DNA of 64,000 nucleotides, taken from the NCBI RefSeq assembly GCF_009707365.1, contig NZ_CP046122.1:1364001-1428000 (forward strand). The letters are read 5' to 3'. Source of the DNA: Microlunatus sp. Gsoil 973 (GTDB taxonomy: Bacteria; Actinomycetota; Actinomycetes; Propionibacteriales; Propionibacteriaceae). A program made the position numbers and the translations under genes. The notes below the pieces were generated by a model, which worked only from the letters and a program-made list of their open reading frames with translations, ran no database searches and was not told the DNA's origin. Shown piece after piece: positions 1 to 64,000 of this stretch (its first letter is position 1; each line of letters begins with the position of its first letter).

Positions 1-2
1 CC

Positions 3-635
3 ACCGCCGCTGATCTGGCGGAGATCATCGCCGACCCGGCGCCGACGGCCGACCCGCTCCGGGCTGCTGCGCTCGGTGGTCATGAAGGCGGGGACCACGA
101 GTCCGGAGATGATCAGACGGGTGAATCCCGGGCCGGGCTCGGCGGCTTTCGCAGCAGGATCGAGGAGCTGCTGCGGTCCCGGAAGGGAGGCGCCGATGAT
201 CTTGACCTGCTGCGCAGCAAGGCGGCGGTCGAGGCCGTCGCGTACGGCACGTCCTGCTTCCATCCCTGGTCCGGCCCGGCAGCCGGGACCGGACCGGGTG
301 AACAGCTCCACCACGCCAGCCTCGCCGTCCGAGAACGCCTGGTGTCCGGCGGGATCGCCATCCGCGGCCCCCGGACAGCGCTGCTCTGGCCACAACAGGC
401 CGGCGAGAAGCTGCCGCTCGACGTCGCCGCCGAAGCGGCGTTGGCGGCGCTGCTGTGCCGCACCGACCCGATCGCCGACGCCGGCGCCGGCGAGGATGGG
501 ACCGTGGTCGCCGAGCTGCGGCACGAACTGCGGGAAGCCACTCGTCGGCTCGCCGACCGTCGGCAGCACCCGGGCAACCTCAAGCGAGTGCGGCTGCGGA
601 CCTTGCTCCATCAACTGCTGCGAGCAACACGATGA
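3..635 (+). CDS. C-terminal part of an unrecognised protein (5' end outside window)
   Basis: The frame is open from the window edge to a TGA at 633-635, giving about 210 residues with no start inside the window. I do not recognise the family. The last 100 residues are hydrophilic and Arg-rich with alternating short helices, and an earlier segment is acidic and Gly-rich. Its stop overlaps the ATG of the downstream sulfotransferase gene by 4 bp (ATGA), so the two are probably translationally coupled and functionally linked. Codon positions look like normal high-GC actinobacterial coding sequence. The reading frame is fairly safe; the function is unknown. Confidence 0.6.
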   Translation, partial: TAADLAEIIADPAPTADPLRAAALGGHEGGDHESGDDQTGESRAGLGGFRSRIEELLRSRKGGADDLDLLRSKAAVEAVAYGTSCFHPWSGPAAGTGPGEQLHHASLAVRERLVSGGIAIRGPRTALLWPQQAGEKLPLDVAAEAALAALLCRTDPIADAGAGEDGTVVAELRHELREATRRLADRRQHPGNLKRVRLRTLLHQLLRATR

Positions 636-1918
636 CGAGCGGCGGCGCACACGATCCGCCGATCATCCTGCACATCGGCCCGCACAAGACCGGCACCACC
701 ACTTTGCAGTCGGGCCTGGCCCAGAATCGGGCGCGACTGCTCGATCAGGGCGTCAGCTATCCCGGAACGCTGGACCACGAACTCAACGCGGCGATGTCGG
801 TGTCGACCCGCCGGGCCGACCCGGGAAAGGACGTGTTGCATGGCACCGAACGCTGGTTCGGTCTGCTCGACACGATCAGATCGCCGGGCATCCGACTGGG
901 CGTGCTGAGCAGTGAGTTCTACTCCGAGGCACCGAAGGATCGGATCGGCTGGCTGGTGGACCAGCTGGGTCCGCGGGCCCAGGTCGTCATCACGCTGCGA
1001 CCGCTGACCAGGATCATGCCGTCCCAGTGGCAGCAGTACCTGCAGAACCAGATCTCCATCTCCTGGGAGGACTGGTTGCGGGCGATCCTTGCCGCTCCGG
1101 AACCCGGTACCGTCACCCCGACCTTCTGGCGACGCCATCGTCACGACCTGCTGGTCCGACGCTGGCTTGAGGTGACAGGGCCCGAACGGCTGACCGTGAT
1201 CGCGGTCGACGACCTGCAGCCGGCATTCGTCCTGCGGACCTTCGAGGAACTGCTCGCGGTCGAACCCGGCACCCTGACCCCGACCCAGCTGCGGGCGAAC
1301 CGTTCCCTGACCCTCCAAGAGGCCGAACTCATCCGGCGGTTCAACCAGCTCTACACCTCAGCGGGTCTACGGAAGATCGACTACACGACCATGATCAGGT
1401 ACGGCGCCGCCCGGTTCCTGCAACGGCGCTCGCCGGCCGTCGATGAGCAACGGATCCTGTTGCCGGATTGGGCGAATCGGAGGGCCACCGAGTTGGCGCG
1501 CATGATGATCGACGACATCGCAGCATCGGGCGTACGGGTGATCGGCCCGCTGGACGATCTCGTCGAACCGCGTTCGACGCCCCGGCCGGCGCAGCCCACC
1601 GGGGTGACGGCGGTGGACCCGGAACTGGCCGCCCACCTGGCGGCCGGCGTGATCGACGCCATGGGGCGCTATCGCCCGGCAGAGGATCCCGATCCGGCGA
1701 GGGCACCGGTGCTGTCCACCGTGCTGCGAACCAATCGGGTGGTGCGGCGACCGGGCGACTTCGATGCGGTGGAACTGCGCGGCAGGATCGACCGTCTCCG
1801 GGCCCGGGCGGACCGGGAGTTGTTGATCACCGAGGCCGGGCGTGGTGACCTGCTGCGTGAGCTGCGCCGCCGGCTGACCCGTCGGCTGAAAGGACGGGTG
1901 CGCCGGCGGCGCGGCTGA
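632..1918 (+). CDS. Sulfotransferase-family protein
   Basis: This 428-residue protein starts with a P-loop-like 5'-phosphosulfate motif, HIGPHKTGTTTLQ, about 12 residues from the N-terminus. It is typical of PAPS-dependent sulfotransferases. A second segment around residue 125 (ITLRPLTRIMPSQW) fits the 3'-phosphate-binding Arg/Ser region. The C-terminal third is Arg-rich and less conserved. The start is the ATG that overlaps the preceding stop (ATGA); a longer in-frame reading back to 455 only shadows the upstream gene. The family transfers sulfate from PAPS to a hydroxyl or amine, often on a glycan or lipid. The acceptor cannot be read from sequence. The gene converges on the MurA-like gene. 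Confidence 0.8.
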   Translation: MTSGGAHDPPIILHIGPHKTGTTTLQSGLAQNRARLLDQGVSYPGTLDHELNAAMSVSTRRADPGKDVLHGTERWFGLLDTIRSPGIRLGVLSSEFYSEAPKDRIGWLVDQLGPRAQVVITLRPLTRIMPSQWQQYLQNQISISWEDWLRAILAAPEPGTVTPTFWRRHRHDLLVRRWLEVTGPERLTVIAVDDLQPAFVLRTFEELLAVEPGTLTPTQLRANRSLTLQEAELIRRFNQLYTSAGLRKIDYTTMIRYGAARFLQRRSPAVDEQRILLPDWANRRATELARMMIDDIAASGVRVIGPLDDLVEPRSTPRPAQPTGVTAVDPELAAHLAAGVIDAMGRYRPAEDPDPARAPVLSTVLRTNRVVRRPGDFDAVELRGRIDRLRARADRELLITEAGRGDLLRELRRRLTRRLKGRVRRRRG

Positions 1919-1921
1919 TCA

Positions 1922-3466
1922 TCAGTCCCGGAAGACCTCGATGTTCGCGCCGATGGCGTTCAACCGGTTGGGCAGGTCCTCGTAGCCGCGGTTGATCATG
2001 TAGACATCGCGGAGCACCGACTCGCCGCGGGCCGCGAGCATGCCGAGCAGGATGCAGACGCTGGGCCGCAGGGCCTGCGGGCAGACGATCTCGTAACCAC
2101 GCCACCGGGTCGGTCCGTTGACCCGCAGCCGGTGCGGATCCAGCAACTGGATGTCGGCGCCCAGCTTGTTCAGTTCGAGCAGGTGGATCGCACGGTTCTC
2201 GTACACCCAGTCGTGGATCAGGGTGCTGCCCTCGGCCGCGGCCGCGATCACCGCGAAGAACGGCAGGTTGTCCATGTTCAGGCCGGGGAACGGCATCGGG
2301 TGGATCTTGTCGATCGGTGCCCGCAGCCGGCTGGGCCGGACCGTGATGTCGACCAGCCGGGTGTGCCCGTTGGTGGCGCTGTACTCCTCGCTGAGGGAGA
2401 AGTCCAGGCCCATCTCCGCCAGGATCGACAACTCGATCTCCAGGAACTCGATCGGCGCCCGGCTGATGGTCAGCTCGGAGTTGGTCACGATGCCGGCGGT
2501 GATCAGGCTCATCGCCTCGATCGGGTCCTCGGACGGGTAGTACTCAACATCGGTGCTGATCTCGGATCGGCCGCGGATGGTCAGTGTGGTCGTACCGATG
2601 CCGTCGATCTGCACACCCAGCTTGGTCAGGAAGAAGCACAAATCCTGGACCATGTAGTTCGGGCTGGCATTGCGCAACACCGTGACACCGGGATTCATCG
2701 CGGCCGCGAGCAGCGCATTCTCGGTGCCCGTGTCGCTGCGTTCGGTGAGGGTGATCGGCCGCTTCGGCTCGACACTCGCGTCGACCACGCTCTGGTAGTA
2801 GCCGTTGGTGGCGGTGACCTCAAGGCCGAAATGACGCAATACCTGCAGATGCGGCTCGATGGTCCGTGCTCCGAGATCGCACCCTCCGGCGTACGGCAGC
2901 TGGAACTTGTCGTAGACGTGCATCAGCGGGCCGAAGAACATGATGATGCTGCGGGTGCGGCGCGCAGCCTCGACGTCCATCGCGTCGAGATCAAGCTCGT
3001 CGGGGCGGATGATCGTCAGGTCGGACTTGTCGGCGGACCAGATCGCCCGGACGCCGATCGAGGTGAGCACCTCGACGATCCGGTTCACCTCTTCGATCCG
3101 AGCGATGCCCTTGATCACCGTGCGGCCCCGGTTCAGCAGGCTCGCGCAGAGCACCGCGACCGCGGCGTTCTTGGACGAGCGGACCTGGATGCTCCCGTGC
3201 AACTGGTTGCCGCCCTGGACACGCAGGTGGGTCGGTCCGTTGCCGCCGACGGAGATGATCGGACTGTCGAGGGCTTCGGCGATCCGGGTCACCATATCGA
3301 GACTGAGGTTCTGATTGCCTGCCTCGATCCGGTGGACGGCACTCTGACTGGTCCCCAGCCTGGTCGCCAATTGCGTCTGGGTGAGCCCGCGATGCTTGCG
3401 CGCATCGCGAATCAGACTGCCGATGTGGTCGAGGGTCAATTCAGTCACCCGAGGACAATAACTCAT
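1922..3466 (-). CDS. XRE helix-turn-helix fused to UDP-GlcNAc 1-carboxyvinyltransferase (MurA paralogue)
   Basis: Residues about 8-65 form a Cro/CI-type HTH ([20 protein letters not shown]). The remaining ~430 residues are a complete EPSP-synthase/MurA fold. Key MurA residues are present: the Lys of SSKNAA (Lys99) and the catalytic Cys in the loop GGCDLGAR (Cys196), so fosfomycin-sensitive chemistry is expected. MurA adds enolpyruvate from PEP to UDP-GlcNAc, the first committed step of peptidoglycan synthesis. I chose ATG at 3466 because AAGGAA lies about 10 nt upstream. GTG at 3448, right before the HTH, and the upstream ATGs at 3505 and 3535 are alternatives. XRE-MurA fusions are known in Actinobacteria as second MurA paralogues; what the HTH binds is unclear. 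It is divergent from lpd. Confidence 0.85.
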
Positions 3467-3608
3467 GGGCGAGCTATTCCTTAGTTCCAGCTTCATCACG
3501 AAGTGCGTGTCGGGGGTGTCGAGCCGGTTCGGCATTCACCGATCGCCATGCCGCCATGCAGGCCACGCACCGGCCGACCCGAACGGCGAGGCGGCGCGAA
3601 CGCCGCAC

Positions 3609-3614
3609 TAGAGT
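3609..3614 (+). promoter_or_regulatory. -10 element of leaderless lpd transcript
   Basis: TAGAGT lies exactly 7 nt before the ATG of lpd and no Shine-Dalgarno sequence is present. Transcription is expected to begin at or next to the A of the start codon. The -35 region is weak. Confidence 0.55.
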
Positions 3615-3621
3615 TCGGAAC

Positions 3622-5025
3622 ATGACCGAACAATTCGACGTGGTTGTCCTCGGGGCCGGCCCCGGTGGATATGAGGCCGCCATCCGTGCCGCACAACTTG
3701 GCCAGTCGGTGGCGATCGTGGAGTCCAAGTACTGGGGTGGCGTGTGCCTGAACGTCGGGTGTATCCCGTCCAAGGCATTGCTGCGGAACGCGGAGCTGGC
3801 CCACGTGTTCAACCACGAGGCGTCGACGTTCGGCATCTCCGGCGAGGTGACCTTCGACTTCGGTGCGGCCTACAAACGCAGTCGGGCGGTCGCGGACCGG
3901 ATGAGCAAGGGCGTGCACTTCCTGATGCGGAAGAACAAGATCAAGGAGTTCGAGGGGTGGGGTACGTTCACCGGCCCGAACTCGATGACCGTCGCCCAGG
4001 GTGGCGACGGCGGCGAGGTCGAGATCTCCTTCTCCCACGCGATCATCGCGACCGGCGCCAGCACCCGGCTGCTGCCGGGCACCAAGCTGAGTGAACGGGT
4101 CGTCACCTACGAGGAACAGATCCTCACCGACAACCTGCCGGAGTCGATCATCATCGCCGGCGCCGGGGCGATCGGCGTGGAGTTCGGGTACGTGATGGCC
4201 AACTACGGTGTCGACGTCACGATCGTCGAGTTCCTGGACCGGATGGTGCCGCTGGAGGACGCAGAGGTTTCCGCGGAGCTGGCCAAGGCGTACCGCAAGC
4301 TCGGCGTCAAGGTCCTCACCGGCACCAAGGTCGAGGCGATCGACGACTCAGGTGACAGGGTCAAGGTGACGGTCAGCCCCGCTGCCGGCGGTGACCAGCA
4401 GGTACTGGAGGCCGAAAAGGTGCTGCAGGCGATCGGCTTCGCGCCCCGCACCGAGGGCTACGGGCTGGAGGCGGCCGGCGTCGCGCTGACCGACCGCGGT
4501 GCGATCCAGATCGACGACTACTGCCGGACATCGGTGCCGCACATCTACGCCATCGGCGACGTCACCGCCAAGATCATGCTGGCTCACAACGCCTCGGCGA
4601 TGGGCATGGTCGCCGCGGAGACGATCGCCGGCGCGGAGACGATGCCGATCGACTACGTGAACATCCCGCGAGCGACCTACTGCCAGCCGCAGATCGGTTC
4701 CTTCGGGCTGAGCGAGGAGCAGGCGAAGGCGGCCGGTCACGAGGTGAAGACCGCGAAGTTCCCGTTCACCGCCAACGGCAAGGCGCACGGGCTCGGCGAG
4801 GCGGTCGGTTTCGTCAAGATCGTCGCCGACGCCAAGTACGGCGAATTGCTCGGCGCACACATGATCGGCCCGGACGTGACCGAACTCCTGCCCGAACTCA
4901 CCCTGGCTCAGAAGTGGGACCTGACCGCGACCGAGGTCGGCCGCAACGTCCATGCCCACCCGACTCTGTCCGAGGCGATCAAGGAAGCGATCCACGGCAT
5001 CAACGGCCACATGATCAACCTGTGA
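3622..5025 (+). CDS. lpd: Dihydrolipoyl dehydrogenase
   Basis: This 467-residue flavoprotein has an N-terminal FAD-binding GAGPGG motif (residues 11-16). The redox-active disulfide is Cys42/Cys47 in [14 protein letters not shown] central NAD-binding [10 protein letters not shown] segment follows, then the C-terminal dimer domain with the catalytic His-Glu pair in HAHPTLSEA. It reoxidises dihydrolipoamide of 2-oxoacid dehydrogenase and glycine cleavage complexes, passing electrons to NAD+. Length is normal for the family. The ATG at 3622 is favoured over 3556 because the FAD motif starts just after it and a TAGAGT -10 sits 7 nt upstream, indicating a leaderless mRNA. No other complex subunits are adjacent, which is common in actinobacteria. 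Confidence 0.96.
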
Positions 5026-5074
5026 CTCGCACCGGCCTCGACGGGCCGGCGCCACACCTACCCTTCTCCAGACC

Positions 5075-5145
5075 CAAGGTCAAAGTTTGACGGTGCGGCT
5101 CCGAGGTTCGGCGTGTCGGCGCCGCACCGTCAAACTTTGACCTTG
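5075..5145. terminator. Perfect 25-bp inverted repeat between converging genes
   Basis: The left arm 5075-5099 and right arm 5121-5145 are exact reverse complements over 25 bp around a 21-nt loop. Each arm contains the near-palindrome GTCAAAGTTTGAC or its complement. It lies between the ends of lpd (+) and the CBS gene (-), so a bidirectional transcription terminator is likely, although no U-tract follows. It could also be a dispersed palindromic repeat. Confidence 0.7.
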
Positions 5146-5196
5146 CGGATGGCCGTGCGGAAGGTGCCGGCGACGCCGCGCGGATGGACCGCAAGC

Positions 5197-5631
5197 TCAG
5201 TGGGTGACGTACGCCTCGAGTTCGTCGCGCTCGAAGGTGAGTTCGCCGATCCGGCTCTTCACCACGTCCCCGATGCTGACGATGCCGGCCAGCAGGCCCT
5301 TGTCGTCGACGACCGGGATGTGCCGGACGCGGAGGTCGGTCATCAGCTGAGCCAGGCTGTCGACGGTGGCGGCCATCGTGCAGGTCTGCATCTCCTCGAC
5401 GGGTGTCATGATCTCGCGGATCGGCAGGTCGAGTACGGCAGCACCCTCGGTCAGTCGGCGTACGACGTCACGTTCGGACACGATGCCGTCCAGCACCCGC
5501 GCGCCCGAGGAGACGACTGCCGCTCCGAGATTGTGCGTCTTCAAGACGTCCAGCAGTTCGCGCACGCTGGCGTCCGGCGGCACCACAACCACCTGGGTGC
5601 CCTTGCTCCGCAGAATGTCCGAAATGTGCAT
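5197..5631 (-). CDS. Tandem CBS-domain protein
   Basis: A 144-residue protein made of two CBS motifs, roughly residues 8-62 and 73-130, with no fused catalytic domain. Stand-alone CBS pairs bind adenine nucleotides and act as energy sensors for partner proteins; in actinobacteria they are often stress or dormancy induced. The start is ATG at 5631, preceded by an AAGGGGG Shine-Dalgarno. The longer reading to 5694 adds unconserved residues. It converges with lpd across the perfect inverted repeat. The partner protein is unknown. Confidence 0.88.
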   Translation of the reverse strand: MHISDILRSKGTQVVVVPPDASVRELLDVLKTHNLGAAVVSSGARVLDGIVSERDVVRRLTEGAAVLDLPIREIMTPVEEMQTCTMAATVDSLAQLMTDLRVRHIPVVDDKGLLAGIVSIGDVVKSRIGELTFERDELEAYVTH

Positions 5632-5748
5632 CGGTGCCCCCTTGCTCCGCAGCACGATCGCCGGAAGTGTGACGGCGGTCACTTTTCTGTTCACTGTAGT
5701 CAGCGGACGACCGGAAACACAGGGGAGTGGGAAACCCAGGGGAGCGGG

Positions 5749-7020
5749 TCAGCCTTCGCCCCGTCGGCGCGCCATCACCAGCGCCCGCCCGCCGAGTCCG
5801 ACGCCGAACATCACCAGCCCGGCGACGACCGCCGCCGGAGGCAATGTCGCGACCAGCACCAGGCAGCCGACCGCCCCGAACACATTGAGGCCCCGCGGCC
5901 ACCGCCGGTCGTCCGACGGCTGGGTGAATGCCGAGGCGTTGGCGATGGCGTAGTAGATCAGCACGCCGAAGGACGAGAAGCCGATCACCCGTGCCAGGTC
6001 GAAGATCAGGACCAGGACGCAGACCACTGCGGCCACCGCGATCTCGGCACGGTGCGGGACGTGGAAGCGGGGATGGACACCGGCGAGCCAGGTCGGAAGA
6101 TCGCGATTGCGTGCCATCGCCAGGCTGGTTCGACCGACACCGGCGATCAATGACAGCAGCGCGCCGAGCGAGGCCACGGCACCGCCGATCCGGACAGCGA
6201 TCGCCAGGCCGGGCGCGCCGGCCGCATGGACCGCGGCGTTCAGCGGTGCCGGCGAGGAGGCCAGCAGGTCCGGCCCTGCGGCGGCCAGCGCCGCGACAGC
6301 GACGATCAGATAGATGACCACGGTGATCGCCAGAGCGATCGGGATCGCCCGAGGAATGGTGCGTGCCGGATCCCGCACCTCCTCGCCCAGCGTGGCGATC
6401 CGGGCATAACCGGCGATGGCGAAGAACAGCAGGCCGGCCGACTGCAGGATGCCGTACGGTCCGGCCGAGAAGATGGCCGTCGTCTGGAGATGATGAAGTC
6501 CGGAACGGTTGCCGACGCCGATGCCGATCACCACAACGGCCAGCGCCGCCAGGCTGATCACCACCAGAATCCGGGTCAGCTGTGCCGTCCGGGTGATGCC
6601 GCGATAGTTCAGCGCAGCAAGGCCGATCACCGCAATGATCGCCAGCAGCCGCTGCGGCCAGACCGAACCCGGGACCGCGTACGAGGCGAAGGTCAGGGCC
6701 ATGGCGGCACAGGATGCCGTCTTGCCGATCACGAATCCCCAACCCGCGGTGAAGCCGGCCCACGGGCCCAACAGCTCCCGGCCGTAGATGTACGTGCCTC
6801 CCGAGGTCGGGTAGACTGCCGCCAACTGGGCGGAGGCGACCGCATTGCAGTACGCGATCAACGCAGCCAGCGCCAGTCCGATCAGCAGCCCGGACCCGGC
6901 GGCCCGGGCAGCAGGACCGAAGACGGCGAAGATGCCGGCGCCGATCATGGATCCGAGCCCGATGACCACCGCGTCGAAGGTGCCGAGTCTGCGGGCCAGC
7001 GGACCCGTGGGGCTTGCCAT
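5749..7020 (-). CDS. APC-family amino acid permease
   Basis: The 423-residue membrane protein has about twelve hydrophobic segments. The APC signature lies in the first helix (VIGLGSMIGAGIFAVFGPA), where the unwound GxGI segment binds the substrate's amino and carboxyl groups. It probably imports an amino acid or polyamine by proton symport or exchange. ATG at 7020 precedes the first helix directly; the upstream extension to 7128 is Arg/Ser-rich and overlaps the divergent gene's promoter. Substrate cannot be assigned from sequence. Confidence 0.88.
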   Translation of the reverse strand: MASPTGPLARRLGTFDAVVIGLGSMIGAGIFAVFGPAARAAGSGLLIGLALAALIAYCNAVASAQLAAVYPTSGGTYIYGRELLGPWAGFTAGWGFVIGKTASCAAMALTFASYAVPGSVWPQRLLAIIAVIGLAALNYRGITRTAQLTRILVVISLAALAVVVIGIGVGNRSGLHHLQTTAIFSAGPYGILQSAGLLFFAIAGYARIATLGEEVRDPARTIPRAIPIALAITVVIYLIVAVAALAAAGPDLLASSPAPLNAAVHAAGAPGLAIAVRIGGAVASLGALLSLIAGVGRTSLAMARNRDLPTWLAGVHPRFHVPHRAEIAVAAVVCVLVLIFDLARVIGFSSFGVLIYYAIANASAFTQPSDDRRWPRGLNVFGAVGCLVLVATLPPAAVVAGLVMFGVGLGGRALVMARRRGEG

Positions 7021-7118
7021 GGCGGCATCCTTGCAGACCCGACGCGACCGGTAGGTCGGGCTGCAGCGCGGTGACCGACCCGATGGCGAAAGTCTGCCGA
7101 CCGGTCCAGAATGGCGGC

Positions 7119-7694
7119 ATGAGCGCACCCGAGCTGCATCTGACCGGCAATGACGACGCCGACCGCCTGTTGTCGGAGAACCCCAGCGCCCTGTTGATCG
7201 GCATGACGCTGGACCAACAGGTGCCCATGGAGAAGGCGTTCAGTGGCCCCGCGGTGATCGCCGAGCGGATGGGCGGTGCCTTCGACGTGGCGAAGATCGC
7301 CGCCATGGACGTCGACGACTTCGTCGCGATCTGCTCCGAGCGTCCTGCGATCCACCGGTTCCCCGGGGCGATGGGCAAGCGGGTTCACGCCGTCTGCCGG
7401 GCCCTGGTTGAGGAGTACGACGGCGACGCAGCCAATCTGTGGGCCGACGTCACCGACGGCGCCGAGCTCAAGAAGCGGGTGGCCGCCCTGCCGGGTTTCG
7501 GGGATCAGAAGGCGTCGATCTTCGTTGCCCTGCTGGGAAAGCAGCGAGGCGTGACACCGATGGGCTGGCGGGAGGCCGCCGGCCGGTACGGAGACGACGG
7601 CGTGTTCCGCTCGGTCGCCGACATCGTCGATCCGTCCTCGCTGAGCAAGGTACGGCAGACCAAGAAGGAGGAGAAGGCGAAGGCCCGCGGCTGA
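7119..7694 (+). CDS. HhH-GPD base-excision-repair-like protein
   Basis: This 191-residue protein carries a helix-hairpin-helix near residues 125-150 (LPGFGDQKASIFVALLG). Its first half (LLIGMTLDQQVPMEKAF) resembles the N-terminal helices of HhH-GPD DNA glycosylases. The C-terminus is short, Lys-rich and has no iron-sulfur cluster. This is a common actinobacterial stand-alone HhH-GPD family protein; glycosylase activity is assumed from fold only. ATG at 7119 was chosen because homology begins soon after it. A CAGAAT hexamer 6 nt upstream suggests a leaderless message. Confidence 0.8.
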   Translation: MSAPELHLTGNDDADRLLSENPSALLIGMTLDQQVPMEKAFSGPAVIAERMGGAFDVAKIAAMDVDDFVAICSERPAIHRFPGAMGKRVHAVCRALVEEYDGDAANLWADVTDGAELKKRVAALPGFGDQKASIFVALLGKQRGVTPMGWREAAGRYGDDGVFRSVADIVDPSSLSKVRQTKKEEKAKARG

Positions 7695-7701
7695 CCGCGG
7701 A

Positions 7702-9150
7702 CTAGATGATCAGTTCCGCCGGCGCGCGCCGGCCGCTGTCTGTGGGACTTGACTTGCTTTCCTGCCAGGTCACTGCCAATCGGCGTATGGCCTCGGTCAA
7801 CACCGCCGGTTCGGCGACGTACGGCACCCGCAGATGCCGTCGTCCGCCCCCGCGCGGATAGAACCGGGGCCCCGGAGTCAGGACGAGATCACGTTTGCGC
7901 GCCAGCGCGGTGATCAGATTCGAGGATTCGGTCGGCAGCCGGAACCACAGCGACAGCCCGCCACGCGGGACCGCGAACTCCCACTCCGGCAACACGGCGC
8001 GGGTCTGCTCGACCAGATGATCACGTTGCGTGCGCATCCGGCGGCGTTGGTGTTCCAGGATCTGGTCGGCGTCGGCCATCAGCTCGGTGACCACCAGCTG
8101 TTCGTACGGCGCCGCGCCGTTGTCCATCGTCGCCTGGGTTTCGATCAACCGGCGGACGTACGCCTTCGGTGCCCGGATCCAGCCGATCCGCAGGCCTCCC
8201 CAGAAGGATTTGCTGGCCGATCCGATGGTGATCGCGTTGTCCAGCAGGCTGCCCATCGGGGTGCGTTCGGGATCGCCGTCCAATCGCAACTCCAGCAGCG
8301 TCTCGTCGATCACGGTGATCACCTGCTGACGGTTCAGGACGCGGGCGGCAGCACGGCGTTGATCTTCGTCGAGCCAGGTGCCGGTCGGATTCTGGAACTC
8401 CGGGATCAGGAAGGCGATCCGGGCCTGGGATCGCAACAACAAGGTCTGCAGTCGCTCGGGGTCCCAGCTGTCCGGAGTGATCGGGAACGGGACGAGCCGG
8501 GCGCCGAGCCGGCGGCAGGCCTCGATCGCGTTGTAGTAGGTCGGCGATTCCAGCAGCACCGGGTCTCCCGGGTCCACCAGCGCCTGCAAGATCACGTTCC
8601 AGGCCGACAGCGATCCGACGGTGATGATCAACTGGTCGGGCGAGGTCGACAGCCCGCGCCGGGTGAACCAATCCGCCAGCGAAGCACGCAGCGGTTGCAC
8701 TCCGTCGGGGAAGTAGCCGGTGCCGCTCAACAGCGATGGCAGGCGTTCGGCGGCCGCCTGATAGGCCCGGCTCAGGCCCGGCGGGGCGGTTGAGGACGCC
8801 GTGTTGAGCGCGACCAGGGCGTTGTCCTCGTCGGCGGCCAGGGTCACCGGGAGCAGGCTGCTGGCCATTCCGCCCTCGGGTTGATGGACGAAGTTGCCGG
8901 CACCGCGGCGCGCTGCCAGGACGCCCAGATCGCGGAGCATCGCGTAGCTGTTGGTCACTGTCGTACGGCTCAGACCCAAGGCTGCCGACAGCTCACGTTC
9001 ACTGGGCAGGCGGACGCCGTCCGGCAGCTGTCCGTCCATCACCAGCAACCGCAACCGCTCGGCAAGATCGCGGTAGACCGGTGGCTGCCAGCCCTGGTCG
9101 CCGAGCAGCTCCACCAGCTGGCCCGCCGTCACCCAGTGCGTGCCCGTCAC
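7702..9150 (-). CDS. MocR-type (GntR-HTH plus aminotransferase fold) regulator, YczR-like
   Basis: The 482-residue protein has a GntR winged helix at about residues 20-90 (LPSERELSAALGLSRTTV). A fold-type-I aminotransferase domain follows, with the PLP-binding lysine in GSASKSFWGGLR. MocR proteins use PLP or an amino-acid adduct as effector. Divergence from a YczE membrane-protein gene marks this as the YczR subgroup described for MocR regulators. GTG at 9150 has an excellent GGAGGG Shine-Dalgarno 6 nt upstream, so it is preferred to 9177. It probably controls the neighbouring yczE gene through the inverted repeat between them; effector and any wider regulon are unknown. Confidence 0.9.
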   Translation of the reverse strand: MTGTHWVTAGQLVELLGDQGWQPPVYRDLAERLRLLVMDGQLPDGVRLPSERELSAALGLSRTTVTNSYAMLRDLGVLAARRGAGNFVHQPEGGMASSLLPVTLAADEDNALVALNTASSTAPPGLSRAYQAAAERLPSLLSGTGYFPDGVQPLRASLADWFTRRGLSTSPDQLIITVGSLSAWNVILQALVDPGDPVLLESPTYYNAIEACRRLGARLVPFPITPDSWDPERLQTLLLRSQARIAFLIPEFQNPTGTWLDEDQRRAAARVLNRQQVITVIDETLLELRLDGDPERTPMGSLLDNAITIGSASKSFWGGLRIGWIRAPKAYVRRLIETQATMDNGAAPYEQLVVTELMADADQILEHQRRRMRTQRDHLVEQTRAVLPEWEFAVPRGGLSLWFRLPTESSNLITALARKRDLVLTPGPRFYPRGGGRRHLRVPYVAEPAVLTEAIRRLAVTWQESKSSPTDSGRRAPAELII

Positions 9151-9196
9151 GTACTGCCCTCCACGATCGGCTCCCACGGCTGGTATCCGCGACCCA

Positions 9197-9227
9197 GAAA
9201 TTGGATATTGGCATCCAGTCCAATTTC
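9197..9227. promoter_or_regulatory. Inverted-repeat operator in the MocR/YczE divergent region
   Basis: GAAATTGGA (9197-9205) and TCCAATTTC (9219-9227) form a perfect 9-bp inverted repeat with a 13-nt spacer. The spacer contains a further half-repeat, ATTGG. It lies 16 bp before the yczE start and about 50 bp from the regulator start, as expected for the MocR regulator's binding site. Confidence 0.65.
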
Positions 9228-9242
9228 GACCATTCTGTCACA

Positions 9243-9992
9243 ATGTCTGGCATGCCGCGACCTCGTTCCAGCACCGGACTGCTGCCACTCGGTCCCGTCG
9301 AGCAACTTCGCGCCGGTCGACTGGCTCGACGCGGCACGCAGTTGATGCTCGGACTGCTGCTCTACGGCTTCGCCCTGGCCATGATGATCCGCGGCGTCCT
9401 CGGTGTCTCCCCTTGGGATGTGTTCCATCAAGGCGTCGCGCGGCATCTCTCGGTCAGTTATGGCCTGGTGGTGATCGCCACGAGTGCGCTCGTGCTTGGG
9501 CTGTGGATCCCGCTGAGGCAACGGCCGGGTGTCGGCACGATCGCCAACGCGATCGTCGTCGGGCTGTCCATCGACCTCGGTCTTGCCGTTCTGCCGGCGC
9601 CGCAGCTGATGGCCGAACGGATCGCCCTCCTGGTGGCGGGCATCCTGCTGAACGGCGTCGCGGGCGCGGCCTACATCGGGGCCCAACTCGGACCCGGCGC
9701 CCGCGACGGACTGATGACCGGGCTGGTCGCGCGCACCGGACTGCCGATCTGGGTCGTCAGGACAGGGATCGAGGCGCTGGTGGTCCTCGGCGGCTTCCTG
9801 CTCGGCGGTGACTTGTGGATCGGCACGGTGGCGTACGCGGTCTGCATCGGCCCGCTGACCCAGTTCTTCCTGCCGCTGATGGTCGTCCGGCTTCCGCGTC
9901 ACGAGCCGATCGACCGCGCGCCGGCGTCCATTGAGAACGACGCTGCCGGTTCAACCTCCTCCCATCCACTGGAGGATGTCAATCCTTGTTGA
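9243..9992 (+). CDS. YczE/YitT-family integral membrane protein
   Basis: A 249-residue protein with five predicted transmembrane helices. Family-typical segments are GVLGVSPWDVFHQG after the first helix and GPGARDGLMTGL before the fourth. Function is unknown for the family, but in many genomes it is the divergent target of a YczR-type MocR regulator, exactly the arrangement here. ATG at 9243 is used; ATG at 9252 is an alternative. The last codons and stop overlap the first operator of the following HTH gene. A small-molecule export role is possible but unproven. Confidence 0.82.
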   Translation: MSGMPRPRSSTGLLPLGPVEQLRAGRLARRGTQLMLGLLLYGFALAMMIRGVLGVSPWDVFHQGVARHLSVSYGLVVIATSALVLGLWIPLRQRPGVGTIANAIVVGLSIDLGLAVLPAPQLMAERIALLVAGILLNGVAGAAYIGAQLGPGARDGLMTGLVARTGLPIWVVRTGIEALVVLGGFLLGGDLWIGTVAYAVCIGPLTQFFLPLMVVRLPRHEPIDRAPASIENDAAGSTSSHPLEDVNPC

Positions 9993-10021
9993 CATCCGTT
10001 CTGTGTCAACCTAAGCTGACA
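9977..10021. promoter_or_regulatory. Tandem operators and promoter of the HTH/Clp-N pair
   Basis: Two palindromes of the same design, TGTCAA-N6-TTGACA (9977-9994) and TGTCAA-N6-CTGACA (10004-10021), lie 27 bp apart, about 2.6 helical turns. The second half-site of the first palindrome (9989-9994) is also a consensus -35, followed after 17 bp by TAAGCT (10012-10017) as -10, 7 nt before the GTG of the HTH gene. A bound regulator would block the promoter, so autorepression is likely. Confidence 0.7.
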
Positions 10022-10024
10022 CGC

Positions 10025-10294
10025 GTGAGTGGAGGAGCCGAGCAATCGGCAACGGAACCGGCACAACAGGAGAGCATCGAGCCGCGATCGGACGCTGCGC
10101 TCGGGGACGCCCTCCAGTCTGACGATCCCGCCGCAGGGCTCGGGGGAGTCGTGGCACTGCGGGTTCTGGCCGACCAACTCGAGTTCCTGCATGTGCAACG
10201 AGCCAGGGAGCGTGGCTGGTCCTGGCAGGAGATCGCGCAGGCATTGGGAGTCTCGCGCCAGGCCGTACACAAGAAGTACGGCCGACGGCTCTGA
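10025..10294 (+). CDS. Small HTH protein paired with a Clp-N protein
   Basis: The 89-residue protein has an acidic N-terminal half and a C-terminal HTH (WSWQEIAQALGVSRQAVHKKYG). It sits 29 bp upstream of a stand-alone Clp N-domain gene, a pairing I know from other actinobacteria. The GTG at 10025 is 7 nt after a -10 element and has no Shine-Dalgarno, so the mRNA should be leaderless. It is the most likely ligand of the tandem TGTCAA palindromes in front of it and therefore probably its own repressor. It may respond to protein damage through the Clp-N partner (inference). Confidence 0.85.
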   Translation: MSGGAEQSATEPAQQESIEPRSDAALGDALQSDDPAAGLGGVVALRVLADQLEFLHVQRARERGWSWQEIAQALGVSRQAVHKKYGRRL

Positions 10295-10323
10295 TGATCT
10301 CCCGGCGACAAAGGGGAGCAACA

Positions 10324-10866
10324 ATGTTCGAACGATTCACCGGAAGCGCCCGCGACGCGGTGACCCAGGCCAGGACTGAGGCAGCCGATCTGGGGGACGT
10401 CGAGGTCGGAACGCAGCATGTCCTGCTCGGCGTGCTGTGGAACGCGGAGGGCGCCGGCAAGCAACTCCTCGACGAGATCGGTCTGGATTACCGGACCACC
10501 CGTCAGCGCATCGCCGACGGCGTCGGGCAGACGTTCCCCGATGCCGAGGCGCTGCGCGGGATCGGAATCGATCTGGATGAGGTTCGCCGGCGGGCGGAGC
10601 AAGCCTTCGGCAAGGGCGCCCTGAACCGTCGCGGCGGCGGTCGAGAGGACGGCCGGCCCAGGTTCGCCCAGGAATCCAAGAAGACGCTCGAGCTCGCGCT
10701 GCGCGAAGCGATAGCGCTGAGGCAGAACTACCTGGGCACCGAACACATCCTGTTGGGACTCACCCGGCTGCCGGCGTCATCGGCGGGCCGGCTGATCGCT
10801 GCGTCCGGGGTCACTCCGGATGAGCTGGGCGCGAGGCTGCGACAGCGGCTGCGCAAGGCCGCGTGA
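10324..10866 (+). CDS. Stand-alone Clp N-terminal domain protein (ClpC2-like)
   Basis: The 180-residue protein consists of two Clp-N repeats (residues 1-70 and 110-175; VEVGTQHVLLGVLW and NYLGTEHILLGLTR) with a Gly/Arg-rich linker and no AAA+ ATPase. Such proteins resemble mycobacterial ClpC2, which binds the same damaged-protein or drug ligands as the ClpC1 N-domain and can shield the protease. ATG at 10324 follows an AAGGGGAG Shine-Dalgarno. It is co-transcribed with the upstream HTH gene. Sensor, adaptor or decoy roles are all possible. Confidence 0.88.
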   Translation: MFERFTGSARDAVTQARTEAADLGDVEVGTQHVLLGVLWNAEGAGKQLLDEIGLDYRTTRQRIADGVGQTFPDAEALRGIGIDLDEVRRRAEQAFGKGALNRRGGGREDGRPRFAQESKKTLELALREAIALRQNYLGTEHILLGLTRLPASSAGRLIAASGVTPDELGARLRQRLRKAA

Positions 10867-10911
10867 TCGCCCGGTCGGCGCGGAAACCGGGCCGCGGGGC
10901 AGGATGGGCAG

Positions 10912-11709
10912 GTGACCTCCGAACAGCTGACCGACCCGTTGGCCCCGCTGCGGATCCGGTACGCCTACTGGATGAACCTCGCTGCCGAGGAGGTGGTCGA
11001 CGATCGCGAGGAGGATCCCGACCAGATCCGCGCCATGCAATTGATCCTGCGGATGGAGCGGCACCGGGTCCCGTCGTGGCATGCCGCCATTCGGTTGGCG
11101 GCGAGCGGCGCAGCCCGGATCTGTCTGGATCCCCGGGTCTCCACCGATCCGCAGTGGGCCGAGGCGGTCATCGCCTATGCGGCCGGGCACATCCGCAAGG
11201 TCACCCGGCGCGGGCGTGGCGCGCCATGGGAGGCGACCGCGGAACTGCCCGGGATCAGCCTGCAGGATGCAGACACCGAGGTTCGTGTGCTGTTGCCCGG
11301 ACTGGTCAGCGAGCTTGACAAACGGGTCGCCAAACTTCAGGTCGGTGGCACCGACGCCCCTGTCGATGAGCCGCCGGCCGACGAGCCGCCGCCCGGGGCG
11401 CTGCAGGTCTGGCTGCCGGGCCAGCCGGTGATGACGCTGGGCAAGGCGATGGCCCAGACCGGACACGCGGGCATGATCGCCGCCGCGCTGATGGCCGCCG
11501 ACGAACCCACCGCCCTGCGAACCTGGTACATGGCGGGCTGCCCGGTCGACGCTCGCCGTGCCGATGCCGCGACCTGGGAACGACTCCGGACGGAGTTGGC
11601 CGATCCGGCCGAGGCGTGGCGGAAGCATCGACTGCTGGCCGTCCGGGACGCCGGCTTCACCGAGATCGCACCCGGCACCGTGACCGTGATCGCCGCCGCC
11701 CCGCGCTGA
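10912..11709 (+). CDS. PTH2-domain protein (peptidyl-tRNA hydrolase type II)
   Basis: The 265-residue protein carries a C-terminal type-II peptidyl-tRNA hydrolase fold from about residue 160. It starts at LQVWLPGQPVMTLGKAMAQ, followed by the conserved GHA and an Ala-rich helix, then VRDAGFTEIAPGTVTV at the end. The N-terminal 150 residues are specific to actinobacteria. PTH2 releases peptidyl groups from stalled tRNAs; here it would back up the essential Pth1, not replace it. The GTG start follows AGGATGGGCAG. The preceding Clp-N gene ends 45 bp upstream, so the genes may be co-expressed. Confidence 0.8.
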   Translation: MTSEQLTDPLAPLRIRYAYWMNLAAEEVVDDREEDPDQIRAMQLILRMERHRVPSWHAAIRLAASGAARICLDPRVSTDPQWAEAVIAYAAGHIRKVTRRGRGAPWEATAELPGISLQDADTEVRVLLPGLVSELDKRVAKLQVGGTDAPVDEPPADEPPPGALQVWLPGQPVMTLGKAMAQTGHAGMIAAALMAADEPTALRTWYMAGCPVDARRADAATWERLRTELADPAEAWRKHRLLAVRDAGFTEIAPGTVTVIAAAPR

Positions 11710-11737
11710 GGCTGGTGGCGATCGGCGCGGCGGGTGA

Positions 11738-12610
11738 TCAGCCGGCCCGGCTCGCGTACCAGTGGGACTCGGCCAAGGGCTGCAGTCGCGCGGTTCGTCG
11801 CGGTGCGGTCTGATCGATGCGGATCGCCGCGCCGTCGATCAGATTGGCAGGATCTGCGGCGGCGCCCAGCAGCGTGCCACGTGGGTTGATCAAAGCGCCC
11901 TCGACGACCTCGCCGAGGATGCAGGTGACGTTGTCCCTGCCGCCGGCCGCCAGGGCCAGATCAATCAGATGATCAACGCCGGAGTCAAGATCATGGCTGC
12001 TGATCGCCGAACACAGCAGATCATCACAGACGAGATCGGTCAGCCCGTCGCTGGCCAGCAGCAGCCGGTCGCCGGCCTCGAGGTCGAGGAGACACAGGTC
12101 GGGCTCGGGCGGATCTGAGTGCGTCACCGACCGCGCGATGACCGACCGGTACGGGAACGTCTCGGCATCCTCGGCACGCAACTGGCCCGAATCGATCATC
12201 ATCTGGACGAGCGTGTGGTCCTTGGTGATCCGGTGCAGTGCGCCGGCGCGCCACAGATAGGCACGTGAGTCGCCGACGTGTGCCAATGCAAAACGTTCGC
12301 CATCACCGAGGATCGCGGTGAAGGTGGTCGACATGCCGTCCCGCAGCGGATCGGCCCGAACACCATCGCGAAGATGCTGGTGGGCGAAGTCGATGGCCTG
12401 GGCAAGCACGGCCATCGGATCGTCCTGGGTGATCATCGAGACCGTACTGGCGACATAGGCCGTGCTGGCCGACGCGATCTCACCGGCCGCCGCCCCGCCG
12501 ACGCCATCGGCGACCAGCAGCAGGTAGGCACCCGCGTATCCGGCGTCCTCGTTGTTGGAACGCACCAGACCGGGGTGACTCCGTGCGGAATAGCGAAACC
12601 TGAGCACCAC
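11738..12610 (-). CDS. PP2C-family serine/threonine phosphatase (PstP-like)
   Basis: The 290-residue protein has the PP2C metal-binding motifs in order: RSNNEDAG near residue 20, ADGVGG (residues 35-40), MSTTF and HVGDSRAY around 95-115, ASDGLTDLV near 190, and GGRDNVT near 225. No transmembrane segment follows, so it is a cytosolic Mn/Mg-dependent protein phosphatase acting on Ser/Thr (possibly Arg) phosphoproteins. GTG at 12610 has AAGGTGGGG upstream; TTG at 12613 and GTG at 12607 are close alternatives. No kinase gene is adjacent. Confidence 0.92.
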   Translation of the reverse strand: MVLRFRYSARSHPGLVRSNNEDAGYAGAYLLLVADGVGGAAAGEIASASTAYVASTVSMITQDDPMAVLAQAIDFAHQHLRDGVRADPLRDGMSTTFTAILGDGERFALAHVGDSRAYLWRAGALHRITKDHTLVQMMIDSGQLRAEDAETFPYRSVIARSVTHSDPPEPDLCLLDLEAGDRLLLASDGLTDLVCDDLLCSAISSHDLDSGVDHLIDLALAAGGRDNVTCILGEVVEGALINPRGTLLGAAADPANLIDGAAIRIDQTAPRRTARLQPLAESHWYASRAG

Positions 12611-12796
12611 CAAACCCCACCTTCTGCGCCGCCCCGGGGGTAAGCGCCTTCCCTGGCAGGCCGACTATCCGAACATTAGACCTACTCTGTCGTTGCCGAC
12701 GCACGAAGTCGGAAAAATCCTGCGTGAATCCTTCGCTCGGAGCGCGGGAAAAACGCGCTGGTGGGCGTTTACCCAAGGCGGAGCGGGATAAAGCGC

Positions 12797-12825
12797 TTGA
12801 CGCTCCCAAGCCGGTGGCCGACAAT
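12797..12825 (+). promoter_or_regulatory. Promoter of the ribosomal-protection operon, WhiB7-like architecture
   Basis: TTGACG (12797-12802), a 17-bp spacer and GACAAT (12820-12825) form a good sigma-A promoter. An A/T patch (GATAAA, 12787-12792) sits 4 bp upstream of the -35. An A/T-rich patch just before the -35 is the hallmark of WhiB7-dependent antibiotic-resistance promoters. The transcript would have a leader of about 120 nt containing a short ORF. Confidence 0.55.
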
Positions 12826-12888
12826 CTCTGGCTAGATCCCGCCGGTCGACAGGGGCGGGTGAATGGCAGCTGCGGCAAGGAGACGGCA

Positions 12889-12990
12889 ATGCGTGCAACG
12901 GGTTGGTCCACCCCATCTCCCGTGATGTCTCTTCGTAAGGACCAGCAGGCCGTTGCGCACGCTCAATCTCGGAATTCTTGCCCATGTTGA
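12889..12990 (+). CDS. Leader peptide overlapping the resistance gene start
   Basis: A 33-codon ORF starts at ATG 12889 with the strongest Shine-Dalgarno of the region (AAGGAG, 7 nt before the ATG). Its frame runs past the TTG start of the ribosomal protection gene at 12953 and stops at 12990. The peptide has no family features. Position and overlap suggest translational attenuation or coupling: drug-slowed ribosomes on the leader would change access to the resistance gene's start. This is inference from architecture; GC-rich stem-loops precede the ORF. Confidence 0.5.
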   Translation: MRATGWSTPSPVMSLRKDQQAVAHAQSRNSCPC

Positions 12991-14974
12991 CGCCGGTAAG
13001 ACCAGCCTGACCGAACGGCTGCTCTACGCGGCCCGAGTCATCGACCGCGTCGGCCGGGTCGATGACGGCAACACCCACACCGACACGTTGGCGCTGGAGC
13101 GCCAGCGGGGGATCACGATCAAGTCGGCGGTCACCTCGTTTGTGATCGGCTCGGGCGACCGATCCCGAGTGATCAATCTGATCGACACACCAGGTCACCC
13201 TGATTTCATCGCGGAGGTCGAACGCGTTCTCGACGTCCTCGACGGCGTGGTCCTGGTGATCTCCGCCGTCGAAGGCGTCCAGGCGCAGACGCGGGTGCTC
13301 ACCCGGGCACTCCGCCGACTCGGCGTACCGATGCTCATCTTCGTCAACAAGATCGATCGTGCGGGCGCCCGGACGACCGACCTGCTGCAGGAGATCGGCT
13401 CGCGACTCGGGATCACGGTCGTCCCGTTGGGAGAGGTCGAGTCTGTGGGCACCCGGGAGGCACGATTCGTTCCGTATCGGACCGACGATCCGGCCTTCAC
13501 CGACCTGCTGGTGGAGACGCTGACCAGGAACGATGATCAGCTGTTGACCGATTACCTCGCCGACGGGAGGCTGCCGGCGGACCGTCTCCAGGCGGCGCTC
13601 AGGGACCAGACGGCGTGCTCGCTGGTCCACCCCGTGGTGTTCGGATCGGCGATGACCGGCGCCGGTGTCGAGGAGATCATGGCCGGCATCGGCACCCTGC
13701 TCCCGGCTGCCAACGTGGCACCGGACGGCGAACCGTCCGGCGTCGTCTTCAAGATCGACCGCGGCGCACGCGGGGAGAAGATCGCCTACCTGCGCGCCGA
13801 CAGCGGCCGGATCACCGAACGCGATGTGCTTCCGGTGACCGGCGTCGACGGCCGACGGTGGGAAGCCAAGATCACCAAGATCTCGGTCTTCGAGCAGGGC
13901 AAGGATCGGCCTGGCGGCCCACTGGGTGCCGGGCGGATCGGCAAGGTCTGGGGGCTGGCCGACGCCAGGATCGGTGATCAGATCGGTTCGACGTCCGAGC
14001 GGAGACTTGCTCACTACTTCACCGCTCCCAGCCTGGAGACGGTCGTCGATCCGGTGCATGAAGCCGATCGGGGCCGACTGCGAGTGGCGCTGGACCAGCT
14101 TGCCGAACAGGATCCGTTGATCAACGTACGGCAGGACGATGTCCGCGGCGAACTGTCGGTGTCGCTGTACGGCGAGGTGCAGAAGGAGGTGATCCAGGCG
14201 ACGCTGCTGGCAGACTTCGGCATTGCGGTCACCTTCTCGGAGAGTTCGACGATCTGCGTCGAGCGCCCTGTCGGCGTCGGCGAGGCGGTGGAACTGATGG
14301 GCGCCGAGGCCAACCCGTTCCTCGCTACGGTCGGTCTGCGGGTCGAACCCGGTCCGACCGGCAGCGGGATCACGTACGGGATGGAGAAGATCGTGCACGG
14401 CACCATGCCGCCCGCCTTCTACAAGGCCGTCGAGGACACGGTGTTCGAAACCTGTCGGCAGGCACTGCACGGTTGGCAGTTGATCGACGCCAGGATCACG
14501 CTCACCCACACCGGTTATGCGCCACGGCAGAGCCACGCCCACCAGGGATTCAGCAAGGCGATGTCCAGTACCGGCGGCGACTTCCGTGATGTCACTCCGC
14601 TCGTCGTCATGGCTGCGCTGCAGGCTGCCGGAACCGAGGTGCTGGAACCGATTCATCACTTCCGGTTGGAGTTCCCCCGTGACCTGCTGGACCGGATGTA
14701 CCCGGTGCTGGCAGCACATCGGGCGGTCCCGCAACCCCCGGAGATCGGCGAAGCGGTGACCATCATGGAAGGCGACATACCGGCCGCAGAGGTGCACCGA
14801 CTGGAACAGGAACTGCCGGCACTGACCCGCGGCGAGGGCGTTCTGGAGTGTCCATTCGACCGCTACGAGCCGGTCACCGGAGCCCGACCGGAACGTCCGC
14901 CGACCGATCGCAATCCGTTGGACCGCGCTGAGTACCTGTTGCGTTCCACCCGTGGGAAGGGGGCAATGGTCTGA
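12953..14974 (+). CDS. Tetracycline-type ribosomal protection GTPase (Tet(M)/OtrA family)
   Basis: The 673-residue EF-G-like GTPase has G1 AHVDAGKTS (residues 10-18), G2 RGIT (52-55), G3 DTPGH (78-82) and G4 NKID (132-135). The downstream domains match ribosomal protection proteins, not elongation factor G, including the long C-terminal YAPRQSHAHQG...STGGDFRDVTPLVVM stretch. It would bind the ribosome and dislodge tetracycline. The TTG start places the conserved TLNLGILAHVDAG at the very N-terminus. The leader ORF and A/T patch before the promoter point to drug-induced expression. The stop overlaps the next gene's ATG by one base (TGATG). Clinical-level resistance is not implied; such genes are common in antibiotic-exposed soil actinobacteria. 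Confidence 0.92.
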   Translation: MRTLNLGILAHVDAGKTSLTERLLYAARVIDRVGRVDDGNTHTDTLALERQRGITIKSAVTSFVIGSGDRSRVINLIDTPGHPDFIAEVERVLDVLDGVVLVISAVEGVQAQTRVLTRALRRLGVPMLIFVNKIDRAGARTTDLLQEIGSRLGITVVPLGEVESVGTREARFVPYRTDDPAFTDLLVETLTRNDDQLLTDYLADGRLPADRLQAALRDQTACSLVHPVVFGSAMTGAGVEEIMAGIGTLLPAANVAPDGEPSGVVFKIDRGARGEKIAYLRADSGRITERDVLPVTGVDGRRWEAKITKISVFEQGKDRPGGPLGAGRIGKVWGLADARIGDQIGSTSERRLAHYFTAPSLETVVDPVHEADRGRLRVALDQLAEQDPLINVRQDDVRGELSVSLYGEVQKEVIQATLLADFGIAVTFSESSTICVERPVGVGEAVELMGAEANPFLATVGLRVEPGPTGSGITYGMEKIVHGTMPPAFYKAVEDTVFETCRQALHGWQLIDARITLTHTGYAPRQSHAHQGFSKAMSSTGGDFRDVTPLVVMAALQAAGTEVLEPIHHFRLEFPRDLLDRMYPVLAAHRAVPQPPEIGEAVTIMEGDIPAAEVHRLEQELPALTRGEGVLECPFDRYEPVTGARPERPPTDRNPLDRAEYLLRSTRGKGAMV

Positions 14975-15984
14975 TGGCGGATCCACAGCGCCGTGGCGAG
15001 ATCTCGGCGGACGGAAGCTGCTTCTACGACGGTGAGGACTGGGGCTGGCAGCCGCTCTGGCTGACGGCTCACCAGGTGCAGGCCTTGGTCCTCACCGAGT
15101 TCGGTGTCCGCGCGTTGTCCGTTGAGCTGCTGGCTGACGGCCTGCTGAACCAGACCTGGCGGTTGCACTGTGCCGACCGGGATCGCGTATTGCGGGTCGG
15201 CCGATCGGAACGAACACGTGATCAGGTTCGCTACGAGGATCGGGTGGTTTCCTCCTGGTCGCGGATTCCGCAGATCGTCGGTCCGGTGAGCAACCACCAT
15301 CCGGTCGTGGACGGGCACGTGCTGACGCTGTATCCGTACCGCGAGGGTCGGCCCGGGACCGAGGTTGATCCGGTGGTGCGGGCACGACAGGTGGCGCCGG
15401 TGATGGCACGCATGCACAGGAGCTCGGTCGGTCTTGACCTGCCGCAGCGCCCAGGTGCGCGATCGATCGATGAGGTCCCGGCGGCCGATCGGTGGTTGCC
15501 GGTGCGCGCTGCGGTGATCGACCGGTTCGGCACCGGAGAGGAGATCATGGCGGCAGCGCGGGTCGTCGACGACGCGGTCGCCGAGCTCGACGAGATCCTC
15601 CAGCGTTGGCGCGGAGGTGACGGCGTCGTACGCCGCGCAGTGGTGCACGCCGATCTCAACGCCCGCAACCAGCTGTATGAGAATGATCGACTGGTCGGCA
15701 TCATCGACACCGACGACTGCCGGATCGAACCACTGGTTGCTGAGGTCGCCGGGCTCGCCTACTCCGATCTCGCGGTGTCACCGTCGACGGTCTGGCGTGA
15801 CTATCTGGCAGCCGGCGGGCCACTCGAACCATCCGACGAAGAGATGCTGCTGCCGTTCGCGCGACTCGGCGCGTTGGGCGAGTTGGAATGGTTCACCGAT
15901 GACAACGGCGTGGCAACACATCTGGCAGACCGGCACCTGCAGGTGCTGGCATCCGATCTGGGTGGATCACCGGTCCGCGGTTGA
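14974..15984 (+). CDS. Aminoglycoside-phosphotransferase-fold kinase coupled to the ribosomal protection gene
   Basis: The 336-residue protein has the APH/choline-kinase catalytic loop HADLNARN (His225, Asp227, Asn232) and the metal-binding Asp in IDTDDC (residues 245-249). A conserved LADGLLNQTWRL nucleotide-binding strand lies near residue 52. Its ATG overlaps the previous TGA, so the two proteins are made from one mRNA, probably with coupled translation. The substrate is unknown: an antibiotic is plausible from context, but many members phosphorylate sugars, choline or homoserine. Confidence 0.82.
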   Translation: MADPQRRGEISADGSCFYDGEDWGWQPLWLTAHQVQALVLTEFGVRALSVELLADGLLNQTWRLHCADRDRVLRVGRSERTRDQVRYEDRVVSSWSRIPQIVGPVSNHHPVVDGHVLTLYPYREGRPGTEVDPVVRARQVAPVMARMHRSSVGLDLPQRPGARSIDEVPAADRWLPVRAAVIDRFGTGEEIMAAARVVDDAVAELDEILQRWRGGDGVVRRAVVHADLNARNQLYENDRLVGIIDTDDCRIEPLVAEVAGLAYSDLAVSPSTVWRDYLAAGGPLEPSDEEMLLPFARLGALGELEWFTDDNGVATHLADRHLQVLASDLGGSPVRG

Positions 15985-16172
15985 TCTCAGCGTCTGCCTT
16001 CAGTTCTGCAGACCCGTCCCGGACCCACCAACACCCGAACGCCTGATTGTGCCTTATACACAAGGGAGTCCGGGCACTCAACAGCTGCACGCTCTATCCC
16101 AGTGCACACTCACCCACGAGGCACCGACAGTCCGGTGACAGCCGGGTAAGCCTCGCACTCGGGCCCGGTCGC

Positions 16173-16178
16173 TACAGT
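16173..16178 (+). promoter_or_regulatory. -10 element of leaderless kinase transcript
   Basis: TACAGT lies exactly 7 nt before the GTG at 16186 with no Shine-Dalgarno. The ~195 nt upstream of it (from 15985) hold no gene I can support. Confidence 0.5.
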
Positions 16179-16185
16179 CACGGAT

Positions 16186-16728
16186 GTGCCACGACTGATC
16201 CTGGTGACCGGTCTACCCGGAACCGGCAAGACGACCCTCGCCAGCGCGCTGGTCCGACGACTCAATGCGACCTACCTCAGAATCGATGCGGTCGAGACCG
16301 CGATCCAGGTCGCTCGCGGAGATCATCAACAGGTGGGTGCCGAAGGGTACGTCGTGGCACACTTCCTGGCCGGTTCGAATCTCCGCCTCGGGCAGGACGT
16401 CGTCGTCGACGCGGTCTGTCCGGTTCCGGAGTCACGGACCGGCTGGGCCGAGACCGCGGCGGCCAACGGGGGCCAGTTGATCATGTTCCAGACCTGCCTG
16501 CCGGATGTGGCCGAACATCGTCGTCGCGTCGAACTCCGCGAACCGGACATGCCTGGCCAACAGGTCCCTGACTGGCAGTGGGTGCAAAGCCTTGACTGGT
16601 CGCCCTGGGACGAACAGCGGGACGGCCCGTGCACGGTTGTGGACACCACCAGCAGCGCCGACGCGCTTGCAGCCGCCCTGGCCGAGCTCGGCTCCCGGCC
16701 GGCCCACGCGTCGGCGCCACCGAAGTGA
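16186..16728 (+). CDS. AAA/P-loop small-molecule kinase-like protein
   Basis: A 180-residue protein with a Walker A motif at residues 9-16 (GLPGTGKT) and the short length and topology of zeta-toxin/adenylylsulfate-kinase-like P-loop kinases. VVVDAVCPVPESR around residue 75 corresponds to the Walker B region with substrate-side Arg. It likely phosphorylates a small molecule, which cannot be named. No antitoxin gene is adjacent, which argues against a zeta-type toxin system. The GTG start is supported by the TACAGT hexamer 7 nt upstream. Confidence 0.75.
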   Translation: MPRLILVTGLPGTGKTTLASALVRRLNATYLRIDAVETAIQVARGDHQQVGAEGYVVAHFLAGSNLRLGQDVVVDAVCPVPESRTGWAETAAANGGQLIMFQTCLPDVAEHRRRVELREPDMPGQQVPDWQWVQSLDWSPWDEQRDGPCTVVDTTSSADALAAALAELGSRPAHASAPPK

Positions 16729-16756
16729 TCACACTCAGCGATCTACACCGCGGCGG

Positions 16757-18943
16757 TCACACCGATGTCGGGAATCTTTCCCAAACCCGATGTTCCGGCA
16801 GCACGCCGAGCACCGTCTCGAACGTCCGTTCCGCCGAGGCGCCGGTGATGATTCCGGTGCCGGTCTGGTAACCGGCCTTCGTCAGAGCCTCGTTACCGGC
16901 GGCCCAGGACCCGATCGGTTTGGCCTGCCGGAAGCATTCCTCGATCAACAGCACCACCCGGGGATCAAGATCATCCACGTCGGCAGCGCCGGCCTTGCCG
17001 TCTCGAGACGCCAACGCGTCAGGTGCCGGTGACGGGCAGCCGCCGAGCAGGACGGCGTCGAACTCGACCGAGCGTGCTGTGGCGAACGTCCGTTGCACGG
17101 GAACGTCACCGATCATGCCGCCGTGTGCCGCGATGATGAGCGGCACCAAACCCGCCCCGTCGATCGTAGTGCGCAAGGCGGCGAGTTCGGACGCGTCGGC
17201 GTCCTGATCGACGACGATGCCGATCATCCGACCGTCGACCGGCCATTTCTTCCCGACCTGTGACAAGGCAGGGCTCGGCTCGACATCGAGGAGTTCGATC
17301 GTCGGATCGGGAGCGGGCAGACCGAGTCCCGCAGCGACCTCCGAGCACAGCACCGGGTCGATATTGGCCAACGCAAGCAGTTGCCGTTCCTTGATCGACT
17401 GCTCGTAGACCTTGCCCAGTTCGAAGGTGTAGGCACGGATGATGTGTTCCTTCTCGACCGGACTCATGCTCAGCCAGAACAGCCGGACCTGGCTGAAATG
17501 ATCATCGTAGGATGCAGCCTGCCCGCGTACCTTGGTTGCTCCGGTAGCTATCCCCACCGGAGCATCGATGAATGCATGGTCATCGGCTCCGGCGAAGAAC
17601 GGACAGCTGCCGTCAAGCGAGTTGGGCTTGTACGGAGCCGCACCACCGTGCACAGCATCCTGGTGGAAGCCGTCACGCAACATGTCGTTGACCGGAGCGT
17701 GCGGCCGGTTGATCGGAATCTGCCCGAAGTTCGGCCCGCCCAGCCTGGTGATCTGGGTGTCGATGTAGGAGAACAATCGTGCCTGCAACAGAGGATCGTC
17801 GGTGACATCGATACCGGGTGGCAGGTGTCCGGGATGGAAGGCCACCTGCTCGGTCTCGGCGAAGAAGTTCGTCGGATTGCGATTCAGTGTCAACAAGCCG
17901 ATCGCCTGCACCGGCGCGAGCTCCTCCGGAACGATCTTGGTCGGATCAAGCAGGTCGATCCCCTGGAACATCTGGTCCGGCGTGTCGGGAAACACCTGTA
18001 CGCCCAGTTCCCATTGCGGGAACGCGCCGGCCTCGATCGCGTCCGCAAGATCGCGACGATGGAAGTCCGGGTCCAGACCGCCGATCAGCTGGGCCTCCTC
18101 CCAGGTCAGCGAATGCACTCCGAGCTTGGGCTTCCAGTGGAACTTGACCAGCGTCGCCGCGCCGGTGGAGTTGATCATCCGGAAGGTGTGGACCCCGAAG
18201 CCCTCCATCATCCGGTAGGAGCGCGGTATCCCTCGATCCGACATGTTCCACATGGTGTGGTGCTGGCCCTCGGTGTGCAGGGACACGAAGTCCCAGAACG
18301 TGTCGTGGGCGCTCTGTGCCTGGGGAATCTCCCGATCGGGATGGGGCTTGCCGGCGTGGATGGCGTCCGGGAACTTGATCCCGTCCTGGATGAAGAACAC
18401 CGGGATGTTGTTGCCGACGAGATCGAAGGTGCCCTCATCGGTGTAGAACTTGGTCGCGAAACCGCGGGTGTCGCGTACTGTGTCGGCCGATCCCCGGGAA
18501 CCGAGCACGGTGGAGAACCGAGTGAAGACCGGCGTCTGCTTGCCTTTCGCCAGGAAGCCCGCAACGGTGATGTGGTCGGCGGTCCCATAGCCCTCGAACA
18601 CGCCGTGAGCTGCCGCGCCACGGGCGTGCACCACCCGTTCAGGGATGCGTTCATGATCGAAATGGGTGATCTTCTCGCGGAGATGGTGGTCCTGCAGCAG
18701 GGTCGGTCCGCGGACTCCGGCTTTCAGCGAGTGTTCGCTATCCCGAAGCCGGGCCCCCTGCGAGGTGGTCAGGAAGGCACCCTGCTGGCTGTTCGCCTCC
18801 GTCGGAGCGCCGGTATCCGTTCCCGTCGGTGTCCTGACGTCGGGGGCCGACTGGTCAGGCTTGGGCGGCAACGGCTTCCGCGGATCGGTGGGTTCGGCAA
18901 CCGGGGGAGTTGCACTGCTGGGTGCGCCGGGAGTTGGTCGCAT
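16757..18943 (-). CDS. katE: Large-subunit monofunctional catalase (KatE/HPII type)
   Basis: The 728-residue protein is a clade-2 catalase with all landmarks. Distal His106 lies in RVVHARGAAAHG, the active-site Asn in DLVGNN (about 179), and the proximal heme-ligand Tyr393 in LFSYIDTQ. A C-terminal class-I glutamine-amidotransferase-like (DJ-1/PfpI) domain spans about 570-728, as in E. coli HPII. It dismutates hydrogen peroxide in the cytosol. The N-terminal 45 residues are Pro-rich and disordered. The start ATG has a perfect GGAGG 6 nt upstream. The acidic small-protein gene starts further upstream on the same strand (19279) and may be co-expressed in stress. Confidence 0.95.
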   Translation of the reverse strand: MRPTPGAPSSATPPVAEPTDPRKPLPPKPDQSAPDVRTPTGTDTGAPTEANSQQGAFLTTSQGARLRDSEHSLKAGVRGPTLLQDHHLREKITHFDHERIPERVVHARGAAAHGVFEGYGTADHITVAGFLAKGKQTPVFTRFSTVLGSRGSADTVRDTRGFATKFYTDEGTFDLVGNNIPVFFIQDGIKFPDAIHAGKPHPDREIPQAQSAHDTFWDFVSLHTEGQHHTMWNMSDRGIPRSYRMMEGFGVHTFRMINSTGAATLVKFHWKPKLGVHSLTWEEAQLIGGLDPDFHRRDLADAIEAGAFPQWELGVQVFPDTPDQMFQGIDLLDPTKIVPEELAPVQAIGLLTLNRNPTNFFAETEQVAFHPGHLPPGIDVTDDPLLQARLFSYIDTQITRLGGPNFGQIPINRPHAPVNDMLRDGFHQDAVHGGAAPYKPNSLDGSCPFFAGADDHAFIDAPVGIATGATKVRGQAASYDDHFSQVRLFWLSMSPVEKEHIIRAYTFELGKVYEQSIKERQLLALANIDPVLCSEVAAGLGLPAPDPTIELLDVEPSPALSQVGKKWPVDGRMIGIVVDQDADASELAALRTTIDGAGLVPLIIAAHGGMIGDVPVQRTFATARSVEFDAVLLGGCPSPAPDALASRDGKAGAADVDDLDPRVVLLIEECFRQAKPIGSWAAGNEALTKAGYQTGTGIITGASAERTFETVLGVLPEHRVWERFPTSV

Positions 18944-19054
18944 GGAGGTCCTCCACTGGGTCAGATCCGGTCAGAGATCAGATCCGTACCCAATGGACGG
19001 CCCTGTCACCCGGCCCGCGGCTGTGGCTTCCGCGCAGTGGGCACTGCGCGAGCC

Positions 19055-19279
19055 CTAGCCTGGCTGGTCGTAATCCTCGTCGTCGACCGGTACGGCGATG
19101 GCCTGCTCGAGCTGGTCGGCCTCGTCCGCGTTCAGAGGATCGATCTCGAGATCGTCGTCGATCGCGGAACCCGCCTGGTCATCGTCGTCAGGGTCGACAC
19201 CGAACCCCGGGCCGGCGTCCCGCTCCTGTTCGGCGCGGTCCGCCTCGGGGATGTCGTCTCGCGGGTCGTCGGCAGCCAT
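19055..19279 (-). CDS. Small acidic protein of unknown function
   Basis: A 74-residue, very Asp/Glu-rich protein with no hydrophobic core and presumably disordered. The ATG at 19279 has a strong AAGGAG Shine-Dalgarno, which supports it as a real gene despite the low-complexity sequence. It lies 111 bp upstream of katE on the same strand, suggesting a joint stress transcript. I do not recognise a family; short acidic proteins next to catalases are common in actinobacteria but uncharacterised. Confidence 0.65.
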   Translation of the reverse strand: MAADDPRDDIPEADRAEQERDAGPGFGVDPDDDDQAGSAIDDDLEIDPLNADEADQLEQAIAVPVDDEDYDQPG

Positions 19280-19340
19280 CTGGGTCGTCTCCTTCCACCA
19301 CGGAACGTCAGTCCAGGGCTTCTGTCGGTGTTCTTCGAGC

Positions 19341-20018
19341 CTATCCGGAGGAGGACTTATCCAGTCCGCGGTCGATCAATCCGACAAGAGGGCTCCACCA
19401 GGAAACATACCCAGGGTCCAGTTCCGTCCGCCAGGTCGCGTACACCTCGACAGCCCGTTCGACGATGTTCGGCCGCGGCGAGACGGTCAACGGCACGGCG
19501 GCCAGACTCATCACCAGCTCCGCGTAGCGGTCCCGGGCGCCGCCCGTGCGATGCACCGTCGTGCCGAGATCCCGATCCCGCAACTGCATCGCGACGACCA
19601 GGCACGCGCGTAGCAACTCCAGTGTGAGATGGCCACCGATCAACCGATCGCCCCGGCCGAGCTTGGCGGCCGCCATCGCGGCCAAGAAGCGGACGTCATT
19701 GTCCGGCGCCGCCGACAGTCCCTGGATCCGGCCCGCGCCGGTGATCGAAACGTCGATCCGACGCCCGTCAGTCAGCACCGTCCGACACACCTCGGCGGTG
19801 TCAGCGCGTACATCTTCGTACGCCCACGGCGCGTCACCGAACAGCGCGACGGCCGGGATCGGCTCATCGGTGGTCAATCGCAGATCAAGATCACTCCAGC
19901 CGTCGAGTCGGTCCTGCTGTCCGAAGGAGCCGTGCGGATCGGCGTCCACCCCAGGTAGGGCAGCAGCGATCCGCTGGAACTCCGCGTGCTGCCACTCGGT
20001 ATTGGTGCCCATGGCCAT
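19341..20018 (-). CDS. Nucleotidyltransferase-fold protein (aminoglycoside/lincosamide adenylyltransferase-like)
   Basis: The 225-residue protein has the polymerase-beta-type nucleotidyltransferase signature GSFGQQDRLDGWSDLDLRL (residues about 30-48), that is GS-x-DxD. A further conserved Asp occurs in RRIDVSITG. A helical C-terminal half resembles AadK/LinB-like enzymes. It could adenylylate an aminoglycoside, a lincosamide or another small acceptor; which one cannot be told. It is divergent from the DinB-like gene 51 bp away. ATG at 20012 is a close alternative start. Confidence 0.75.
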   Translation of the reverse strand: MAMGTNTEWQHAEFQRIAAALPGVDADPHGSFGQQDRLDGWSDLDLRLTTDEPIPAVALFGDAPWAYEDVRADTAEVCRTVLTDGRRIDVSITGAGRIQGLSAAPDNDVRFLAAMAAAKLGRGDRLIGGHLTLELLRACLVVAMQLRDRDLGTTVHRTGGARDRYAELVMSLAAVPLTVSPRPNIVERAVEVYATWRTELDPGYVSWWSPLVGLIDRGLDKSSSG

Positions 20019-20069
20019 CGATCATCGCAGGGACTGGACCTTGATCGGCGGCGGTGACAAGCTCGGTGT

Positions 20070-20840
20070 GTGGCCGAGTTCACCGACGATGACCTGGCCG
20101 GGGCCGAGTTCACCGACGTCCGTCTGACCGATGCACGGTTCCGCTCGGTGGATCTGAGCGGGTCGCGCTTCCGGCTGGTTGATCTGAGCGGCGTGACGAT
20201 GCGTGCCGTCGATCTGCACAACGTCACCATCGACGGCTGGGCAGAGAACCTCGTCATCAACGGAGTGGACGTCGGGCCGCTGATCGAGGCCGAATTGGAT
20301 CGTCGCCACCCGGAGCGGTTGAAGCTGCGGCCGACCGATCCCCGAGGCTTCGGTGAGGCGTGGGAACTGATCTCCGGTCTGTGGGCGTCGACGGTGGACC
20401 GGGCGCGCCGGCTGCCGCCGGAACTGCTCAACGAGTCGGTCGACGAGGAGTGGAGTTTCATCCAGACCCTGCGACATCTGGTGTTCGCCACCGACGCCTG
20501 GATACTGCGTACCGTCCTGGGCGACCCGTCGCCCTGGGACGCACTGGATCTGCCGCACGACCAGATGCCGAACACGCCTGGTGTGCCGCGGAATCTCCTG
20601 GTTCGCCCGGCCCTGGACGAGATCCTCGAACTGCGCGTCGATCGCCAGTCCGTCGTCCGGCGGGTGATCGATGAGTTGACCGAGGAGAAGCTGTCCGCCA
20701 TGACCACACCGGTCGAAGCGCCGGGCTATCCGGAGTCGCAGAGCTATTCCGTACGCGGGTGCCTGCTCGGCGTCATCGACGAGGAGTGGTCGCATCGGCA
20801 ATACGCCGAACGTGATCTTGCCGTGCTCGAGTCGCGGTGA
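20070..20840 (+). CDS. Pentapeptide-repeat plus DinB-like four-helix protein
   Basis: A 256-residue protein. Residues 1-55 are pentapeptide repeats (AEFTDVRLTDARFRSVDLSG). The rest is a DinB/YfiT-like four-helix bundle with His residues spaced for metal binding (LRHLVFATDAW near 135, EEWSHRQYAERD near 240). This two-part architecture is a known actinobacterial DinB-family type. Metal- and mycothiol-dependent transferase activity is possible but not shown. GTG start. Confidence 0.8.
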   Translation: MAEFTDDDLAGAEFTDVRLTDARFRSVDLSGSRFRLVDLSGVTMRAVDLHNVTIDGWAENLVINGVDVGPLIEAELDRRHPERLKLRPTDPRGFGEAWELISGLWASTVDRARRLPPELLNESVDEEWSFIQTLRHLVFATDAWILRTVLGDPSPWDALDLPHDQMPNTPGVPRNLLVRPALDEILELRVDRQSVVRRVIDELTEEKLSAMTTPVEAPGYPESQSYSVRGCLLGVIDEEWSHRQYAERDLAVLESR

Positions 20841-20909
20841 TCACCGTCTGTGTTGCTGATCGGTGCCGATACAGCCAGGACACGACCAACGTGTGGCACC
20901 ATCGGTGAT

Positions 20910-21359
<450 letters not shown>

Positions 21360-21364
21360 TCGCC

Positions 21365-21775
21365 ATGGACCTCACCATTCACTCAAGTTTCCTGCCGCTC
21401 GATGACCCGGAGGCGTCGCTGGCCTTCTACCGGGACGTGCTCGGCTTCGAAGTACGGCTTGACGTCGGCCAGGGCGCGTACCGGTGGATCACCGTCGGCC
21501 CGCCCGACCAGCCTGACACCGCGGTCGTGCTCTGGCCACCGAACGCCAATCCCGGCGCCACCGACGAAGAGAAGAAGACCATCGCCGAGATGATGGCCAA
21601 GGGAACGTTCGGAACCCTGCTGTTGGCCAGCAAGGACGTCGACGCGTCGTTCGCCGAGATCGCGGGCAAGGACGCCGAGGTCGTCCAGGAGCCGACCGAC
21701 CAGCCGTATGGCGTTCGTGACTGCGCCTTTCGCGACCCTGCCGGCAACATGATCCGGATCCAGCAGCGCAGCTGA
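21365..21775 (+). CDS. VOC-family (glyoxalase/bleomycin-resistance fold) protein
   Basis: The 136-residue protein has two beta-alpha-beta-beta-beta modules: LPLDDPEASLAFYRDVLGFE at the N-terminus and YGVRDCAFRDPAGNMIRI at the C-terminus. The latter contains the typical metal-side Asp-Pro-Gly-Asn turn. It may bind a small molecule or metal; the substrate is unknown. It follows an AraC regulator and has its own leaderless promoter. Confidence 0.88.
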   Translation: MDLTIHSSFLPLDDPEASLAFYRDVLGFEVRLDVGQGAYRWITVGPPDQPDTAVVLWPPNANPGATDEEKKTIAEMMAKGTFGTLLLASKDVDASFAEIAGKDAEVVQEPTDQPYGVRDCAFRDPAGNMIRIQQRS

Positions 21776-21803
21776 CGCGCCGCGTCGACACACGCGACGA
21801 TCC

Positions 21804-23105
21804 ATGGAGGACCCAGCACCCGAGACGCCGCCGAGCCTGTCGTACGGGCAGGCGTTGGCGGACCGTCGGGTGTTCGGTCTGATCCTGGGGGACCTGCTGG
21901 CGACCGTCGGTACCGGCATGCTGATCGTTGCCATGCCGGTACAGACACTCGCCATCCACGGCAGGGTCGCCAAGCCGATAGCCATCGGACTGGTCGAGAC
22001 CGCGCCGTACGCCCTGGCGGCGGTGCTCGCCCTGGCGATCGGTGTTGGCCGACTGCGAATACTGCCGAGGACGGTACTGATCGCCGACTCGGTCTCCCGC
22101 TCGGTCGTCCTCGGCGTCCTGGGTCTACTGGCCGTCACCCACCGGCTCAGCCTGGTTGTGCTGATCATCGGCCTGCTGCTCGGCTCGGTCTTCCGGATCG
22201 CCGGATCGAGCAGCCGACGGCTGCTCGCCACGGCTATCGCCGGCGATCGCGGACGGTACGCGGTCAACGGCCTGCTCGGCCTGAACGTGACGATCGCGCT
22301 CTACATCCTCGGCCCGGTCATCGGCGGGGTCATCGTCGCCGTCACAAGTCCAGGCGTCGCGTTGTTCTGCGATGCCGCCGGTGCCCTGTTGCTCCTGGCT
22401 GCCGTCCTGGCCACCACCCGACGCGCGGTTGTGGCAGAGCCGCGGTCCCGGGCCGGCCGCGAATCCGGCTTGCGGATCCTGCGCCGCCGTCCGGTTGCCG
22501 CCCGCCTGCTGGTGGTCGAGTTCTTCTTCAACTTCTTCTACATGCCGGTCGAGATCGCACTACCGTTGCTCGTCCGCGGTCGGCTGCACGCCGACGCCTC
22601 CGCACTCGGCGCAATGTGGGGAGCGCTGGGTGTCGGGGCGTTCCTCGGCGCGGCGCTCGTCGACCGGCTGCGCCGGCTGCCGCAGCGCCATTTGCTGATC
22701 GCGATCATCGGGCTCTGGGCTGCGTGCCCGATCGCGCTGGCCCTCGTCACCACGCTGCCCGCTGCAATGATCGTTTTCGCCCTGGGTGGACTGGTGTACG
22801 CGCCGTTCACCCCGGTGGCCTACAGCTTCCTGCAATCCGGCCTCAGGGACGACGAACAACAACAGGTGGTCACGCTCTGGACGACAGGTTCCACCGTGGC
22901 GGCGCCGTTGGGACTGCTCGTCGGAGGCCCGCTCATCCTCTTCGCCGGTACGTCCGGGGGACTCGTGCTGTCCGGTGTGCTGACCGCGTTGCTGGTGCCG
23001 ATCGCCGCCTACGCAGTGCTGCGGCGACGCGAACCCGCAGTGGTTGATCCGGCTGATCACCAAGTGATCAGGAATCGAGAAGCAGGCACGCCGGGGCGCC
23101 CATAG
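21804..23105 (+). CDS. MFS transporter
   Basis: A 433-residue protein with about twelve transmembrane helices and the central MFS cytoplasmic loop. The closest look is to MFS drug/antibiotic efflux proteins of the TetV/EntS-like group in actinobacteria. It lies between two VOC genes (29 bp after the first, 10 bp before the second), which supports a common detoxification or export role. Substrate unknown. No good Shine-Dalgarno is visible before ATG 21804. Confidence 0.88.
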   Translation: MEDPAPETPPSLSYGQALADRRVFGLILGDLLATVGTGMLIVAMPVQTLAIHGRVAKPIAIGLVETAPYALAAVLALAIGVGRLRILPRTVLIADSVSRSVVLGVLGLLAVTHRLSLVVLIIGLLLGSVFRIAGSSSRRLLATAIAGDRGRYAVNGLLGLNVTIALYILGPVIGGVIVAVTSPGVALFCDAAGALLLLAAVLATTRRAVVAEPRSRAGRESGLRILRRRPVAARLLVVEFFFNFFYMPVEIALPLLVRGRLHADASALGAMWGALGVGAFLGAALVDRLRRLPQRHLLIAIIGLWAACPIALALVTTLPAAMIVFALGGLVYAPFTPVAYSFLQSGLRDDEQQQVVTLWTTGSTVAAPLGLLVGGPLILFAGTSGGLVLSGVLTALLVPIAAYAVLRRREPAVVDPADHQVIRNREAGTPGRP

Positions 23106-23108
23106 CGT
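23103..23108 (+). promoter_or_regulatory. -10 element of leaderless VOC transcript
   Basis: TAGCGT lies exactly 7 nt before ATG 23116 and straddles the stop of the MFS gene. It decides the start against GTG 23107. Confidence 0.5.
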
Positions 23109-23115
23109 GGTGGAC

Positions 23116-23766
23116 ATGGACACAACAACGACCACCACACCGGCGATCACCTCGATCTCGCTCGAGGTCGACGACGTCAACGAGGCCGCGGCCTTCTACG
23201 CAGCACTCGATCTGGAAGCTCAGCTGAAAGATCAACTGCGACTGCGCCCGGCCGCCGCGCCATCGTCAGGGTTCCGCGGATTCACCCTTTCACTGATTGC
23301 CGACCAGCCATCGGCCGTGGACCAGGTCACCCGTTCTGCGATCACCGCCGGAGCGACCATGATCAAGCCCGTCACCAAGTCGTTCTGGGGTTACGGCGGT
23401 GTCTTCCGGTCACCTGACGGAACCTTGTGGAAGGTGGCGACCTCCACCAAGAAGGACGCACCGGGCAAGCCGGGGCGCATCGACGAACTGGTGATCCTGC
23501 TCGGTGTCTGCGACATGGCGGCCACCAGGGATCTGTACCTGTCCCGCGGCCTGGCCGTGGCAAAGAGCTTCGGCCGCAAATATGTCGAATTCGCGAGCCG
23601 GCCGGGCACCGTCAAGCTGGCCCTCTACGGCCGCCGCGCGCTGGCCAAGGACGCCGGCGTCCCACCCGAGGGCGAAGGCTCGCACCGCCTGATCATCAAC
23701 AGCACGGCCGATCCGTTCACCGATCCGGACGGCTTTGCCTGGGGCCGTCCGGCCGAGCCCCGCTGA
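23116..23766 (+). CDS. Two-domain VOC-family protein
   Basis: A 216-residue VOC protein with two modules. The first contains ISLEVDDVNEAAAFYAAL and ends with FRSPDGTLWKV. The second contains GVCDMAATRDLYLSRGLAV. It probably forms one pseudo-symmetric binding site. ATG 23116 is chosen from the leaderless -10 7 nt upstream. It is followed 8 bp later by a truncated AraC gene, so the region carries two VOC genes next to AraC genes, probably an old duplication. Confidence 0.82.
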   Translation: MDTTTTTTPAITSISLEVDDVNEAAAFYAALDLEAQLKDQLRLRPAAAPSSGFRGFTLSLIADQPSAVDQVTRSAITAGATMIKPVTKSFWGYGGVFRSPDGTLWKVATSTKKDAPGKPGRIDELVILLGVCDMAATRDLYLSRGLAVAKSFGRKYVEFASRPGTVKLALYGRRALAKDAGVPPEGEGSHRLIINSTADPFTDPDGFAWGRPAEPR

Positions 23767-23774
23767 GATCGCCG

Positions 23775-24062
23775 ATGTGCTACCCGGGTCTCATCGAAAC
23801 ACTGGCCGCCGCGCCGACCACGAGCGTCGTAGCCAATGACGAGTATCTGCTGCTGCGCAGGGTTCGCGACCGCATCGCTCGGGAGCCCGGCACGGCGCTG
23901 GACATCGAGAGAATCGCTCACAGTGTCGGCCTCGCGCCGCGGACGCTGAGTCGACGCTTCGAAATCGCGTACGGTAGATCGCCGTACCACTATCTCGTCG
24001 CTCTGCGCGGCGATCCGTACCACTCGCCGTACACCGCAGGTCTCACCGGAGGGGGAGCTTGA
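23775..24062 (+). pseudogene. Truncated AraC-type regulator (first HTH only)
   Basis: A 95-residue ORF similar to the AraC regulator at 20910-21359 through LRRVRDRIAREPG, the first HTH (DIERIAHSVGLAPRTLSRRF) and SPYHYLVALR. It then departs into unrelated residues and stops, so the second HTH is missing. A full AraC domain needs both HTH units. It is therefore probably a remnant of a duplicated AraC/VOC pair, its 3' part lost when the UvrA-like gene became its neighbour. A short functional DNA-binding peptide cannot be excluded. Confidence 0.7.
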
Positions 24063-24064
24063 CC

Positions 24065-26464
24065 ATGGCCAGCAAGGGTGCCACCAGAACCGCGAACACC
24101 ACGATGACGAAACGGCACCCGGCGGACAGCCACGATCAGATCCGGGTCGTCGGTGCCCGGGAGAACAACCTCAAGGACATCACCATCGATCTGCCCAAGC
24201 GCAGGCTGACCGTGTTCACCGGGGTCTCCGGATCGGGCAAGAGTTCTCTGGTCTTCGGCACCATCGCCGCGGAGTCCCAGCGGATGATCAACGAGACCTA
24301 CAGCGCCTTCATCCAGGGCTTCATGCCGACATTGAACCGGCCGGACGTCGACGTCCTGGACGGTCTCACGACGGCGATCATCGTCGACCAGGAACGTATG
24401 GGTTCCGATCCGCGATCGACCGTCGGAACGGCGACCGACACCGGTGCGATGTTGCGCATCCTGTTCAGCCGGCTCGGCGAGCCGCACATCGGTGCTCCAC
24501 AGGCCTTCTCCTTCAACGTCGCCTCGATCAGTGGCGCCGGCGCGGTCAACATCACCAAGGGCGGCCAGACGCTGCGGGAGCGGCGCAGCTTCAGCATCCT
24601 CGGCGGGATGTGCCCACGCTGCGAGGGGCGCGGAGCGGTGACCGACTTCGACCTGCAGGCACTCTATGACGATTCGAAGTCGTTGAACGAAGGCGCCCTC
24701 ACGGTCCCCGGCTACAGCATGGACGGCTGGTACGGCCGGATCTTCAGTGGCTCAGGGTTCTTCGCCATGGACAAGCCGATCCGCAAGTTCACCAAGCGTG
24801 AGCTGAACGACCTGCTCTACAAGGAACCGACCAAGATCAAGGTCGAGGGCATCAACCTGACCTACGAGGGACTGATTCCCAAGATCAAGAAGTCGATGTT
24901 GTCCAAGGACCGGGAGGCGATGCAGCCGCACGTCCGCGCCTTCGTCGACCGCGTGATCACCTTCTCCGTCTGCCCCGAGTGCGACGGCACCCGGCTCAGC
25001 ACGGAGGCCCGCTCCTCCAAGATCAACGGGATCAGCATCGCCGATGCCTGCGCTATGCAGATCACCGATCTGTCCGAGTGGGTGAAGACGTTGGATGAAC
25101 CGTCGGTCGCACCGCTACTGAAGGCGCTCGGCGAGACCCTCGACGCATTCACCGAGATCGGCCTGGGCTACCTGTCGCTGGACCGGCCGGCGGGCACGTT
25201 GTCCGGTGGCGAGGCACAGCGCACCAAGATGATCAAGCACCTCGGATCGTCGCTGACCGATGTCACCTACGTCTTCGACGAGCCCTCCATCGGCCTGCAT
25301 CCGCACGACATCCAGCGGATGAACAGGCTGCTGCGTCAGTTGCGGGACAAGGGCAACACCGTGCTGGTCGTCGAGCACAAACCGGAGATCATCACCATCG
25401 CCGACCATGCCGTCGATCTCGGTCCGGGCGCCGGCAGCAACGGGGGCCAGGTGATGTACCAGGGGAGTGTCGACGGGCTGCGCGCCAGTACGACGATCAC
25501 CGGTCAGCATCTGGATGATCGGGCCAGGTTGAAGGATGCGACCCGGACGCCGTCGGGCGCACTTGAGGTCCGTGGCGCGGACACCAACAACCTGCAGAAG
25601 GTGGACGTCGACATCCCGCTGGGTGTGCTTGCGGTGATCACCGGGGTCGCCGGTTCTGGAAAGAGCTCGTTGATCAACGGTTCGGTGGCCGGCCGGGACG
25701 GCGTTGTGGTCGTCGACCAGACCTCGATCCGTGGCTCCCGACGGAGCAACCCGGCGACCTACACCGGGCTGCTGGACCCGATCCGCAAGGTGTTCGCCAA
25801 GACCAACGGGGTCAAGCCGGCCCTGTTCAGCGCGAACTCCGAAGGCGCCTGCCCCAACTGCAACGGTGCCGGCGTCGTCTACACCGACCTCGGCATCATG
25901 GCAAGTGTGTCGACGACCTGTGAGGTCTGCGAGGGCCGGCGATTCTCCGCGGATGTGCTCGAGTACCGGCTCGCCGGCAAGGACATCAGTGAGGTGCTTG
26001 CCATGGCGGTCGACGACGCGGTGGCGTTCTTCGCCGACGGGGACGCCAAGACACCGGCGGCGCACAAGATCCTGCTTCGGCTGGCCGATGTCGGCCTCGG
26101 GTACCTGACGCTCGGCCAGCCACTGACCACGCTGTCGGGCGGTGAACGGCAGCGGCTGAAGCTGGCAACGCAGATGGGGGAGCCGGGGGACATCTACGTC
26201 CTGGATGAGCCGACCGTCGGTCTGCACCTGGCCGACGTGCAGCAGCTGCTCGGCCTGCTCGACCGCTTGGTCGACTCCGGCAAGTCGGTGATCGTCATCG
26301 AGCACCATCAGGCCGTGATGGCTCACGCCGACTGGATCATCGACCTCGGCCCGGGCGCGGGTCACGACGGTGGCCGGATCGTGTTCGAAGGCGTTCCCGC
26401 CGATCTGGTGGCCGGGCGCAAGACGCTGACCGGTCAGCACCTGGCCGACTACGTGAGCGGCTGA
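24065..26464 (+). CDS. UvrA-like ABC protein (drug-resistance UvrA paralogue)
   Basis: A 799-residue protein with two ABC ATPase modules: Walker A GVSGSGKSS near 57 and GVAGSGKSS near 530, and signatures TLSGGEAQR and TLSGGERQR. CxxC zinc-finger pairs are retained (CPRC, CPEC, CPNC, CEVC). It is shorter than housekeeping UvrA (about 950 residues). Such UvrA-like proteins (for example DrrC) protect producers against DNA-binding drugs or act in uncharacterised repair. GGAGGGGGAG precedes ATG 24065. The neighbouring MFS and VOC genes would suit a detoxification island. Confidence 0.9.
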   Translation: MASKGATRTANTTMTKRHPADSHDQIRVVGARENNLKDITIDLPKRRLTVFTGVSGSGKSSLVFGTIAAESQRMINETYSAFIQGFMPTLNRPDVDVLDGLTTAIIVDQERMGSDPRSTVGTATDTGAMLRILFSRLGEPHIGAPQAFSFNVASISGAGAVNITKGGQTLRERRSFSILGGMCPRCEGRGAVTDFDLQALYDDSKSLNEGALTVPGYSMDGWYGRIFSGSGFFAMDKPIRKFTKRELNDLLYKEPTKIKVEGINLTYEGLIPKIKKSMLSKDREAMQPHVRAFVDRVITFSVCPECDGTRLSTEARSSKINGISIADACAMQITDLSEWVKTLDEPSVAPLLKALGETLDAFTEIGLGYLSLDRPAGTLSGGEAQRTKMIKHLGSSLTDVTYVFDEPSIGLHPHDIQRMNRLLRQLRDKGNTVLVVEHKPEIITIADHAVDLGPGAGSNGGQVMYQGSVDGLRASTTITGQHLDDRARLKDATRTPSGALEVRGADTNNLQKVDVDIPLGVLAVITGVAGSGKSSLINGSVAGRDGVVVVDQTSIRGSRRSNPATYTGLLDPIRKVFAKTNGVKPALFSANSEGACPNCNGAGVVYTDLGIMASVSTTCEVCEGRRFSADVLEYRLAGKDISEVLAMAVDDAVAFFADGDAKTPAAHKILLRLADVGLGYLTLGQPLTTLSGGERQRLKLATQMGEPGDIYVLDEPTVGLHLADVQQLLGLLDRLVDSGKSVIVIEHHQAVMAHADWIIDLGPGAGHDGGRIVFEGVPADLVAGRKTLTGQHLADYVSG

Positions 26465-26492
26465 TCAATCAGGTGCCGCGGGCTCGTGGATG

Positions 26493-27764
26493 CTAGAGGG
26501 CACTGCCTTCGGCGTAGGTCTTGAAGTCCACGTTCCAGTCGGTCAGGCCGTTGCCGGTCTCCAGCGGACGGTCTGTGCCGGTGACCGTCACCGGGCTGCC
26601 CGGGAGCGCCCGCTCGAACAGCCAGCGCGAGTCCTCCACGCTCATCCCGACGCAACCGTGGCTTGCGTTCACCCGACCGAAGTAGGGCGTGTTCCACGGA
26701 GCGGAGTGGAGGAACTGACCCGAGGTGGTGATCCGCATCGCGTACGCCGCGAGCAGCCGGTACGACTCGGGTCCGGACTTCGGCAGACCGATCATCTCCG
26801 AGGTCATCACGTAGTCAGTCAGTTTCTGGGTGATCAGGCTGGTCCCACTGCTCGTCGGCGTCGACGGCTTTCCGCCGCTGACGAAGATCTTGCGCGCCTT
26901 GTGGCCGTTGACGTACACCTTCGCGACATCAGTCTTCAGGTTGACCTTGGTGATCACCGAATCACCGACCGTGAAACTCGTCGAGGTGCTGCGCTGGCCG
27001 TACTCGCCGCTGCCGGCCGGGACGCTGTTGAGCTCTGCGGTCGCGGTCACCCTCGTGCCGGGCTTCCAGTAGTGGGCAGGACGCCAGTGCACCTCGGTGT
27101 CGCTGTACCAGTGCCAGCTGCCCTTCTGATGCGACGTGCTGGTGACCCGCAGATGCCGTTCGAACTCGGCCCGGTCCTTGACCGGCCGGTCGAAGCGCAG
27201 CACCACCGGAGCGCCGACGCCGACCTTCTTGCCCAGGCTGACGAAGGCCGGGTAGATCTGTTGGTCGAGAGTCAGGGCCTGGGACTCGAACTTCGTGGTG
27301 GTCGTCCTGCTCTGACCATCGGCGTTCACCCCCGTCGCGGTGACCGTGTATCTTCCGTTGGGCTCGAGCAGCTCCGACGCCTTCCACGTGGTCCTGCTCT
27401 CGTCGAGGGTGCCGTCGATGGTCGTCTCCTTGGTGACCCCGTGGTCGACGTACTTCCCCTTGACTGCGATCTTGCTGAGGGTGCCGTTGGTCGCGGTCAC
27501 CTTGATCACCTTGTTGACCTTGACCTGGTCCGCATGCTTCGGGACGTTCACCCGGACCGAGACGGGGCTCGCGCCGGACGGGGACGAGGTCGGTGGCTGT
27601 GTACCTCCCGCTGAGGGAGCGCTCGCCGGCGCAGTCGGGGAGCTGGGGGAGTGCGACGATTCTCCGGTTGGGCTCGCAGCCCGGCCGCAGCCTGCCAGGA
27701 CGAGGCCGGCCGTTATGACCGCCGCGATCCCGATCGCACCCCGATGTCCCCCGAATCGCGTCAT
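26493..27764 (-). CDS. Lipoprotein L,D-transpeptidase
   Basis: A 423-residue exported protein. The lipoprotein signal ends at the lipobox LAGC with Cys26. A Ser/Pro/Thr-rich linker spans about 28-68, then two Ig-like domains reach about residue 265. The YkuD catalytic domain has the active-site motif SHGCVGMS (Cys371). This is the LdtMt2-type architecture. It forms 3-3 cross-links in peptidoglycan outside the membrane and is less sensitive to penicillins than D,D-transpeptidases. Monocistronic, convergent with the UvrA-like gene. Confidence 0.95.
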   Translation of the reverse strand: MTRFGGHRGAIGIAAVITAGLVLAGCGRAASPTGESSHSPSSPTAPASAPSAGGTQPPTSSPSGASPVSVRVNVPKHADQVKVNKVIKVTATNGTLSKIAVKGKYVDHGVTKETTIDGTLDESRTTWKASELLEPNGRYTVTATGVNADGQSRTTTTKFESQALTLDQQIYPAFVSLGKKVGVGAPVVLRFDRPVKDRAEFERHLRVTSTSHQKGSWHWYSDTEVHWRPAHYWKPGTRVTATAELNSVPAGSGEYGQRSTSTSFTVGDSVITKVNLKTDVAKVYVNGHKARKIFVSGGKPSTPTSSGTSLITQKLTDYVMTSEMIGLPKSGPESYRLLAAYAMRITTSGQFLHSAPWNTPYFGRVNASHGCVGMSVEDSRWLFERALPGSPVTVTGTDRPLETGNGLTDWNVDFKTYAEGSAL

Positions 27765-27990
27765 GAATCCTCACTCGTCACACGTGTTCGATGATTTTGT
27801 GTAGCTGCCAATCTGCCTTGCGAACAGACCAGTTGGGACTACATTCTCAAGAATTTGTGAAGATGTGACACAGATGTGCTGATTATGAGACTTCGCGCCC
27901 GGCGACCGTGCCGGCCGTGTCGGATTGGGGGAGAACCGTTCGTTGCAGTGATGACAACCACCACGGACGACCTGAAAGGGATGATCTTCC

Positions 27991-28320
27991 ATGCAGTACT
28001 TCGTTTCGGTGATCCACGACGGGACGGATCTGGCGACAGACGACGAGATGTCTGCCATCGACGCCTTCAACGACCGGGTTCGGGCCGGCGGCCACTGGGT
28101 GTTCGCGGCGGGTCTCGCAGCACCGAGCACGGCCACCGTGATCGACAATCGCGGTGACGAACCGGTGATCAGCGACGGGCCGTTCGTGGAGACCAAGGAA
28201 TTCCTGGCCGGCTTCTGGATCTTCGAGGCCGACGACCTTGACGTTGCGTTGCGTCTGGCGGCTGCGGGCTCGAGGGCCTGCAACCGAAGGGTCGAGGTCA
28301 GACCGTTCGCGGTTCTGTGA
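27991..28320 (+). CDS. YCII/DGPF-family protein
   Basis: A 109-residue protein with the DGPF motif (SDGPFVETKEFLAGFWIF, residues about 61-78) and a dimeric ferredoxin-like fold. GAAAGGGATG upstream gives the Shine-Dalgarno. It ends 1 bp before the start of an ECF sigma factor gene of the ECF42 type, whose hallmark is adjacency to one or more DGPF genes. Role is unknown, possibly a target of the sigma factor. The gap 27765-27990 upstream is A/T-rich and must hold both divergent promoters, but I see no distinct palindrome. Confidence 0.9.
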   Translation: MQYFVSVIHDGTDLATDDEMSAIDAFNDRVRAGGHWVFAAGLAAPSTATVIDNRGDEPVISDGPFVETKEFLAGFWIFEADDLDVALRLAAAGSRACNRRVEVRPFAVL

Positions 28321-28321
28321 A

Positions 28322-29548
28322 GTGATCGACTTCCGACACGCGATCGACGGGGCGCACCGGGACGAATGGGCGCGGATCGTCGCCGCGCTGGCCCGACGGT
28401 TCGGCGATCTGGACATCGCAGAGGAGGCAGCGGCCGAGGCGTTCGCAACCGCGGTCGAACGATGGCCGATCGACGGCGTGCCTCCCAACCCGGGGGCCTG
28501 GCTCACCACAACCGCTCAGCGCAAGGCCATCGACCGGATCAGGCGGGAGAGCAGGCGTGAGGACAAGCAGCGGCAGGCCCAGCTGATGTATGACGACGAC
28601 CCGCCCCAACCGGTGGGTGCCATCGACGACGACCGGCTCCGGTTGATCTTCACCTGTTGTCATCCGGCGCTGGCGATGGAGGCTCGGGTGGCACTCACCC
28701 TTCGGATGGTGGGCGGCCTGACGGTGCCCGAGATCGCGCGCGCGTTCCTCGTGCAGGAGCCGGCCATGGGCCGCCGGATCACCCGCGCAAAGACCAAGAT
28801 CAAGGCCGCCCGGATCCCGTACCGGGTGCCCGCCACCGGTGATCTTCCTGGCCGGGTGGGCGGGGTGTTGTCGGTACTGTTCCTGATCTTCAACGAGGGC
28901 TATCTGGCCACCGGTGCCGACTCGGACCCGGTACGCCATGAACTCACCTCAGAAGCCATCCGGCTCACCCGCCTGCTGCGCGGCATGTTGCCGCGGGACG
29001 GCGAGGTCGCCGGGCTGCTGGCCCTGATGCTGCTGATCGAGGCCCGTCGCACGGCACGGGTGTCGGCAACCGGGGAACTGGTCACACTCGACGAGCAGGA
29101 TCGAGGATCCTGGGACGGTTCGCTGATCGCCGAGGGTCACCGGCTGGTGATGGAGCGGCTGGCCAGCGGTGCCGCCCCCGGCCGTTATCAGATCCTGGCA
29201 GCGATCAACGCCGTACACACGTCCGCGCGGGACATGCGGGACACCGATTGGTCCCAGATCGTGGCTCTCTACGACCAGCTGATCGTCCTGGATCCATCGC
29301 CGATCGTCGCGTTGAACCGGGCGGTCGCCGTCGCCGAGCTCGACGGCCCGGAGGTCGCGCTGGCGATCATCGACCGTCTCGGCGACACGTTGGCCCGATA
29401 TCACGCCTACCACGCCGCCCGCGCCGACCTGTTGCGCCGGCTTGGCCGCAGCGAGGAATCCCGCGTGGCGTACGACCGGGCGATCGAACTGGCCGGGAAC
29501 TCCGCCGAGACGGCCTACCTGACTCGCCGGCGGGACCAACTCGCCTAG
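28322..29548 (+). CDS. ECF42-type RNA polymerase sigma factor with C-terminal TPR extension
   Basis: The 408-residue protein has sigma2 (residues about 10-75) and sigma4 (about 115-165) domains. A DUF6596-like segment with FLIFNEGYLATG follows, then TPR-like helices to the end. ECF42 sigma factors lack a classical anti-sigma factor and use the C-terminal extension for control, with YCII/DGPF genes as partners, as here. The GTG at 28322 follows the YCII stop by one base, indicating coupled translation. Signal unknown. Confidence 0.92.
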   Translation: MIDFRHAIDGAHRDEWARIVAALARRFGDLDIAEEAAAEAFATAVERWPIDGVPPNPGAWLTTTAQRKAIDRIRRESRREDKQRQAQLMYDDDPPQPVGAIDDDRLRLIFTCCHPALAMEARVALTLRMVGGLTVPEIARAFLVQEPAMGRRITRAKTKIKAARIPYRVPATGDLPGRVGGVLSVLFLIFNEGYLATGADSDPVRHELTSEAIRLTRLLRGMLPRDGEVAGLLALMLLIEARRTARVSATGELVTLDEQDRGSWDGSLIAEGHRLVMERLASGAAPGRYQILAAINAVHTSARDMRDTDWSQIVALYDQLIVLDPSPIVALNRAVAVAELDGPEVALAIIDRLGDTLARYHAYHAARADLLRRLGRSEESRVAYDRAIELAGNSAETAYLTRRRDQLA

Positions 29549-29579
29549 GAACGGTTGCTGGGAAGTTGGTGCTGGGTAG

Positions 29580-30221
29580 TCACAGCACGATCTTCCCAGT
29601 TGATGTCGGGACCCGTTCGGTGATTCGCCACCAGGCCGATTCACCGCCCGGGATTCCGGCCAGAAGCGTCGGGTCGTCCACGACGTCATCGCGACGCAGG
29701 CCACGGAGGACGATGTAGCGGATGGACCGTGGGGGACTCACCAATGCGAGGACCCACCACAGCCGGCGGGCATACGACTCGGCCAGTTCCGTACCGTCCC
29801 ACTGGTAGACGCCCCGGTAGCGGCCGTTCTCGTCGTTGGCGAGCCACAACTTGGACCGGAAGCCGGAGAAGCCGGCGAACAATGGCGTGTTCAACAGACT
29901 TTCGACACGAAACGCCGTGTGGCCGGCCCCGCGAATCCAGCGCAGCCGAAAACAGACCAGCAGTACGGCCGGGTCGGCCGATTGCGCGCCGGTGATCACC
30001 GTGTCGCGGTAGATCCGGCCGTGGGATCCGTCGGCGAACCGCAGCACGTCGCCGACCCGGTCGCGCGGCATCGCGATCTTGTGGCGTATCACCATCGCCG
30101 CTGTCCGGCCGACGGAGACTGTCACTGCGGCAAAGGCACTGAGTACGGACGCCGGCGGTTGATCGGCGAGCAGTTCTGGCGACGCGGCGTCCACGGCACA
30201 ACAATGCTTGCTGGGCGACAT
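29580..30221 (-). CDS. Hypothetical protein with monooxygenase-like fold segment
   Basis: A 213-residue protein. The central part (FRLRWIRGAGHTAFRVESL, then FSGFRSKLWLANDENGRYRG and WDGTELAESYARRL) recalls YdhR-like dimeric alpha/beta-barrel proteins of unknown function. No catalytic residues can be named. ATG at 30221 is used; ATG 30098 just before the conserved part is possible. The ~135-nt gap to the hydrolase gene (30222-30357) contains A/T-rich promoter-like DNA. Confidence 0.6.
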   Translation of the reverse strand: MSPSKHCCAVDAASPELLADQPPASVLSAFAAVTVSVGRTAAMVIRHKIAMPRDRVGDVLRFADGSHGRIYRDTVITGAQSADPAVLLVCFRLRWIRGAGHTAFRVESLLNTPLFAGFSGFRSKLWLANDENGRYRGVYQWDGTELAESYARRLWWVLALVSPPRSIRYIVLRGLRRDDVVDDPTLLAGIPGGESAWWRITERVPTSTGKIVL

Positions 30222-30357
30222 GGAGCGCAGGGGACGTCGGTAACCGATCAGCCCGGCCCTTGGTCCCGAACTGCACGTGCCTGCAACGCTCCGTCAATTG
30301 TCCGATAAGCTACATTATGTCAAGTTGACGGTACTCCCGCCGTTCTCGTGGCCCGAG

Positions 30358-31299
30358 TCAGACGGCTGTTTCGGTCTGCATGCTGTTGGGCTCCCCCGCG
30401 ATCGCTGCCAGGCATAGTTCCGGTTGAGTCAGCGGAAGGTGGTGGTCCCCGTCGGGAATGATCCGCAGTGTGACGTGCGGATGCTGACCGGACAGCTCAC
30501 GAAGGAAATCGAGGTCCAGCATCCTGTCGTCGGTTCCGGCGACCAACTCGACGTCGCAGGTTGCCGAGGCAAGCCATTGTGCGGCTTCGGCGGCGACGAT
30601 GACTCGTTTGATCGTCTCCGAGTACGACGTCCATGAATGCCGGGTCGCGTCCTCCAGGATCGGTTCCGGCAGGTCGGGCCGGATAACGCCGTAGAGTCTG
30701 GCCGCGAGCTTGGGACGCTTCTGGCAAAGGTGCCGGCAGAAGATCTTCGCTGCCCAGTCCTGGAAGGCGAAGAGCTGCTCCAGCCGGCCGAGTTGACGGA
30801 TCTGTCGCCGAGCGTGTTCGGGGTCCCGGAAAAGTGGCGGAGCGATGGCGACCACGCGCCTGACCTTGTCGGGATACCTGCTTGCGAGCCATAGGGAGAG
30901 TAGTGCTCCCGTGGAGTGCCCGACGACCAGGAGGTCTGAACCCACCCCCAGTTCAGCCACCGAGCGGACCAGCGCGTCGCCGTGGTCGTCGGGGCCGTAT
31001 CCCCGGTCCGGCCCTCGCGAGAAACCGAAGCCCAGCAGATCAGGCGCCAGCAGCAGGCCATCATCGGCCAATCGGTCGTAGGCAGCGCCCCAATAGCGGT
31101 TCGACCCCATGAATCCGTGGAGCAGGAGGGTGGGACGGCCCTCCCCTGCCACCCGGACTGCAAGCGAACCGATCCGCAGCTCGCCCTTCGGGTCGGCCCA
31201 GATGTCGAGGCGCGGTTGGCCCGCGTCGGATGAGTCCAGCGCGGCTCGGCGCATAGTTCGGCGCCGGCGCTTCATCAGCATCATTCGGATCGGCATCAT
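30358..31299 (-). CDS. Alpha/beta hydrolase
   Basis: A 313-residue alpha/beta hydrolase with oxyanion segment LLLHGFMGSNRYW, nucleophile elbow GHSTGA (Ser), acidic residue in VAGTDDRML and a C-terminal His in DGDHHLPLTQPE. The first 20 residues are Met/Arg-rich. GAGGAGGG precedes ATG 31299. It is divergent from a TetR regulator across two palindromes that overlap both promoters, so it is the likely regulated gene. Substrate probably an ester or epoxide; not assignable. Confidence 0.87.
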   Translation of the reverse strand: MMPIRMMLMKRRRRTMRRAALDSSDAGQPRLDIWADPKGELRIGSLAVRVAGEGRPTLLLHGFMGSNRYWGAAYDRLADDGLLLAPDLLGFGFSRGPDRGYGPDDHGDALVRSVAELGVGSDLLVVGHSTGALLSLWLASRYPDKVRRVVAIAPPLFRDPEHARRQIRQLGRLEQLFAFQDWAAKIFCRHLCQKRPKLAARLYGVIRPDLPEPILEDATRHSWTSYSETIKRVIVAAEAAQWLASATCDVELVAGTDDRMLDLDFLRELSGQHPHVTLRIIPDGDHHLPLTQPELCLAAIAGEPNSMQTETAV

Positions 31300-31318
31300 C
31301 GGCTGCCCTCCTCACCTG

Positions 31319-31355
31319 TATGAGCAGCTGCTCATATAGTATGAGCGTACGCTCA
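31319..31355. promoter_or_regulatory. Twin TetR operators
   Basis: Two perfect palindromes, TGAGCAGCTGCTCA (31321-31334, extendable to TATGAGCAGCTGCTCATA) and TGAGCGTACGCTCA (31342-31355), are centred 21 bp apart, two helical turns. They share the design TGAGCNNNNGCTCA and lie between the divergent hydrolase and TetR genes. Confidence 0.85.
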
Positions 31356-31391
31356 AACTTGGCAATGCGGCAGGGAGGAGGCAAGAGCCGG

Positions 31392-32000
31392 ATGCCCCGA
31401 GGTGTGGCCATACCCGAGGTGAGAGAGCGCCTCTTCCAAGCGGCGGAGCGGGTCCTCCTCGGTCGTGGCGCAGATGGGTTCAGCAGTCGCGCCGTCGCGC
31501 AGGAGGCGGGCGTGGCTCGTGGACTGCTGTTCAACCACTTCACCGATCTTGACCAGTTCCTCGCCGAACTCGTCGTTGACCGGGCCGATGCGGCCGGCCG
31601 GGAAGCGGCGCAACTCATCTCCTACGCCGGCTCAGGTGACGTTGCAGCCAACCTCGCCGGCGTGGCGACGGCACTTCTGCGGTCGCCGCTGTTCGCCATC
31701 ATCGGAATCGTGCACTCCCGGCCATCTACCCTGGCGCGCCTGCATGAGCTGGGATCCGTCAGCTCCGTTCACGTCCTCGGCGATGTTGAGAAGGCATTCG
31801 TGGACTACCTGGAAGCAGAGAAGGCTGGCGGGCGAATCGCCGCTGACACGAACACCGGCGCGGTCGCCCTCGCACTCGTAGGCAGCCTCCACTACGGCTT
31901 TGTCACGGGCCGCATCGATCAGGCCAACGCAACAGAGTATGTTCCGATGATCATCGGCACCTGCCTCAGATCCGAGCCCGCGGACGAGTCGGGCCGGTAG
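31392..32000 (+). CDS. TetR-family repressor
   Basis: A 202-residue regulator with an N-terminal TetR HTH (GFSSRAVAQEAGVARGLLFNHF, residues about 27-48) and a helical ligand domain. ATG 31392 is chosen because AGGGAGGAGG lies 10 nt upstream. The farther ATGs at 31320 and 31365 would put the operator or its flank into the coding region. It almost certainly binds the two TGAGCNNNNGCTCA sites and controls the alpha/beta hydrolase and itself. Ligand unknown. Confidence 0.9.
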   Translation: MPRGVAIPEVRERLFQAAERVLLGRGADGFSSRAVAQEAGVARGLLFNHFTDLDQFLAELVVDRADAAGREAAQLISYAGSGDVAANLAGVATALLRSPLFAIIGIVHSRPSTLARLHELGSVSSVHVLGDVEKAFVDYLEAEKAGGRIAADTNTGAVALALVGSLHYGFVTGRIDQANATEYVPMIIGTCLRSEPADESGR

Positions 32001-32107
32001 CGTGCGCGGCCTCCAGCGATCGGATCTGAACCGGTTTCGGGACGTCGATTCCAGCCGTCAGCGGCATCCGTCAGGATCGGCTCACCAAGGCTTGATCTGG
32101 AGGACTC

Positions 32108-33313
32108 GTGCTGAGGCCGTACCGGACGTTGTTGGGACTCGACGGAGCGCGCGGGCTGGTGGTCGCCGGCCTGATCGGCCGCGTTCCGTTGTCGATGCTC
32201 GGCCTCGGGACTGTGCTGCTTGTTCGAGCCCAGAGTGATTCGTACGCGCTTCCGGGCTTGGTGAGCGGCACGCTGGCCGTCGCCACGGCGCTGACCGGCC
32301 CGCTGACTGGGGCCTTGGCCGATGGGTGGGGTCAGCGGCGACTACTGCGGCCGCTGCTGGTCGTGTTCGCGGTCTCCACCAGCGCGCTGGTGTTCGCGGC
32401 GACCAGCCCATGGGCTGGGTGGCTGCTGTTTCCGGCTGCGGTCGTGGCTGGCGCGGCCGTCCCCCAGATCGGATCGATGGCTCGGCGCCGGTGGAAACAC
32501 ATGGTCGGAGACCATGGCACCTTCAACACGGCTCTCTCCTTGGAATCGGTCATCGACGCCGGCGTGTTCGTTGTTGGGCCCGTGCTCGCTGCGTTCCTGG
32601 CTGCCAGTGTTTGGCCCGGTGCTGGTGTCTTGACGTCAACCGGTCTGGCCGTGATCGGTGGCGGTCTCCTGATGATGCAGCGCACCACGGAACCACCACC
32701 TCGTGCTCGCCGCGGGGACACCGGCGTGAAGACTCTCAGCCCGCCCACCTATCGGGTTGCCGGTGCTTGGGTCCTGGTAGCGGCCCACCTGATGCTGGGA
32801 ATGTGTTTCGGATCCAGCGATCTCAGTGTGATCGCATTCGCACAGGTGTCCGGACACAACGCGTTGTCCGGCGCCCTGCTCGCCGCCTTCGCCATTGGCA
32901 GCGTCATCGCGGGGGCGGCGTACGGGGCGATCAATTGGCAACGGACGCTACCCACCCGATTTGCGGTCGCCCTGCTGTCCATGGCGTTGCTGTCGATCTC
33001 GCTCGTGCTGTCTCCGACGATCGTCGTCATGGCCGTTTGCGCCTTGATCTACGGGATGACCGTCTCACCCGCGCTGATCGCTGGGACCGGCCTGATGGCC
33101 AACCTCGTCGCAGCGGACCGTCTCACCGAGGGATTCGCCTGGCTCACCGCGGCGACCGGCCTCGGGATCGCCGCGGGGTCTTCGCTGGCAGGCCAGTTGA
33201 TCGACGCCTATGGGGCCAACCATGCGTTCCTCCTGACCACGGCAGCCGCCACCACGGGCACCCTCATCGCATTTGCCGGGAGGCGGTGGCTGTCACCCTC
33301 CAGAAAAGACTGA
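32108..33313 (+). CDS. MFS transporter
   Basis: A 401-residue protein with twelve predicted transmembrane helices and the MFS loop GQRRLLRPLL after helix 2. GTG 32108 has a clear CTGGAGG Shine-Dalgarno. Its type resembles actinobacterial putative drug exporters. It lies about 107 bp after the TetR gene on the same strand and may be part of that regulator's control, but it has its own ribosome site and room for a promoter. Confidence 0.87.
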   Translation: MLRPYRTLLGLDGARGLVVAGLIGRVPLSMLGLGTVLLVRAQSDSYALPGLVSGTLAVATALTGPLTGALADGWGQRRLLRPLLVVFAVSTSALVFAATSPWAGWLLFPAAVVAGAAVPQIGSMARRRWKHMVGDHGTFNTALSLESVIDAGVFVVGPVLAAFLAASVWPGAGVLTSTGLAVIGGGLLMMQRTTEPPPRARRGDTGVKTLSPPTYRVAGAWVLVAAHLMLGMCFGSSDLSVIAFAQVSGHNALSGALLAAFAIGSVIAGAAYGAINWQRTLPTRFAVALLSMALLSISLVLSPTIVVMAVCALIYGMTVSPALIAGTGLMANLVAADRLTEGFAWLTAATGLGIAAGSSLAGQLIDAYGANHAFLLTTAAATTGTLIAFAGRRWLSPSRKD

Positions 33314-33376
33314 TGACGGGGACGGCCTTGTCGCCGGGGTGGTGGACCAGGCGTACCGGTTACCCCGTCGAACTGT

Positions 33377-33832
33377 TCAGGCGGTCGGGGAGAACTGCAG
33401 GTGGATGTCGGTCTCGGACTCACCGTTGTGTCGGAGCCCCAGGCGCTCGTACAACTGCCGGGCTCGGGTGTTGGTGCGTTCCACGTCGAGCTGCAGGGGC
33501 TTCCCGGCGGCACGGCACTCCTTGATCAGTGCCGCGATCAGATGTGTGCCGACGCCTCTGTTCTGAAAGTCGGGATGGATCTGGATGCCGCCGAGGAAGA
33601 TCCGGTCTTCGAAGCGGACGACGCGGAGCCTGCCGACGGGTTCGCCGTCGAGCTCGACTATCGACAGCAGACTTTCCGGCTCGTCCTTACCGAAGTACTC
33701 GGGGATGGATTCGATCATGCTCTGCCGAGCCTTCTCAACGTCGATTGACGGATCGGTCTGCGCCTGGACGGCGGCGAGGACGTTGGCCAAGGTTGGGATG
33801 TCGTCATGTGTCGCTGTGCGGAGGCTGATCAT
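33377..33832 (-). CDS. GNAT-family N-acetyltransferase
   Basis: A 151-residue GNAT with the acetyl-CoA pyrophosphate-binding motif QNRGVGTHLIAALI (motif A, residues about 90-103). The later VERTNTRARQLYERLGL contains the conserved Tyr general acid. It acetylates a small amine or protein N-terminus; substrate unknown. Converges with the MFS gene. Confidence 0.88.
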   Translation of the reverse strand: MISLRTATHDDIPTLANVLAAVQAQTDPSIDVEKARQSMIESIPEYFGKDEPESLLSIVELDGEPVGRLRVVRFEDRIFLGGIQIHPDFQNRGVGTHLIAALIKECRAAGKPLQLDVERTNTRARQLYERLGLRHNGESETDIHLQFSPTA

Positions 33833-34061
33833 GTCAGCAACCGTCTCAGCGTCGTCGAACGGTCACAACCGGATTCCCGGATCGCTTCCCCCTTGGCTGG
33901 TTTGCGACGCAGGCACTCGCCGGTTGCTGCCCGTACGACTTAGCGCACCGGTCGATCGCTTGACAGCGGGAAGCCCCGGATTGCAGGATGCTGGTGCTGC
34001 TGAATGAGGGCGCGCCGGCACTCGCCGAAGGGGCTATGCCCACCTCGCCACTATTAGAGGT

Positions 34062-34712
34062 GTGCCCATGACGAATCTGGAGAATCTGCGGAAGCAGGCC
34101 AGGCAGCTACTCCGCTGGCACCGCGAGCGTAACTATGCCGTCGCTGCGAGGATCCGTGCCGGGTTGCCGCGGTACCACGGGTTGAGCGACGAACAGATCC
34201 TCGCGCAGCGCTTCGTGCTTGCTGACGCGCAGCTTCTGCTGGCTCGCGAAGCCGGATACGAAACATGGGCTACGTTCAAGGCGCAACTGGCGCAGAAGCC
34301 CCAGGCGGCCGCAGCGTCCGACCCCGGCGACTCACCGCCGGCGGTTCTCACCCGGGCCGAACCACAGCTCTTCGTATCCGACGTCAACGCAGCCTGCGAG
34401 TTCTTCGAACGCGAATTGGGATTCCAGGTGGTCTTCACCCACGGCGATCCGCCGTACTACGGTCAAGTACGCCGCGACAACGTCAGCCTCAATCTTCGTT
34501 ACGTTTGTGAACCTGTGTACAACGGCACCGTTCGAGATGATGATCAACTGCTCTCGGCCGTGATCCTCGTCGACAATGTCAAGGCCCTCTACACCGAGTA
34601 CGTCGCGGCTGATGTCGAGTTCCAGCAAACGCTGCAGCGTCAGCCGTGGGGCGCACATCAGTTCGTGGTTCGAGACCCCGAGGGCAATCTGATCCTGTTC
34701 AGCGGAGAGTAG
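34062..34712 (+). CDS. VOC-family protein with N-terminal helical domain
   Basis: The 216-residue protein begins with a helical domain, LRKQARQLLRWHRERNY (residues about 8-24), found before VOC domains in actinobacterial glyoxalase-like proteins. The VOC module follows from about 105 (AEPQLFVSDVNAACEFFERE) to the end (VRDPEGNLILFSGE). GTG 34062 is used because a CACTAT hexamer lies 7 nt upstream; ATG 34068 is equally possible. The 229 nt before it (33833-34061) hold no gene I can support. Confidence 0.82.
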   Translation: MPMTNLENLRKQARQLLRWHRERNYAVAARIRAGLPRYHGLSDEQILAQRFVLADAQLLLAREAGYETWATFKAQLAQKPQAAAASDPGDSPPAVLTRAEPQLFVSDVNAACEFFERELGFQVVFTHGDPPYYGQVRRDNVSLNLRYVCEPVYNGTVRDDDQLLSAVILVDNVKALYTEYVAADVEFQQTLQRQPWGAHQFVVRDPEGNLILFSGE

Positions 34713-34771
34713 CCGCGGACCGGCGTCCGCCAGCGTCCATGATCACCGCGGGTCCAGGGCGGCGCCTTGTG

Positions 34772-35635
34772 CTACTCGGCGTCGCCGAAGAACCCGGTGA
34801 GCAACGCGTTCACGCGCTCGGGCTCGTCGAGTTGCACCCAATGTGACGCCTCCGATAGCCGCTCGACGCGCACGTGCGGGACCAGCTCCCGTGAGGGCTC
34901 AGCCATCGAGGCGATCAAGAACCGATCCTGCTCGCCCCAGATCACCAGCGCCTCGGCAGGGATCGGCCGGTACAACCTCCGCATGCGCTGGATCGGCGTG
35001 CGAAGCGCCGCGCGATACCAGTTGATCGGCCCCCGGAATCCGTCGGCGCCGTTCAGTGCGGCCACGTACCGGTCGAGGTCGTCGTCGGTGAACGTGCCCG
35101 GCCGCGCGTCCCGAAAGGCCTGTGCGAGCGCGCGCCGCCCGGTCCAGCCCAGCAGGTGCTCGGGCAGCCAGGGGATCTGGAAGAAGAACATGTACCAGCT
35201 GTTCAGCAACTGCTTGCGGCTGCTCCGCAGCGTCCGCTGCATCGTGTCCGGGTGCGGCACGTTGAGGATCGCGAGCTTCTCGACAACTTCCGGGTGCAGT
35301 GTCGCCACCATCCATGCGACGGCCGCGCCCCAGTCGTGGCCGACGACGAACGCGCGCTCCTCCCCCAGCTCGACGCGGACCAGCGCAGCGACGTCCGCCG
35401 CCAGGGTCTCGACCCGGTACGCGCGCCAGTCGTGCGGCTTCTCACTCTCCGCGTAGCCGCGCTGATCGGGCGCCACGACCCGATACCCTGCTTCGACGAG
35501 CGCCGGAACCTGCAGTCGCCAGGACCACCAGAAATCCGGGAAGCCGTGCAACAGCACGACCAGCGGGCCGGAGCCGGCCTCGACGTAGTGCAGGCGTACG
35601 CCGTTGACGACGGCCTGGCGGTGCTGAAGCTCCAT
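34772..35635 (-). CDS. Epoxide-hydrolase-type alpha/beta hydrolase
   Basis: A 287-residue enzyme with HGFPDFW (residues 30-36) for the oxyanion hole and the nucleophile Asp101 in VGHDWGA. The charge-relay His lies in SEASHWVQLDEP, and cap-domain Tyr residues are typical of microsomal-type epoxide hydrolases. An Asp nucleophile instead of Ser fits epoxide or haloacid hydrolysis by an ester intermediate. Substrate unknown. Confidence 0.88.
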   Translation of the reverse strand: MELQHRQAVVNGVRLHYVEAGSGPLVVLLHGFPDFWWSWRLQVPALVEAGYRVVAPDQRGYAESEKPHDWRAYRVETLAADVAALVRVELGEERAFVVGHDWGAAVAWMVATLHPEVVEKLAILNVPHPDTMQRTLRSSRKQLLNSWYMFFFQIPWLPEHLLGWTGRRALAQAFRDARPGTFTDDDLDRYVAALNGADGFRGPINWYRAALRTPIQRMRRLYRPIPAEALVIWGEQDRFLIASMAEPSRELVPHVRVERLSEASHWVQLDEPERVNALLTGFFGDAE

Positions 35636-35823
35636 GCCCTGGCACAGTACGTCAAAGCCCGCCGTCCAGACGCGCAGGCACGAAGTCGTCGGTCAGCAGA
35701 AGCACCGCCTGCCAACAACGAGTCGGACCGGCATAATCCGTGTCATCTCTACAGGCGGACCGGATTTGGGGCGGCGTGGACTCTGGTGATGTTCGCAGAG
35801 TGCCCGACGACGAAAGGCTGCCG

Positions 35824-36444
35824 ATGCGCCACGTGCTCGATTGGGTCGTCGCCGTCATGCGGGCGCTCGGGGCCCCGGGCGTCGGCGTCGCTACCGCAGT
35901 CGAGAGTGTCTTCCCGCCGGTCCCCAGCGAGGTGGTACTTCCTCTCGCCGGATACACCGCCAGTCAAGGACACTACGGAATGATTCCTGCGATCGTCGCT
36001 GCCACTGCAGGATCGCTCGCCGGTGCGTACGTCCTTTACTACCTGGGTGCAGCGTGGGGCAGGGACCGGATCTGCGCCGCTGCCGACCGTGTTCCGCTGC
36101 TCCACGCGCGCGACGTCGAGCGGGCGATCGGGTGGTTCCGACGTCACGGGCCCGCCGCTGTCCTCCTGGGCCGTATGGTGCCCGGGATCCGGAGTCTGAT
36201 CTCCATCCCTGCCGGCATCGACCGGATGCCGATCTGGTCATTCTCGATCTACACGGTCGCGGGAAGTTCGGTCTGGAACTCTGCTCTGATCGTCGCCGGC
36301 TATGAGCTCGGCGCGCAGTGGCACCACGTTGAGGGATATGTGGGCACCGTGAGCAATGTCATCTACATCGGCCTCGGGCTTCTTGTGATCGGCTTTGTGC
36401 TCCGGCGGCTGCGACGACGCGCGCAGGGCTCGTCCGGGGAGTAG
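35824..36444 (+). CDS. DedA-family membrane protein
   Basis: A 206-residue DedA protein with the family segments VFPPVPSEVVLPLAGY (near 37), GRMVPGIRSLISIPAG (near 118) and about five hydrophobic stretches including re-entrant loops. DedA proteins are proton-dependent lipid transporters; some move phosphatidylethanolamine or undecaprenyl phosphate between leaflets. ATG 35824 follows GAAAGG. It lies 558 bp upstream of a cinnamycin-like lanthipeptide cluster whose family binds phosphatidylethanolamine, so a link to self-protection is conceivable but unproven. Confidence 0.9.
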   Translation: MRHVLDWVVAVMRALGAPGVGVATAVESVFPPVPSEVVLPLAGYTASQGHYGMIPAIVAATAGSLAGAYVLYYLGAAWGRDRICAAADRVPLLHARDVERAIGWFRRHGPAAVLLGRMVPGIRSLISIPAGIDRMPIWSFSIYTVAGSSVWNSALIVAGYELGAQWHHVEGYVGTVSNVIYIGLGLLVIGFVLRRLRRRAQGSSGE

Positions 36445-37002
36445 CAGCCGCGTAGGCCGAACGGCTGCAGCTGCAATCGGAATGGGGCCGTCCTGCCCTT
36501 CTCACCGGCGTTAGACGCCGACAAAACAATTGCGCATTCAATTGGGTCTCCGACTCGATCCGATCAATGGGGCTCTCATCGAAGGACTAAAGTCCCGAAT
36601 CAGATATAGCGCCATTGACACACTTGCGTCATAGCGGGACACTTTTTTTCGGGCGATGTCGCTCAACCCCTACTTAGCCAAACAAGACGGTCTGGTAACG
36701 CTGTAGGTCTTGTTGTCATTGGGTCAGTAGCGGATGAGACTCGACGCCCGCCGACTGTAGGACATTTGCCCAGCTAAAGTCCGTCGTGGCTGCGGGCCAC
36801 GTTCGGATTGCCTTTATCGCCGTGAGGTGAGGAAGGGGTAATGGTCTGTGATCGCACCCGTCTGCGAACCCGCTCGAGTCAGATCTTCCTGGGTGACATC
36901 TGCGCACATGCTCCGGCGGCACCAGACCTGCGCAGTCGCGCAAGCCGGGTGCCGCCGTACGCCGTCGGCAACCATTCACATCCACCGTTAAGGGGTGATC
37001 GC
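36445..37002. promoter_or_regulatory. Upstream region of the lanthipeptide cluster
   Basis: This 558-nt stretch has no supported gene and is distinctly more A/T-rich than the rest of the window. TTGACA (36615-36620), 17 bp and GACACT (36638-36643) form a plausible promoter. An imperfect dyad TGAC-N8-GTCA overlaps the -35. A small stem CGGCG/CGCCG near 36511-36525 could end the DedA transcript. A reading frame entering from ATG 36841, with AGGA 7 nt before it, could extend the first cluster gene. Confidence 0.4.
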
Positions 37003-37329
37003 ATGGCTGAAGTCTCTGTGGAGACAGTAATGATCCGGTACCTGCAGGGGTTGGCCGTCCTGCTCTCGTGTTTTCCGAAAGGAGGAAAGGTCCACGAGTT
37101 CTTCCAACTGGCCCTTGACGCGGAGGGTCCTGCAGTGTTGGCGCGAGCCAACGTAGACGCTGCGCTCGATGACGACGCCGAGTTGAAGGCTTGGCTCGAA
37201 AAACTTTGGGCGCCCGAAGGCCTTCACGCCAGCGAACAGGGGTTGGTCGAGTGGCAGAACAACTCCGACAACATGACGGCGGCTCTTGATGAGTTGCGAG
37301 CGGTGGTCGGGAACTTCGGTTCACTCTGA
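37003..37329 (+). CDS. durN: DurN/Cinorf7-like lysinoalanine-forming protein
   Basis: A 108-residue protein directly upstream of the cinnamycin-type precursor, the position of cinorf7 in the cinnamycin and durN in the duramycin cluster, and close to DurN's length (about 119). DurN is a dimeric, metal- and cofactor-free protein that helps Lys19 add to dehydroalanine 6. Helical sequence with conserved-looking VETVMIRYLQGLAVLL at the N-terminus and VEWQNNSDNMTAALDEL near the end. ATG 37003 has AAGGGG upstream; ATG 36841 with its own Shine-Dalgarno would give 162 residues but adds an Arg-rich, unconserved-looking segment. Assignment rests on position, size and the Lys19/Ser6 pair in the precursor. 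Confidence 0.72.
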   Translation: MAEVSVETVMIRYLQGLAVLLSCFPKGGKVHEFFQLALDAEGPAVLARANVDAALDDDAELKAWLEKLWAPEGLHASEQGLVEWQNNSDNMTAALDELRAVVGNFGSL

Positions 37330-37407
37330 ACGACCGATCCCGGTCAGTCTCATCGAATCATTTATCCCCCTAAATCAAAATGAACACATTCAAGAAAGGG
37401 ATCACTC

Positions 37408-37659
37408 ATGACCGAAACGGTTAGCGATCGCACATTCACTGACGCCGACGAGGCACTCCTTTCGGCTGTCGTCGACCAGGAATTCCGCGCCCACATGACC
37501 GACAGTGGTGACTTCACCGATGCAGCGCTCCCGGCCGCGGTGGAGCCTCAGGAGCAGGCTCCGTTGGATCTCGCAGCCGGAAGTGCCTTCACAGCACAAT
37601 GCAGGTCGACCTGCAGCTCAGGCCCGCTGACGTTCGTGTGCGACGGAACGACCAAGTAG
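37408..37659 (+). CDS. lanA: Cinnamycin-family lanthipeptide precursor
   Basis: An 83-residue peptide. Core residues 65-83 are CRSTCSSGPLTFVCDGTTK, identical to cinnamycin at 14 of 19 positions. Ring partners are all present: Cys1-Thr18, Thr4-Cys14, Cys5-Thr11, Ser6-Lys19 (lysinoalanine) and Asp15 for hydroxylation. Changes are Gln3 to Ser, Ser4 to Thr, Phe7 to Ser, Phe10 to Leu and Asn17 to Thr. The leader also matches the cinnamycin leader (VVDQEFRA, then VEPQEQAPLD). The AFA cleavage site of cinnamycin is here AFTAQ, so the protease or mature N-terminus may differ. A GAAAGGG Shine-Dalgarno precedes the ATG. Confidence 0.95.
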   Translation: MTETVSDRTFTDADEALLSAVVDQEFRAHMTDSGDFTDAALPAAVEPQEQAPLDLAAGSAFTAQCRSTCSSGPLTFVCDGTTK

Positions 37660-37681
37660 TCCGAATCGACCGAACGACGAC

Positions 37682-40600
37682 GTGATCAAGGCACATGACA
37701 GCGCCACGGGACGTGACAGTGTGACACAGCCCGGAGCCGACGTCTTTGGTCGCGACGATCTTCGAACCGTCGGCGGTCTGCCCGCCTACGAGGCAGCCCT
37801 TCAGGTCGCAGTGCGGGCATCGAACCTCGCCGAGCAGACCGCCGTCGTCGCAGCTCTCGCCGACGTTGTTGTCGACGAGAGTGATCAGCCCCTTCGACCG
37901 GCCGAGGACTGGCAGATCGGCCGGTTGGCCGACCGCTTGGCCGACCAGAGGACCGACGTCGACACCATCACCCGCGTGGTACGGCGCTACCGTACGTGGC
38001 GCCGGCGCGCGGACAGTATGGATCAGACGGCCCGTGCCACGGTGGCCGACATTCACCGCCGATGGATCGGCGTCTACGCCGAGGCGTTGGCCGACTTCGC
38101 GCCCGCCCCTGACTCGGTTGAAGCGCCCACCTCATCCAGACATCGCATCGGACTGGCCTGCGCACCATTCACACAGCATCTGCGCCGTCGCCTTGCGGAG
38201 CGACGAGCTGTCGCGAATCGGGCGGCCGGGCGCGAATTGATCAGCCGCGAGGTCGTCGACGCATTCGAGGCGCATCTCCTGGACCGGTTCGAGCTCGCCG
38301 CTGCCTGGGCCATCGAGGCACATGAGAACTTGACGTTCGCGCGCTGGGGGGCGAGTCGTGAGACGGCCAGGGATGCCGACCACGACGAATACTTCCGGTT
38401 GACCTTCGCCGACGCCGCGCACTGCCATGAGTTCTTCCTCCGATTCTCGGTACTGGCCAGGTGGTTGGCCGCCGTCACCGGCCAGTTGGTTGAGAACGGC
38501 ACTCAGCTGATCAACAGGCTCGCCGCCGATGTCGATCTGATCGGCGAAGCGATCATCGGGCAACCGGTCCGATGCTTCACCTCGGTCGAGCTGGGCAAGG
38601 GCGACTATCACCGGGGTGGCAACAGTGTGGCCATGATCGGTGTCGATCTTGGCTCGACGCGTGCGGCGCTCGTGTACAAGCCGAGACCGTTGGCTGTCGA
38701 GGTCGCCATGCAGCGGCTCCTGGGACGGCTCTCCGACGACGGCGTGATCAACTTCGCACGACGCAGGGTCGTCGCGCTGCAGGATTACGGCTATGAGGAG
38801 CGGATCCCCCACGGACGCAACGAGGTCGAATCTCCCGACGAGGCTGCGCGGATCTTCGAGGAGCTCGGTGGATTCCTGGCGGTGTTCTATGTCCTCGGTG
38901 GCAGCGACCTCCATCACGAGAACGTCATCGTCGCCGACGGACATGCCCACATCTGTGACTGCGAAACCGTGCTCGGTGTGGAGCCTCCGGGGCATGAACT
39001 CGGTTGGCACACAGTCGCCGACTCGGTGTTTCGTACCGGGCTGTTGGAATGGCCGTTGCCACCGACGACCGAGGTCGTCACTCGGCTCAGCGGCTATTCC
39101 GGCGGCGGTGTGTATGAGGTCCCCTTCCCGGTTCCCCGGCTGCAGGACGGAGCTGTTCCGACCGTTCGCCACGAGACGGGCGTCCGCATCGAGGGGAACG
39201 CAGCGAACCGTGTCCGACTGGCCGGCACCCTGCTCGAGGCGAAGGACTTCGAGGATTCGATCGTGCGAGGTTTCACCGCCGTGCACGATTGGTTCCGCAC
39301 CCAACCGGGCGCGCCGGCCTACATCGCCGAGTTCTTTGCCGCGACGGACATCCGTTACGTTGCGCGCAACACCCAGACCTACGTTCAGCTGCTGATCGCA
39401 GCCCGGCATCCGCGCTGCCTGGTCGAACCGCTCGAGGTCGACGTCGTGTTCAGACGTCTTGCCGAGGCGCCGCTGCGCTGGGACTCCGACGGTCGCGCCA
39501 CTGCAGCTGAGCTGCGCTCGCTCTGGCAGCTCGATGTACCGACCTTTGGTGTCGCAGCGCAGCAGCATGAGTTGCTCAACGACAACGTCTACCCCACTGG
39601 CGTCACCGCGGCTCGTTCGCCGCTCCAGGCGGCTCTCGAGCGCATCAGGTCCCTGCCGGCCGACGATCGGCTTCGGCAGGTCAGCTACATCAGCGCCAGC
39701 CTGTCGACGGCAAAGGTACGCGATGACAGTTTCGTCATCACCGCGCTCGAGTGGGCACAACTGGTCGGTCAGGAGCTCAGCGGGTTGCTGGCTGAGCCGG
39801 GCCCCGGACCCCGCTGGAGCTACGCCGCGGCCGATGCGGATGTGAGCGACATCGAGGGCACGCTCTACTACGGGAGCGCGGGAGTGGCTTTGTTCCTCGG
39901 GTATCTCGACGCGATCATCCCCTCGCCCAGCGTGAACCGCGCGGCGCGCGATGCGTTGGCGCACTCCTTGAGCCATCCACCCCGCGGAATCGGCGGGTTC
40001 GACGGCCTGGCCGGACAGGCGTACGTGCTCGCCCACCTCTCCGCCCTGTGGGGCGATCAGAAGTTGTGGGACCTTGCCGTCAACCGAGTCGCGCAGATCG
40101 ATCCGTTGATCGATGACGATCGGGACCTTGACGTACTGAGCGGCAGCGCCGGGGTGATCGCGGTGCTGCTGGCGATGTCCGACATGTCCGACATGACAGA
40201 CATCGGCCTGGCGACCGCGCACCGATGCGCCCAACACCTCCTGGATCATGGCGTGTCCGGAGAGCATGGCCTCAGTTGGCCATCGAGCACACCGGAGGTC
40301 GGCATCGCTGACCTCACCGGGTTTGCCCATGGAGCGGCGGGAATCGGATGGGCGCTGACCAGGCTCGGCGCGGCGACCGGACACGCGGGCTACATCGACG
40401 CGGGGCTGGCAGCCTTCGAGTACGAACGGCACCACTTCGACGACGAACATCAAGACTGGTACGACCTGCGCACGAGCATGCAGGACCCGGTTCATGGTCG
40501 GCGTCATTTCGGCAACGCGTGGTGCAACGGCGCGCCGGGCATCGGGCTCAGCCGACTGGAATCGTGGTCGGCCCTTGGGCGTGGCGAGGTGTTGCTTCTC

Positions 40601-40954
40601 GATGAGGCGTACACGGCCCTTGCCGCAACCTTGCGTGGGCTGTCATCGGTCGGCAACGAGACGCTGTGTCACGGAGTCTCCGGGAACTCCGAGATGCTGC
40701 TGCGGATCGCGGCCCGCCAGCAAGAACCCGCGTTCCAACTCGAAGCGAATGTTCAAGCCCAGGCGATGTGGCGTCGCCTGGCAGCCGCATCCAACTGGCC
40801 GCGTGAGGAAGCCGGCCGCCAACCGCTCTCGGGACTGATGGTCGGCATCGCCGGTGTCGGCATGCACTTTCTCCGGGTCGCCGAACCGGACCGTGTGCCG
40901 TCACCGTTACTGCTCGACCCTCCGAATCCAACGCTATGGAAGGTAGGTACGTGA
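37682..40954 (+). CDS. lanM: Class II lanthipeptide synthetase LanM (CinM-like)
   Basis: The 1090-residue bifunctional enzyme has an N-terminal Ser/Thr dehydratase (kinase-like DUF4135 domain, about residues 150-560, with GGSDLHHENVIV and YKPRP). The C-terminal LanC-like cyclase has zinc ligands Cys948 (WCNGAPG), Cys996 and His997 (LCHGVSGN). It would dehydrate Thr4, Ser6, Thr11 and Thr18 of the core and close three thioether rings. The GTG start is 22 bp after the precursor stop. It ends directly at the ATG of the next gene (TGA then ATG), indicating one operon. Confidence 0.97.
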   Translation: MIKAHDSATGRDSVTQPGADVFGRDDLRTVGGLPAYEAALQVAVRASNLAEQTAVVAALADVVVDESDQPLRPAEDWQIGRLADRLADQRTDVDTITRVVRRYRTWRRRADSMDQTARATVADIHRRWIGVYAEALADFAPAPDSVEAPTSSRHRIGLACAPFTQHLRRRLAERRAVANRAAGRELISREVVDAFEAHLLDRFELAAAWAIEAHENLTFARWGASRETARDADHDEYFRLTFADAAHCHEFFLRFSVLARWLAAVTGQLVENGTQLINRLAADVDLIGEAIIGQPVRCFTSVELGKGDYHRGGNSVAMIGVDLGSTRAALVYKPRPLAVEVAMQRLLGRLSDDGVINFARRRVVALQDYGYEERIPHGRNEVESPDEAARIFEELGGFLAVFYVLGGSDLHHENVIVADGHAHICDCETVLGVEPPGHELGWHTVADSVFRTGLLEWPLPPTTEVVTRLSGYSGGGVYEVPFPVPRLQDGAVPTVRHETGVRIEGNAANRVRLAGTLLEAKDFEDSIVRGFTAVHDWFRTQPGAPAYIAEFFAATDIRYVARNTQTYVQLLIAARHPRCLVEPLEVDVVFRRLAEAPLRWDSDGRATAAELRSLWQLDVPTFGVAAQQHELLNDNVYPTGVTAARSPLQAALERIRSLPADDRLRQVSYISASLSTAKVRDDSFVITALEWAQLVGQELSGLLAEPGPGPRWSYAAADADVSDIEGTLYYGSAGVALFLGYLDAIIPSPSVNRAARDALAHSLSHPPRGIGGFDGLAGQAYVLAHLSALWGDQKLWDLAVNRVAQIDPLIDDDRDLDVLSGSAGVIAVLLAMSDMSDMTDIGLATAHRCAQHLLDHGVSGEHGLSWPSSTPEVGIADLTGFAHGAAGIGWALTRLGAATGHAGYIDAGLAAFEYERHHFDDEHQDWYDLRTSMQDPVHGRRHFGNAWCNGAPGIGLSRLESWSALGRGEVLLLDEAYTALAATLRGLSSVGNETLCHGVSGNSEMLLRIAARQQEPAFQLEANVQAQAMWRRLAAASNWPREEAGRQPLSGLMVGIAGVGMHFLRVAEPDRVPSPLLLDPPNPTLWKVGT

Positions 40955-41431
40955 ATGACCACGACGTCTGCATGCCACGAGTTCCTCGACCTCGCCGATC
41001 ACGATCTCGAGATCGCCCGGATGATGAGAGCAATCACCGACCCGGCCGAGCTTCCGCTGCTGGGACAGAGGCTGGGCTTCGCGTTCGACGGCGAGTCGAT
41101 CATGGCCGCTGTGATGGAACGCAATGCCGACCAGGAACCGGGCGAAGAACCCGTTCAGCCCAGTTCGCCGGTGGAACAGGCGATGGCTTCGGCGCTGCAC
41201 TACGAGTTCGAGGTCGGCGACGTCGCGGAGTTGGCTCCGATCATCGATGACCTGCCGAAGCTTCGGCTTCGGCCGGCAACCGCCGACCTCGATCGGTTCC
41301 GCAGTGAGTTCCGGGCCGAGGACTATCAGTGGGCCGATGAGTCGCCTGCCTCCCCTGGATTCCAAGCGCGCTACGACGAGATCATGGCCCCGCACTGGAC
41401 CGGCAGCACGGACTCCCCCTGTGCGACGTGA
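40955..41431 (+). pseudogene. cinX: N-terminal half of a split CinX/DurX-like hydroxylase
   Basis: A 158-residue ORF begins immediately after lanM. Its first 50 residues (EFLDLADHDLEIARMMRAI, ELPLLGQRLGFAF) recall a Nif11-type helical domain. It runs into five C at 41415-41419 and stops at 41431. With one C fewer the frame would continue straight into the 2-oxoglutarate oxygenase ORF to 41897, giving about 313 residues, close to the size I remember for CinX. Hence this is probably one gene split by a +1 shift (mutation or sequence error), less likely two overlapping genes. Confidence 0.65.
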
Positions 41432-41897
41432 CTTCCATCTGATCAACCTCGACCAGGCCCCGAGTCTGCCGGAGTACCAGCCGTATTTCGACGCCAAGGT
41501 ACGGACGCTGGAGCATCTTGAAAAGGTGTTCGGCCCGGGGATTCGCTTCTCCGGGAGCATGTGGTACCCGCCCTACGCGTATCGGCTCTGGCACACCAAC
41601 CAGACCCAGCCGGGCTGGCGGATGTACTTGATCGACTTCGACGAGGACATCCCGGCCGGCGACACCCGGACCTTCATGCGCTATATGAACCCGTACACCA
41701 AGGAACTGGTCACGCTCGCGGACCGACCGCAGCTGATCCGTTTCTTCCGGATCCGCGAAGACCCGGTCCTCTGGCACTGCATCGTGAACCGAGCCGAGCG
41801 GGACAGGTGGAGCTTCGGTTTCGTCGTGCCCGATGACTGGATGCAGCGGCTGTCCCAGGCAACACCGTCATCCGAGAGAGACAAGAGAGTCCAATGA
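41421..41897 (+). pseudogene. cinX: C-terminal catalytic half of the split Fe(II)/2-oxoglutarate hydroxylase
   Basis: The ORF has the features of a double-stranded beta-helix oxygenase of the HTN-type: RLWHTNQTQPGWRMYLIDF (His58 counting from GTG 41421), then FMRYMNPYTKELVT, RFFRI and LWHCIVN (His119) and RWSFGFVVP. This fits Asp15 hydroxylation of the lanthipeptide, the role of CinX. The GTG at 41421 has no Shine-Dalgarno and lies inside the C-run region, supporting a frameshift within one gene. Its stop overlaps the next ATG (ATGA). Confidence 0.7.
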
Positions 41898-42505
41898 CCA
41901 GGACCGATCAGGACCGCAATCCGAACCGGCTGTATTTCAACCTCGACTACCACGCCGCACTGACCAGGGCAGCGTGTCCCGACGATCCAAAGATCAAGGA
42001 TGAACTCGAGGTCATCGTGGCCGCGAATCTGGCGACCGACGCCAACCAGTTCAACAGTGCGTGGCACTTCGACAACTGTGCGTTCGGACCGGGCACCGAG
42101 CGCATCGACGATCTCTGGGAGCTGATCCGATCGACAACCATCGAGACCAACACATTTGTCGACTTCGGCACGATGATCCACACCGTGGAAGACTTCTATG
42201 CGCACTCCAACTGGATCGAGCTGCATACCGACGTCGATCCGATCCCTACCTGGGACCTCCAGGTCGGCTCGCTGCCGGCCGACATCGTGAGCGGGACGTT
42301 CCTGCTCGACTGGCCCAAACTGTGCGGTCCGAATGCACCGACGCACGCCGAACTGAACAAGGACTCCCCCACGTCGACTGAGGGGGCCAAGATCGTTCAG
42401 AGCGGACCCAATGCCGGCAAGTCCCTCTTCGACCTCGCCTACGCGACGGCGCTTCAGGCGACGCGGGATCAGTTCGCTGACCTGTCCAAGGTCGTCAATG
42501 GGTAA
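41894..42505 (+). CDS. Het-C/phospholipase-C-like metal protein in the lanthipeptide cluster
   Basis: A 203-residue protein with WHFDNC (His58), then FGTMIHTVEDFYAHSNWIEL (residues 91-110: His96, Asp100, His104, Asn106). This is the metal-site signature of Het-C and zinc phospholipase-C/P1-nuclease-like folds. The ATG overlaps the preceding stop by 4 bp, so it is the last gene of the operon. I do not recall this family in described cinnamycin-type clusters. It might act on phospholipids (self-protection or activity) or on the peptide. No signal peptide is visible, which suggests a cytoplasmic role. Confidence 0.6.
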   Translation: MTRTDQDRNPNRLYFNLDYHAALTRAACPDDPKIKDELEVIVAANLATDANQFNSAWHFDNCAFGPGTERIDDLWELIRSTTIETNTFVDFGTMIHTVEDFYAHSNWIELHTDVDPIPTWDLQVGSLPADIVSGTFLLDWPKLCGPNAPTHAELNKDSPTSTEGAKIVQSGPNAGKSLFDLAYATALQATRDQFADLSKVVNG

Positions 42506-42845
42506 TCATCCGCAGACATCGCGGTCCAAACTGTGACGGCGTGTCCCGGTACGCCGCCGGCCGGCGTCGCGCGCGGCCCGGACGCCCGGGCCGCGGACCT
42601 GATCACCAGGCGAGTGCCAGGTAATCGTCGGGCCGCTCCCGGACGAACCACAGCGCGGTACGCGCTTCGCCCCGGTCGTCGCCGAGGCCAAGCTGCCACC
42701 GAGCATTGAAAGCGATGATCCACGCAGCGGCGGCCGCCGCCACCCGTTGTTCCGGACCCGTGAACGGCTGTCCGCGGGAGGATTCGTAGCCCTGAAGGAA
42801 TGTAGCCACCTCCTCCGGACTCGACAACCCACCGCCGCTGGTTGA

Positions 42846-42851
42846 GCTAGC
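42846..42851. repeat. Left target-site duplication of the IS481 element
   Basis: GCTAGC directly flanks the element and matches the NCTAGN target known for IS481. Confidence 0.85.
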
Positions 42852-43833
42852 TGTTCTGTCCACGGAGGTTAGGTACGAGGTCGGCTGGTGACTTGCCGTC
42901 GAGTGCGGTGTGTCCGCGGTGGTGATTGTAGGTGTGGAGCCAGTCGGTGAAGCAGGCGGCGCGTTCTGCTTCGGATGAATAGGGTTGGGCGTAGGCCCAT
43001 TCCTGCAGCATGGTGCGGTTGAATCTCTCCACTTTTCCGTTGGTCTGGGGCCGGTAGGGCCGGGTGCGTTTGTGTTTGATGTCTTCGCCCAGGGCTGCGG
43101 CGAACAGCTTGGAGCGGTAGCAGGAGCCGTTATCGGTCAGCACGCGTTTGACCACGATGCCTGCTGAGGCGAAGTAACTGTTGGCCCGCTGCCAGAACGC
43201 GGCCGCGGTCTCCTTCTTCTCATCGGTCAGCAGCTCGCTGTAGCCGAGCCGGGTGTGATCATCGACAGCGTTATGGATGTACCAGTAGCCGATCTTTCCC
43301 CTACGGGTGTTCTTCTGACCCTGAACCCGACCCACGACGCGCCAGCCGCCGCCGTCGGGGATCCGGCCCAGTTTCTTGATATCGACATGGATGAGGTCTC
43401 CCGGCGCCTGGTGGACATAGGAGTTGATCTTGGTGCGGCCGGTCTTGATCCGGGTCCCGGTCGCCGGGTCGGTGAACGTCAACAGTGGACAGCCGTAGCG
43501 ACGCAAGATCTTGTGCACGGTGGAGACCACCAGCCCCAGCCGGTAGGCGATCCGGGCCGGCCCCCACCGGCGCGAGACCCGCAAGCCGACCACCCGGCGC
43601 TCGATCCTGGTCGGCGTCCGCCCCGGCGACACCCGCGGGCGGGACGATCGATCCCGCAATCCCGCGGCCCCCGCGGCCCGATCGGAACGGTACCGGTCAG
43701 CCCACCGTTTTGCCGTTGTCACCGATACCCCGAACCGCTCCGCGGCCCGGCGCAACGGCCAACCCTGATCGACAATCAGCCGGGCCAGCCGCAGACGACC
43801 AGTCGGGGTCAGAACAGCGTTAACGTGGGACAC
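42847..43833 (-). CDS. IS481-family transposase
   Basis: A 328-residue DDE transposase. Two HTH units fill residues 1-100 (LRRAAERFGVSVTTAKRW and WGPARIAYRLGLVVSTVH). The rve core has HVDIKKLG (Asp), VLTDNGSCY (Asp) and PYRPQTNGKVERFNRTM (Glu). GTG start with GGAGG 6 nt upstream. The stop codon TAG lies in the target duplication, so the element itself carries no stop and the C-terminus is completed by the target sequence. Full length, so likely active. Confidence 0.93.
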   Translation of the reverse strand: MSHVNAVLTPTGRLRLARLIVDQGWPLRRAAERFGVSVTTAKRWADRYRSDRAAGAAGLRDRSSRPRVSPGRTPTRIERRVVGLRVSRRWGPARIAYRLGLVVSTVHKILRRYGCPLLTFTDPATGTRIKTGRTKINSYVHQAPGDLIHVDIKKLGRIPDGGGWRVVGRVQGQKNTRRGKIGYWYIHNAVDDHTRLGYSELLTDEKKETAAAFWQRANSYFASAGIVVKRVLTDNGSCYRSKLFAAALGEDIKHKRTRPYRPQTNGKVERFNRTMLQEWAYAQPYSSEAERAACFTDWLHTYNHHRGHTALDGKSPADLVPNLRGQNS

Positions 43834-43942
43834 GAGGACCTCCGGTGTCTGAGATGTGTTTGCTTGGTCGCTTCACACCTCACCCGGAGGTCCTCGTCAT
43901 CGTCCAGCCGGCACGCCGTAACTAACGTCCGTGATCAGTACA
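42852..43942. mobile_element. IS481-family insertion sequence, 1091 bp
   Basis: The ends are TGTTCTGTCCACGGAGGTTA on the left and TGTACTGATCACGGACGTTA on the right (read inward), imperfect terminal inverted repeats beginning TGT, as in IS481. Flanking 6-bp duplications are GCTAGC (42846-42851 and 43943-43948). One transposase gene fills it. The clean duplication and intact transposase indicate a recent insertion. Confidence 0.92.
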
Positions 43943-43948
43943 GCTAGC
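43943..43948. repeat. Right target-site duplication of the IS481 element
   Basis: GCTAGC, the second copy of the 6-bp target. Confidence 0.85.
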
Positions 43949-44804
43949 TCCATAACAGGCCGCGGTGAACCCGGCGATCACTGCTTCGGTGTCGGCAACC
44001 AATTCCCAGTCGTACGTTGCCACCAGCTTCCCGTCGGCAACTGCGACGTTCCCGACGTACCAGTCGGCATGCCCGACCACCACATCGCCGGCGTCGCGGT
44101 GGGTGAGGATCTGGTCGGCGGCCTGCTCTGCGAACCGGTCCAGCCAGCGATAGCCCAGGGGTGTGGCAGTGAAATCAACGATCGGATCATGCGGCACAGG
44201 CCACGGTCCGGCCTGGTATTGGCACCACGATGGCCCGGAACCGGCCTGATCGATGAGATCGGAGCGATGTCGCAGGACATCGATATGCCCCGCAAGCCCG
44301 TCGGCCAACAGCCGTCGGATGACCGGATCACGCCCGTCCGCGACCTGCCCGTCGGGCAGCAACGTTTCGACCCGGAGGACCTGGCCGGCCATCTCGTCGG
44401 GGCCGGACAGCGGCTCTGCACACGGAAAGCCAACTGCACTCAAGGTTTGCTGGGCCTGCGTTGCAGCCGTGACGGCTCCAAGATCGACAGGCCGCCGGTG
44501 GGCCTTGACCGCCACCTTTCGGCCATCGGTCAGCTCAACTCCCCAAACGACGTCGATGCGACCGGATCGAAATCGCACCCGCGCTATAGAAGATCCGAGT
44601 GTTTCCTGGGTATAGCCGCTGAACAGCCGCAAGATCTCGGCCGGCAAGGAGACCTGGAGAACCGCTCGTTCGGTTTCGGTCACTTCGGTCTCCACGTCGG
44701 CCACGCCGACGCCATCGGGTCTACCGGCTGAAGACACCATGACCACAGTCTCCCTGTCTGTCGTCCGCCGCCGTCTCAACCATCGTGGTCACGATGCCCG
44801 GAAC

Positions 44805-46307
44805 CTAGGTGATCGCCGGTGTGCCGGACGCGCCGAACGCCTCCCGTGCCGCGGAGTCGAGTTGCGCCCGTTGCCAGGTCGCGTTGTCGATCACCAATTG
44901 GGTGTCCGGCTCGAACCGACACCCACTGAACTCGACCGTGGACAGGTCGACCTGGGTGAACTCGATTCTGCCTTTGAACAGGCAGGAGCGGAAGCGCGTG
45001 TCGCTGAGGTTCGCACCAACGAACTGCGTGGAGCCGAGCCTGCAATCGGCGAACGTGACCCCGGTGAGGATCGCCGCCGTCAGCTGCGTCCCTCCGAGCG
45101 CGCATCCCTTGAGCTCGGCGCCCGACAGATCAGACCCACCCAAATTCGCGCCGTTGAGGTTCACGTTCAGGAGCTGGGATCCTTGACCCTGCAGTCCAGG
45201 GGCTGACGCCGCGACCAACTTGGAGTTCTCAAAGCGCGAGCCGTCGACCCGGGCGTTGGCGAGATTCGCGTTGCTGGCGTCCAGACCCTTCACGACGACA
45301 TTGCGAGCGGCCAGGTGGTGGGCGGTGGCCCGCATCAGGCGGCTCCGCTCGAGGGTTGCTCCGCCCAGGTTCGCGCCCGCCAGTGACGCAGCAACCAGGG
45401 TCGCGCCCTTGATGGACGCGCCCTGGAGGCGGACAGCGTCCATCATGGATCCGGACAGGTCTGCTTGGTCGAGGGTCGCCCCGGACAAGTCGGCCCTGAC
45501 CGCCTGGATCGACCCTCGCGCACCGGTCAGATCCGCCGACATCAGCTGGGCGCGGGTGAGGATCGTGCCGGCCAGGGTGGCGCCGCGCAGGTTGGCCCGC
45601 TGAAGCTTGGCCCGGCCCAGGAGTGCGCGGTCCAGACGGACCTTGCGGAACCGCACTCCGGTCAGGCGAGCCCCGGACAGATTCACTTCTGAGAGGTCTA
45701 CGCCGGCGAGGTCGACCTCGCGGCGTTGGTCCTCATCGAGCTGCATCAGTAGGTGCACGAGGATTGCGCGGGTGCTGTCCCGCATCCTCGATGCTGCGTC
45801 GTAGTCGGGCCCCTGAACAACTGTTTTGTCATCAGGAGTGTGTGACTGACCGATCGTGCAGATCTGCGCGGCTATGCGGTGGTACTTCACCACTTTCGCC
45901 AGCACGTCCGGTCCGAGAGAGATCACCGCCATCTTGATCGCCGAGGCATCCTCGACGCTTGCCTCACCCAGCGCGGTCAGCAGCAGGTCGAGCGACTCAT
46001 CCGGATAGAGGGAGAGTGCGCTCATCGTCCAGCGCCGGGACCGCGGGTCTGTCGCGTCCCCGACCGCCTTGATGAGCTCGGCGGCACGCTGCTGCCTGGC
46101 CTCTCGGGCTTCGTCCTTGCGCTGCTCCAGCTCGGTCTCGGCGAGCTTCTTCTGCTGCTCGCGGGCTGATCGACGTTCGTCGAGGTACTTCTTGATGCCC
46201 CACACGCCGGTGGCCACTGCGGTGATGATCGCGACGTACGCGGTGACCAGATCGGCGTTCCCAAAGAAGTCGCCCCAGGACACGAGCGGCGAAGTGACGG
46301 CTTCCAC
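44805..46307 (-). CDS. Membrane-anchored pentapeptide-repeat protein
   Basis: A 500-residue protein. One transmembrane helix near residue 20 (VTAYVAIITAVATGVWGI) is followed by a charged coiled coil (about 40-85), a helical region to about 190, then roughly 200 residues of pentapeptide repeats (A(D/N)LxG; for example VDLAGVDLSEVNLSGARL). The repeats should form a right-handed quadrilateral helix. GTG 46307 has GAGGGGG 6 nt upstream; the 115 residues ahead of it in the longer frame look like antisense shadow. Function unknown; such proteins are often scaffold or DNA-mimic proteins. Confidence 0.82.
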   Translation of the reverse strand: MEAVTSPLVSWGDFFGNADLVTAYVAIITAVATGVWGIKKYLDERRSAREQQKKLAETELEQRKDEAREARQQRAAELIKAVGDATDPRSRRWTMSALSLYPDESLDLLLTALGEASVEDASAIKMAVISLGPDVLAKVVKYHRIAAQICTIGQSHTPDDKTVVQGPDYDAASRMRDSTRAILVHLLMQLDEDQRREVDLAGVDLSEVNLSGARLTGVRFRKVRLDRALLGRAKLQRANLRGATLAGTILTRAQLMSADLTGARGSIQAVRADLSGATLDQADLSGSMMDAVRLQGASIKGATLVAASLAGANLGGATLERSRLMRATAHHLAARNVVVKGLDASNANLANARVDGSRFENSKLVAASAPGLQGQGSQLLNVNLNGANLGGSDLSGAELKGCALGGTQLTAAILTGVTFADCRLGSTQFVGANLSDTRFRSCLFKGRIEFTQVDLSTVEFSGCRFEPDTQLVIDNATWQRAQLDSAAREAFGASGTPAIT

Positions 46308-46432
46308 GGCGGTCCCCCTCGTCACGAAGTCGGTACCAGCAGGTTCCTCCGCGCGACGGCGCATGGCAATGGTCGAGCGGCCCGACTTTCCGAGGTGGAT
46401 CGGAGCCGCTGCGCGAACCCGGCCGGGACACC

Positions 46433-47293
46433 TCAGTAGGGGCAGGGCAGGTTCCGTGCCTCTTCCGGATCCATCGTGAGTAGCCGCTGCAGAAAGGTTC
46501 CGAAATGCCTGGTCGGCGCATAGCCGGTCTCCACCCGGCCACCGTCGGGGACGAGTTGTGGCCGGCGGGCAATGTCGAGGTCGTATCGTTCGACCGCTGC
46601 TGCCGCGCCGGGAAAGATTCGCTCCAGGTGTCCGACCGGATCTTCTTCCCATCCCTCCAATTGGTCGGCTGTGAACACATTGGGTCGTGTCGCGTCCAGC
46701 ACGACCTCGGCATCATCCGCCCTCATCACATGATCGATCGCAGGCGACACCGCATCGAGGACGTCGTCCCGGTCGACGCCGCCATGCAACAGACGGACGC
46801 CGTAGCGCTGCGGCCAATCGTCCGACCAGGGCGTCAGATCATGGGGTCGGACTGCGACGTAGGACAGCCCGTGCTGGGCATGGTGGTAGGCCAACAACTC
46901 CTCCCCCACCCGCTTGGTGAAGCCGTACTTCTCGTAATGACCGTGCCAGGACTGCGAGGACAAGAAGACACAGCGCCGCACCTGGTTGGCGCGCGCCGCC
47001 TGTAACGCCCAAAACGTCCCGTCGACATTGAGGCGCCAGAAGTCAGCCTCTGTCCGGGTCGAGCTGTGGATGCCATGTCACGCCGGTAGGTGCACGAGTG
47101 CATCGCAATCGCGGGCCGCGGTCTCCAGTCCTGCCCCGATCTGCACGTCGAGTTGGTGAAACTCGACTCGTTCGTCCAGACCGTTCGGGCGGACCACGTC
47201 ACTCAGGACGAGCTGGTGTTGACCTTCAGCCAGCAAGCGTTCGGTCAGCCCACGCCCGATGTTGCCCCCGGCTCCAGTGATGAGAATCCGCAC
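46433..47293 (-). pseudogene. NAD-dependent epimerase/dehydratase with in-frame TGA
   Basis: GTG 47293 starts VRILITGAGGNIGRGLTERL (Rossmann GxxGxxG). The reading continues to ALVHLPA and meets TGA at 47078-47080, where homologues are expected to have Trp (TGG) in the HLPAWHG context. The same frame then runs open to 46433 with the SDR catalytic YxxxK (YGFTK) and the rest of the protein. A single G-to-A change explains the stop. The full product would be about 286 residues. Either a true nonsense mutation or a sequence error; no selenocysteine context is seen. Confidence 0.85.
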
Positions 47294-47360
47294 GGCGATC
47301 ACTCTAGAGCGCCGAGCAGGCGGTGTTGCCGGCAGCCTGGCCACACCACGCGTCATGCGA

Positions 47361-48017
47361 TCAGAAGGCAGAGACGGACGATCCGGAACGCCTTTCGTGC
47401 CGGCTCAGGGCGCGAAGCACAGCATCCTGTCCACGACGTTTCGCGGCCAGCGCGGCCAAAAGGGCGAGAACGGGCTCAAGAACCTCCGAGCTGAACGCTA
47501 CAGGCGCCGTACCGACGCTGGAGGTCACATCGTCGGCGTGCACCACAATCTCCATCAACCGCACAACAAGAAAATCGTCGGTCGGCAATGCGCACTCCTG
47601 CCACGGCACGTAGGTCGTGGGGCCGGCGCCGGCCATGGCCGCGCCCAACTTCCTCCGAGAGCGCGCAAGCACTTCGACCGACTCAGTGGGCCCGGCCGAG
47701 CTCATCTGGTTGAAGTCGTCACGGATCGACGTGTTCTCGATTGCGTCGGTCGGTGCCAGTAACCAGTCCACCCGCTCGTAGTGCCCGACGAGGGTCAGCA
47801 CGGGGGCGTCCGGCGGGCCAGGTGCTGTGAGGAACTCGACGGCACACTCGGGTTGGCTGACCAAGTGGCGTACCAATCCGCCGACGGTCATGCCTGGCAG
47901 TTCCGACTCTCGATCCCATGCATCGGCCACCTCCGTGGACCCGACCAGATCGACGAGCTGATCGACGGCGGTGATCACGGCGGTGTGGTCGAGGGATCCG
48001 GCGAAGGTGAGCGGCAT
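47361..48017 (-). CDS. Mycothiol-dependent maleylpyruvate isomerase-fold protein
   Basis: A 218-residue protein with the MDMPI/DinB four-helix fold: WDRESELPGMTVGGLVRHLV near 37 with the metal-binding His, and LMEIVVHADDVTSSVG near 160 with a second conserved His-Asp pair. The family uses mycothiol in actinobacteria. Substrate unknown. Confidence 0.82.
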   Translation of the reverse strand: MPLTFAGSLDHTAVITAVDQLVDLVGSTEVADAWDRESELPGMTVGGLVRHLVSQPECAVEFLTAPGPPDAPVLTLVGHYERVDWLLAPTDAIENTSIRDDFNQMSSAGPTESVEVLARSRRKLGAAMAGAGPTTYVPWQECALPTDDFLVVRLMEIVVHADDVTSSVGTAPVAFSSEVLEPVLALLAALAAKRRGQDAVLRALSRHERRSGSSVSAF

Positions 48018-48149
48018 GCCCGCAACACTGGCACGCGTTCCGGACGCTTCTCGTCCTGATCAGCACAGCTGACCTGCGATTCGTCATTCGGAGGCCGCTC
48101 CCGACCACATCGTTGATGATCACGGCGCTCACCACGCCGCTATCGATGG

Positions 48150-48956
48150 TCATGGGTTTACGGCTTTGTTCCAAGCAGCTTCGTGCAGATCGAAGTACCG
48201 GATGTCGCCGGACTCGGCTCGGGGGTCGCTTTCCGGCAAAGCACGGATTGTGCCTTGTTTCGCCAATTCGGCCATGGCAGAGACCGTCTGTGTCTGTCGT
48301 TCCCGGATGGTGTCGATCAAGTCATGGCGAATCTCTGCCGACATACGGTAAGCATCGGCGAACGCGGCGAGCCGTGCGGACCGATCAAGGTCCGGCCATC
48401 CCAGCGGTGATGCGTACTCGGGCCGATGCAGCGGCACCAGGCGCCAGGCGGCGTAGGCCAGGTCCCAGACGCGTCGTCCGGGTGCCGCGCCGTCCCAGTC
48501 GATGATGGCGGCGATCGATCGTCCACGGTAGATCAGGTTGAAGGGGGCCAGGTCGTTGTGGCAGATCACCTCCGCCGGCCCGAGCGGGTCGGCAGCGTTC
48601 GTGCTCCAGCCATGTGCGCTGAAACCGACCGTCGCGTCATGAAAGTCGCGGATCGCGGTGGCGGCGGCACGGAGGGCGTCGTCGGAGGCGATCTCGGGAG
48701 TGATCGGCGGGTGTCCGGCGCGACCGTCGATGAAGGAGAGAATCTCGCGGCCGTTCTCGTCGACTCCCATCGGTTCGGGAACCTGGGTGAAGCCAGTCCG
48801 GCGAAGGTGCGTCAGCAATGCATGAACCGCCGGCCACGAGGGTGACGCAGATCGTCGGACCGTTTGACCAACCTTGGTCGCCGCCGACATGACACCACCC
48901 GCAAGCGGAGCGGGCGTCCCCTGACGAATCCTTCCGTCGACCGATTCTTCACTCAT
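48150..48956 (-). CDS. Aminoglycoside-phosphotransferase-fold kinase
   Basis: A 268-residue APH-family protein with catalytic loop CHNDLAPFNLI (Asp and Asn) and metal-binding IIDWDGA. It is shorter than typical APH enzymes at the N-lobe but complete at the C-lobe (RVWDLAYAAWRLVPLHRP). ATG 48956 has GAGGAC upstream; 48986 is the longer alternative. Substrate unknown. Confidence 0.85.
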   Translation of the reverse strand: MSEESVDGRIRQGTPAPLAGGVMSAATKVGQTVRRSASPSWPAVHALLTHLRRTGFTQVPEPMGVDENGREILSFIDGRAGHPPITPEIASDDALRAAATAIRDFHDATVGFSAHGWSTNAADPLGPAEVICHNDLAPFNLIYRGRSIAAIIDWDGAAPGRRVWDLAYAAWRLVPLHRPEYASPLGWPDLDRSARLAAFADAYRMSAEIRHDLIDTIRERQTQTVSAMAELAKQGTIRALPESDPRAESGDIRYFDLHEAAWNKAVNP

Positions 48957-49061
48957 CGAGTCCTCGATTCTGCGGTCCGAATCCAATCATCGTCGTCAGT
49001 GATCGGTCCCGGCACTGTTGATGTCGTCCCCGAGTGGCCATGGTTAGGGCCCCTTCGAGAG

Positions 49062-49784
49062 TCAGACCGCTTGGCCGGCCGCGAGAGCCGCGGCGGAGCA
49101 ATCGCGTCCACTCGCCGGCCGGGAGCAGGCAAAGGCAACTCCGATCATGATCATCCAGACAATCGGCGGGTAGAGCGCAAGCCGCTCGCTCAGCCCACCG
49201 CCCTGGCCGAATAGTCTGATCAGCACGGGTCCGCTCAGCATCCCTAGGACGCCGATGACGGACAACACCAACGCGAGTCTCCCTTGCCAGGGGTTGACGC
49301 GACGGTTGGCCAACCCGAGCAGCAGCAGGCCCACATTGCCGCACGGGATGTTCAACGCTCCGAGCAGGTGGAGTGGCACATTGACGTTTTCCGGGCTCAA
49401 CCCGACGAGAACGGTGCCGACGCCGGTCACGCCGAGGAAGACCGCGCCCCAGGTTGTCAGTCTTCGCTTTGGCCACGCGCGGCGTGTGAGAAGCAGTCCA
49501 AGCAGTATGAGGATGCCGGTGACAACCAAGCCGATGTTCATCACGGTATGCAATGGCGAGCAGATAGCGGCGCCGCCGAACCCGCGTCCGCACGCGGTGT
49601 TGCCCAGGTCACTGACGCGGTTGTCGATCAGGCTGTACGGGGTCGTCAACGCTGCCTGAGCAATCGCCTGGGCAATGAAGTAGATAGCCAGCAGCGCCCA
49701 GATCGCGCCGCCAATGCGGATCTGCCGATCGGATCCTCTTTCGGACGATGCCCGGGCTATGGAGCTGGTAGATACGTGTCGCAT
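49062..49784 (-). CDS. DUF998 membrane protein
   Basis: A 240-residue protein with six hydrophobic helices and DUF998 features (NRVSDLGNTACG after the first helix, HTVMNIGLVVTGILILLGL). Function unknown. Divergent from a MarR gene with shared operator repeats, so it is probably the MarR target. A TATTGT hexamer lies exactly 7 nt before ATG 49784, giving a leaderless message. Confidence 0.85.
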   Translation of the reverse strand: MRHVSTSSIARASSERGSDRQIRIGGAIWALLAIYFIAQAIAQAALTTPYSLIDNRVSDLGNTACGRGFGGAAICSPLHTVMNIGLVVTGILILLGLLLTRRAWPKRRLTTWGAVFLGVTGVGTVLVGLSPENVNVPLHLLGALNIPCGNVGLLLLGLANRRVNPWQGRLALVLSVIGVLGMLSGPVLIRLFGQGGGLSERLALYPPIVWMIMIGVAFACSRPASGRDCSAAALAAGQAV

Positions 49785-49850
49785 ACGACGTACAATATAT
49801 GACACGTCGTGTACGACGCAATGCTCACGACACGTCGTGTGCGATATATT
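49771..49850. promoter_or_regulatory. MarR/DUF998 divergent control region
   Basis: Two direct copies of GACACGTCGTGTRCGA (49801-49816 and 49829-49844) and a related inverted copy near 49777-49793 surround the two start regions. The first copy contains CGTCGT-GT-ACGACG (49805-49818), a perfect dyad. -10 elements are TATATT (49845-49850) for MarR and TATTGT (49797-49792, minus strand) for DUF998. A MarR dimer at these sites would cover both promoters. Confidence 0.7.
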
Positions 49851-49858
49851 CTTGGGTC

Positions 49859-50362
49859 ATGACCGCGGACTCGAGAGTTGGCCAGGACCAGTCTTCGATT
49901 GACGACGCACGCGAAATCGTTGGCTTGTTTCGCGGCCTGCGTAGGCACCTGGTGCAGAGGAGTCGCGCCGAACTCGCCCGCAGTGGTCTCACCGCTGCTC
50001 AGGTCAGTGTGGTCTCGCTGCTGGGAAATCGGGATGCGATGACCCTGACCGAGCTCAGCCGCGAACTCGAACTCAGCCACAGCACGGTGTCGGGAATAGT
50101 GGATCGGCTCCACGCAAAGGGGGTCATACAACGCAGGCCACACCCCGAGGACCGCCGATACACCCAGATATCACTTGTCGAACGCGTCAAGCGTAACGGC
50201 ACCTTCACTACGCGGGAGGGGGCCGTTGGTCCCCTCGAATCAGCCCTGGCCGCCGCCACACCGGACCAGCGGCGAGCGATGAAGGAAGGACTCACGCTGT
50301 TTCGTGAGTTCATCGAGCAATCCGCGCCAGCCACGGTTCAAGGACGCGGCGATTCCGATTGA
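49859..50362 (+). CDS. MarR-family regulator
   Basis: A 167-residue protein with a winged HTH (TLTELSRELELSHSTVSGIVDRL, read from residue about 62) and the wing RRPHPEDRRYTQISL. It likely represses itself and the divergent DUF998 gene through the CGTCGT dyads. ATG 49859 lies 8 nt after TATATT. Ligand unknown. Confidence 0.9.
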   Translation: MTADSRVGQDQSSIDDAREIVGLFRGLRRHLVQRSRAELARSGLTAAQVSVVSLLGNRDAMTLTELSRELELSHSTVSGIVDRLHAKGVIQRRPHPEDRRYTQISLVERVKRNGTFTTREGAVGPLESALAAATPDQRRAMKEGLTLFREFIEQSAPATVQGRGDSD

Positions 50363-50549
50363 TCACCGCCCAACTGGGCAAGCTGCCTCCGGTGATCCGG
50401 CACGCACCGTTGATCTTGCGGCGACGAAGATCAAGCCCGTCGCCCGAAGGCGAACTGATACACGGGTCATGGGCCGATCCTCGACCAACAGGTCTGCCCA
50501 AGATGCCCGTATGCGGCGCGGCCTGTCACCGCCAGTCAGCAGTCGCCAG

Positions 50550-50910
50550 TCAATGTCGGATGCGGAAGTGCAGGTGGGTGACGCCGGCGGCTTCGAGCAC
50601 ACGGATCCGTTCGTGTTCGCGTTGCTGAACACCGATGTCGTCGAACAGTCGGGCTGTGGATGGCGGCTCAGGATGAAGATCGGATCACCGTTGTGGCGGT
50701 CCGCGCCCGACCTCCGGCTGGTTCGGAGGTCCCCCGCCCGGCAATGGCCGCTCCCGTTGCTTCCGACTCGGCGCGGACCTGATCGTTGACCTTGTCTCCC
50801 GGCCCGCCCAGCCCAGCACCCAGTCGTGCAGCCGACAGCCGCCGTCTCCGAACGGGTTGCCGGAGTCTCGTCCGGACCGGCGATGTAGTCGTCCAAAGAC
50901 AATGGACATG
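50550..50910 (-). pseudogene. Remnant of a dihydrofolate-reductase/RibD-C-type gene
   Basis: Three frames carry pieces of one protein. LDDYIAGPDETP lies at the 5' end, then after a frameshift NPFGDGGCRLHDWVLGWAG, then HNGDPIFILSRHPQP, and finally LFDDIGVQQREHERIRVLEAAGVTHLHFRI ending at TGA 50550-50552. The order fits the RibD C-terminal/DHFR-like family common in actinobacteria. At least two frameshifts and an internal deletion make it non-functional. Confidence 0.75.
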
Positions 50911-51366
50911 TAGAGCACGGTTGAGGACAATCGGCCTACCTCTCCTTCACGCTCCAACAAAGATCGGTTCATCACAACGAACCGTCTCACGCCCACCGTC
51001 CCTCCCCCGGTCCATCCGACTTCGTAACCGCTGTGACGGTGTCCGGCATCCAGGGCTGGCTGTCGATACCAACACCATCGAACCACTGAGCCCGCAAGTC
51101 GGTTCTTGGGCCTGATTCACCAACTGCGCGTCGACGGATCGCAGCCGACATCGCCGGGCAGGCAATACCGGCGATCGTTCATAGGCGGTGACCGCATCGG
51201 ACGTGCCCACGCGAACTGCCATGGGGATTTGGCTGTCCCCAGGGAGCGATATCCGGCCGACCGAATCATTGGGGGCACGACCTCGACCAACTGCTGGCGA
51301 AACCATTTCGTCAAACCGGGTATGTCAATCAGCTTCGATGCGGACAGCAAAGATCATGATCAGCGA
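50911..51366. other. Gap without a recognisable gene
   Basis: These 456 nt contain only short frames without codon bias or recognisable motifs. They lie between a DHFR remnant and the duplicated end of nhaB, so they are probably decayed sequence. Confidence 0.4.
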
Positions 51367-51436
51367 TCGTCAGAACAGGAACAGGGTGGCGAGGAATGCG
51401 ATCGTCAGAGTAGGAACACGGTGGCGAGGAATGCGA
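51367..51436. repeat. 35-bp tandem duplication at the nhaB 3' end
   Basis: Units 51367-51401 and 51402-51436 match except at three bases. On the minus strand the second unit encodes the last codons of NhaB (AFLATVFLL stop) and the first repeats them after the stop (AFLATLFLF stop). It looks like a slipped-strand duplication of the gene's end. Confidence 0.85.
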
Positions 51437-52907
51437 CGACGGAGAGGACGCCGGCATACGGGAGCGCCATCCAGAGCATCCGGACGTAGCCGAGCCGAAT
51501 CAAAGGCGCGAGCGCAGAGGTCAACAGGAACAAGAACGCGGCCTGTCCGTTCGGGGTGGCGATGCTGGGAATGTTGGTTCCGGTGTTGACGGCCACGGCG
51601 AGCAGCTCGAACTGATCACGGCTGATGTTGCCGGCCTGGAATGCGTCGGCGATCTCACTGATGTAAACGGTGGCGACGAAGACGTTGTCGCTGATCGCGG
51701 ACAACGCGCCGGATGCCAGGAAGATGAGCGACAGTTGCCCGCGTCCTTCATGGGCAAGCACTTCGTCGATGATCGGTGTGAACAGGTGCTGCTCATGGAT
51801 GACAGCCACGATCGCCAGGAACGTGACCAACAGTGCGGTGAACGGCAGCGCCTCCTGGAACGCCTTGCCGATGGCGTGTTCCTCCGTGACTCCGGTGAAT
51901 GCGGTCGCCACGACGATGACCGCGAGCCCGACCAGGCCGACCTCGGCGACGTGCAACCCCAGTCCGATGACCAGACCGACCGCGGTCAGCGCCTGAATCA
52001 GCAACCGGGCGCGGATGCGCGGGTTGCGATCTCGGCTCTGGTCTTCGTCCCAACGCTCCATCACCCCGCGAACTGATTCAGGCAGGCGCGCCCCGTAGCC
52101 GAACCAGCGCAGCCGCTCCAGGAGCGCGCACAGCAGCAGACCCACGACGATGACCGGGATCGACACCGGAGCCATGTGCACAAAGAACTGTCCGAAGTCC
52201 CATCCGACGGTATGGCCGATGAGGAGGTTCTGCGGCTCACCGACGAGGGTCGCGGTGCCACCGAGCGCGGTGCCGATCATCGCGTGCATCATCAGGCTCC
52301 GCAGGAACGCCCGAAAGGCATCGAGTTCCTCGACATGCTGCTGGCGTACAAGATCGTCGTCGGCGTGGTCATGGTCCTCACCGACGCCCTGTCCGGAGGC
52401 GAAGCGGTGATAGACGGCGTACAGACCTGCAGCGACGGCAATCACAACCGCGGCGACGGTAAGCGCGTCAAGGAACGCCGACAGCAGCGCCGCCGCGGCA
52501 CTGAAGGCAACTGACAGCAGGATCTTCGAGCGGACCGAGACCAGCAGCTTCGTGAACAGCAGCAGGAGCAGGTCGCGCATGAAGTAGATGCCGGCGACCA
52601 TGAACATCAGCAGAAGGATGACGGGCAAGTTCGACCGGGCTTCCTGAAACACCGCCTCGGGTGAGGCCATACCGATCGCGACGGCCTGGATCGCGATCAA
52701 GCCACCCGGCTGCAGCGGGTAACAGGCCAATGCCATTGCGAGAGTGAAGATGAACTCAGCAAGGATCAGCCATCCGCCGACGAACGGGTCGATTGCCAAG
52801 CACACGATCGGATTCACAACCAGGAACAGGATGATCGTGATCTTGTACCAGCGCGGGGACGCGCCGAGGAAGTTGCGGGCAAGGGACAAAGGCAGGGCTG
52901 CCAGCAT
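51405..52907 (-). CDS. nhaB: NhaB-type Na+/H+ antiporter
   Basis: A 500-residue, ~12-helix protein closely matching NhaB along its length. Landmarks are [12 protein letters not shown] at the start, [60 protein letters not shown] and [21 protein letters not shown] near the end. NhaB exchanges Na+ for H+ to keep pH and Na+ balance. The last ~15-20 residues of proteobacterial NhaB are missing, and the 3' end is tandemly duplicated. ATG 52907 has TTGGAGCG upstream. NhaB is mainly proteobacterial, so transfer is possible. Confidence 0.92.
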
Positions 52908-53008
52908 GACGCTCCAATCTGATCGCGGCACAATGTGCCGGCCGACCAGACTTCCCGGCGCTCCGCGGCCAGCTTACGGGTCCGCAAACCTGGAACGCGA
53001 ATCTCCAA

Positions 53009-53221
53009 GTGCATCCCGCGATCGACGACCCAGCGGATCTTGATCTTGCCTTGTTCAGCCCTGATGGTTCGGCGTGGGGCGCGCATGTCGCGGTCGTGAT
53101 CGGCGGACGCCTGCTCCATCTGAGTGCGGAGGTCGGCGGACCGGCTGTCTGGAGCTGGACTGACTTCGCTGGTCGTAACCGATATCACGCACTCGTCGGT
53201 CCGGTGTGCTGCCGGGATTGA
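53009..53221 (+). pseudogene. 3' remnant of a hydrolase-like gene
   Basis: The ORF reads AIDDPADLDLALFSPDGSAWGAH then VAVVIGGRLLHLSAEVGGPAVW and FAGRNRYHALVG, a C-terminal pattern I associate with actinobacterial hydrolase-like proteins of unknown role. The frame is open upstream to about 52970 but lacks a start and N-terminal domain. It is probably a 5'-truncated remnant. GTG 53009 would give 70 residues. Confidence 0.45.
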
Positions 53222-53414
53222 GGCCTTGTGCCGGCGGCGCTCCCGCGATGCTGGGTCGGTGGCCCGGGTCGGCTATTGTCAGAGGCACAACTCGTCACGT
53301 TCCTGCTGCGGGTTGTGCGTGCGTCGTAGCGGTCCTGTCTGCTCCGTGCGTAGCCTGGCCGGGCCATCCGCGCGCGGGTTTCAGTGGGATGCCACTCATA
53401 GATTGAGTCTCAGT

Positions 53415-54866
53415 TTGACCTCGTTCACTCAGTTGGGCGTGCCCGCGCGCCTGGCCACCGTTCTCACCGACCTCGGATTCCAATCGGCTACCGCCATCCA
53501 AGAGGCCGCACTTCCCGACGCCCTGGCAGGGAGGGACGTTCTCGGCCGAGGCCGTACTGGCTCGGGCAAGACACTGGCCTTCCTGTTACCCCTGGTCGCT
53601 CGTCTGGCTGGTAAGCCTGGTGCCCGTCGCGGTGCTCCTCGGGCCCTGATCCTGGCGCCGACCCGTGAACTCGTCGCACAAATCGACACCGCGCTGCAGC
53701 CACTAGCGCGAGCAGCCAAGCTCACCTCGCAGACCGTGTTCGGCGGCGTCGGTCAAACCAGCCAGGTAGCAGCGATCCGTCGCGGCACCGACATCATCGT
53801 GGCCTGCCCTGGCCGCCTGGAGGACCTGATCGATCAGGGCCACTGCTCCCTGACTGCGATCGAGATCACCGTGCTCGACGAAGCCGATCACATGGCCGAT
53901 CTCGGATTCCTTCCGGCCGTCCAGCGGCTGCTCACCCAGACTCCGGCCAGCAGCCAGCGGATGCTGTTCTCGGCGACTCTCGACCAGGCCGTCGATCGCC
54001 TGGTCCGGCGATTCCTCACCAACCCGCAGATCCACCAGGCCGACTCCGCGCAGTCCCCCGTGAACACGATGGCCCACCACGTCTTGCATCTGGCACGAGA
54101 GAACCGGCTGCCGGTGCTGATCAACCTGACCAGCGCGCCCGGGCGGACGGTGGTCTTCACCCGCACGAAGTACGGAGCCAAGGCGCTCGCCCGGCAGCTC
54201 AATCGGGGCGGCGTTCCTGCGGCGGAACTTCACGGCAATCTCAGCCAGAATGCTCGGATCCGCAACCTGGACGCGTTCCACTCCGGACAGGCCATGACGT
54301 TGGTGGCCACCGACATCGCTGCCCGTGGCATCCACGTCGATGACGTCGCGCTGGTCATCCATGCCGATCCACCGGTCGAGCACAAGGCCTACCTGCACCG
54401 ATCCGGCCGCACCGCCCGCGCAGGCAAATCGGGCACCGTCGTCACGCTGGCCACTCCAGACCAGATGCAACAGGTCAACCAGCTGACCCGAGCCGCCGGT
54501 ATCAAACCGACGACAACCAAGATCACGTCCACCGACGACGCAATACTCACCGACCTCGCCCCAGGCATTCGGACTCTCACCGGGCACAGCCAGGAGCCGC
54601 GAGACAACCGGACCGCGCCGACCCAAAGTCAGCGACCCGGCGCGGAACGTCGGACCCGTGGCGCCGATGGCAACCGGCGCGGACCGCGTCGGCGCCGCGG
54701 TTCCGGCAGCAACAAGAGCGGGTCCGGAACGGGTAGCACGACACGCACCGAAGGACGGAAGGCCAGCAGACCGGCTGGTTCGTCCCGGCGACAGGGTCCA
54801 GCACCGTCGCCGACCTCCTCATCGAGATCGCATAGCGCCGCCGCCTTCAGCGCGAAACACCGCTGA
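53415..54866 (+). CDS. DEAD-box RNA helicase
   Basis: A 483-residue helicase with motif Q/I (AIQEAALPDALAGRDVLG, GRTGSGKT), Ia (PTRELVAQ), II (DEAD at VLDEADHMAD), III (SAT), IV-VI (VATDIAARGIHVDD, HRSGRTARAG) and a basic, Gly/Ser-rich disordered tail from about residue 395. It unwinds structured RNA in ribosome assembly or cold response. TTG 53415 gives the family N-terminus TSFTQLGVPARL; TTG 53403 is an alternative and the frame is open farther back without support. Confidence 0.92.
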   Translation: MTSFTQLGVPARLATVLTDLGFQSATAIQEAALPDALAGRDVLGRGRTGSGKTLAFLLPLVARLAGKPGARRGAPRALILAPTRELVAQIDTALQPLARAAKLTSQTVFGGVGQTSQVAAIRRGTDIIVACPGRLEDLIDQGHCSLTAIEITVLDEADHMADLGFLPAVQRLLTQTPASSQRMLFSATLDQAVDRLVRRFLTNPQIHQADSAQSPVNTMAHHVLHLARENRLPVLINLTSAPGRTVVFTRTKYGAKALARQLNRGGVPAAELHGNLSQNARIRNLDAFHSGQAMTLVATDIAARGIHVDDVALVIHADPPVEHKAYLHRSGRTARAGKSGTVVTLATPDQMQQVNQLTRAAGIKPTTTKITSTDDAILTDLAPGIRTLTGHSQEPRDNRTAPTQSQRPGAERRTRGADGNRRGPRRRRGSGSNKSGSGTGSTTRTEGRKASRPAGSSRRQGPAPSPTSSSRSHSAAAFSAKHR

Positions 54867-54947
54867 CCCGCTCACGACGCGTGTCTGGATGGGGAACCCG
54901 TGAGGCAACGCTTATCCGGCGCGGCCGCGACAAGTCATGATCGTCCG

Positions 54948-55553
54948 GTGAACCTACTCGAACTGGCTGACTGGAGACGGCGTGTCGCCGAGTTGTATTC
55001 CCGCGCCCGGGCCGAGGCCGACCCGGCCCAGGGCCACGCAGTGTGGCGCGCGGGCCGTGACGAGCTGTTCCGGCACCATCCGCAGTCGCCGCTGCCGGCA
55101 GACCACCCGCTGCGCGGCACCGGTCTGCCGTACCTGCCGTACGACCCGGCGCTGCGTTTCGAGCTGCCCGTGCTGCCTGCCGAGCCCCAGCGCCTCGGGC
55201 TCGGCACCGGAGCCGATGGAACGACGACGCTGGATCGCGTGGGACGCGTCGAGGTCCCCGGAATCGGGTCGCTGGACGTATGGTGGCTCGCACAGTACGG
55301 CGGCGGCTTGTTCGTGCCGCTGAGGGATGGAACCTCCGGCACGCAAACGTACGGCGGCGGTCGCTACCTTCTGGACACCGCCAAGGGAGCAGACCTCGGT
55401 GGAACCGCCGAAGTGCTTGTGATTGACCTCAACTTCGCCTACCACCCGTCCTGCCGGTATGACCCAACATGGGTATGCCCGCTCGCCCCGCCGGGAAACC
55501 AGGTCGCCGCCGGCGTACCCGCGGGTGAGGTGCTCACCGCCGACCCTCGTTGA
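54948..55553 (+). CDS. DUF1684 protein
   Basis: A 201-residue protein with the DUF1684 pattern: WRRRVAELYSRARAE, then WRAGRDELFRHHPQSPL, TYGGGRYLLDTAKGAD and the C-terminal LDLNFAYHPSCRYDPTW-like segment (here VIDLNFAYHPSCRYDPTWVC). Function unknown. GTG 54948 chosen because the family starts with the WRRRV helix. Confidence 0.87.
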   Translation: MNLLELADWRRRVAELYSRARAEADPAQGHAVWRAGRDELFRHHPQSPLPADHPLRGTGLPYLPYDPALRFELPVLPAEPQRLGLGTGADGTTTLDRVGRVEVPGIGSLDVWWLAQYGGGLFVPLRDGTSGTQTYGGGRYLLDTAKGADLGGTAEVLVIDLNFAYHPSCRYDPTWVCPLAPPGNQVAAGVPAGEVLTADPR

Positions 55554-55699
55554 CGTCGTTGCCGATGACCGACGAAGCCCCCGGATCAGGCCGCAGGTCC
55601 GCCGGCCGGTCACCGAGGAGGGGCGGCACGCCGCCGGTCGTCCGCAGGCGTGGATATCGTCACCGCCGTGCCAAGGCTTGTGGTGAAGCTACTTCTTGA

Positions 55700-55918
55700 G
55701 AAGCCTACGAAGAGACGGGCCTGTCTCGGCTTCCGCCGAGTCGGCATGTCTGGCGACGCGATCACATCTACCAATTCAACGGTCGAATCATCCCGGTGCA
55801 CGAAGAGTGGCTGCTACACAGGATCCGGAACTTTCAGCCAGCACCAACCGAACTCACCGACGAGGAAGCCGTCGTCGGCGCAGGCCGGCACAGTGGTTGC
55901 TACTCGCGGGTAACATAG
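55700..55918 (+). pseudogene. 3' fragment of a NUDIX hydrolase
   Basis: The frame reads EAYEETGLS, the second half of a Nudix box (REUxEExGU), then RRDHIYQFNGRIIPVHEEWLL and NFQPAPTELTDEEAVVGAG before TAG 55916. An in-frame TGA lies just upstream at 55697-55699 and the first half of the box is not found, so this is a 5'-truncated remnant. Confidence 0.7.
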
Positions 55919-55944
55919 CGTTTTCAGGCGTGACGGGAGGACAT

Positions 55945-56661
55945 ATGGACACTGTTCCAGCGCAGGGCACCGGCGTCGAGGATGTGCTGAGCGACGCCGA
56001 GACCGTGGCCCACGCCGTCGTCGGTCAGGTCAAACCCAGATTCCGGGGATGGCTTCACGCGGGCATCACCCCGTTCGCGCTCGCGGCCGGGATAGTGCTG
56101 ATCTTGCGGGCTCCGACCGCTCCGGGGCGGCTGGGCGGAGCCGCGTTCCTGGCGGCGTCACTGATGCTGTTCGGCACCAGTGGGCTGTAGCACCGGTTCT
56201 CCTGGGGTGAGCGAGCGGAAGCAGTCCTGCGCCGGATGGATCACGCGAACATCTATCTGTTCATCGCTGCGACCTACACACCGATCGCCCTGCTGCTGCT
56301 TGATGGCGCGAACCGGATCGTGCTGCTGGCCATAGTCTGGGGCGCTGCTGTGGTTGGTGTGCTGTTCCGACTGTTGTGGCTCGGTGCCCCTCGGGTGCTG
56401 TACACCGTGCTCTACGTTGTGGTCGGCTAGGCGGCGGTCGGCTGGCTCGGCCCCCTGGCGCGTACCGGCGGGGCCGCGGTGCTGGTGCTGATCCTCGCCG
56501 GTGGTGTGGCGTACACCATCGGTGCGGTCGTGTACGCGGCCAAGCGACCGGATCCCTCCCCTCGCTGGTTCGGTTTCCACGAGATCTTCCATGCCGGGAC
56601 GGTCGTCGGCTTCGTCTGCCACTACGTCGCGATCTCGCTGGCCACCTACGCCGCCAACTGA
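55945..56661 (+). pseudogene. Hemolysin III/PAQR-family gene with two in-frame TAG codons
   Basis: One frame from ATG 55945 (GGGAGG upstream) to 56661 encodes a seven-helix hemolysin III protein (YHRF-type motif, DHANIYLFIAATYTPI, FHEIFHAGTVVGFVCHYVAI). It is interrupted by TAG at 56188-56190, where the family has Tyr (GTSGL-x-HRFSWG), and by TAG at 56428-56430, where Trp is expected. Reading is otherwise intact at about 238 codons. Two independent nonsense changes suggest a recent pseudogene; suppression cannot be excluded from sequence alone. Confidence 0.85.
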
Positions 56662-57001
56662 GCTCATGGACCGCACGCCGCTGAGGCACCGTTCGGACGA
56701 CTCGGGCCAGGCGCTCGAACGGGCGCGCCGCTCTCAGCAGGTAGGCCGTCACAGCCCCTGGGTCCCAGCCGCCGGTCGCGAAACGCGCCAGTCGAACAGG
56801 GCACTTGCCAGACACACGGAGGAGACAGCGACGCCATCACGGTGCACCGCATACGCGGTCAGCCGGGCTGGGACCGGTTCGGACGCGGCGTTGTCGCCGT
56901 ACACCGAGAACAACAGCGTCGCGACGTCGATGGCTGCCGGTCCCCTTCCGATCGGAAGCTAGCCGAGCATCAGTTGAGAGCAATCCATCGATACGGTCGC
57001 C
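56662..57001. other. Gap without a recognisable gene
   Basis: These 340 nt contain no supported ORF, hairpin with U-tract or motif that I recognise. Confidence 0.35.
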
Positions 57002-57520
57002 TCAATCGATGGTGAACTCAACGGAGCAATTCGCGGCATCATCGTCTTGTCCGTACCAATGAGTGAAGCAGTCCTTCGCCTGAAAGTGCCCGTCTGGTTG
57101 TTGACGCGCGATGAATTCGCCCACGCCGTGCAGCGTGGCCAGTCCGTTCGCGCCGGACCCGGGAATAACCCGCCAGAAGCCGTGCACGACGCCGTCAGTG
57201 GCGGTGGTTCCGTGACAAGTCAGAGAGAACGAGCCCAGGCGGCCGTCGATTACGGCGGTTACGCGCTCAATGCCGACGAAGGTGTTGCTGCCGTCCGGGC
57301 GCAAATGGCGGATATGTTCGGCACGACCGTCGCCGTCGATGCCACCGGTGAAGCGTTCGGTGAGTGTGTCCCGAACGAGGGTGATGCCGCTGGCGTCGGC
57401 GTCGGCGATGATGTGCCGGTCGAAGCTGAGCACATCGACCGTGCTCCAATCCGTCGTCGTGTAGCGCCCGTCAACCACGGAGGTGGCGCGTTCGATGAGA
57501 TTGCTCCACGTAAATGTCAT
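57002..57520 (-). CDS. DUF3224 protein
   Basis: A 172-residue beta-barrel-like protein with the DUF3224 (AttH/allene-oxide-cyclase-like) pattern ERFTGGIDGDGRAEHIRHLRPD, IERVTAVIDGRLGSFSL and a Gly-rich loop. GAGGGGACCC precedes ATG 57520. Function unknown. Confidence 0.82.
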   Translation of the reverse strand: MTFTWSNLIERATSVVDGRYTTTDWSTVDVLSFDRHIIADADASGITLVRDTLTERFTGGIDGDGRAEHIRHLRPDGSNTFVGIERVTAVIDGRLGSFSLTCHGTTATDGVVHGFWRVIPGSGANGLATLHGVGEFIARQQPDGHFQAKDCFTHWYGQDDDAANCSVEFTID

Positions 57521-57908
57521 GGGTCCCCTCGTCCGAAGATCCGTTGCGGTCGACCACTCACCGGGTCGGCGTTGTACACACGGTGGCGACAATCAGGACG
57601 GACTCGTCCCGACAACGGGACATGGGCAAACGTCTTTCTGTAGACGCGTGGTAACCCGTTGCTGTGACATCTGCAGCATCCGAGGGTTGCCGGCGACGGG
57701 ATGGCACCAGTGCCGCAGAGTTCCGATCATCCCGTGATCGACATAGTTCCGCTGCAGGCTCGCCGAAGGCTCGGCGCCTCCGCTGACCCGTCAAGTCCTG
57801 CTCCTCGGCGGAAGGACGGAGACAGTCCGGCAGGGCTACGCTCGATCAAACCTGCTCAACCAGCCCCCACGGTCACGGAGGTACAGATCATCCACTCGGG
57901 CCAGGACC
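57521..57908. other. Gap without a recognisable gene
   Basis: These 388 nt lie between the DUF3224 start and the end of the sulfotransferase gene. No ORF with credible start, codon use or motif; it must contain the DUF3224 promoter. Confidence 0.35.
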
Positions 57909-58541
57909 TCACCGACCCCGACTCGCACGGCGGGCCAGAAAGTCGGCCGTACTGTTCTCATGCGGAAATGGCCGGTCCGGCACCGGAACGCCAAGAGCAG
58001 TGCAGATGGGCTTCCAGCCATCACCAGGCTGCCACTCGATCAGGCGCTCAGGCTCGATCTCGGCGCGTACCTCCGCCAGCCGTCGTTCGTACCCTGCCAT
58101 CACCTCACCCGGATCGTCAGGATCGTTGAACACATCGGTGAACATCACCCGGAACAGCGGCACCATCGGCTCAGCGGCCTCATCCATCGCCAACATCTCA
58201 CGGGTGCGGACCAGGACGGTCGCATCCATGCTGCGGTGCCAGACCTCCGCCCGGCCGCGGTGTGACAGCAACACCGGAGCATCCGGGTAGGCGGCGGCGA
58301 GGTCGCGCCAGCAACATGAGAACGGGGTGTCGACCCCAGCGGCGTAGCCGGCCAGGAAGTCCTCCCACTCCGGAGGATCACCCTTGATCGCGGCCACCCA
58401 CGTTGGGACGTGCTCAGGATGGGCGAAGGCCTCGCTCATGTGATAGGTCGGGGCCCCGAGCAAGTACCGCAAGGCCTCACGCAGGGAGCTAGTCCCGGTT
58501 CGCGGCAGGCCAGCCCCAATCAGTCGGAGGGTCACCGTCAC
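57909..58541 (-). CDS. Sulfotransferase-family protein
   Basis: A 210-residue protein with an N-terminal P-loop-like motif GAGLPRTGTSSLREAL (residues 9-24) and a 3'-phosphate region SHRGRAEVWHRSM. It belongs to the short sulfotransferase-like family found in actinobacteria and fungi, whose acceptors are unknown. GTG start. It is not closely similar to the sulfotransferase at 632-1918. Confidence 0.82.
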   Translation of the reverse strand: MTVTLRLIGAGLPRTGTSSLREALRYLLGAPTYHMSEAFAHPEHVPTWVAAIKGDPPEWEDFLAGYAAGVDTPFSCCWRDLAAAYPDAPVLLSHRGRAEVWHRSMDATVLVRTREMLAMDEAAEPMVPLFRVMFTDVFNDPDDPGEVMAGYERRLAEVRAEIEPERLIEWQPGDGWKPICTALGVPVPDRPFPHENSTADFLARRASRGR

Positions 58542-58836
58542 ACTTTAGGCCGCCGGGACGGTGCTCGGCCCGCCGTGAGTGCCGTCGAGGGCGAGGACGA
58601 TCACCAATAGCCGTCGTCCATCGGGACGACGACTTGCGTCACCGCCCAGCGGCCGATGATGGTCAGCGGTGCTGCTGTTAGGGCTGTGCGGACGAACTGG
58701 TCGGCCATCGGACCTCCGATCGCCATGCCGGCGGCGAAGATGAGACGAGCATGCCCGCTGGCCAGTGGACGCTGCGATGTGTGCTGAGATCGCGGGCATC
58801 ATGCGGGTGACCCTTCCGACCACAACGATATGCGCG
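58542..58836. other. Short gap with a possible gene remnant
   Basis: On the minus strand about 58605-58740 encodes FAAGMAIGGPMADQFVRTAL then TIIGRWAVTQVVVP, ending at TGA. It could be the last 45 residues of a lost membrane or oxidoreductase gene. I cannot name the family. Confidence 0.3.
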
Positions 58837-59433
58837 TCAGGGAAGCGCGCGGGCGGCGATGCTTGCGGCACTGTCGAGTTCTCGTCGGGGAGCGCCGTCA
58901 CGGGCGCGCTGAACGAGTCCGCTGAGCACCGACATCACGTAACCGGCCAGGCCTGTCGCGTCGGTGTCGTCCGGGAGGAGTCCCTTCGTGATGTCGGCTT
59001 CGATCCTGCGCCTGAGACGGTCCATCTTCTCTTTTCGGATGCGTGATGTCGCGGCGCGCACCTCCGGGTCGTCGGTGCCTGCGTCGCCGCTGGTGACCAG
59101 GCAGCCGCGCGGCAGCCCGCGCCGTGTGTACCTCGCCGCCGCCTCGGCGAGGATGCGGCGCATCGCGAGTGCGGCAGTGGGTTCTTCGGTCAGCGCGGTG
59201 CTGATGAACTCGCCGTAGGTGTGTTCGTAGACGTCCAGGGCCTCGTCGAAGAGGGCGCGCTTGCCGCCGAACGCGTTGTAGAGGCTGGGCTGACCGATCC
59301 CAAGTTCCTCGCCGAGGTCGCGCACGCTGGTCGCCTCGTACCCCTTGCGCCAGAACAGCCGGATCGCCCGGTCCAGGGCGACGTCACGGTCGAAGCCGCG
59401 GGGCCGTCCCCGTGTCGTCCCGAGGGTCGTCAT
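58837..59433 (-). CDS. TetR-family regulator
   Basis: A 198-residue TetR with HTH SVRDLGEELGIGQPSLYNAFGGK (residues about 36-57) and C-terminal ligand helices. Divergent from an SDR gene; the two palindromic sites between them are its likely operators. ATG 59433 is used; GTG 59442 is possible. Confidence 0.9.
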   Translation of the reverse strand: MTTLGTTRGRPRGFDRDVALDRAIRLFWRKGYEATSVRDLGEELGIGQPSLYNAFGGKRALFDEALDVYEHTYGEFISTALTEEPTAALAMRRILAEAAARYTRRGLPRGCLVTSGDAGTDDPEVRAATSRIRKEKMDRLRRRIEADITKGLLPDDTDATGLAGYVMSVLSGLVQRARDGAPRRELDSAASIAARALP

Positions 59434-59452
59434 GTCAACCACGCGCCCATAT

Positions 59453-59503
59453 TAGATCGTTCGCTACACAATCTGCTAACGTCGACATACCTAGCAGTCG
59501 CTA
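59453..59503. promoter_or_regulatory. TetR/SDR divergent operators
   Basis: Two related sites, TAGATCGTTCGCTA (59453-59466) and TAGCAGTCGCTA (59492-59503), share TAG-N-CTA symmetry and the direct repeat TCGCTACA. They cover the promoter regions of both the TetR and the SDR gene. Confidence 0.6.
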
Positions 59504-59519
59504 CATAATGAAGGGCGAG

Positions 59520-60272
59520 ATGTCAAGACTCGATGGGAAGACTGCGCTGGTCACGGGGGCAGGGCGCGGGATCGGCCGCGCGATCGCGTTGCGCCTGGCG
59601 GCCGACGGCGCGCGGGTGGCGGTGCACTACGGGTCCAGTGCCGCCGCCGCGCGCGACGTGGTTGAGGCGATCGGGGCGCGGGGCGGTTCCGCGTTCGCGC
59701 TGCATGCGGACCTCGGTGGACCGCGCGGCGCCGACGGGCTGTGGTCGGCGTACGAGCAGCACGCCGACCGGGTCGACATCGTGGTGAACAACGCAGGCAC
59801 CCTCGGGACGCGCGAAGCCTTCGAGGACGTCAGCGTGGAGGGCTTCGACGGCGTGTTCGCACTGAACGCCAGAGCCCCGTTCTTCATCGTCCAGCACGGC
59901 CTCGCCCGGCTCCGCGACGGCGGTCGGATCGTCAACGTGTCGACTTCGTTCACTCACGGTTCCCGCAACCCCGACCTGCTGGCCTACTCGATGTCGAAGG
60001 CCGCACTCGACGCCTTCACTGGCGCGCTGGCGAAGCACCTCGGCCCGCGCGGAATCACCGTGAACGCCGTCGGCCCCGGCGCGACGGCCACGGATATGAA
60101 TGCAGCCAGGCTCGCCACGTCTGAGGGGCGCGATGCGATCGCCGCTCGCTCGCCACTTGGCCGGGTGGCTCAGCCCGAGGACATCGCCGACATCGTGGCC
60201 TTCCTCGCCTCTGATGATGCCCGCTGGATCACCGGGCAATGGATCGACGCCACGGGTGGTGCGCTGCTCTGA
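59520..60272 (+). CDS. Short-chain dehydrogenase/reductase
   Basis: A 250-residue classical SDR: cofactor motif TGAGRGIG (residues 12-19), NNAG near 89, catalytic Ser and YxxxK (YSMSK near 157-161), and a C-terminal GQWIDATGG. Probably NADP-dependent. It is likely the target of the divergent TetR. ATG 59508 is a possible earlier start; AAGGGCGAG lies between. Confidence 0.92.
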
Positions 60273-60621
60273 TGCTGCTAGCGATCCGGAGCATCAGGCG
60301 CAGCCTGCGCGGAGGTTTCCCTCAACTGACCTGTGGCTTCAGAACACCAATGCGTCCTTCCCGCCGAGACCTCCCTCGGTGAAGCGCCAGGTGGCGGTCT
60401 CGACGTCCGCGATCGAGAGGACGGGTGACCCGTGGGCTCATGACGCCGCGAGGTTTGCTGTCCGAACCTATCCAGGACCTGCTGGACCGCGAACTGGACC
60501 TGAAGCCGGTACTGGGATGCGTCGCCGGGTCGTGGAACGGGTACGACGATTACGCACACGGGTGGCATCGGACAGCTGTCTCTCCTGGCAAGCGGCCGCC
60601 CGGGCGGGGAGGGTGACTGAG
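60273..60621. other. Gap without a recognisable gene
   Basis: These 349 nt hold short frames only; one on the plus strand (60425-60616) has no recognisable motif. The CsbD promoter must lie here. Confidence 0.35.
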
Positions 60622-60846
60622 ATGTCTGATGAAACTGCGGCTCGCAGGGGCGAGCACAAGGGTGAAGAGGTCCGCGGCAAGGCCAAGGAGGGCTTGGGAA
60701 AGGTTACCGGCGATGACCGTCTGGAGAACCAAGGCCAGACCGATCAGGCTTCGGCACGGGCGAAGCAAGCTGGCGACGACCTGAAGGATGCAGCTGCGAA
60801 GATGAAGGACCGGCTCTCCGGCGACGACGACGAAAAGGATCAGTAG
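60622..60846 (+). CDS. CsbD-family stress protein
   Basis: A 74-residue, Lys/Glu/Ala-rich protein with the CsbD pattern EVRGKAKEGLGKVTGDDRLENQGQ. Helical, hydrophilic and typical of general stress responses. ATG 60622 follows GGGGAGGG. Role unknown. Confidence 0.9.
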   Translation: MSDETAARRGEHKGEEVRGKAKEGLGKVTGDDRLENQGQTDQASARAKQAGDDLKDAAAKMKDRLSGDDDEKDQ

Positions 60847-61142
60847 GCCTGTCGCGCAACCCAGTCGGCCGACGATTGGCCCGGCAAGCTTCGGCGCGTC
60901 GAGATTGAATACGGGTGGGCGTTGCGTGCTTGAGACGTACCCGGGTCAGGGGTGAGACGCCTGGGATCACACCGGTTACTGTCTGTGAGACATCTTGTCG
61001 CCGTGGCGTGCTGGCGGGTCCATTGACCGCTTCTTGGCGATCGGCTTTGGGCACGATACTCGTCTTGATCCGGGTGCCGGGGGGTATTGCGAGGTCGCCT
61101 GCCCTTGGACGTCCCGTCCACGACCTGACGAACAACCGTTGG
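60847..61142. other. Gap without a recognisable gene
   Basis: No supported gene. The minus-strand frame through 60704-61135 is Arg-rich without motif. Confidence 0.35.
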
Positions 61143-61916
61143 TCATCGGGCTGCTGTCAGCAAGTAGGTCGCCGGGAGATGCATTGCGCTCGTTCCGAGG
61201 CCCGGATAGTTCTGCTCGTCGGGGAACTCGCGCAGCGACCGCAGCGCCAGACCCGCACCCAATACAGCAGTCACGACACGGCCGAGATTCCAGATATAGC
61301 TGCGCGGCGTGGTTGCCGGAATGCCGATCTCGCAGATCACCTGGGGAGCCTTGTCTGGATCGGGATAGCCATCCCGCGCGGCGGTGAAGTAGTCACCGCC
61401 AACCCTCAGCGTCCCGTCGGCGCGGCTGGTCAGCACCTCCCATACCGGGTGGTGTTCGCTGATCATCAGCATCCCGCCGGGGGTGAGCCGATGTGCCAAG
61501 GATCGCGCCCAGCTGTCGATGTCAGGCACCCAGCAGATGCCGCCCCAGGAAATGTAGATGATGTCGAAGCCAGTCAAGGACGCGTCCAGGGACATCATGT
61601 CCTGTTCGAGGAACTCGACCCGGACGCCGACTTCGGTTGCCATCGCCTGTGCGGTCGTCAGGTGGCTGGGCGCGATGTCGACAGCGGTGACGTCGGCACC
61701 GAGCTGCGCGAACGTGATCGCCTCATCACCGGTCGAGCAGGCCAGCTGGAGCACCCGGCGGCCGGCCACGTCGCCTACCGCGGCCCGTTCCTCGTCGGTG
61801 AGGGTGCTACCACCCTGGCGGAAGAAGGCGATCGGCTCCCCGAGCCGGTACGGCGCCAGCGTCTCCCAGTACTCCGTATTCTGAGCGGTGATCTTGACCC
61901 ATGGGTTAGCCGTCAT
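61143..61916 (-). CDS. Class I SAM-dependent methyltransferase
   Basis: A 257-residue methyltransferase with motif I VLQLACSTGDEAI (near 55), the acidic residue VTAVDIAP after strand 2, and EFLEQDMMSLDA (motif III region). Substrate unknown: a metabolite is likely from the open architecture. ATG 61916 preferred over 61922. Confidence 0.87.
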   Translation of the reverse strand: MTANPWVKITAQNTEYWETLAPYRLGEPIAFFRQGGSTLTDEERAAVGDVAGRRVLQLACSTGDEAITFAQLGADVTAVDIAPSHLTTAQAMATEVGVRVEFLEQDMMSLDASLTGFDIIYISWGGICWVPDIDSWARSLAHRLTPGGMLMISEHHPVWEVLTSRADGTLRVGGDYFTAARDGYPDPDKAPQVICEIGIPATTPRSYIWNLGRVVTAVLGAGLALRSLREFPDEQNYPGLGTSAMHLPATYLLTAAR

Positions 61917-62121
61917 AGCCAACGAACGTAGGCCCTGGGCTCGTCGTCACGACACTCTTTTCCAGGTCACACGGAATCAGATCGGTCGGACACGAGGTGG
62001 CGGCCGACACTCAGACCTGGACGACCAACGGCCATGCCAACCGACCGGACCCGATCCGCGAGGGCGCAACCCGCTGCTGCTCCACGGTGACCGGCCGATT
62101 GCGGATCCTCCGGCTGGGGGC

Positions 62122-62142
62122 TTGACTCTCACGTAACGTCAG
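62122..62142 (+). promoter_or_regulatory. MerR-type operator next to a -35
   Basis: TTGACT (62122-62127) is followed by CTCACGTAACGTCAG (62128-62142), a near-perfect dyad with one mismatch. The following MerR regulator has a GGAGG Shine-Dalgarno, so this transcript is led, and the dyad fits MerR autoregulation. Confidence 0.5.
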
Positions 62143-62163
62143 GGCCGAGCGTGGAGGCGACAA

Positions 62164-63006
62164 ATGTTGAAGATCGGGGAATTCGCATCGATCGGACGGG
62201 TGACAGTTCGGCTGCTCCGCTACTACGACGAGATCGGCCTACTTACCCCGACGCACGTGGATCCCGGATCGGGCTATCGCTCGTACGAACTGGATCAAGT
62301 GGCCACGCTGAGCCGAATCCTCCAGCTCCGCGACTTCGGGATGAAGCTCGATGTGATCGCCAGGATCATCCACGGGGACGTCGGCGTGGAACAGGAACGG
62401 GAACTGGTGCGGCGGTGCCGGGACGAGTTGACCCAGCAGATCGCCGACAACAGCCGCCGCGTCGACCGGCTCGATGCGTATCTCCGCGGAACCGAAGGAG
62501 CCATCATGAAACCCGACATCGACGCCACGCTGAAGACGATCCCTCCCCGACGCGTCGCCTATCTCACCGATCACGCTGCCGGCTGGGGCGGAGCCAACAT
62601 CGGCCCGGTGATCGGACCACTGTTCGGCAAACTCGCCGACCTCCTCGATTCCGCCGGCATCGGCGATTTCGGTCCGGCCATTGCAATCTACGAGGCAGAC
62701 CAGGCAGGCGACGAGACGACTGTCACGGTGACCGGAGCGTTCGTCGTGGGCGACGGGGTCGACGCCGGCCCGAACTACCAGGTGACGACGCTGCCGGAGA
62801 TCGAGACGGCCGCAGTCACCAACCACCACGGTGCTCCGGACACCATCGACCAGAGCTGGCACACGCTGATGGACTGGACCCGGGCCGAGGGCTATGAGCT
62901 CTCCGGTGTCTGCCGCGAGGTCTATCTATCGCCGCCCGACGTGCCACCGCAGGACTGGGACACCGAGTTGCAGCAGCCGGTCCGCAGGCTCCGCTTGCCG
63001 CACTAG
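62164..63006 (+). CDS. MerR-family regulator with GyrI-like effector domain
   Basis: A 280-residue protein: MerR winged HTH at residues 1-70 (KIGEFASIGRVTVRLLRYYDEIGLL), a coiled linker, then a GyrI/SOUL-like ligand domain from about 120 (PPRRVAYLTDHAAGWGG to the end). This is the BltR/BmrR-type plan for sensing lipophilic drugs. GGAGG lies 5-9 nt before ATG 62164. The target gene is not adjacent on the same strand. Confidence 0.9.
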   Translation: MLKIGEFASIGRVTVRLLRYYDEIGLLTPTHVDPGSGYRSYELDQVATLSRILQLRDFGMKLDVIARIIHGDVGVEQERELVRRCRDELTQQIADNSRRVDRLDAYLRGTEGAIMKPDIDATLKTIPPRRVAYLTDHAAGWGGANIGPVIGPLFGKLADLLDSAGIGDFGPAIAIYEADQAGDETTVTVTGAFVVGDGVDAGPNYQVTTLPEIETAAVTNHHGAPDTIDQSWHTLMDWTRAEGYELSGVCREVYLSPPDVPPQDWDTELQQPVRRLRLPH

Positions 63007-63152
63007 GGATCTTCACCCCACAGAGCTTGTGATTACAGCTGCTGAAAGCAGCAATCAGCCGCCCTCGATTCGCCCGCAAGCTGTGCGGCATCGGGGCCCC
63101 GATCATCCCCTATCGGATGCCCGACGGGCTCCCCGGACGACTCCACCGAGCA

Positions 63153-63992
63153 TCAGATCATCGCCTCCAGGCGATTGCCGGCGGTTGCTGGGTCGCCCCA
63201 GGATTCGCCGCCGGGCGCCAACTCGAGCAATGGCCAGAGGCTGTAGAACGTCTGAGCCGCGGCACTCATACCAGGGTCCGCGGTCTCCATCGCCCGACAG
63301 ATCTCAGCCACAACGGACGGGCCAAGCTCGCCGTGCAGGAAGGCCAGGTCAACCGCCGGATCATCAACCCCGATCTCTCCAAGATCAAGAAGTCCGACCA
63401 GCTCGCCGTCGTCGTCAACGATCAGGTGCTCGACGCGGAAGTCTCGATGACACAGAACGCGGACTGTTCGGCGACTCTCCAGTATCGCGACCGCGGCTTC
63501 GGCCCGTCGCCTCAGGCCGGCGTCCAGATCCGCCGCGGCCAATGCCTGCCGAAACTCCGCAGTCGGATCATCCTGCGGCACACCACGGGCGATGGCGTCG
63601 TCAACATCAAACGCGTGTAGGCGGTCGAGAACCGCCGCGATCTGTTTCACCAGTTGTGGATTGCGCTGGACCATTTGGGGGCTCAGCGGTTTCCCGAAGA
63701 CCCGGCGCTCGAGGATTGCCGCCGGCAGCCCGTTCGCCTCGTCAATCACCATTGCGCCGTGCGGAACCGGGACGCCACGACCTTGCAGTTCGGCCAGCAA
63801 CGCCACCTCATGCCGGCGACCGCCGCGCCATGTCCACGGTTCGGGATAGCGTCGCGACACCCGGAGCACCCACTCACCGTCGGGTGAGGTCAGCCCGTAT
63901 GTCAGGGTGCTGATGCCCTCACCGATCAGCATCGGTGGTGCCTCGTTCATCTCCGGTATCCGCTGGCGGACAATCGAGACCAGTCTGTCCAC
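63153..63992 (-). CDS. Aminoglycoside-phosphotransferase-fold kinase at the window edge
   Basis: At least 279 residues with catalytic loop CHRDFRVEHLIV (Asp; His instead of the usual Asn-side spacing), metal site LLDLGEIG and Brenner-like pattern. GTG 63992 is the first start in view, but the frame is open to the window edge, so the true start may lie outside. Substrate unknown. Confidence 0.8.
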   Translation of the reverse strand: MDRLVSIVRQRIPEMNEAPPMLIGEGISTLTYGLTSPDGEWVLRVSRRYPEPWTWRGGRRHEVALLAELQGRGVPVPHGAMVIDEANGLPAAILERRVFGKPLSPQMVQRNPQLVKQIAAVLDRLHAFDVDDAIARGVPQDDPTAEFRQALAAADLDAGLRRRAEAAVAILESRRTVRVLCHRDFRVEHLIVDDDGELVGLLDLGEIGVDDPAVDLAFLHGELGPSVVAEICRAMETADPGMSAAAQTFYSLWPLLELAPGGESWGDPATAGNRLEAMI

Positions 63993-64000
63993 CGCCGCAG

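Follow-up and report, generated by a model that had tools for sequence, protein, structure and literature searches.

At positions 37,003 to 42,505 of the analysed stretch of 64,000 nucleotides (the window), the forward strand carries a single tight operon in the order lanN-lanA-lanM-lanX1-lanX2-lanY (Table 1), with lanM and lanX1 abutting, lanX1 and lanX2 sharing 11 nt, and lanX2 and lanY coupled via an ATGA overlap. As predicted from its family matches, core peptide and gene order, the locus is a new, unusually reduced lanthipeptide cluster of the cinnamycin family. The precursor matches the DurB-like family PF19398 (Pfam) and the cinnamycin_RiPP model NF033431 (NCBIfam; 58.6 bits, cut-off 35), its core conforms to the family pattern GPxTxxCDGxTK, a LanM gene adjoins, and a lysinoalanine synthase of the DurN type (PF19375) is encoded. 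Together with the match of LanM to TIGR03897 (cut-off 304 bits), these results bear out the initial annotation of a compact cinnamycin/duramycin-family cluster with a new core. The order of a DurN-sized gene, lanA, LanM and an oxygenase holds as well, the “oxygenase” being a CinX homologue in two pieces. That description did not include the CinY homologue, the missing cleavage site or the finding that Actinomadura clusters, too, have no regulators or methyltransferase nearby.

Table 1 Features of the operon, in coordinates of the window
Feature	Coordinates	Strand	Assignment	Basis
lanN	37003..37329	+	DurN-family lysinoalanine synthase, 108 aa	PF19375 E 3.6e-21; PDB 6c0g (lysinoalanine synthase) E 7.2e-15
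lanA	37408..37659	+	precursor peptide, 83 aa	PF19398 E 1.2e-14; NF033431 E 7.3e-16
leader end AGSAFTAQ	37576..37599	+	without the [A/V/I]-[F/Y]-A site of relatives	
core CRSTCSSGPLTFVCDGTTK	37600..37656	+		pattern match and comparison with named loci
lanM	37682..40954	+	class II lanthipeptide synthetase, 1090 aa from the listed GTG (putative start)	TIGR03897 500 bits
lanX1	40955..41431	+	N-terminal half of CinX homologue, 158 aa	32% to S. cinnamoneus CinX, E 2.7e-22
lanX2	41421..41897	+	catalytic half of CinX homologue, 158 aa from GTG, other frame	53-62% to 11 relatives
lanY	41894..42505	+	CinY homologue, 203 aa, VWA7_N/Het-C-like	PF25107 E 3.5e-10

An AAGGGG ribosome-binding-like site lies upstream of lanN. 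A search for a sigma-70-like promoter gave none, a result of little weight as shuffles give only 0.8. S. cinnamoneus has a hairpin in the cinA-cinM interval (z -3.99), and the lanA-lanM interval lacks an equivalent (z 0.35). An IS481 transposase gene is located 341 nt downstream of the operon. Among 293 genomes of the order, the DurN family is present in one, the window's own genome; searches for relatives on plasmids (LanX2 protein as only query) and in viral contigs (core pattern as only query) returned none.

Precursor peptide and modification enzymes

The back-translated core pattern GPxT[FW]xCDGxTK has one match in the window and none in 100 shuffles. Comparison with the cinnamycin core encoded by S. 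cinnamoneus JCM 4633 confirmed the identity of 14/19 positions given by the initial annotation. The ring partners, the Ser6/Lys19 pair and Asp15 are kept in kind as proposed, with Thr instead of the Ser of cinnamycin at position 4, which would give a methyllanthionine there. Thr4 is also present in 10/10 fetched Actinomadura cores and, according to the available excerpt of PMC6974636, in the kyamicin core. Gly8-Pro9 is likewise retained. Phe7 and Phe10 of cinnamycin are replaced by Ser and Leu, positions at which the Actinomadura cores vary too. None of the 11 named loci has an identical core, the closest being an Actinomadura locus (L008, 17/19); the core is new among these loci, and the end of the leader deviates from theirs. 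The residues immediately before Cys1 in the named loci are AYA (seven), VYA (two), IYA (one) and AFA (one, S. cinnamoneus), i.e. a strict AxA in 8/11 and [A/V/I][F/Y]A-C in 11/11. No alanine-ending cleavage site precedes Cys1 here, where AFTAQ-C is found instead; the AxA-like site was counted as a processing feature, not as family-defining.

LanN keeps 16 of the 24 columns invariant across eight relatives, a count made without three of the 11 named loci and without locus L029. The lanM reading frame is fully open over 3.3 kb, and its product, 45% identical to S. cinnamoneus LanM, retains 241/285 columns invariant in 12 relatives, including the WCNGAPG and CHG motifs. The CinX homologue, in one open frame in 11/11 relatives, here consists of two open pieces in different frames; the break was left unjoined, and each piece was used as a query of its own and given its own alignment row. 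The pieces align with CinX end to end, and the break falls in the linker preceding the catalytic half. LanX2 keeps the HTN, WHC and RWSFG motifs and 63 of the 81 columns invariant in 11 relatives. The coding phase shifts near 41.4 kb, and coding composition continues on both sides of the break. No ribosome-binding-like site was found ahead of lanX2, and a run of five C lies directly upstream of the X1/X2 overlap. The LanX2 profile gave no match among PDB sequences, and its structure prediction (mean pLDDT 48) was too poor for fold comparison. If real, the split shows where CinX is naturally divisible into an N-terminal and a catalytic half. It is possible, albeit somewhat doubtful, that it stems from a sequencing or assembly error and that the real CinX is a single piece: the C run just ahead of the overlap and the end-to-end match would fit such an error, whereas the genome is one contig scored 99.87% complete. 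An error of this kind would be compatible with the reading favoured below.

LanY shows 32% identity to S. cinnamoneus CinY over 138 aa (E 1.1e-8) and is devoid of the signal-like N-terminus of CinY. Its structure prediction (mean pLDDT 31) was again too poor for fold comparison; a profile of the CinY pair gave two matches only among PDB sequences (E 0.6 and 0.94), which were disregarded.

Missing neighbours and comparison with known clusters

When S. cinnamoneus CinT, CinH, CinR, CinK, CinL and CinR1 were searched against the window (tblastn, E 1e-4), the sole match was a weak one of CinT (E 5e-5), to a protein with an ABC domain encoded at 26.1 kb. The initial statement that no ABC transporter, regulators or lipid methyltransferase stand beside the genes is thus upheld. 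The CinT/CinH exporter, counted as an export feature and not as family-defining, is found in 11/11 named loci and missing here. The expectation that export must be encoded elsewhere or differ was right in form; the search for a cluster-type transporter elsewhere in the genome yielded no close CinH relative, the best matches reaching 25 and 27% identity. The CinH identity between S. cinnamoneus and the ten Actinomadura loci amounts to 49.6-61.3%. A C39 peptidase is missing from the genome. Permeases of the ABC-2 type, encoded at 843 and 3555 kb of the genome, are generic export candidates.

Near the ten Actinomadura clusters, no CinL, CinR, CinK or CinR1 was found in the fetched 12-20 kb, two stretches being short and one of the stretches (L025) too short to reach the place of CinL. 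The lack of regulators and of a phosphatidylethanolamine (PE) methyltransferase is therefore not peculiar to this locus. CinL matched the S. cinnamoneus locus only and is not universal in the cinnamycin family; the closest CinL-like match elsewhere in the window's own genome is weak (E 4.6e-5).

The operon shares with the S. cinnamoneus cluster the N-A-M-X order and a CinY homologue further on, but differs in the absence of CinT/H, CinR, CinK, CinL and CinR1, of the AFA site and of the hairpin, and in its split CinX. Cinnamycin B and coerumycin are published Actinomadura products. The Actinomadura clusters resemble the present one in Thr4 and in the missing CinL, CinR, CinK and CinR1 matches, but have CinT and CinH matches in one long frame (10/10), a one-piece CinX and an alanine-ending cleavage site, with no CinY match in their fetched stretches. 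In the divamides of Prochloron, an N-trimethyl-Glu precedes Cys1. As described in the accessible part of PMC9505594, these peptides are cinnamycin-like, carry this N-trimethyl-Glu and have a GTTK end; their clusters include divMT and divT, whereas the operon described here is without a methyltransferase gene. The kyamicin cluster of Saccharopolyspora is likewise compact, with KyaN, KyaA, KyaM and KyaX, but retains KyaT/H, KyaR, KyaK, KyaL and KyaR1 (PMC6974636, in excerpt).

A DedA gene ends ~560 nt upstream of lanN, and S. cinnamoneus Cinorf11, a VTT/DedA protein, shows a weak match to it (E 9e-5). As a cluster immunity gene it was set aside as a neighbour only, with relatives of 43-52% identity in 10 other of 20 genus genomes searched. 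Within ~10 kb either side of the DedA homologue in nine genus relatives, only DedA was common with the 21 window genes tested, so that no empty site is defined for the island borders.

PE synthesis, predicted product and self-protection

Neither a phosphatidylserine decarboxylase gene (psd) nor a pssA match exceeding the cut-off is present in the window's own genome. Within the genus, psd occurs in 1/20 genomes (that one 83% complete); 6/14 control genomes were positive. Among 13 cluster-bearing genomes psd was found in S. cinnamoneus alone, and among 16 genomes pssA exceeded the cut-off in S. cinnamoneus alone, adjoining psd; the ten Actinomadura cluster-bearing genomes have neither. S. cinnamoneus, the CinL carrier, is thereby the sole cluster-bearing genome with both genes, a correlation that covers few independent lineages, as 10/13 genomes, of unstated completeness, belong to a single genus. 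In addition, three genus relatives show a near-full-length pssA match below cut-off, which leaves the lipid route in the genus not fully clear. Judging from its gene content, with no psd and no pssA over cut-off, the producer genome appears unable to make PE, and the cell probably contains none that needs protecting. The likeliest means of self-protection would then be that the target lipid is absent, which would allow the producer to dispense with CinL, the usual immunity gene. The initial suggestion that self-protection lies elsewhere or differs was right in form: the CinL-like match elsewhere is weak, and the absence of psd, and of pssA over cut-off, points to a missing target. Two described species of Saccharopolyspora, the genus of the kyamicin cluster with KyaL (PMC6974636, in excerpt), contain PE according to part of PMC11599206. 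In B. subtilis, pssA mutants, which are devoid of PE, are resistant to both duramycin and the A. coerulea product, as reported in the available portion of PMC12837462.

We consider it fairly probable that the operon is a reduced member of the cinnamycin family whose product binds PE, whose producer is PE-free, and whose export and leader removal proceed off the CinT/H route. From the genes and core we infer that LanM would dehydrate Thr4, Ser6, Thr11 and Thr18 and close the Cys1-Thr18, Thr4-Cys14 and Cys5-Thr11 methyllanthionine rings, that LanX1 plus LanX2 would hydroxylate Asp15, and that LanN would link dehydroalanine-6 with Lys19. The product should bind PE on competitors, and a PE-methyltransferase would be unneeded in a producer that presumably has no PE of its own. 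Relatives use CinT/H and signal peptidase for export and leader removal; here both steps would proceed differently, and a general exporter and protease would yield a different, probably extended, N-terminus. The fully modified peptide beginning at Cys1 has the calculated formula C79H123N23O26S3 and a predicted [M+2H]2+ of 953.916, or 945.918 if the hydroxyl is missing; forms lengthened by Gln or by Ala-Gln are predicted at 1017.945 and 1053.464. The split hydroxylase, the missing cleavage site, exporter, C39 peptidase and hairpin, and the changes at Phe7 and Phe10 speak against this explanation.

Partial decay of the cluster is a rival to be taken seriously, even if we regard it as unlikely. 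The operon would be a relic from which an active, exported peptide is no longer made, as suggested by the loss of CinT/H and of the cleavage site, CinX broken over two frames, the nearby IS481 transposase gene and a DurN family present in this genome alone among 293 of the order. Several features are at odds with decay: LanM is open and conserved, lanN is intact, catalytic residues are retained, the core pattern residues are unbroken, LanX2 keeps its invariant columns including HTN and WHC, and coding composition holds either side of the frame break. That the peptide targets a lipid other than PE, or acts as a signal, would suit a producer seemingly without PE and the exchange of two aromatic core residues but is quite improbable. 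The core retains Gly8-Pro9, Asp15 and Ser6/Lys19, and cinnamycin loses its activity when it carries P9Q or lacks the hydroxyl group (PMC5408092). B. subtilis became resistant to the A. coerulea product via pssA (PMC12837462, in part), although psd is missing from 10/10 other Actinomadura genomes, a set without A. coerulea itself.

A more far-reaching version of the PE-targeting reading is tentative and, taken as a whole, rather unlikely. Here, a live system in a PE-free producer would have target-absence immunity in place of CinK/R/L, a two-subunit hydroxylase in place of one-piece CinX, export and leader removal independent of CinT/H and of an alanine-ending site, and an N-terminally extended product of ~20-21 residues, target absence being the default immunity outside PE-bearing genera. 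Cinnamycin-type peptides are in use as PE probes and are of therapeutic interest. The proposed link, that no CinL is needed where no PE is made, predicts which genomes are able to host clusters without an immunity gene, and would equally predict suitable heterologous hosts.

A variant cinnamycin-family locus

The window occupies C1:1364001-1428000 of a genome assembled as one contig of 4.91 Mb. A plus-strand run of DurN-family, precursor and LanM genes plus three more frames carries the core CRSTCSSGPLTFVCDGTTK, which shares the same residue with the S. cinnamoneus core at 14/19 positions, as counted in the initial annotation. The degenerate core pattern matched once in the window and not at all in 100 shuffles. 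The family searches likewise bore out the proposed LanM and identified the DurN-sized gene as a DurN-family member (see table). Judged by sequence, the core and modifying enzymes place the locus in the cinnamycin family; it is counted as a variant because the processing site and exporter are missing and the hydroxylase is split, with the CinY homologue kept. Fully modified and trimmed to Cys1, the predicted product would be C79H123N23O26S3 (computed [M+2H]2+ 953.916); the same mass arithmetic reproduced the published duramycin value of 1006.926 (PMC6974636, Table 2).

Location of the features discussed, in window coordinates unless a locus is named
Feature	Position	Strand	Evidence
DurN-family protein gene	within 37003-42505	+	PF19375, E 3.6e-21
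Precursor gene	within 37003-42505	+	PF19398, E 1.2e-14; NF033431, 58.6 bits (cut-off 35)
LanM gene	within 37003-42505	+	TIGR03897, 500 bits
CinX, first piece (X1)	40955-41431	+	CinX homology
CinX, second piece (X2)	41421-41897	+	CinX homology
Last operon gene (CinY homologue)	41894-42505	+	VWA7_N, E 3.5e-10; Het-C below cut-off
IS481-family transposase gene	42847-43833	-	NF033577, 338 bits; 341 nt past operon end
Inverted repeat pair	42829-42877 / 43917-43965
Frames flanking transposase	42603-42863; 43922-44779	-	no Pfam match
DedA/VTT gene, window	35740-36444	+
DedA/VTT gene, S. cinnamoneus (Cinorf11)	L020 17463-18650	+
lanN-A-M loci, second DurN genome (G395)	L003 1191-1439	-
	L029 4473-4724	+
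Second synthetase, window genome	L055 2194-4557 (C1 ~750-753 kb)	+

Scanned once with the core pattern, a collection of genomes described as covering 84,980 species yielded 11 loci, ten from Actinomadura and that of S. cinnamoneus. As GP and CDGxTK are obligatory in the pattern, it passes over divergent cores, and the collection may not include the genome from which the window comes. DurN is rare: within the order, the window's genome was the only one of 293 to carry it, and a phylum sample of 396 genomes gave two. The second, G395, is a 2.4 Mb genome of another family in the same phylum; it carries lanN-A-M, the core (...VYAGSSTCSWGMTIVCDKITQSLVAC) being aberrant and highly dissimilar, and nothing there matched CinX. 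Its locus is a divergent DurN-linked lanthipeptide. In a 13-row LanM tree the window sequence falls outside the group formed by S. cinnamoneus and Actinomadura (99/97 support), on a long branch that pairs with the other long one, which makes its exact position uncertain. The window's genome also encodes a second lanthipeptide-type synthetase of 787 aa with protein kinase and LanC-like domains, which appears class III/IV-like. LanC has zinc motifs.

Split hydroxylase, CinY homologue and transposase

CinX, an alpha-ketoglutarate/iron(II) hydroxylase (PMC5408092), is a single open frame in all 11 named relatives. The expected 2-oxoglutarate oxygenase after LanM is upheld by CinX homology, but it lies in two pieces and two frames matching successive parts of CinX. 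In Pfam, X2 matched no family and X1 only Nif11, below cut-off. The catalytic half, X2, is 53-62% identical to its relatives and retains 63 of the 81 columns invariant in the 11 (18 altered). In the alignment with these relatives the break falls within a variable linker, and codon-position base composition indicates coding phase on both sides, switching near 41.4 kb. No ribosome-binding-like site was found ahead of the second piece's GTG. The split could reflect gene fission with translational coupling, frameshifting, a recent mutation or a sequencing error.

The last operon product is 32% identical over 138 aa to an S. cinnamoneus locus gene, identified as CinY from its position after CinH and by comparison with the order of genes listed in PMC6974636 (Table 1). 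Read by eye, the N-terminus of CinY is a basic, signal-like stretch, which the window homologue lacks. Deletion of cinYZorf8orf9orf11 left cinnamycin production unaffected (PMC5408092). From a shared motif around DFYxHSNW, one could only guess at a metal-dependent hydrolase. Beyond the operon, the imperfect 49-nt inverted repeats are probably the ends of the IS481 element, and the frames flanking the transposase may belong to a single gene that was interrupted.

Leader cleavage and export

In the 11 named loci the residues immediately preceding Cys1 are AYA (7), VYA (2), AFA (1) or IYA (1), i.e. strictly AxA in eight and alanine-ending in all; a type I signal peptidase is presumed to cleave at AYA/AFA (PMC12837462). 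The window leader ends in AFTAQ before Cys1, and the alanine at -1 is therefore lost. CinT and CinH homologues, present in 11/11 named loci, were not found in the window, in agreement with the reported lack of an adjacent ABC transporter; the suggested search elsewhere in the genome gave CinH matches of 25 and 27% identity at best. No C39 peptidase was detected in this genome by a search positive in 8/14 control genomes. The joint absence of cleavage site and exporter fits either an altered export route or decay.

In all ten Actinomadura loci (L018, L019, L021-L028) the CinT and CinH matches share one long open frame, which suggests a fused exporter; such a fusion is likewise reported for coerumycin.

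Self-protection and phosphatidylethanolamine synthesis

S. cinnamoneus methylates its own phosphatidylethanolamine (PE) by CinL/Cinorf10 (PMC5408092). Matches to CinL, CinR, CinK, CinR1 and Cinorf11 were confined to its locus, bar a weak Cinorf11 match to the window's DedA, consistent with the initial annotation, which saw neither regulators nor a lipid methyltransferase beside the genes. None occurred in the 12-20 kb stretches around the ten Actinomadura clusters, of which L025 ends short of the places of CinL and CinY in S. cinnamoneus and L022 stops before that of CinR1. CinL-like matches in the window's genome are weak, the best at E 4.6e-5 and 3.3e-4.

The phosphatidylserine decarboxylase gene psd (PF02666) was not found in this genome by a search positive in 6/14 control genomes; it occurs in 1/20 genomes of the genus, that one an 83%-complete assembly, and among 13 cluster-bearing genomes in S. 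cinnamoneus only. There it adjoins the only pssA over cut-off among 16 genomes. Elsewhere pssA matches were below cut-off and mostly short, near-full-length in three genus relatives (G107, G001, G116) and in the window's genome reduced to fragments (best 30 bits). With psd absent and only fragmentary matches to pssA, PE is probably not made by the known route in this organism, and the Actinomadura genomes tested may be alike in this. No prior proposal of missing PE synthesis in such producers was found in the literature searched, mostly without subscription papers.

A DedA/VTT membrane protein is encoded next to each of the two clusters, that of the window and that of S. cinnamoneus. Some DedA proteins carry lipids across membranes, including PE, so such proteins near PE-binding lantibiotics may deserve attention for a possible role with lipids.
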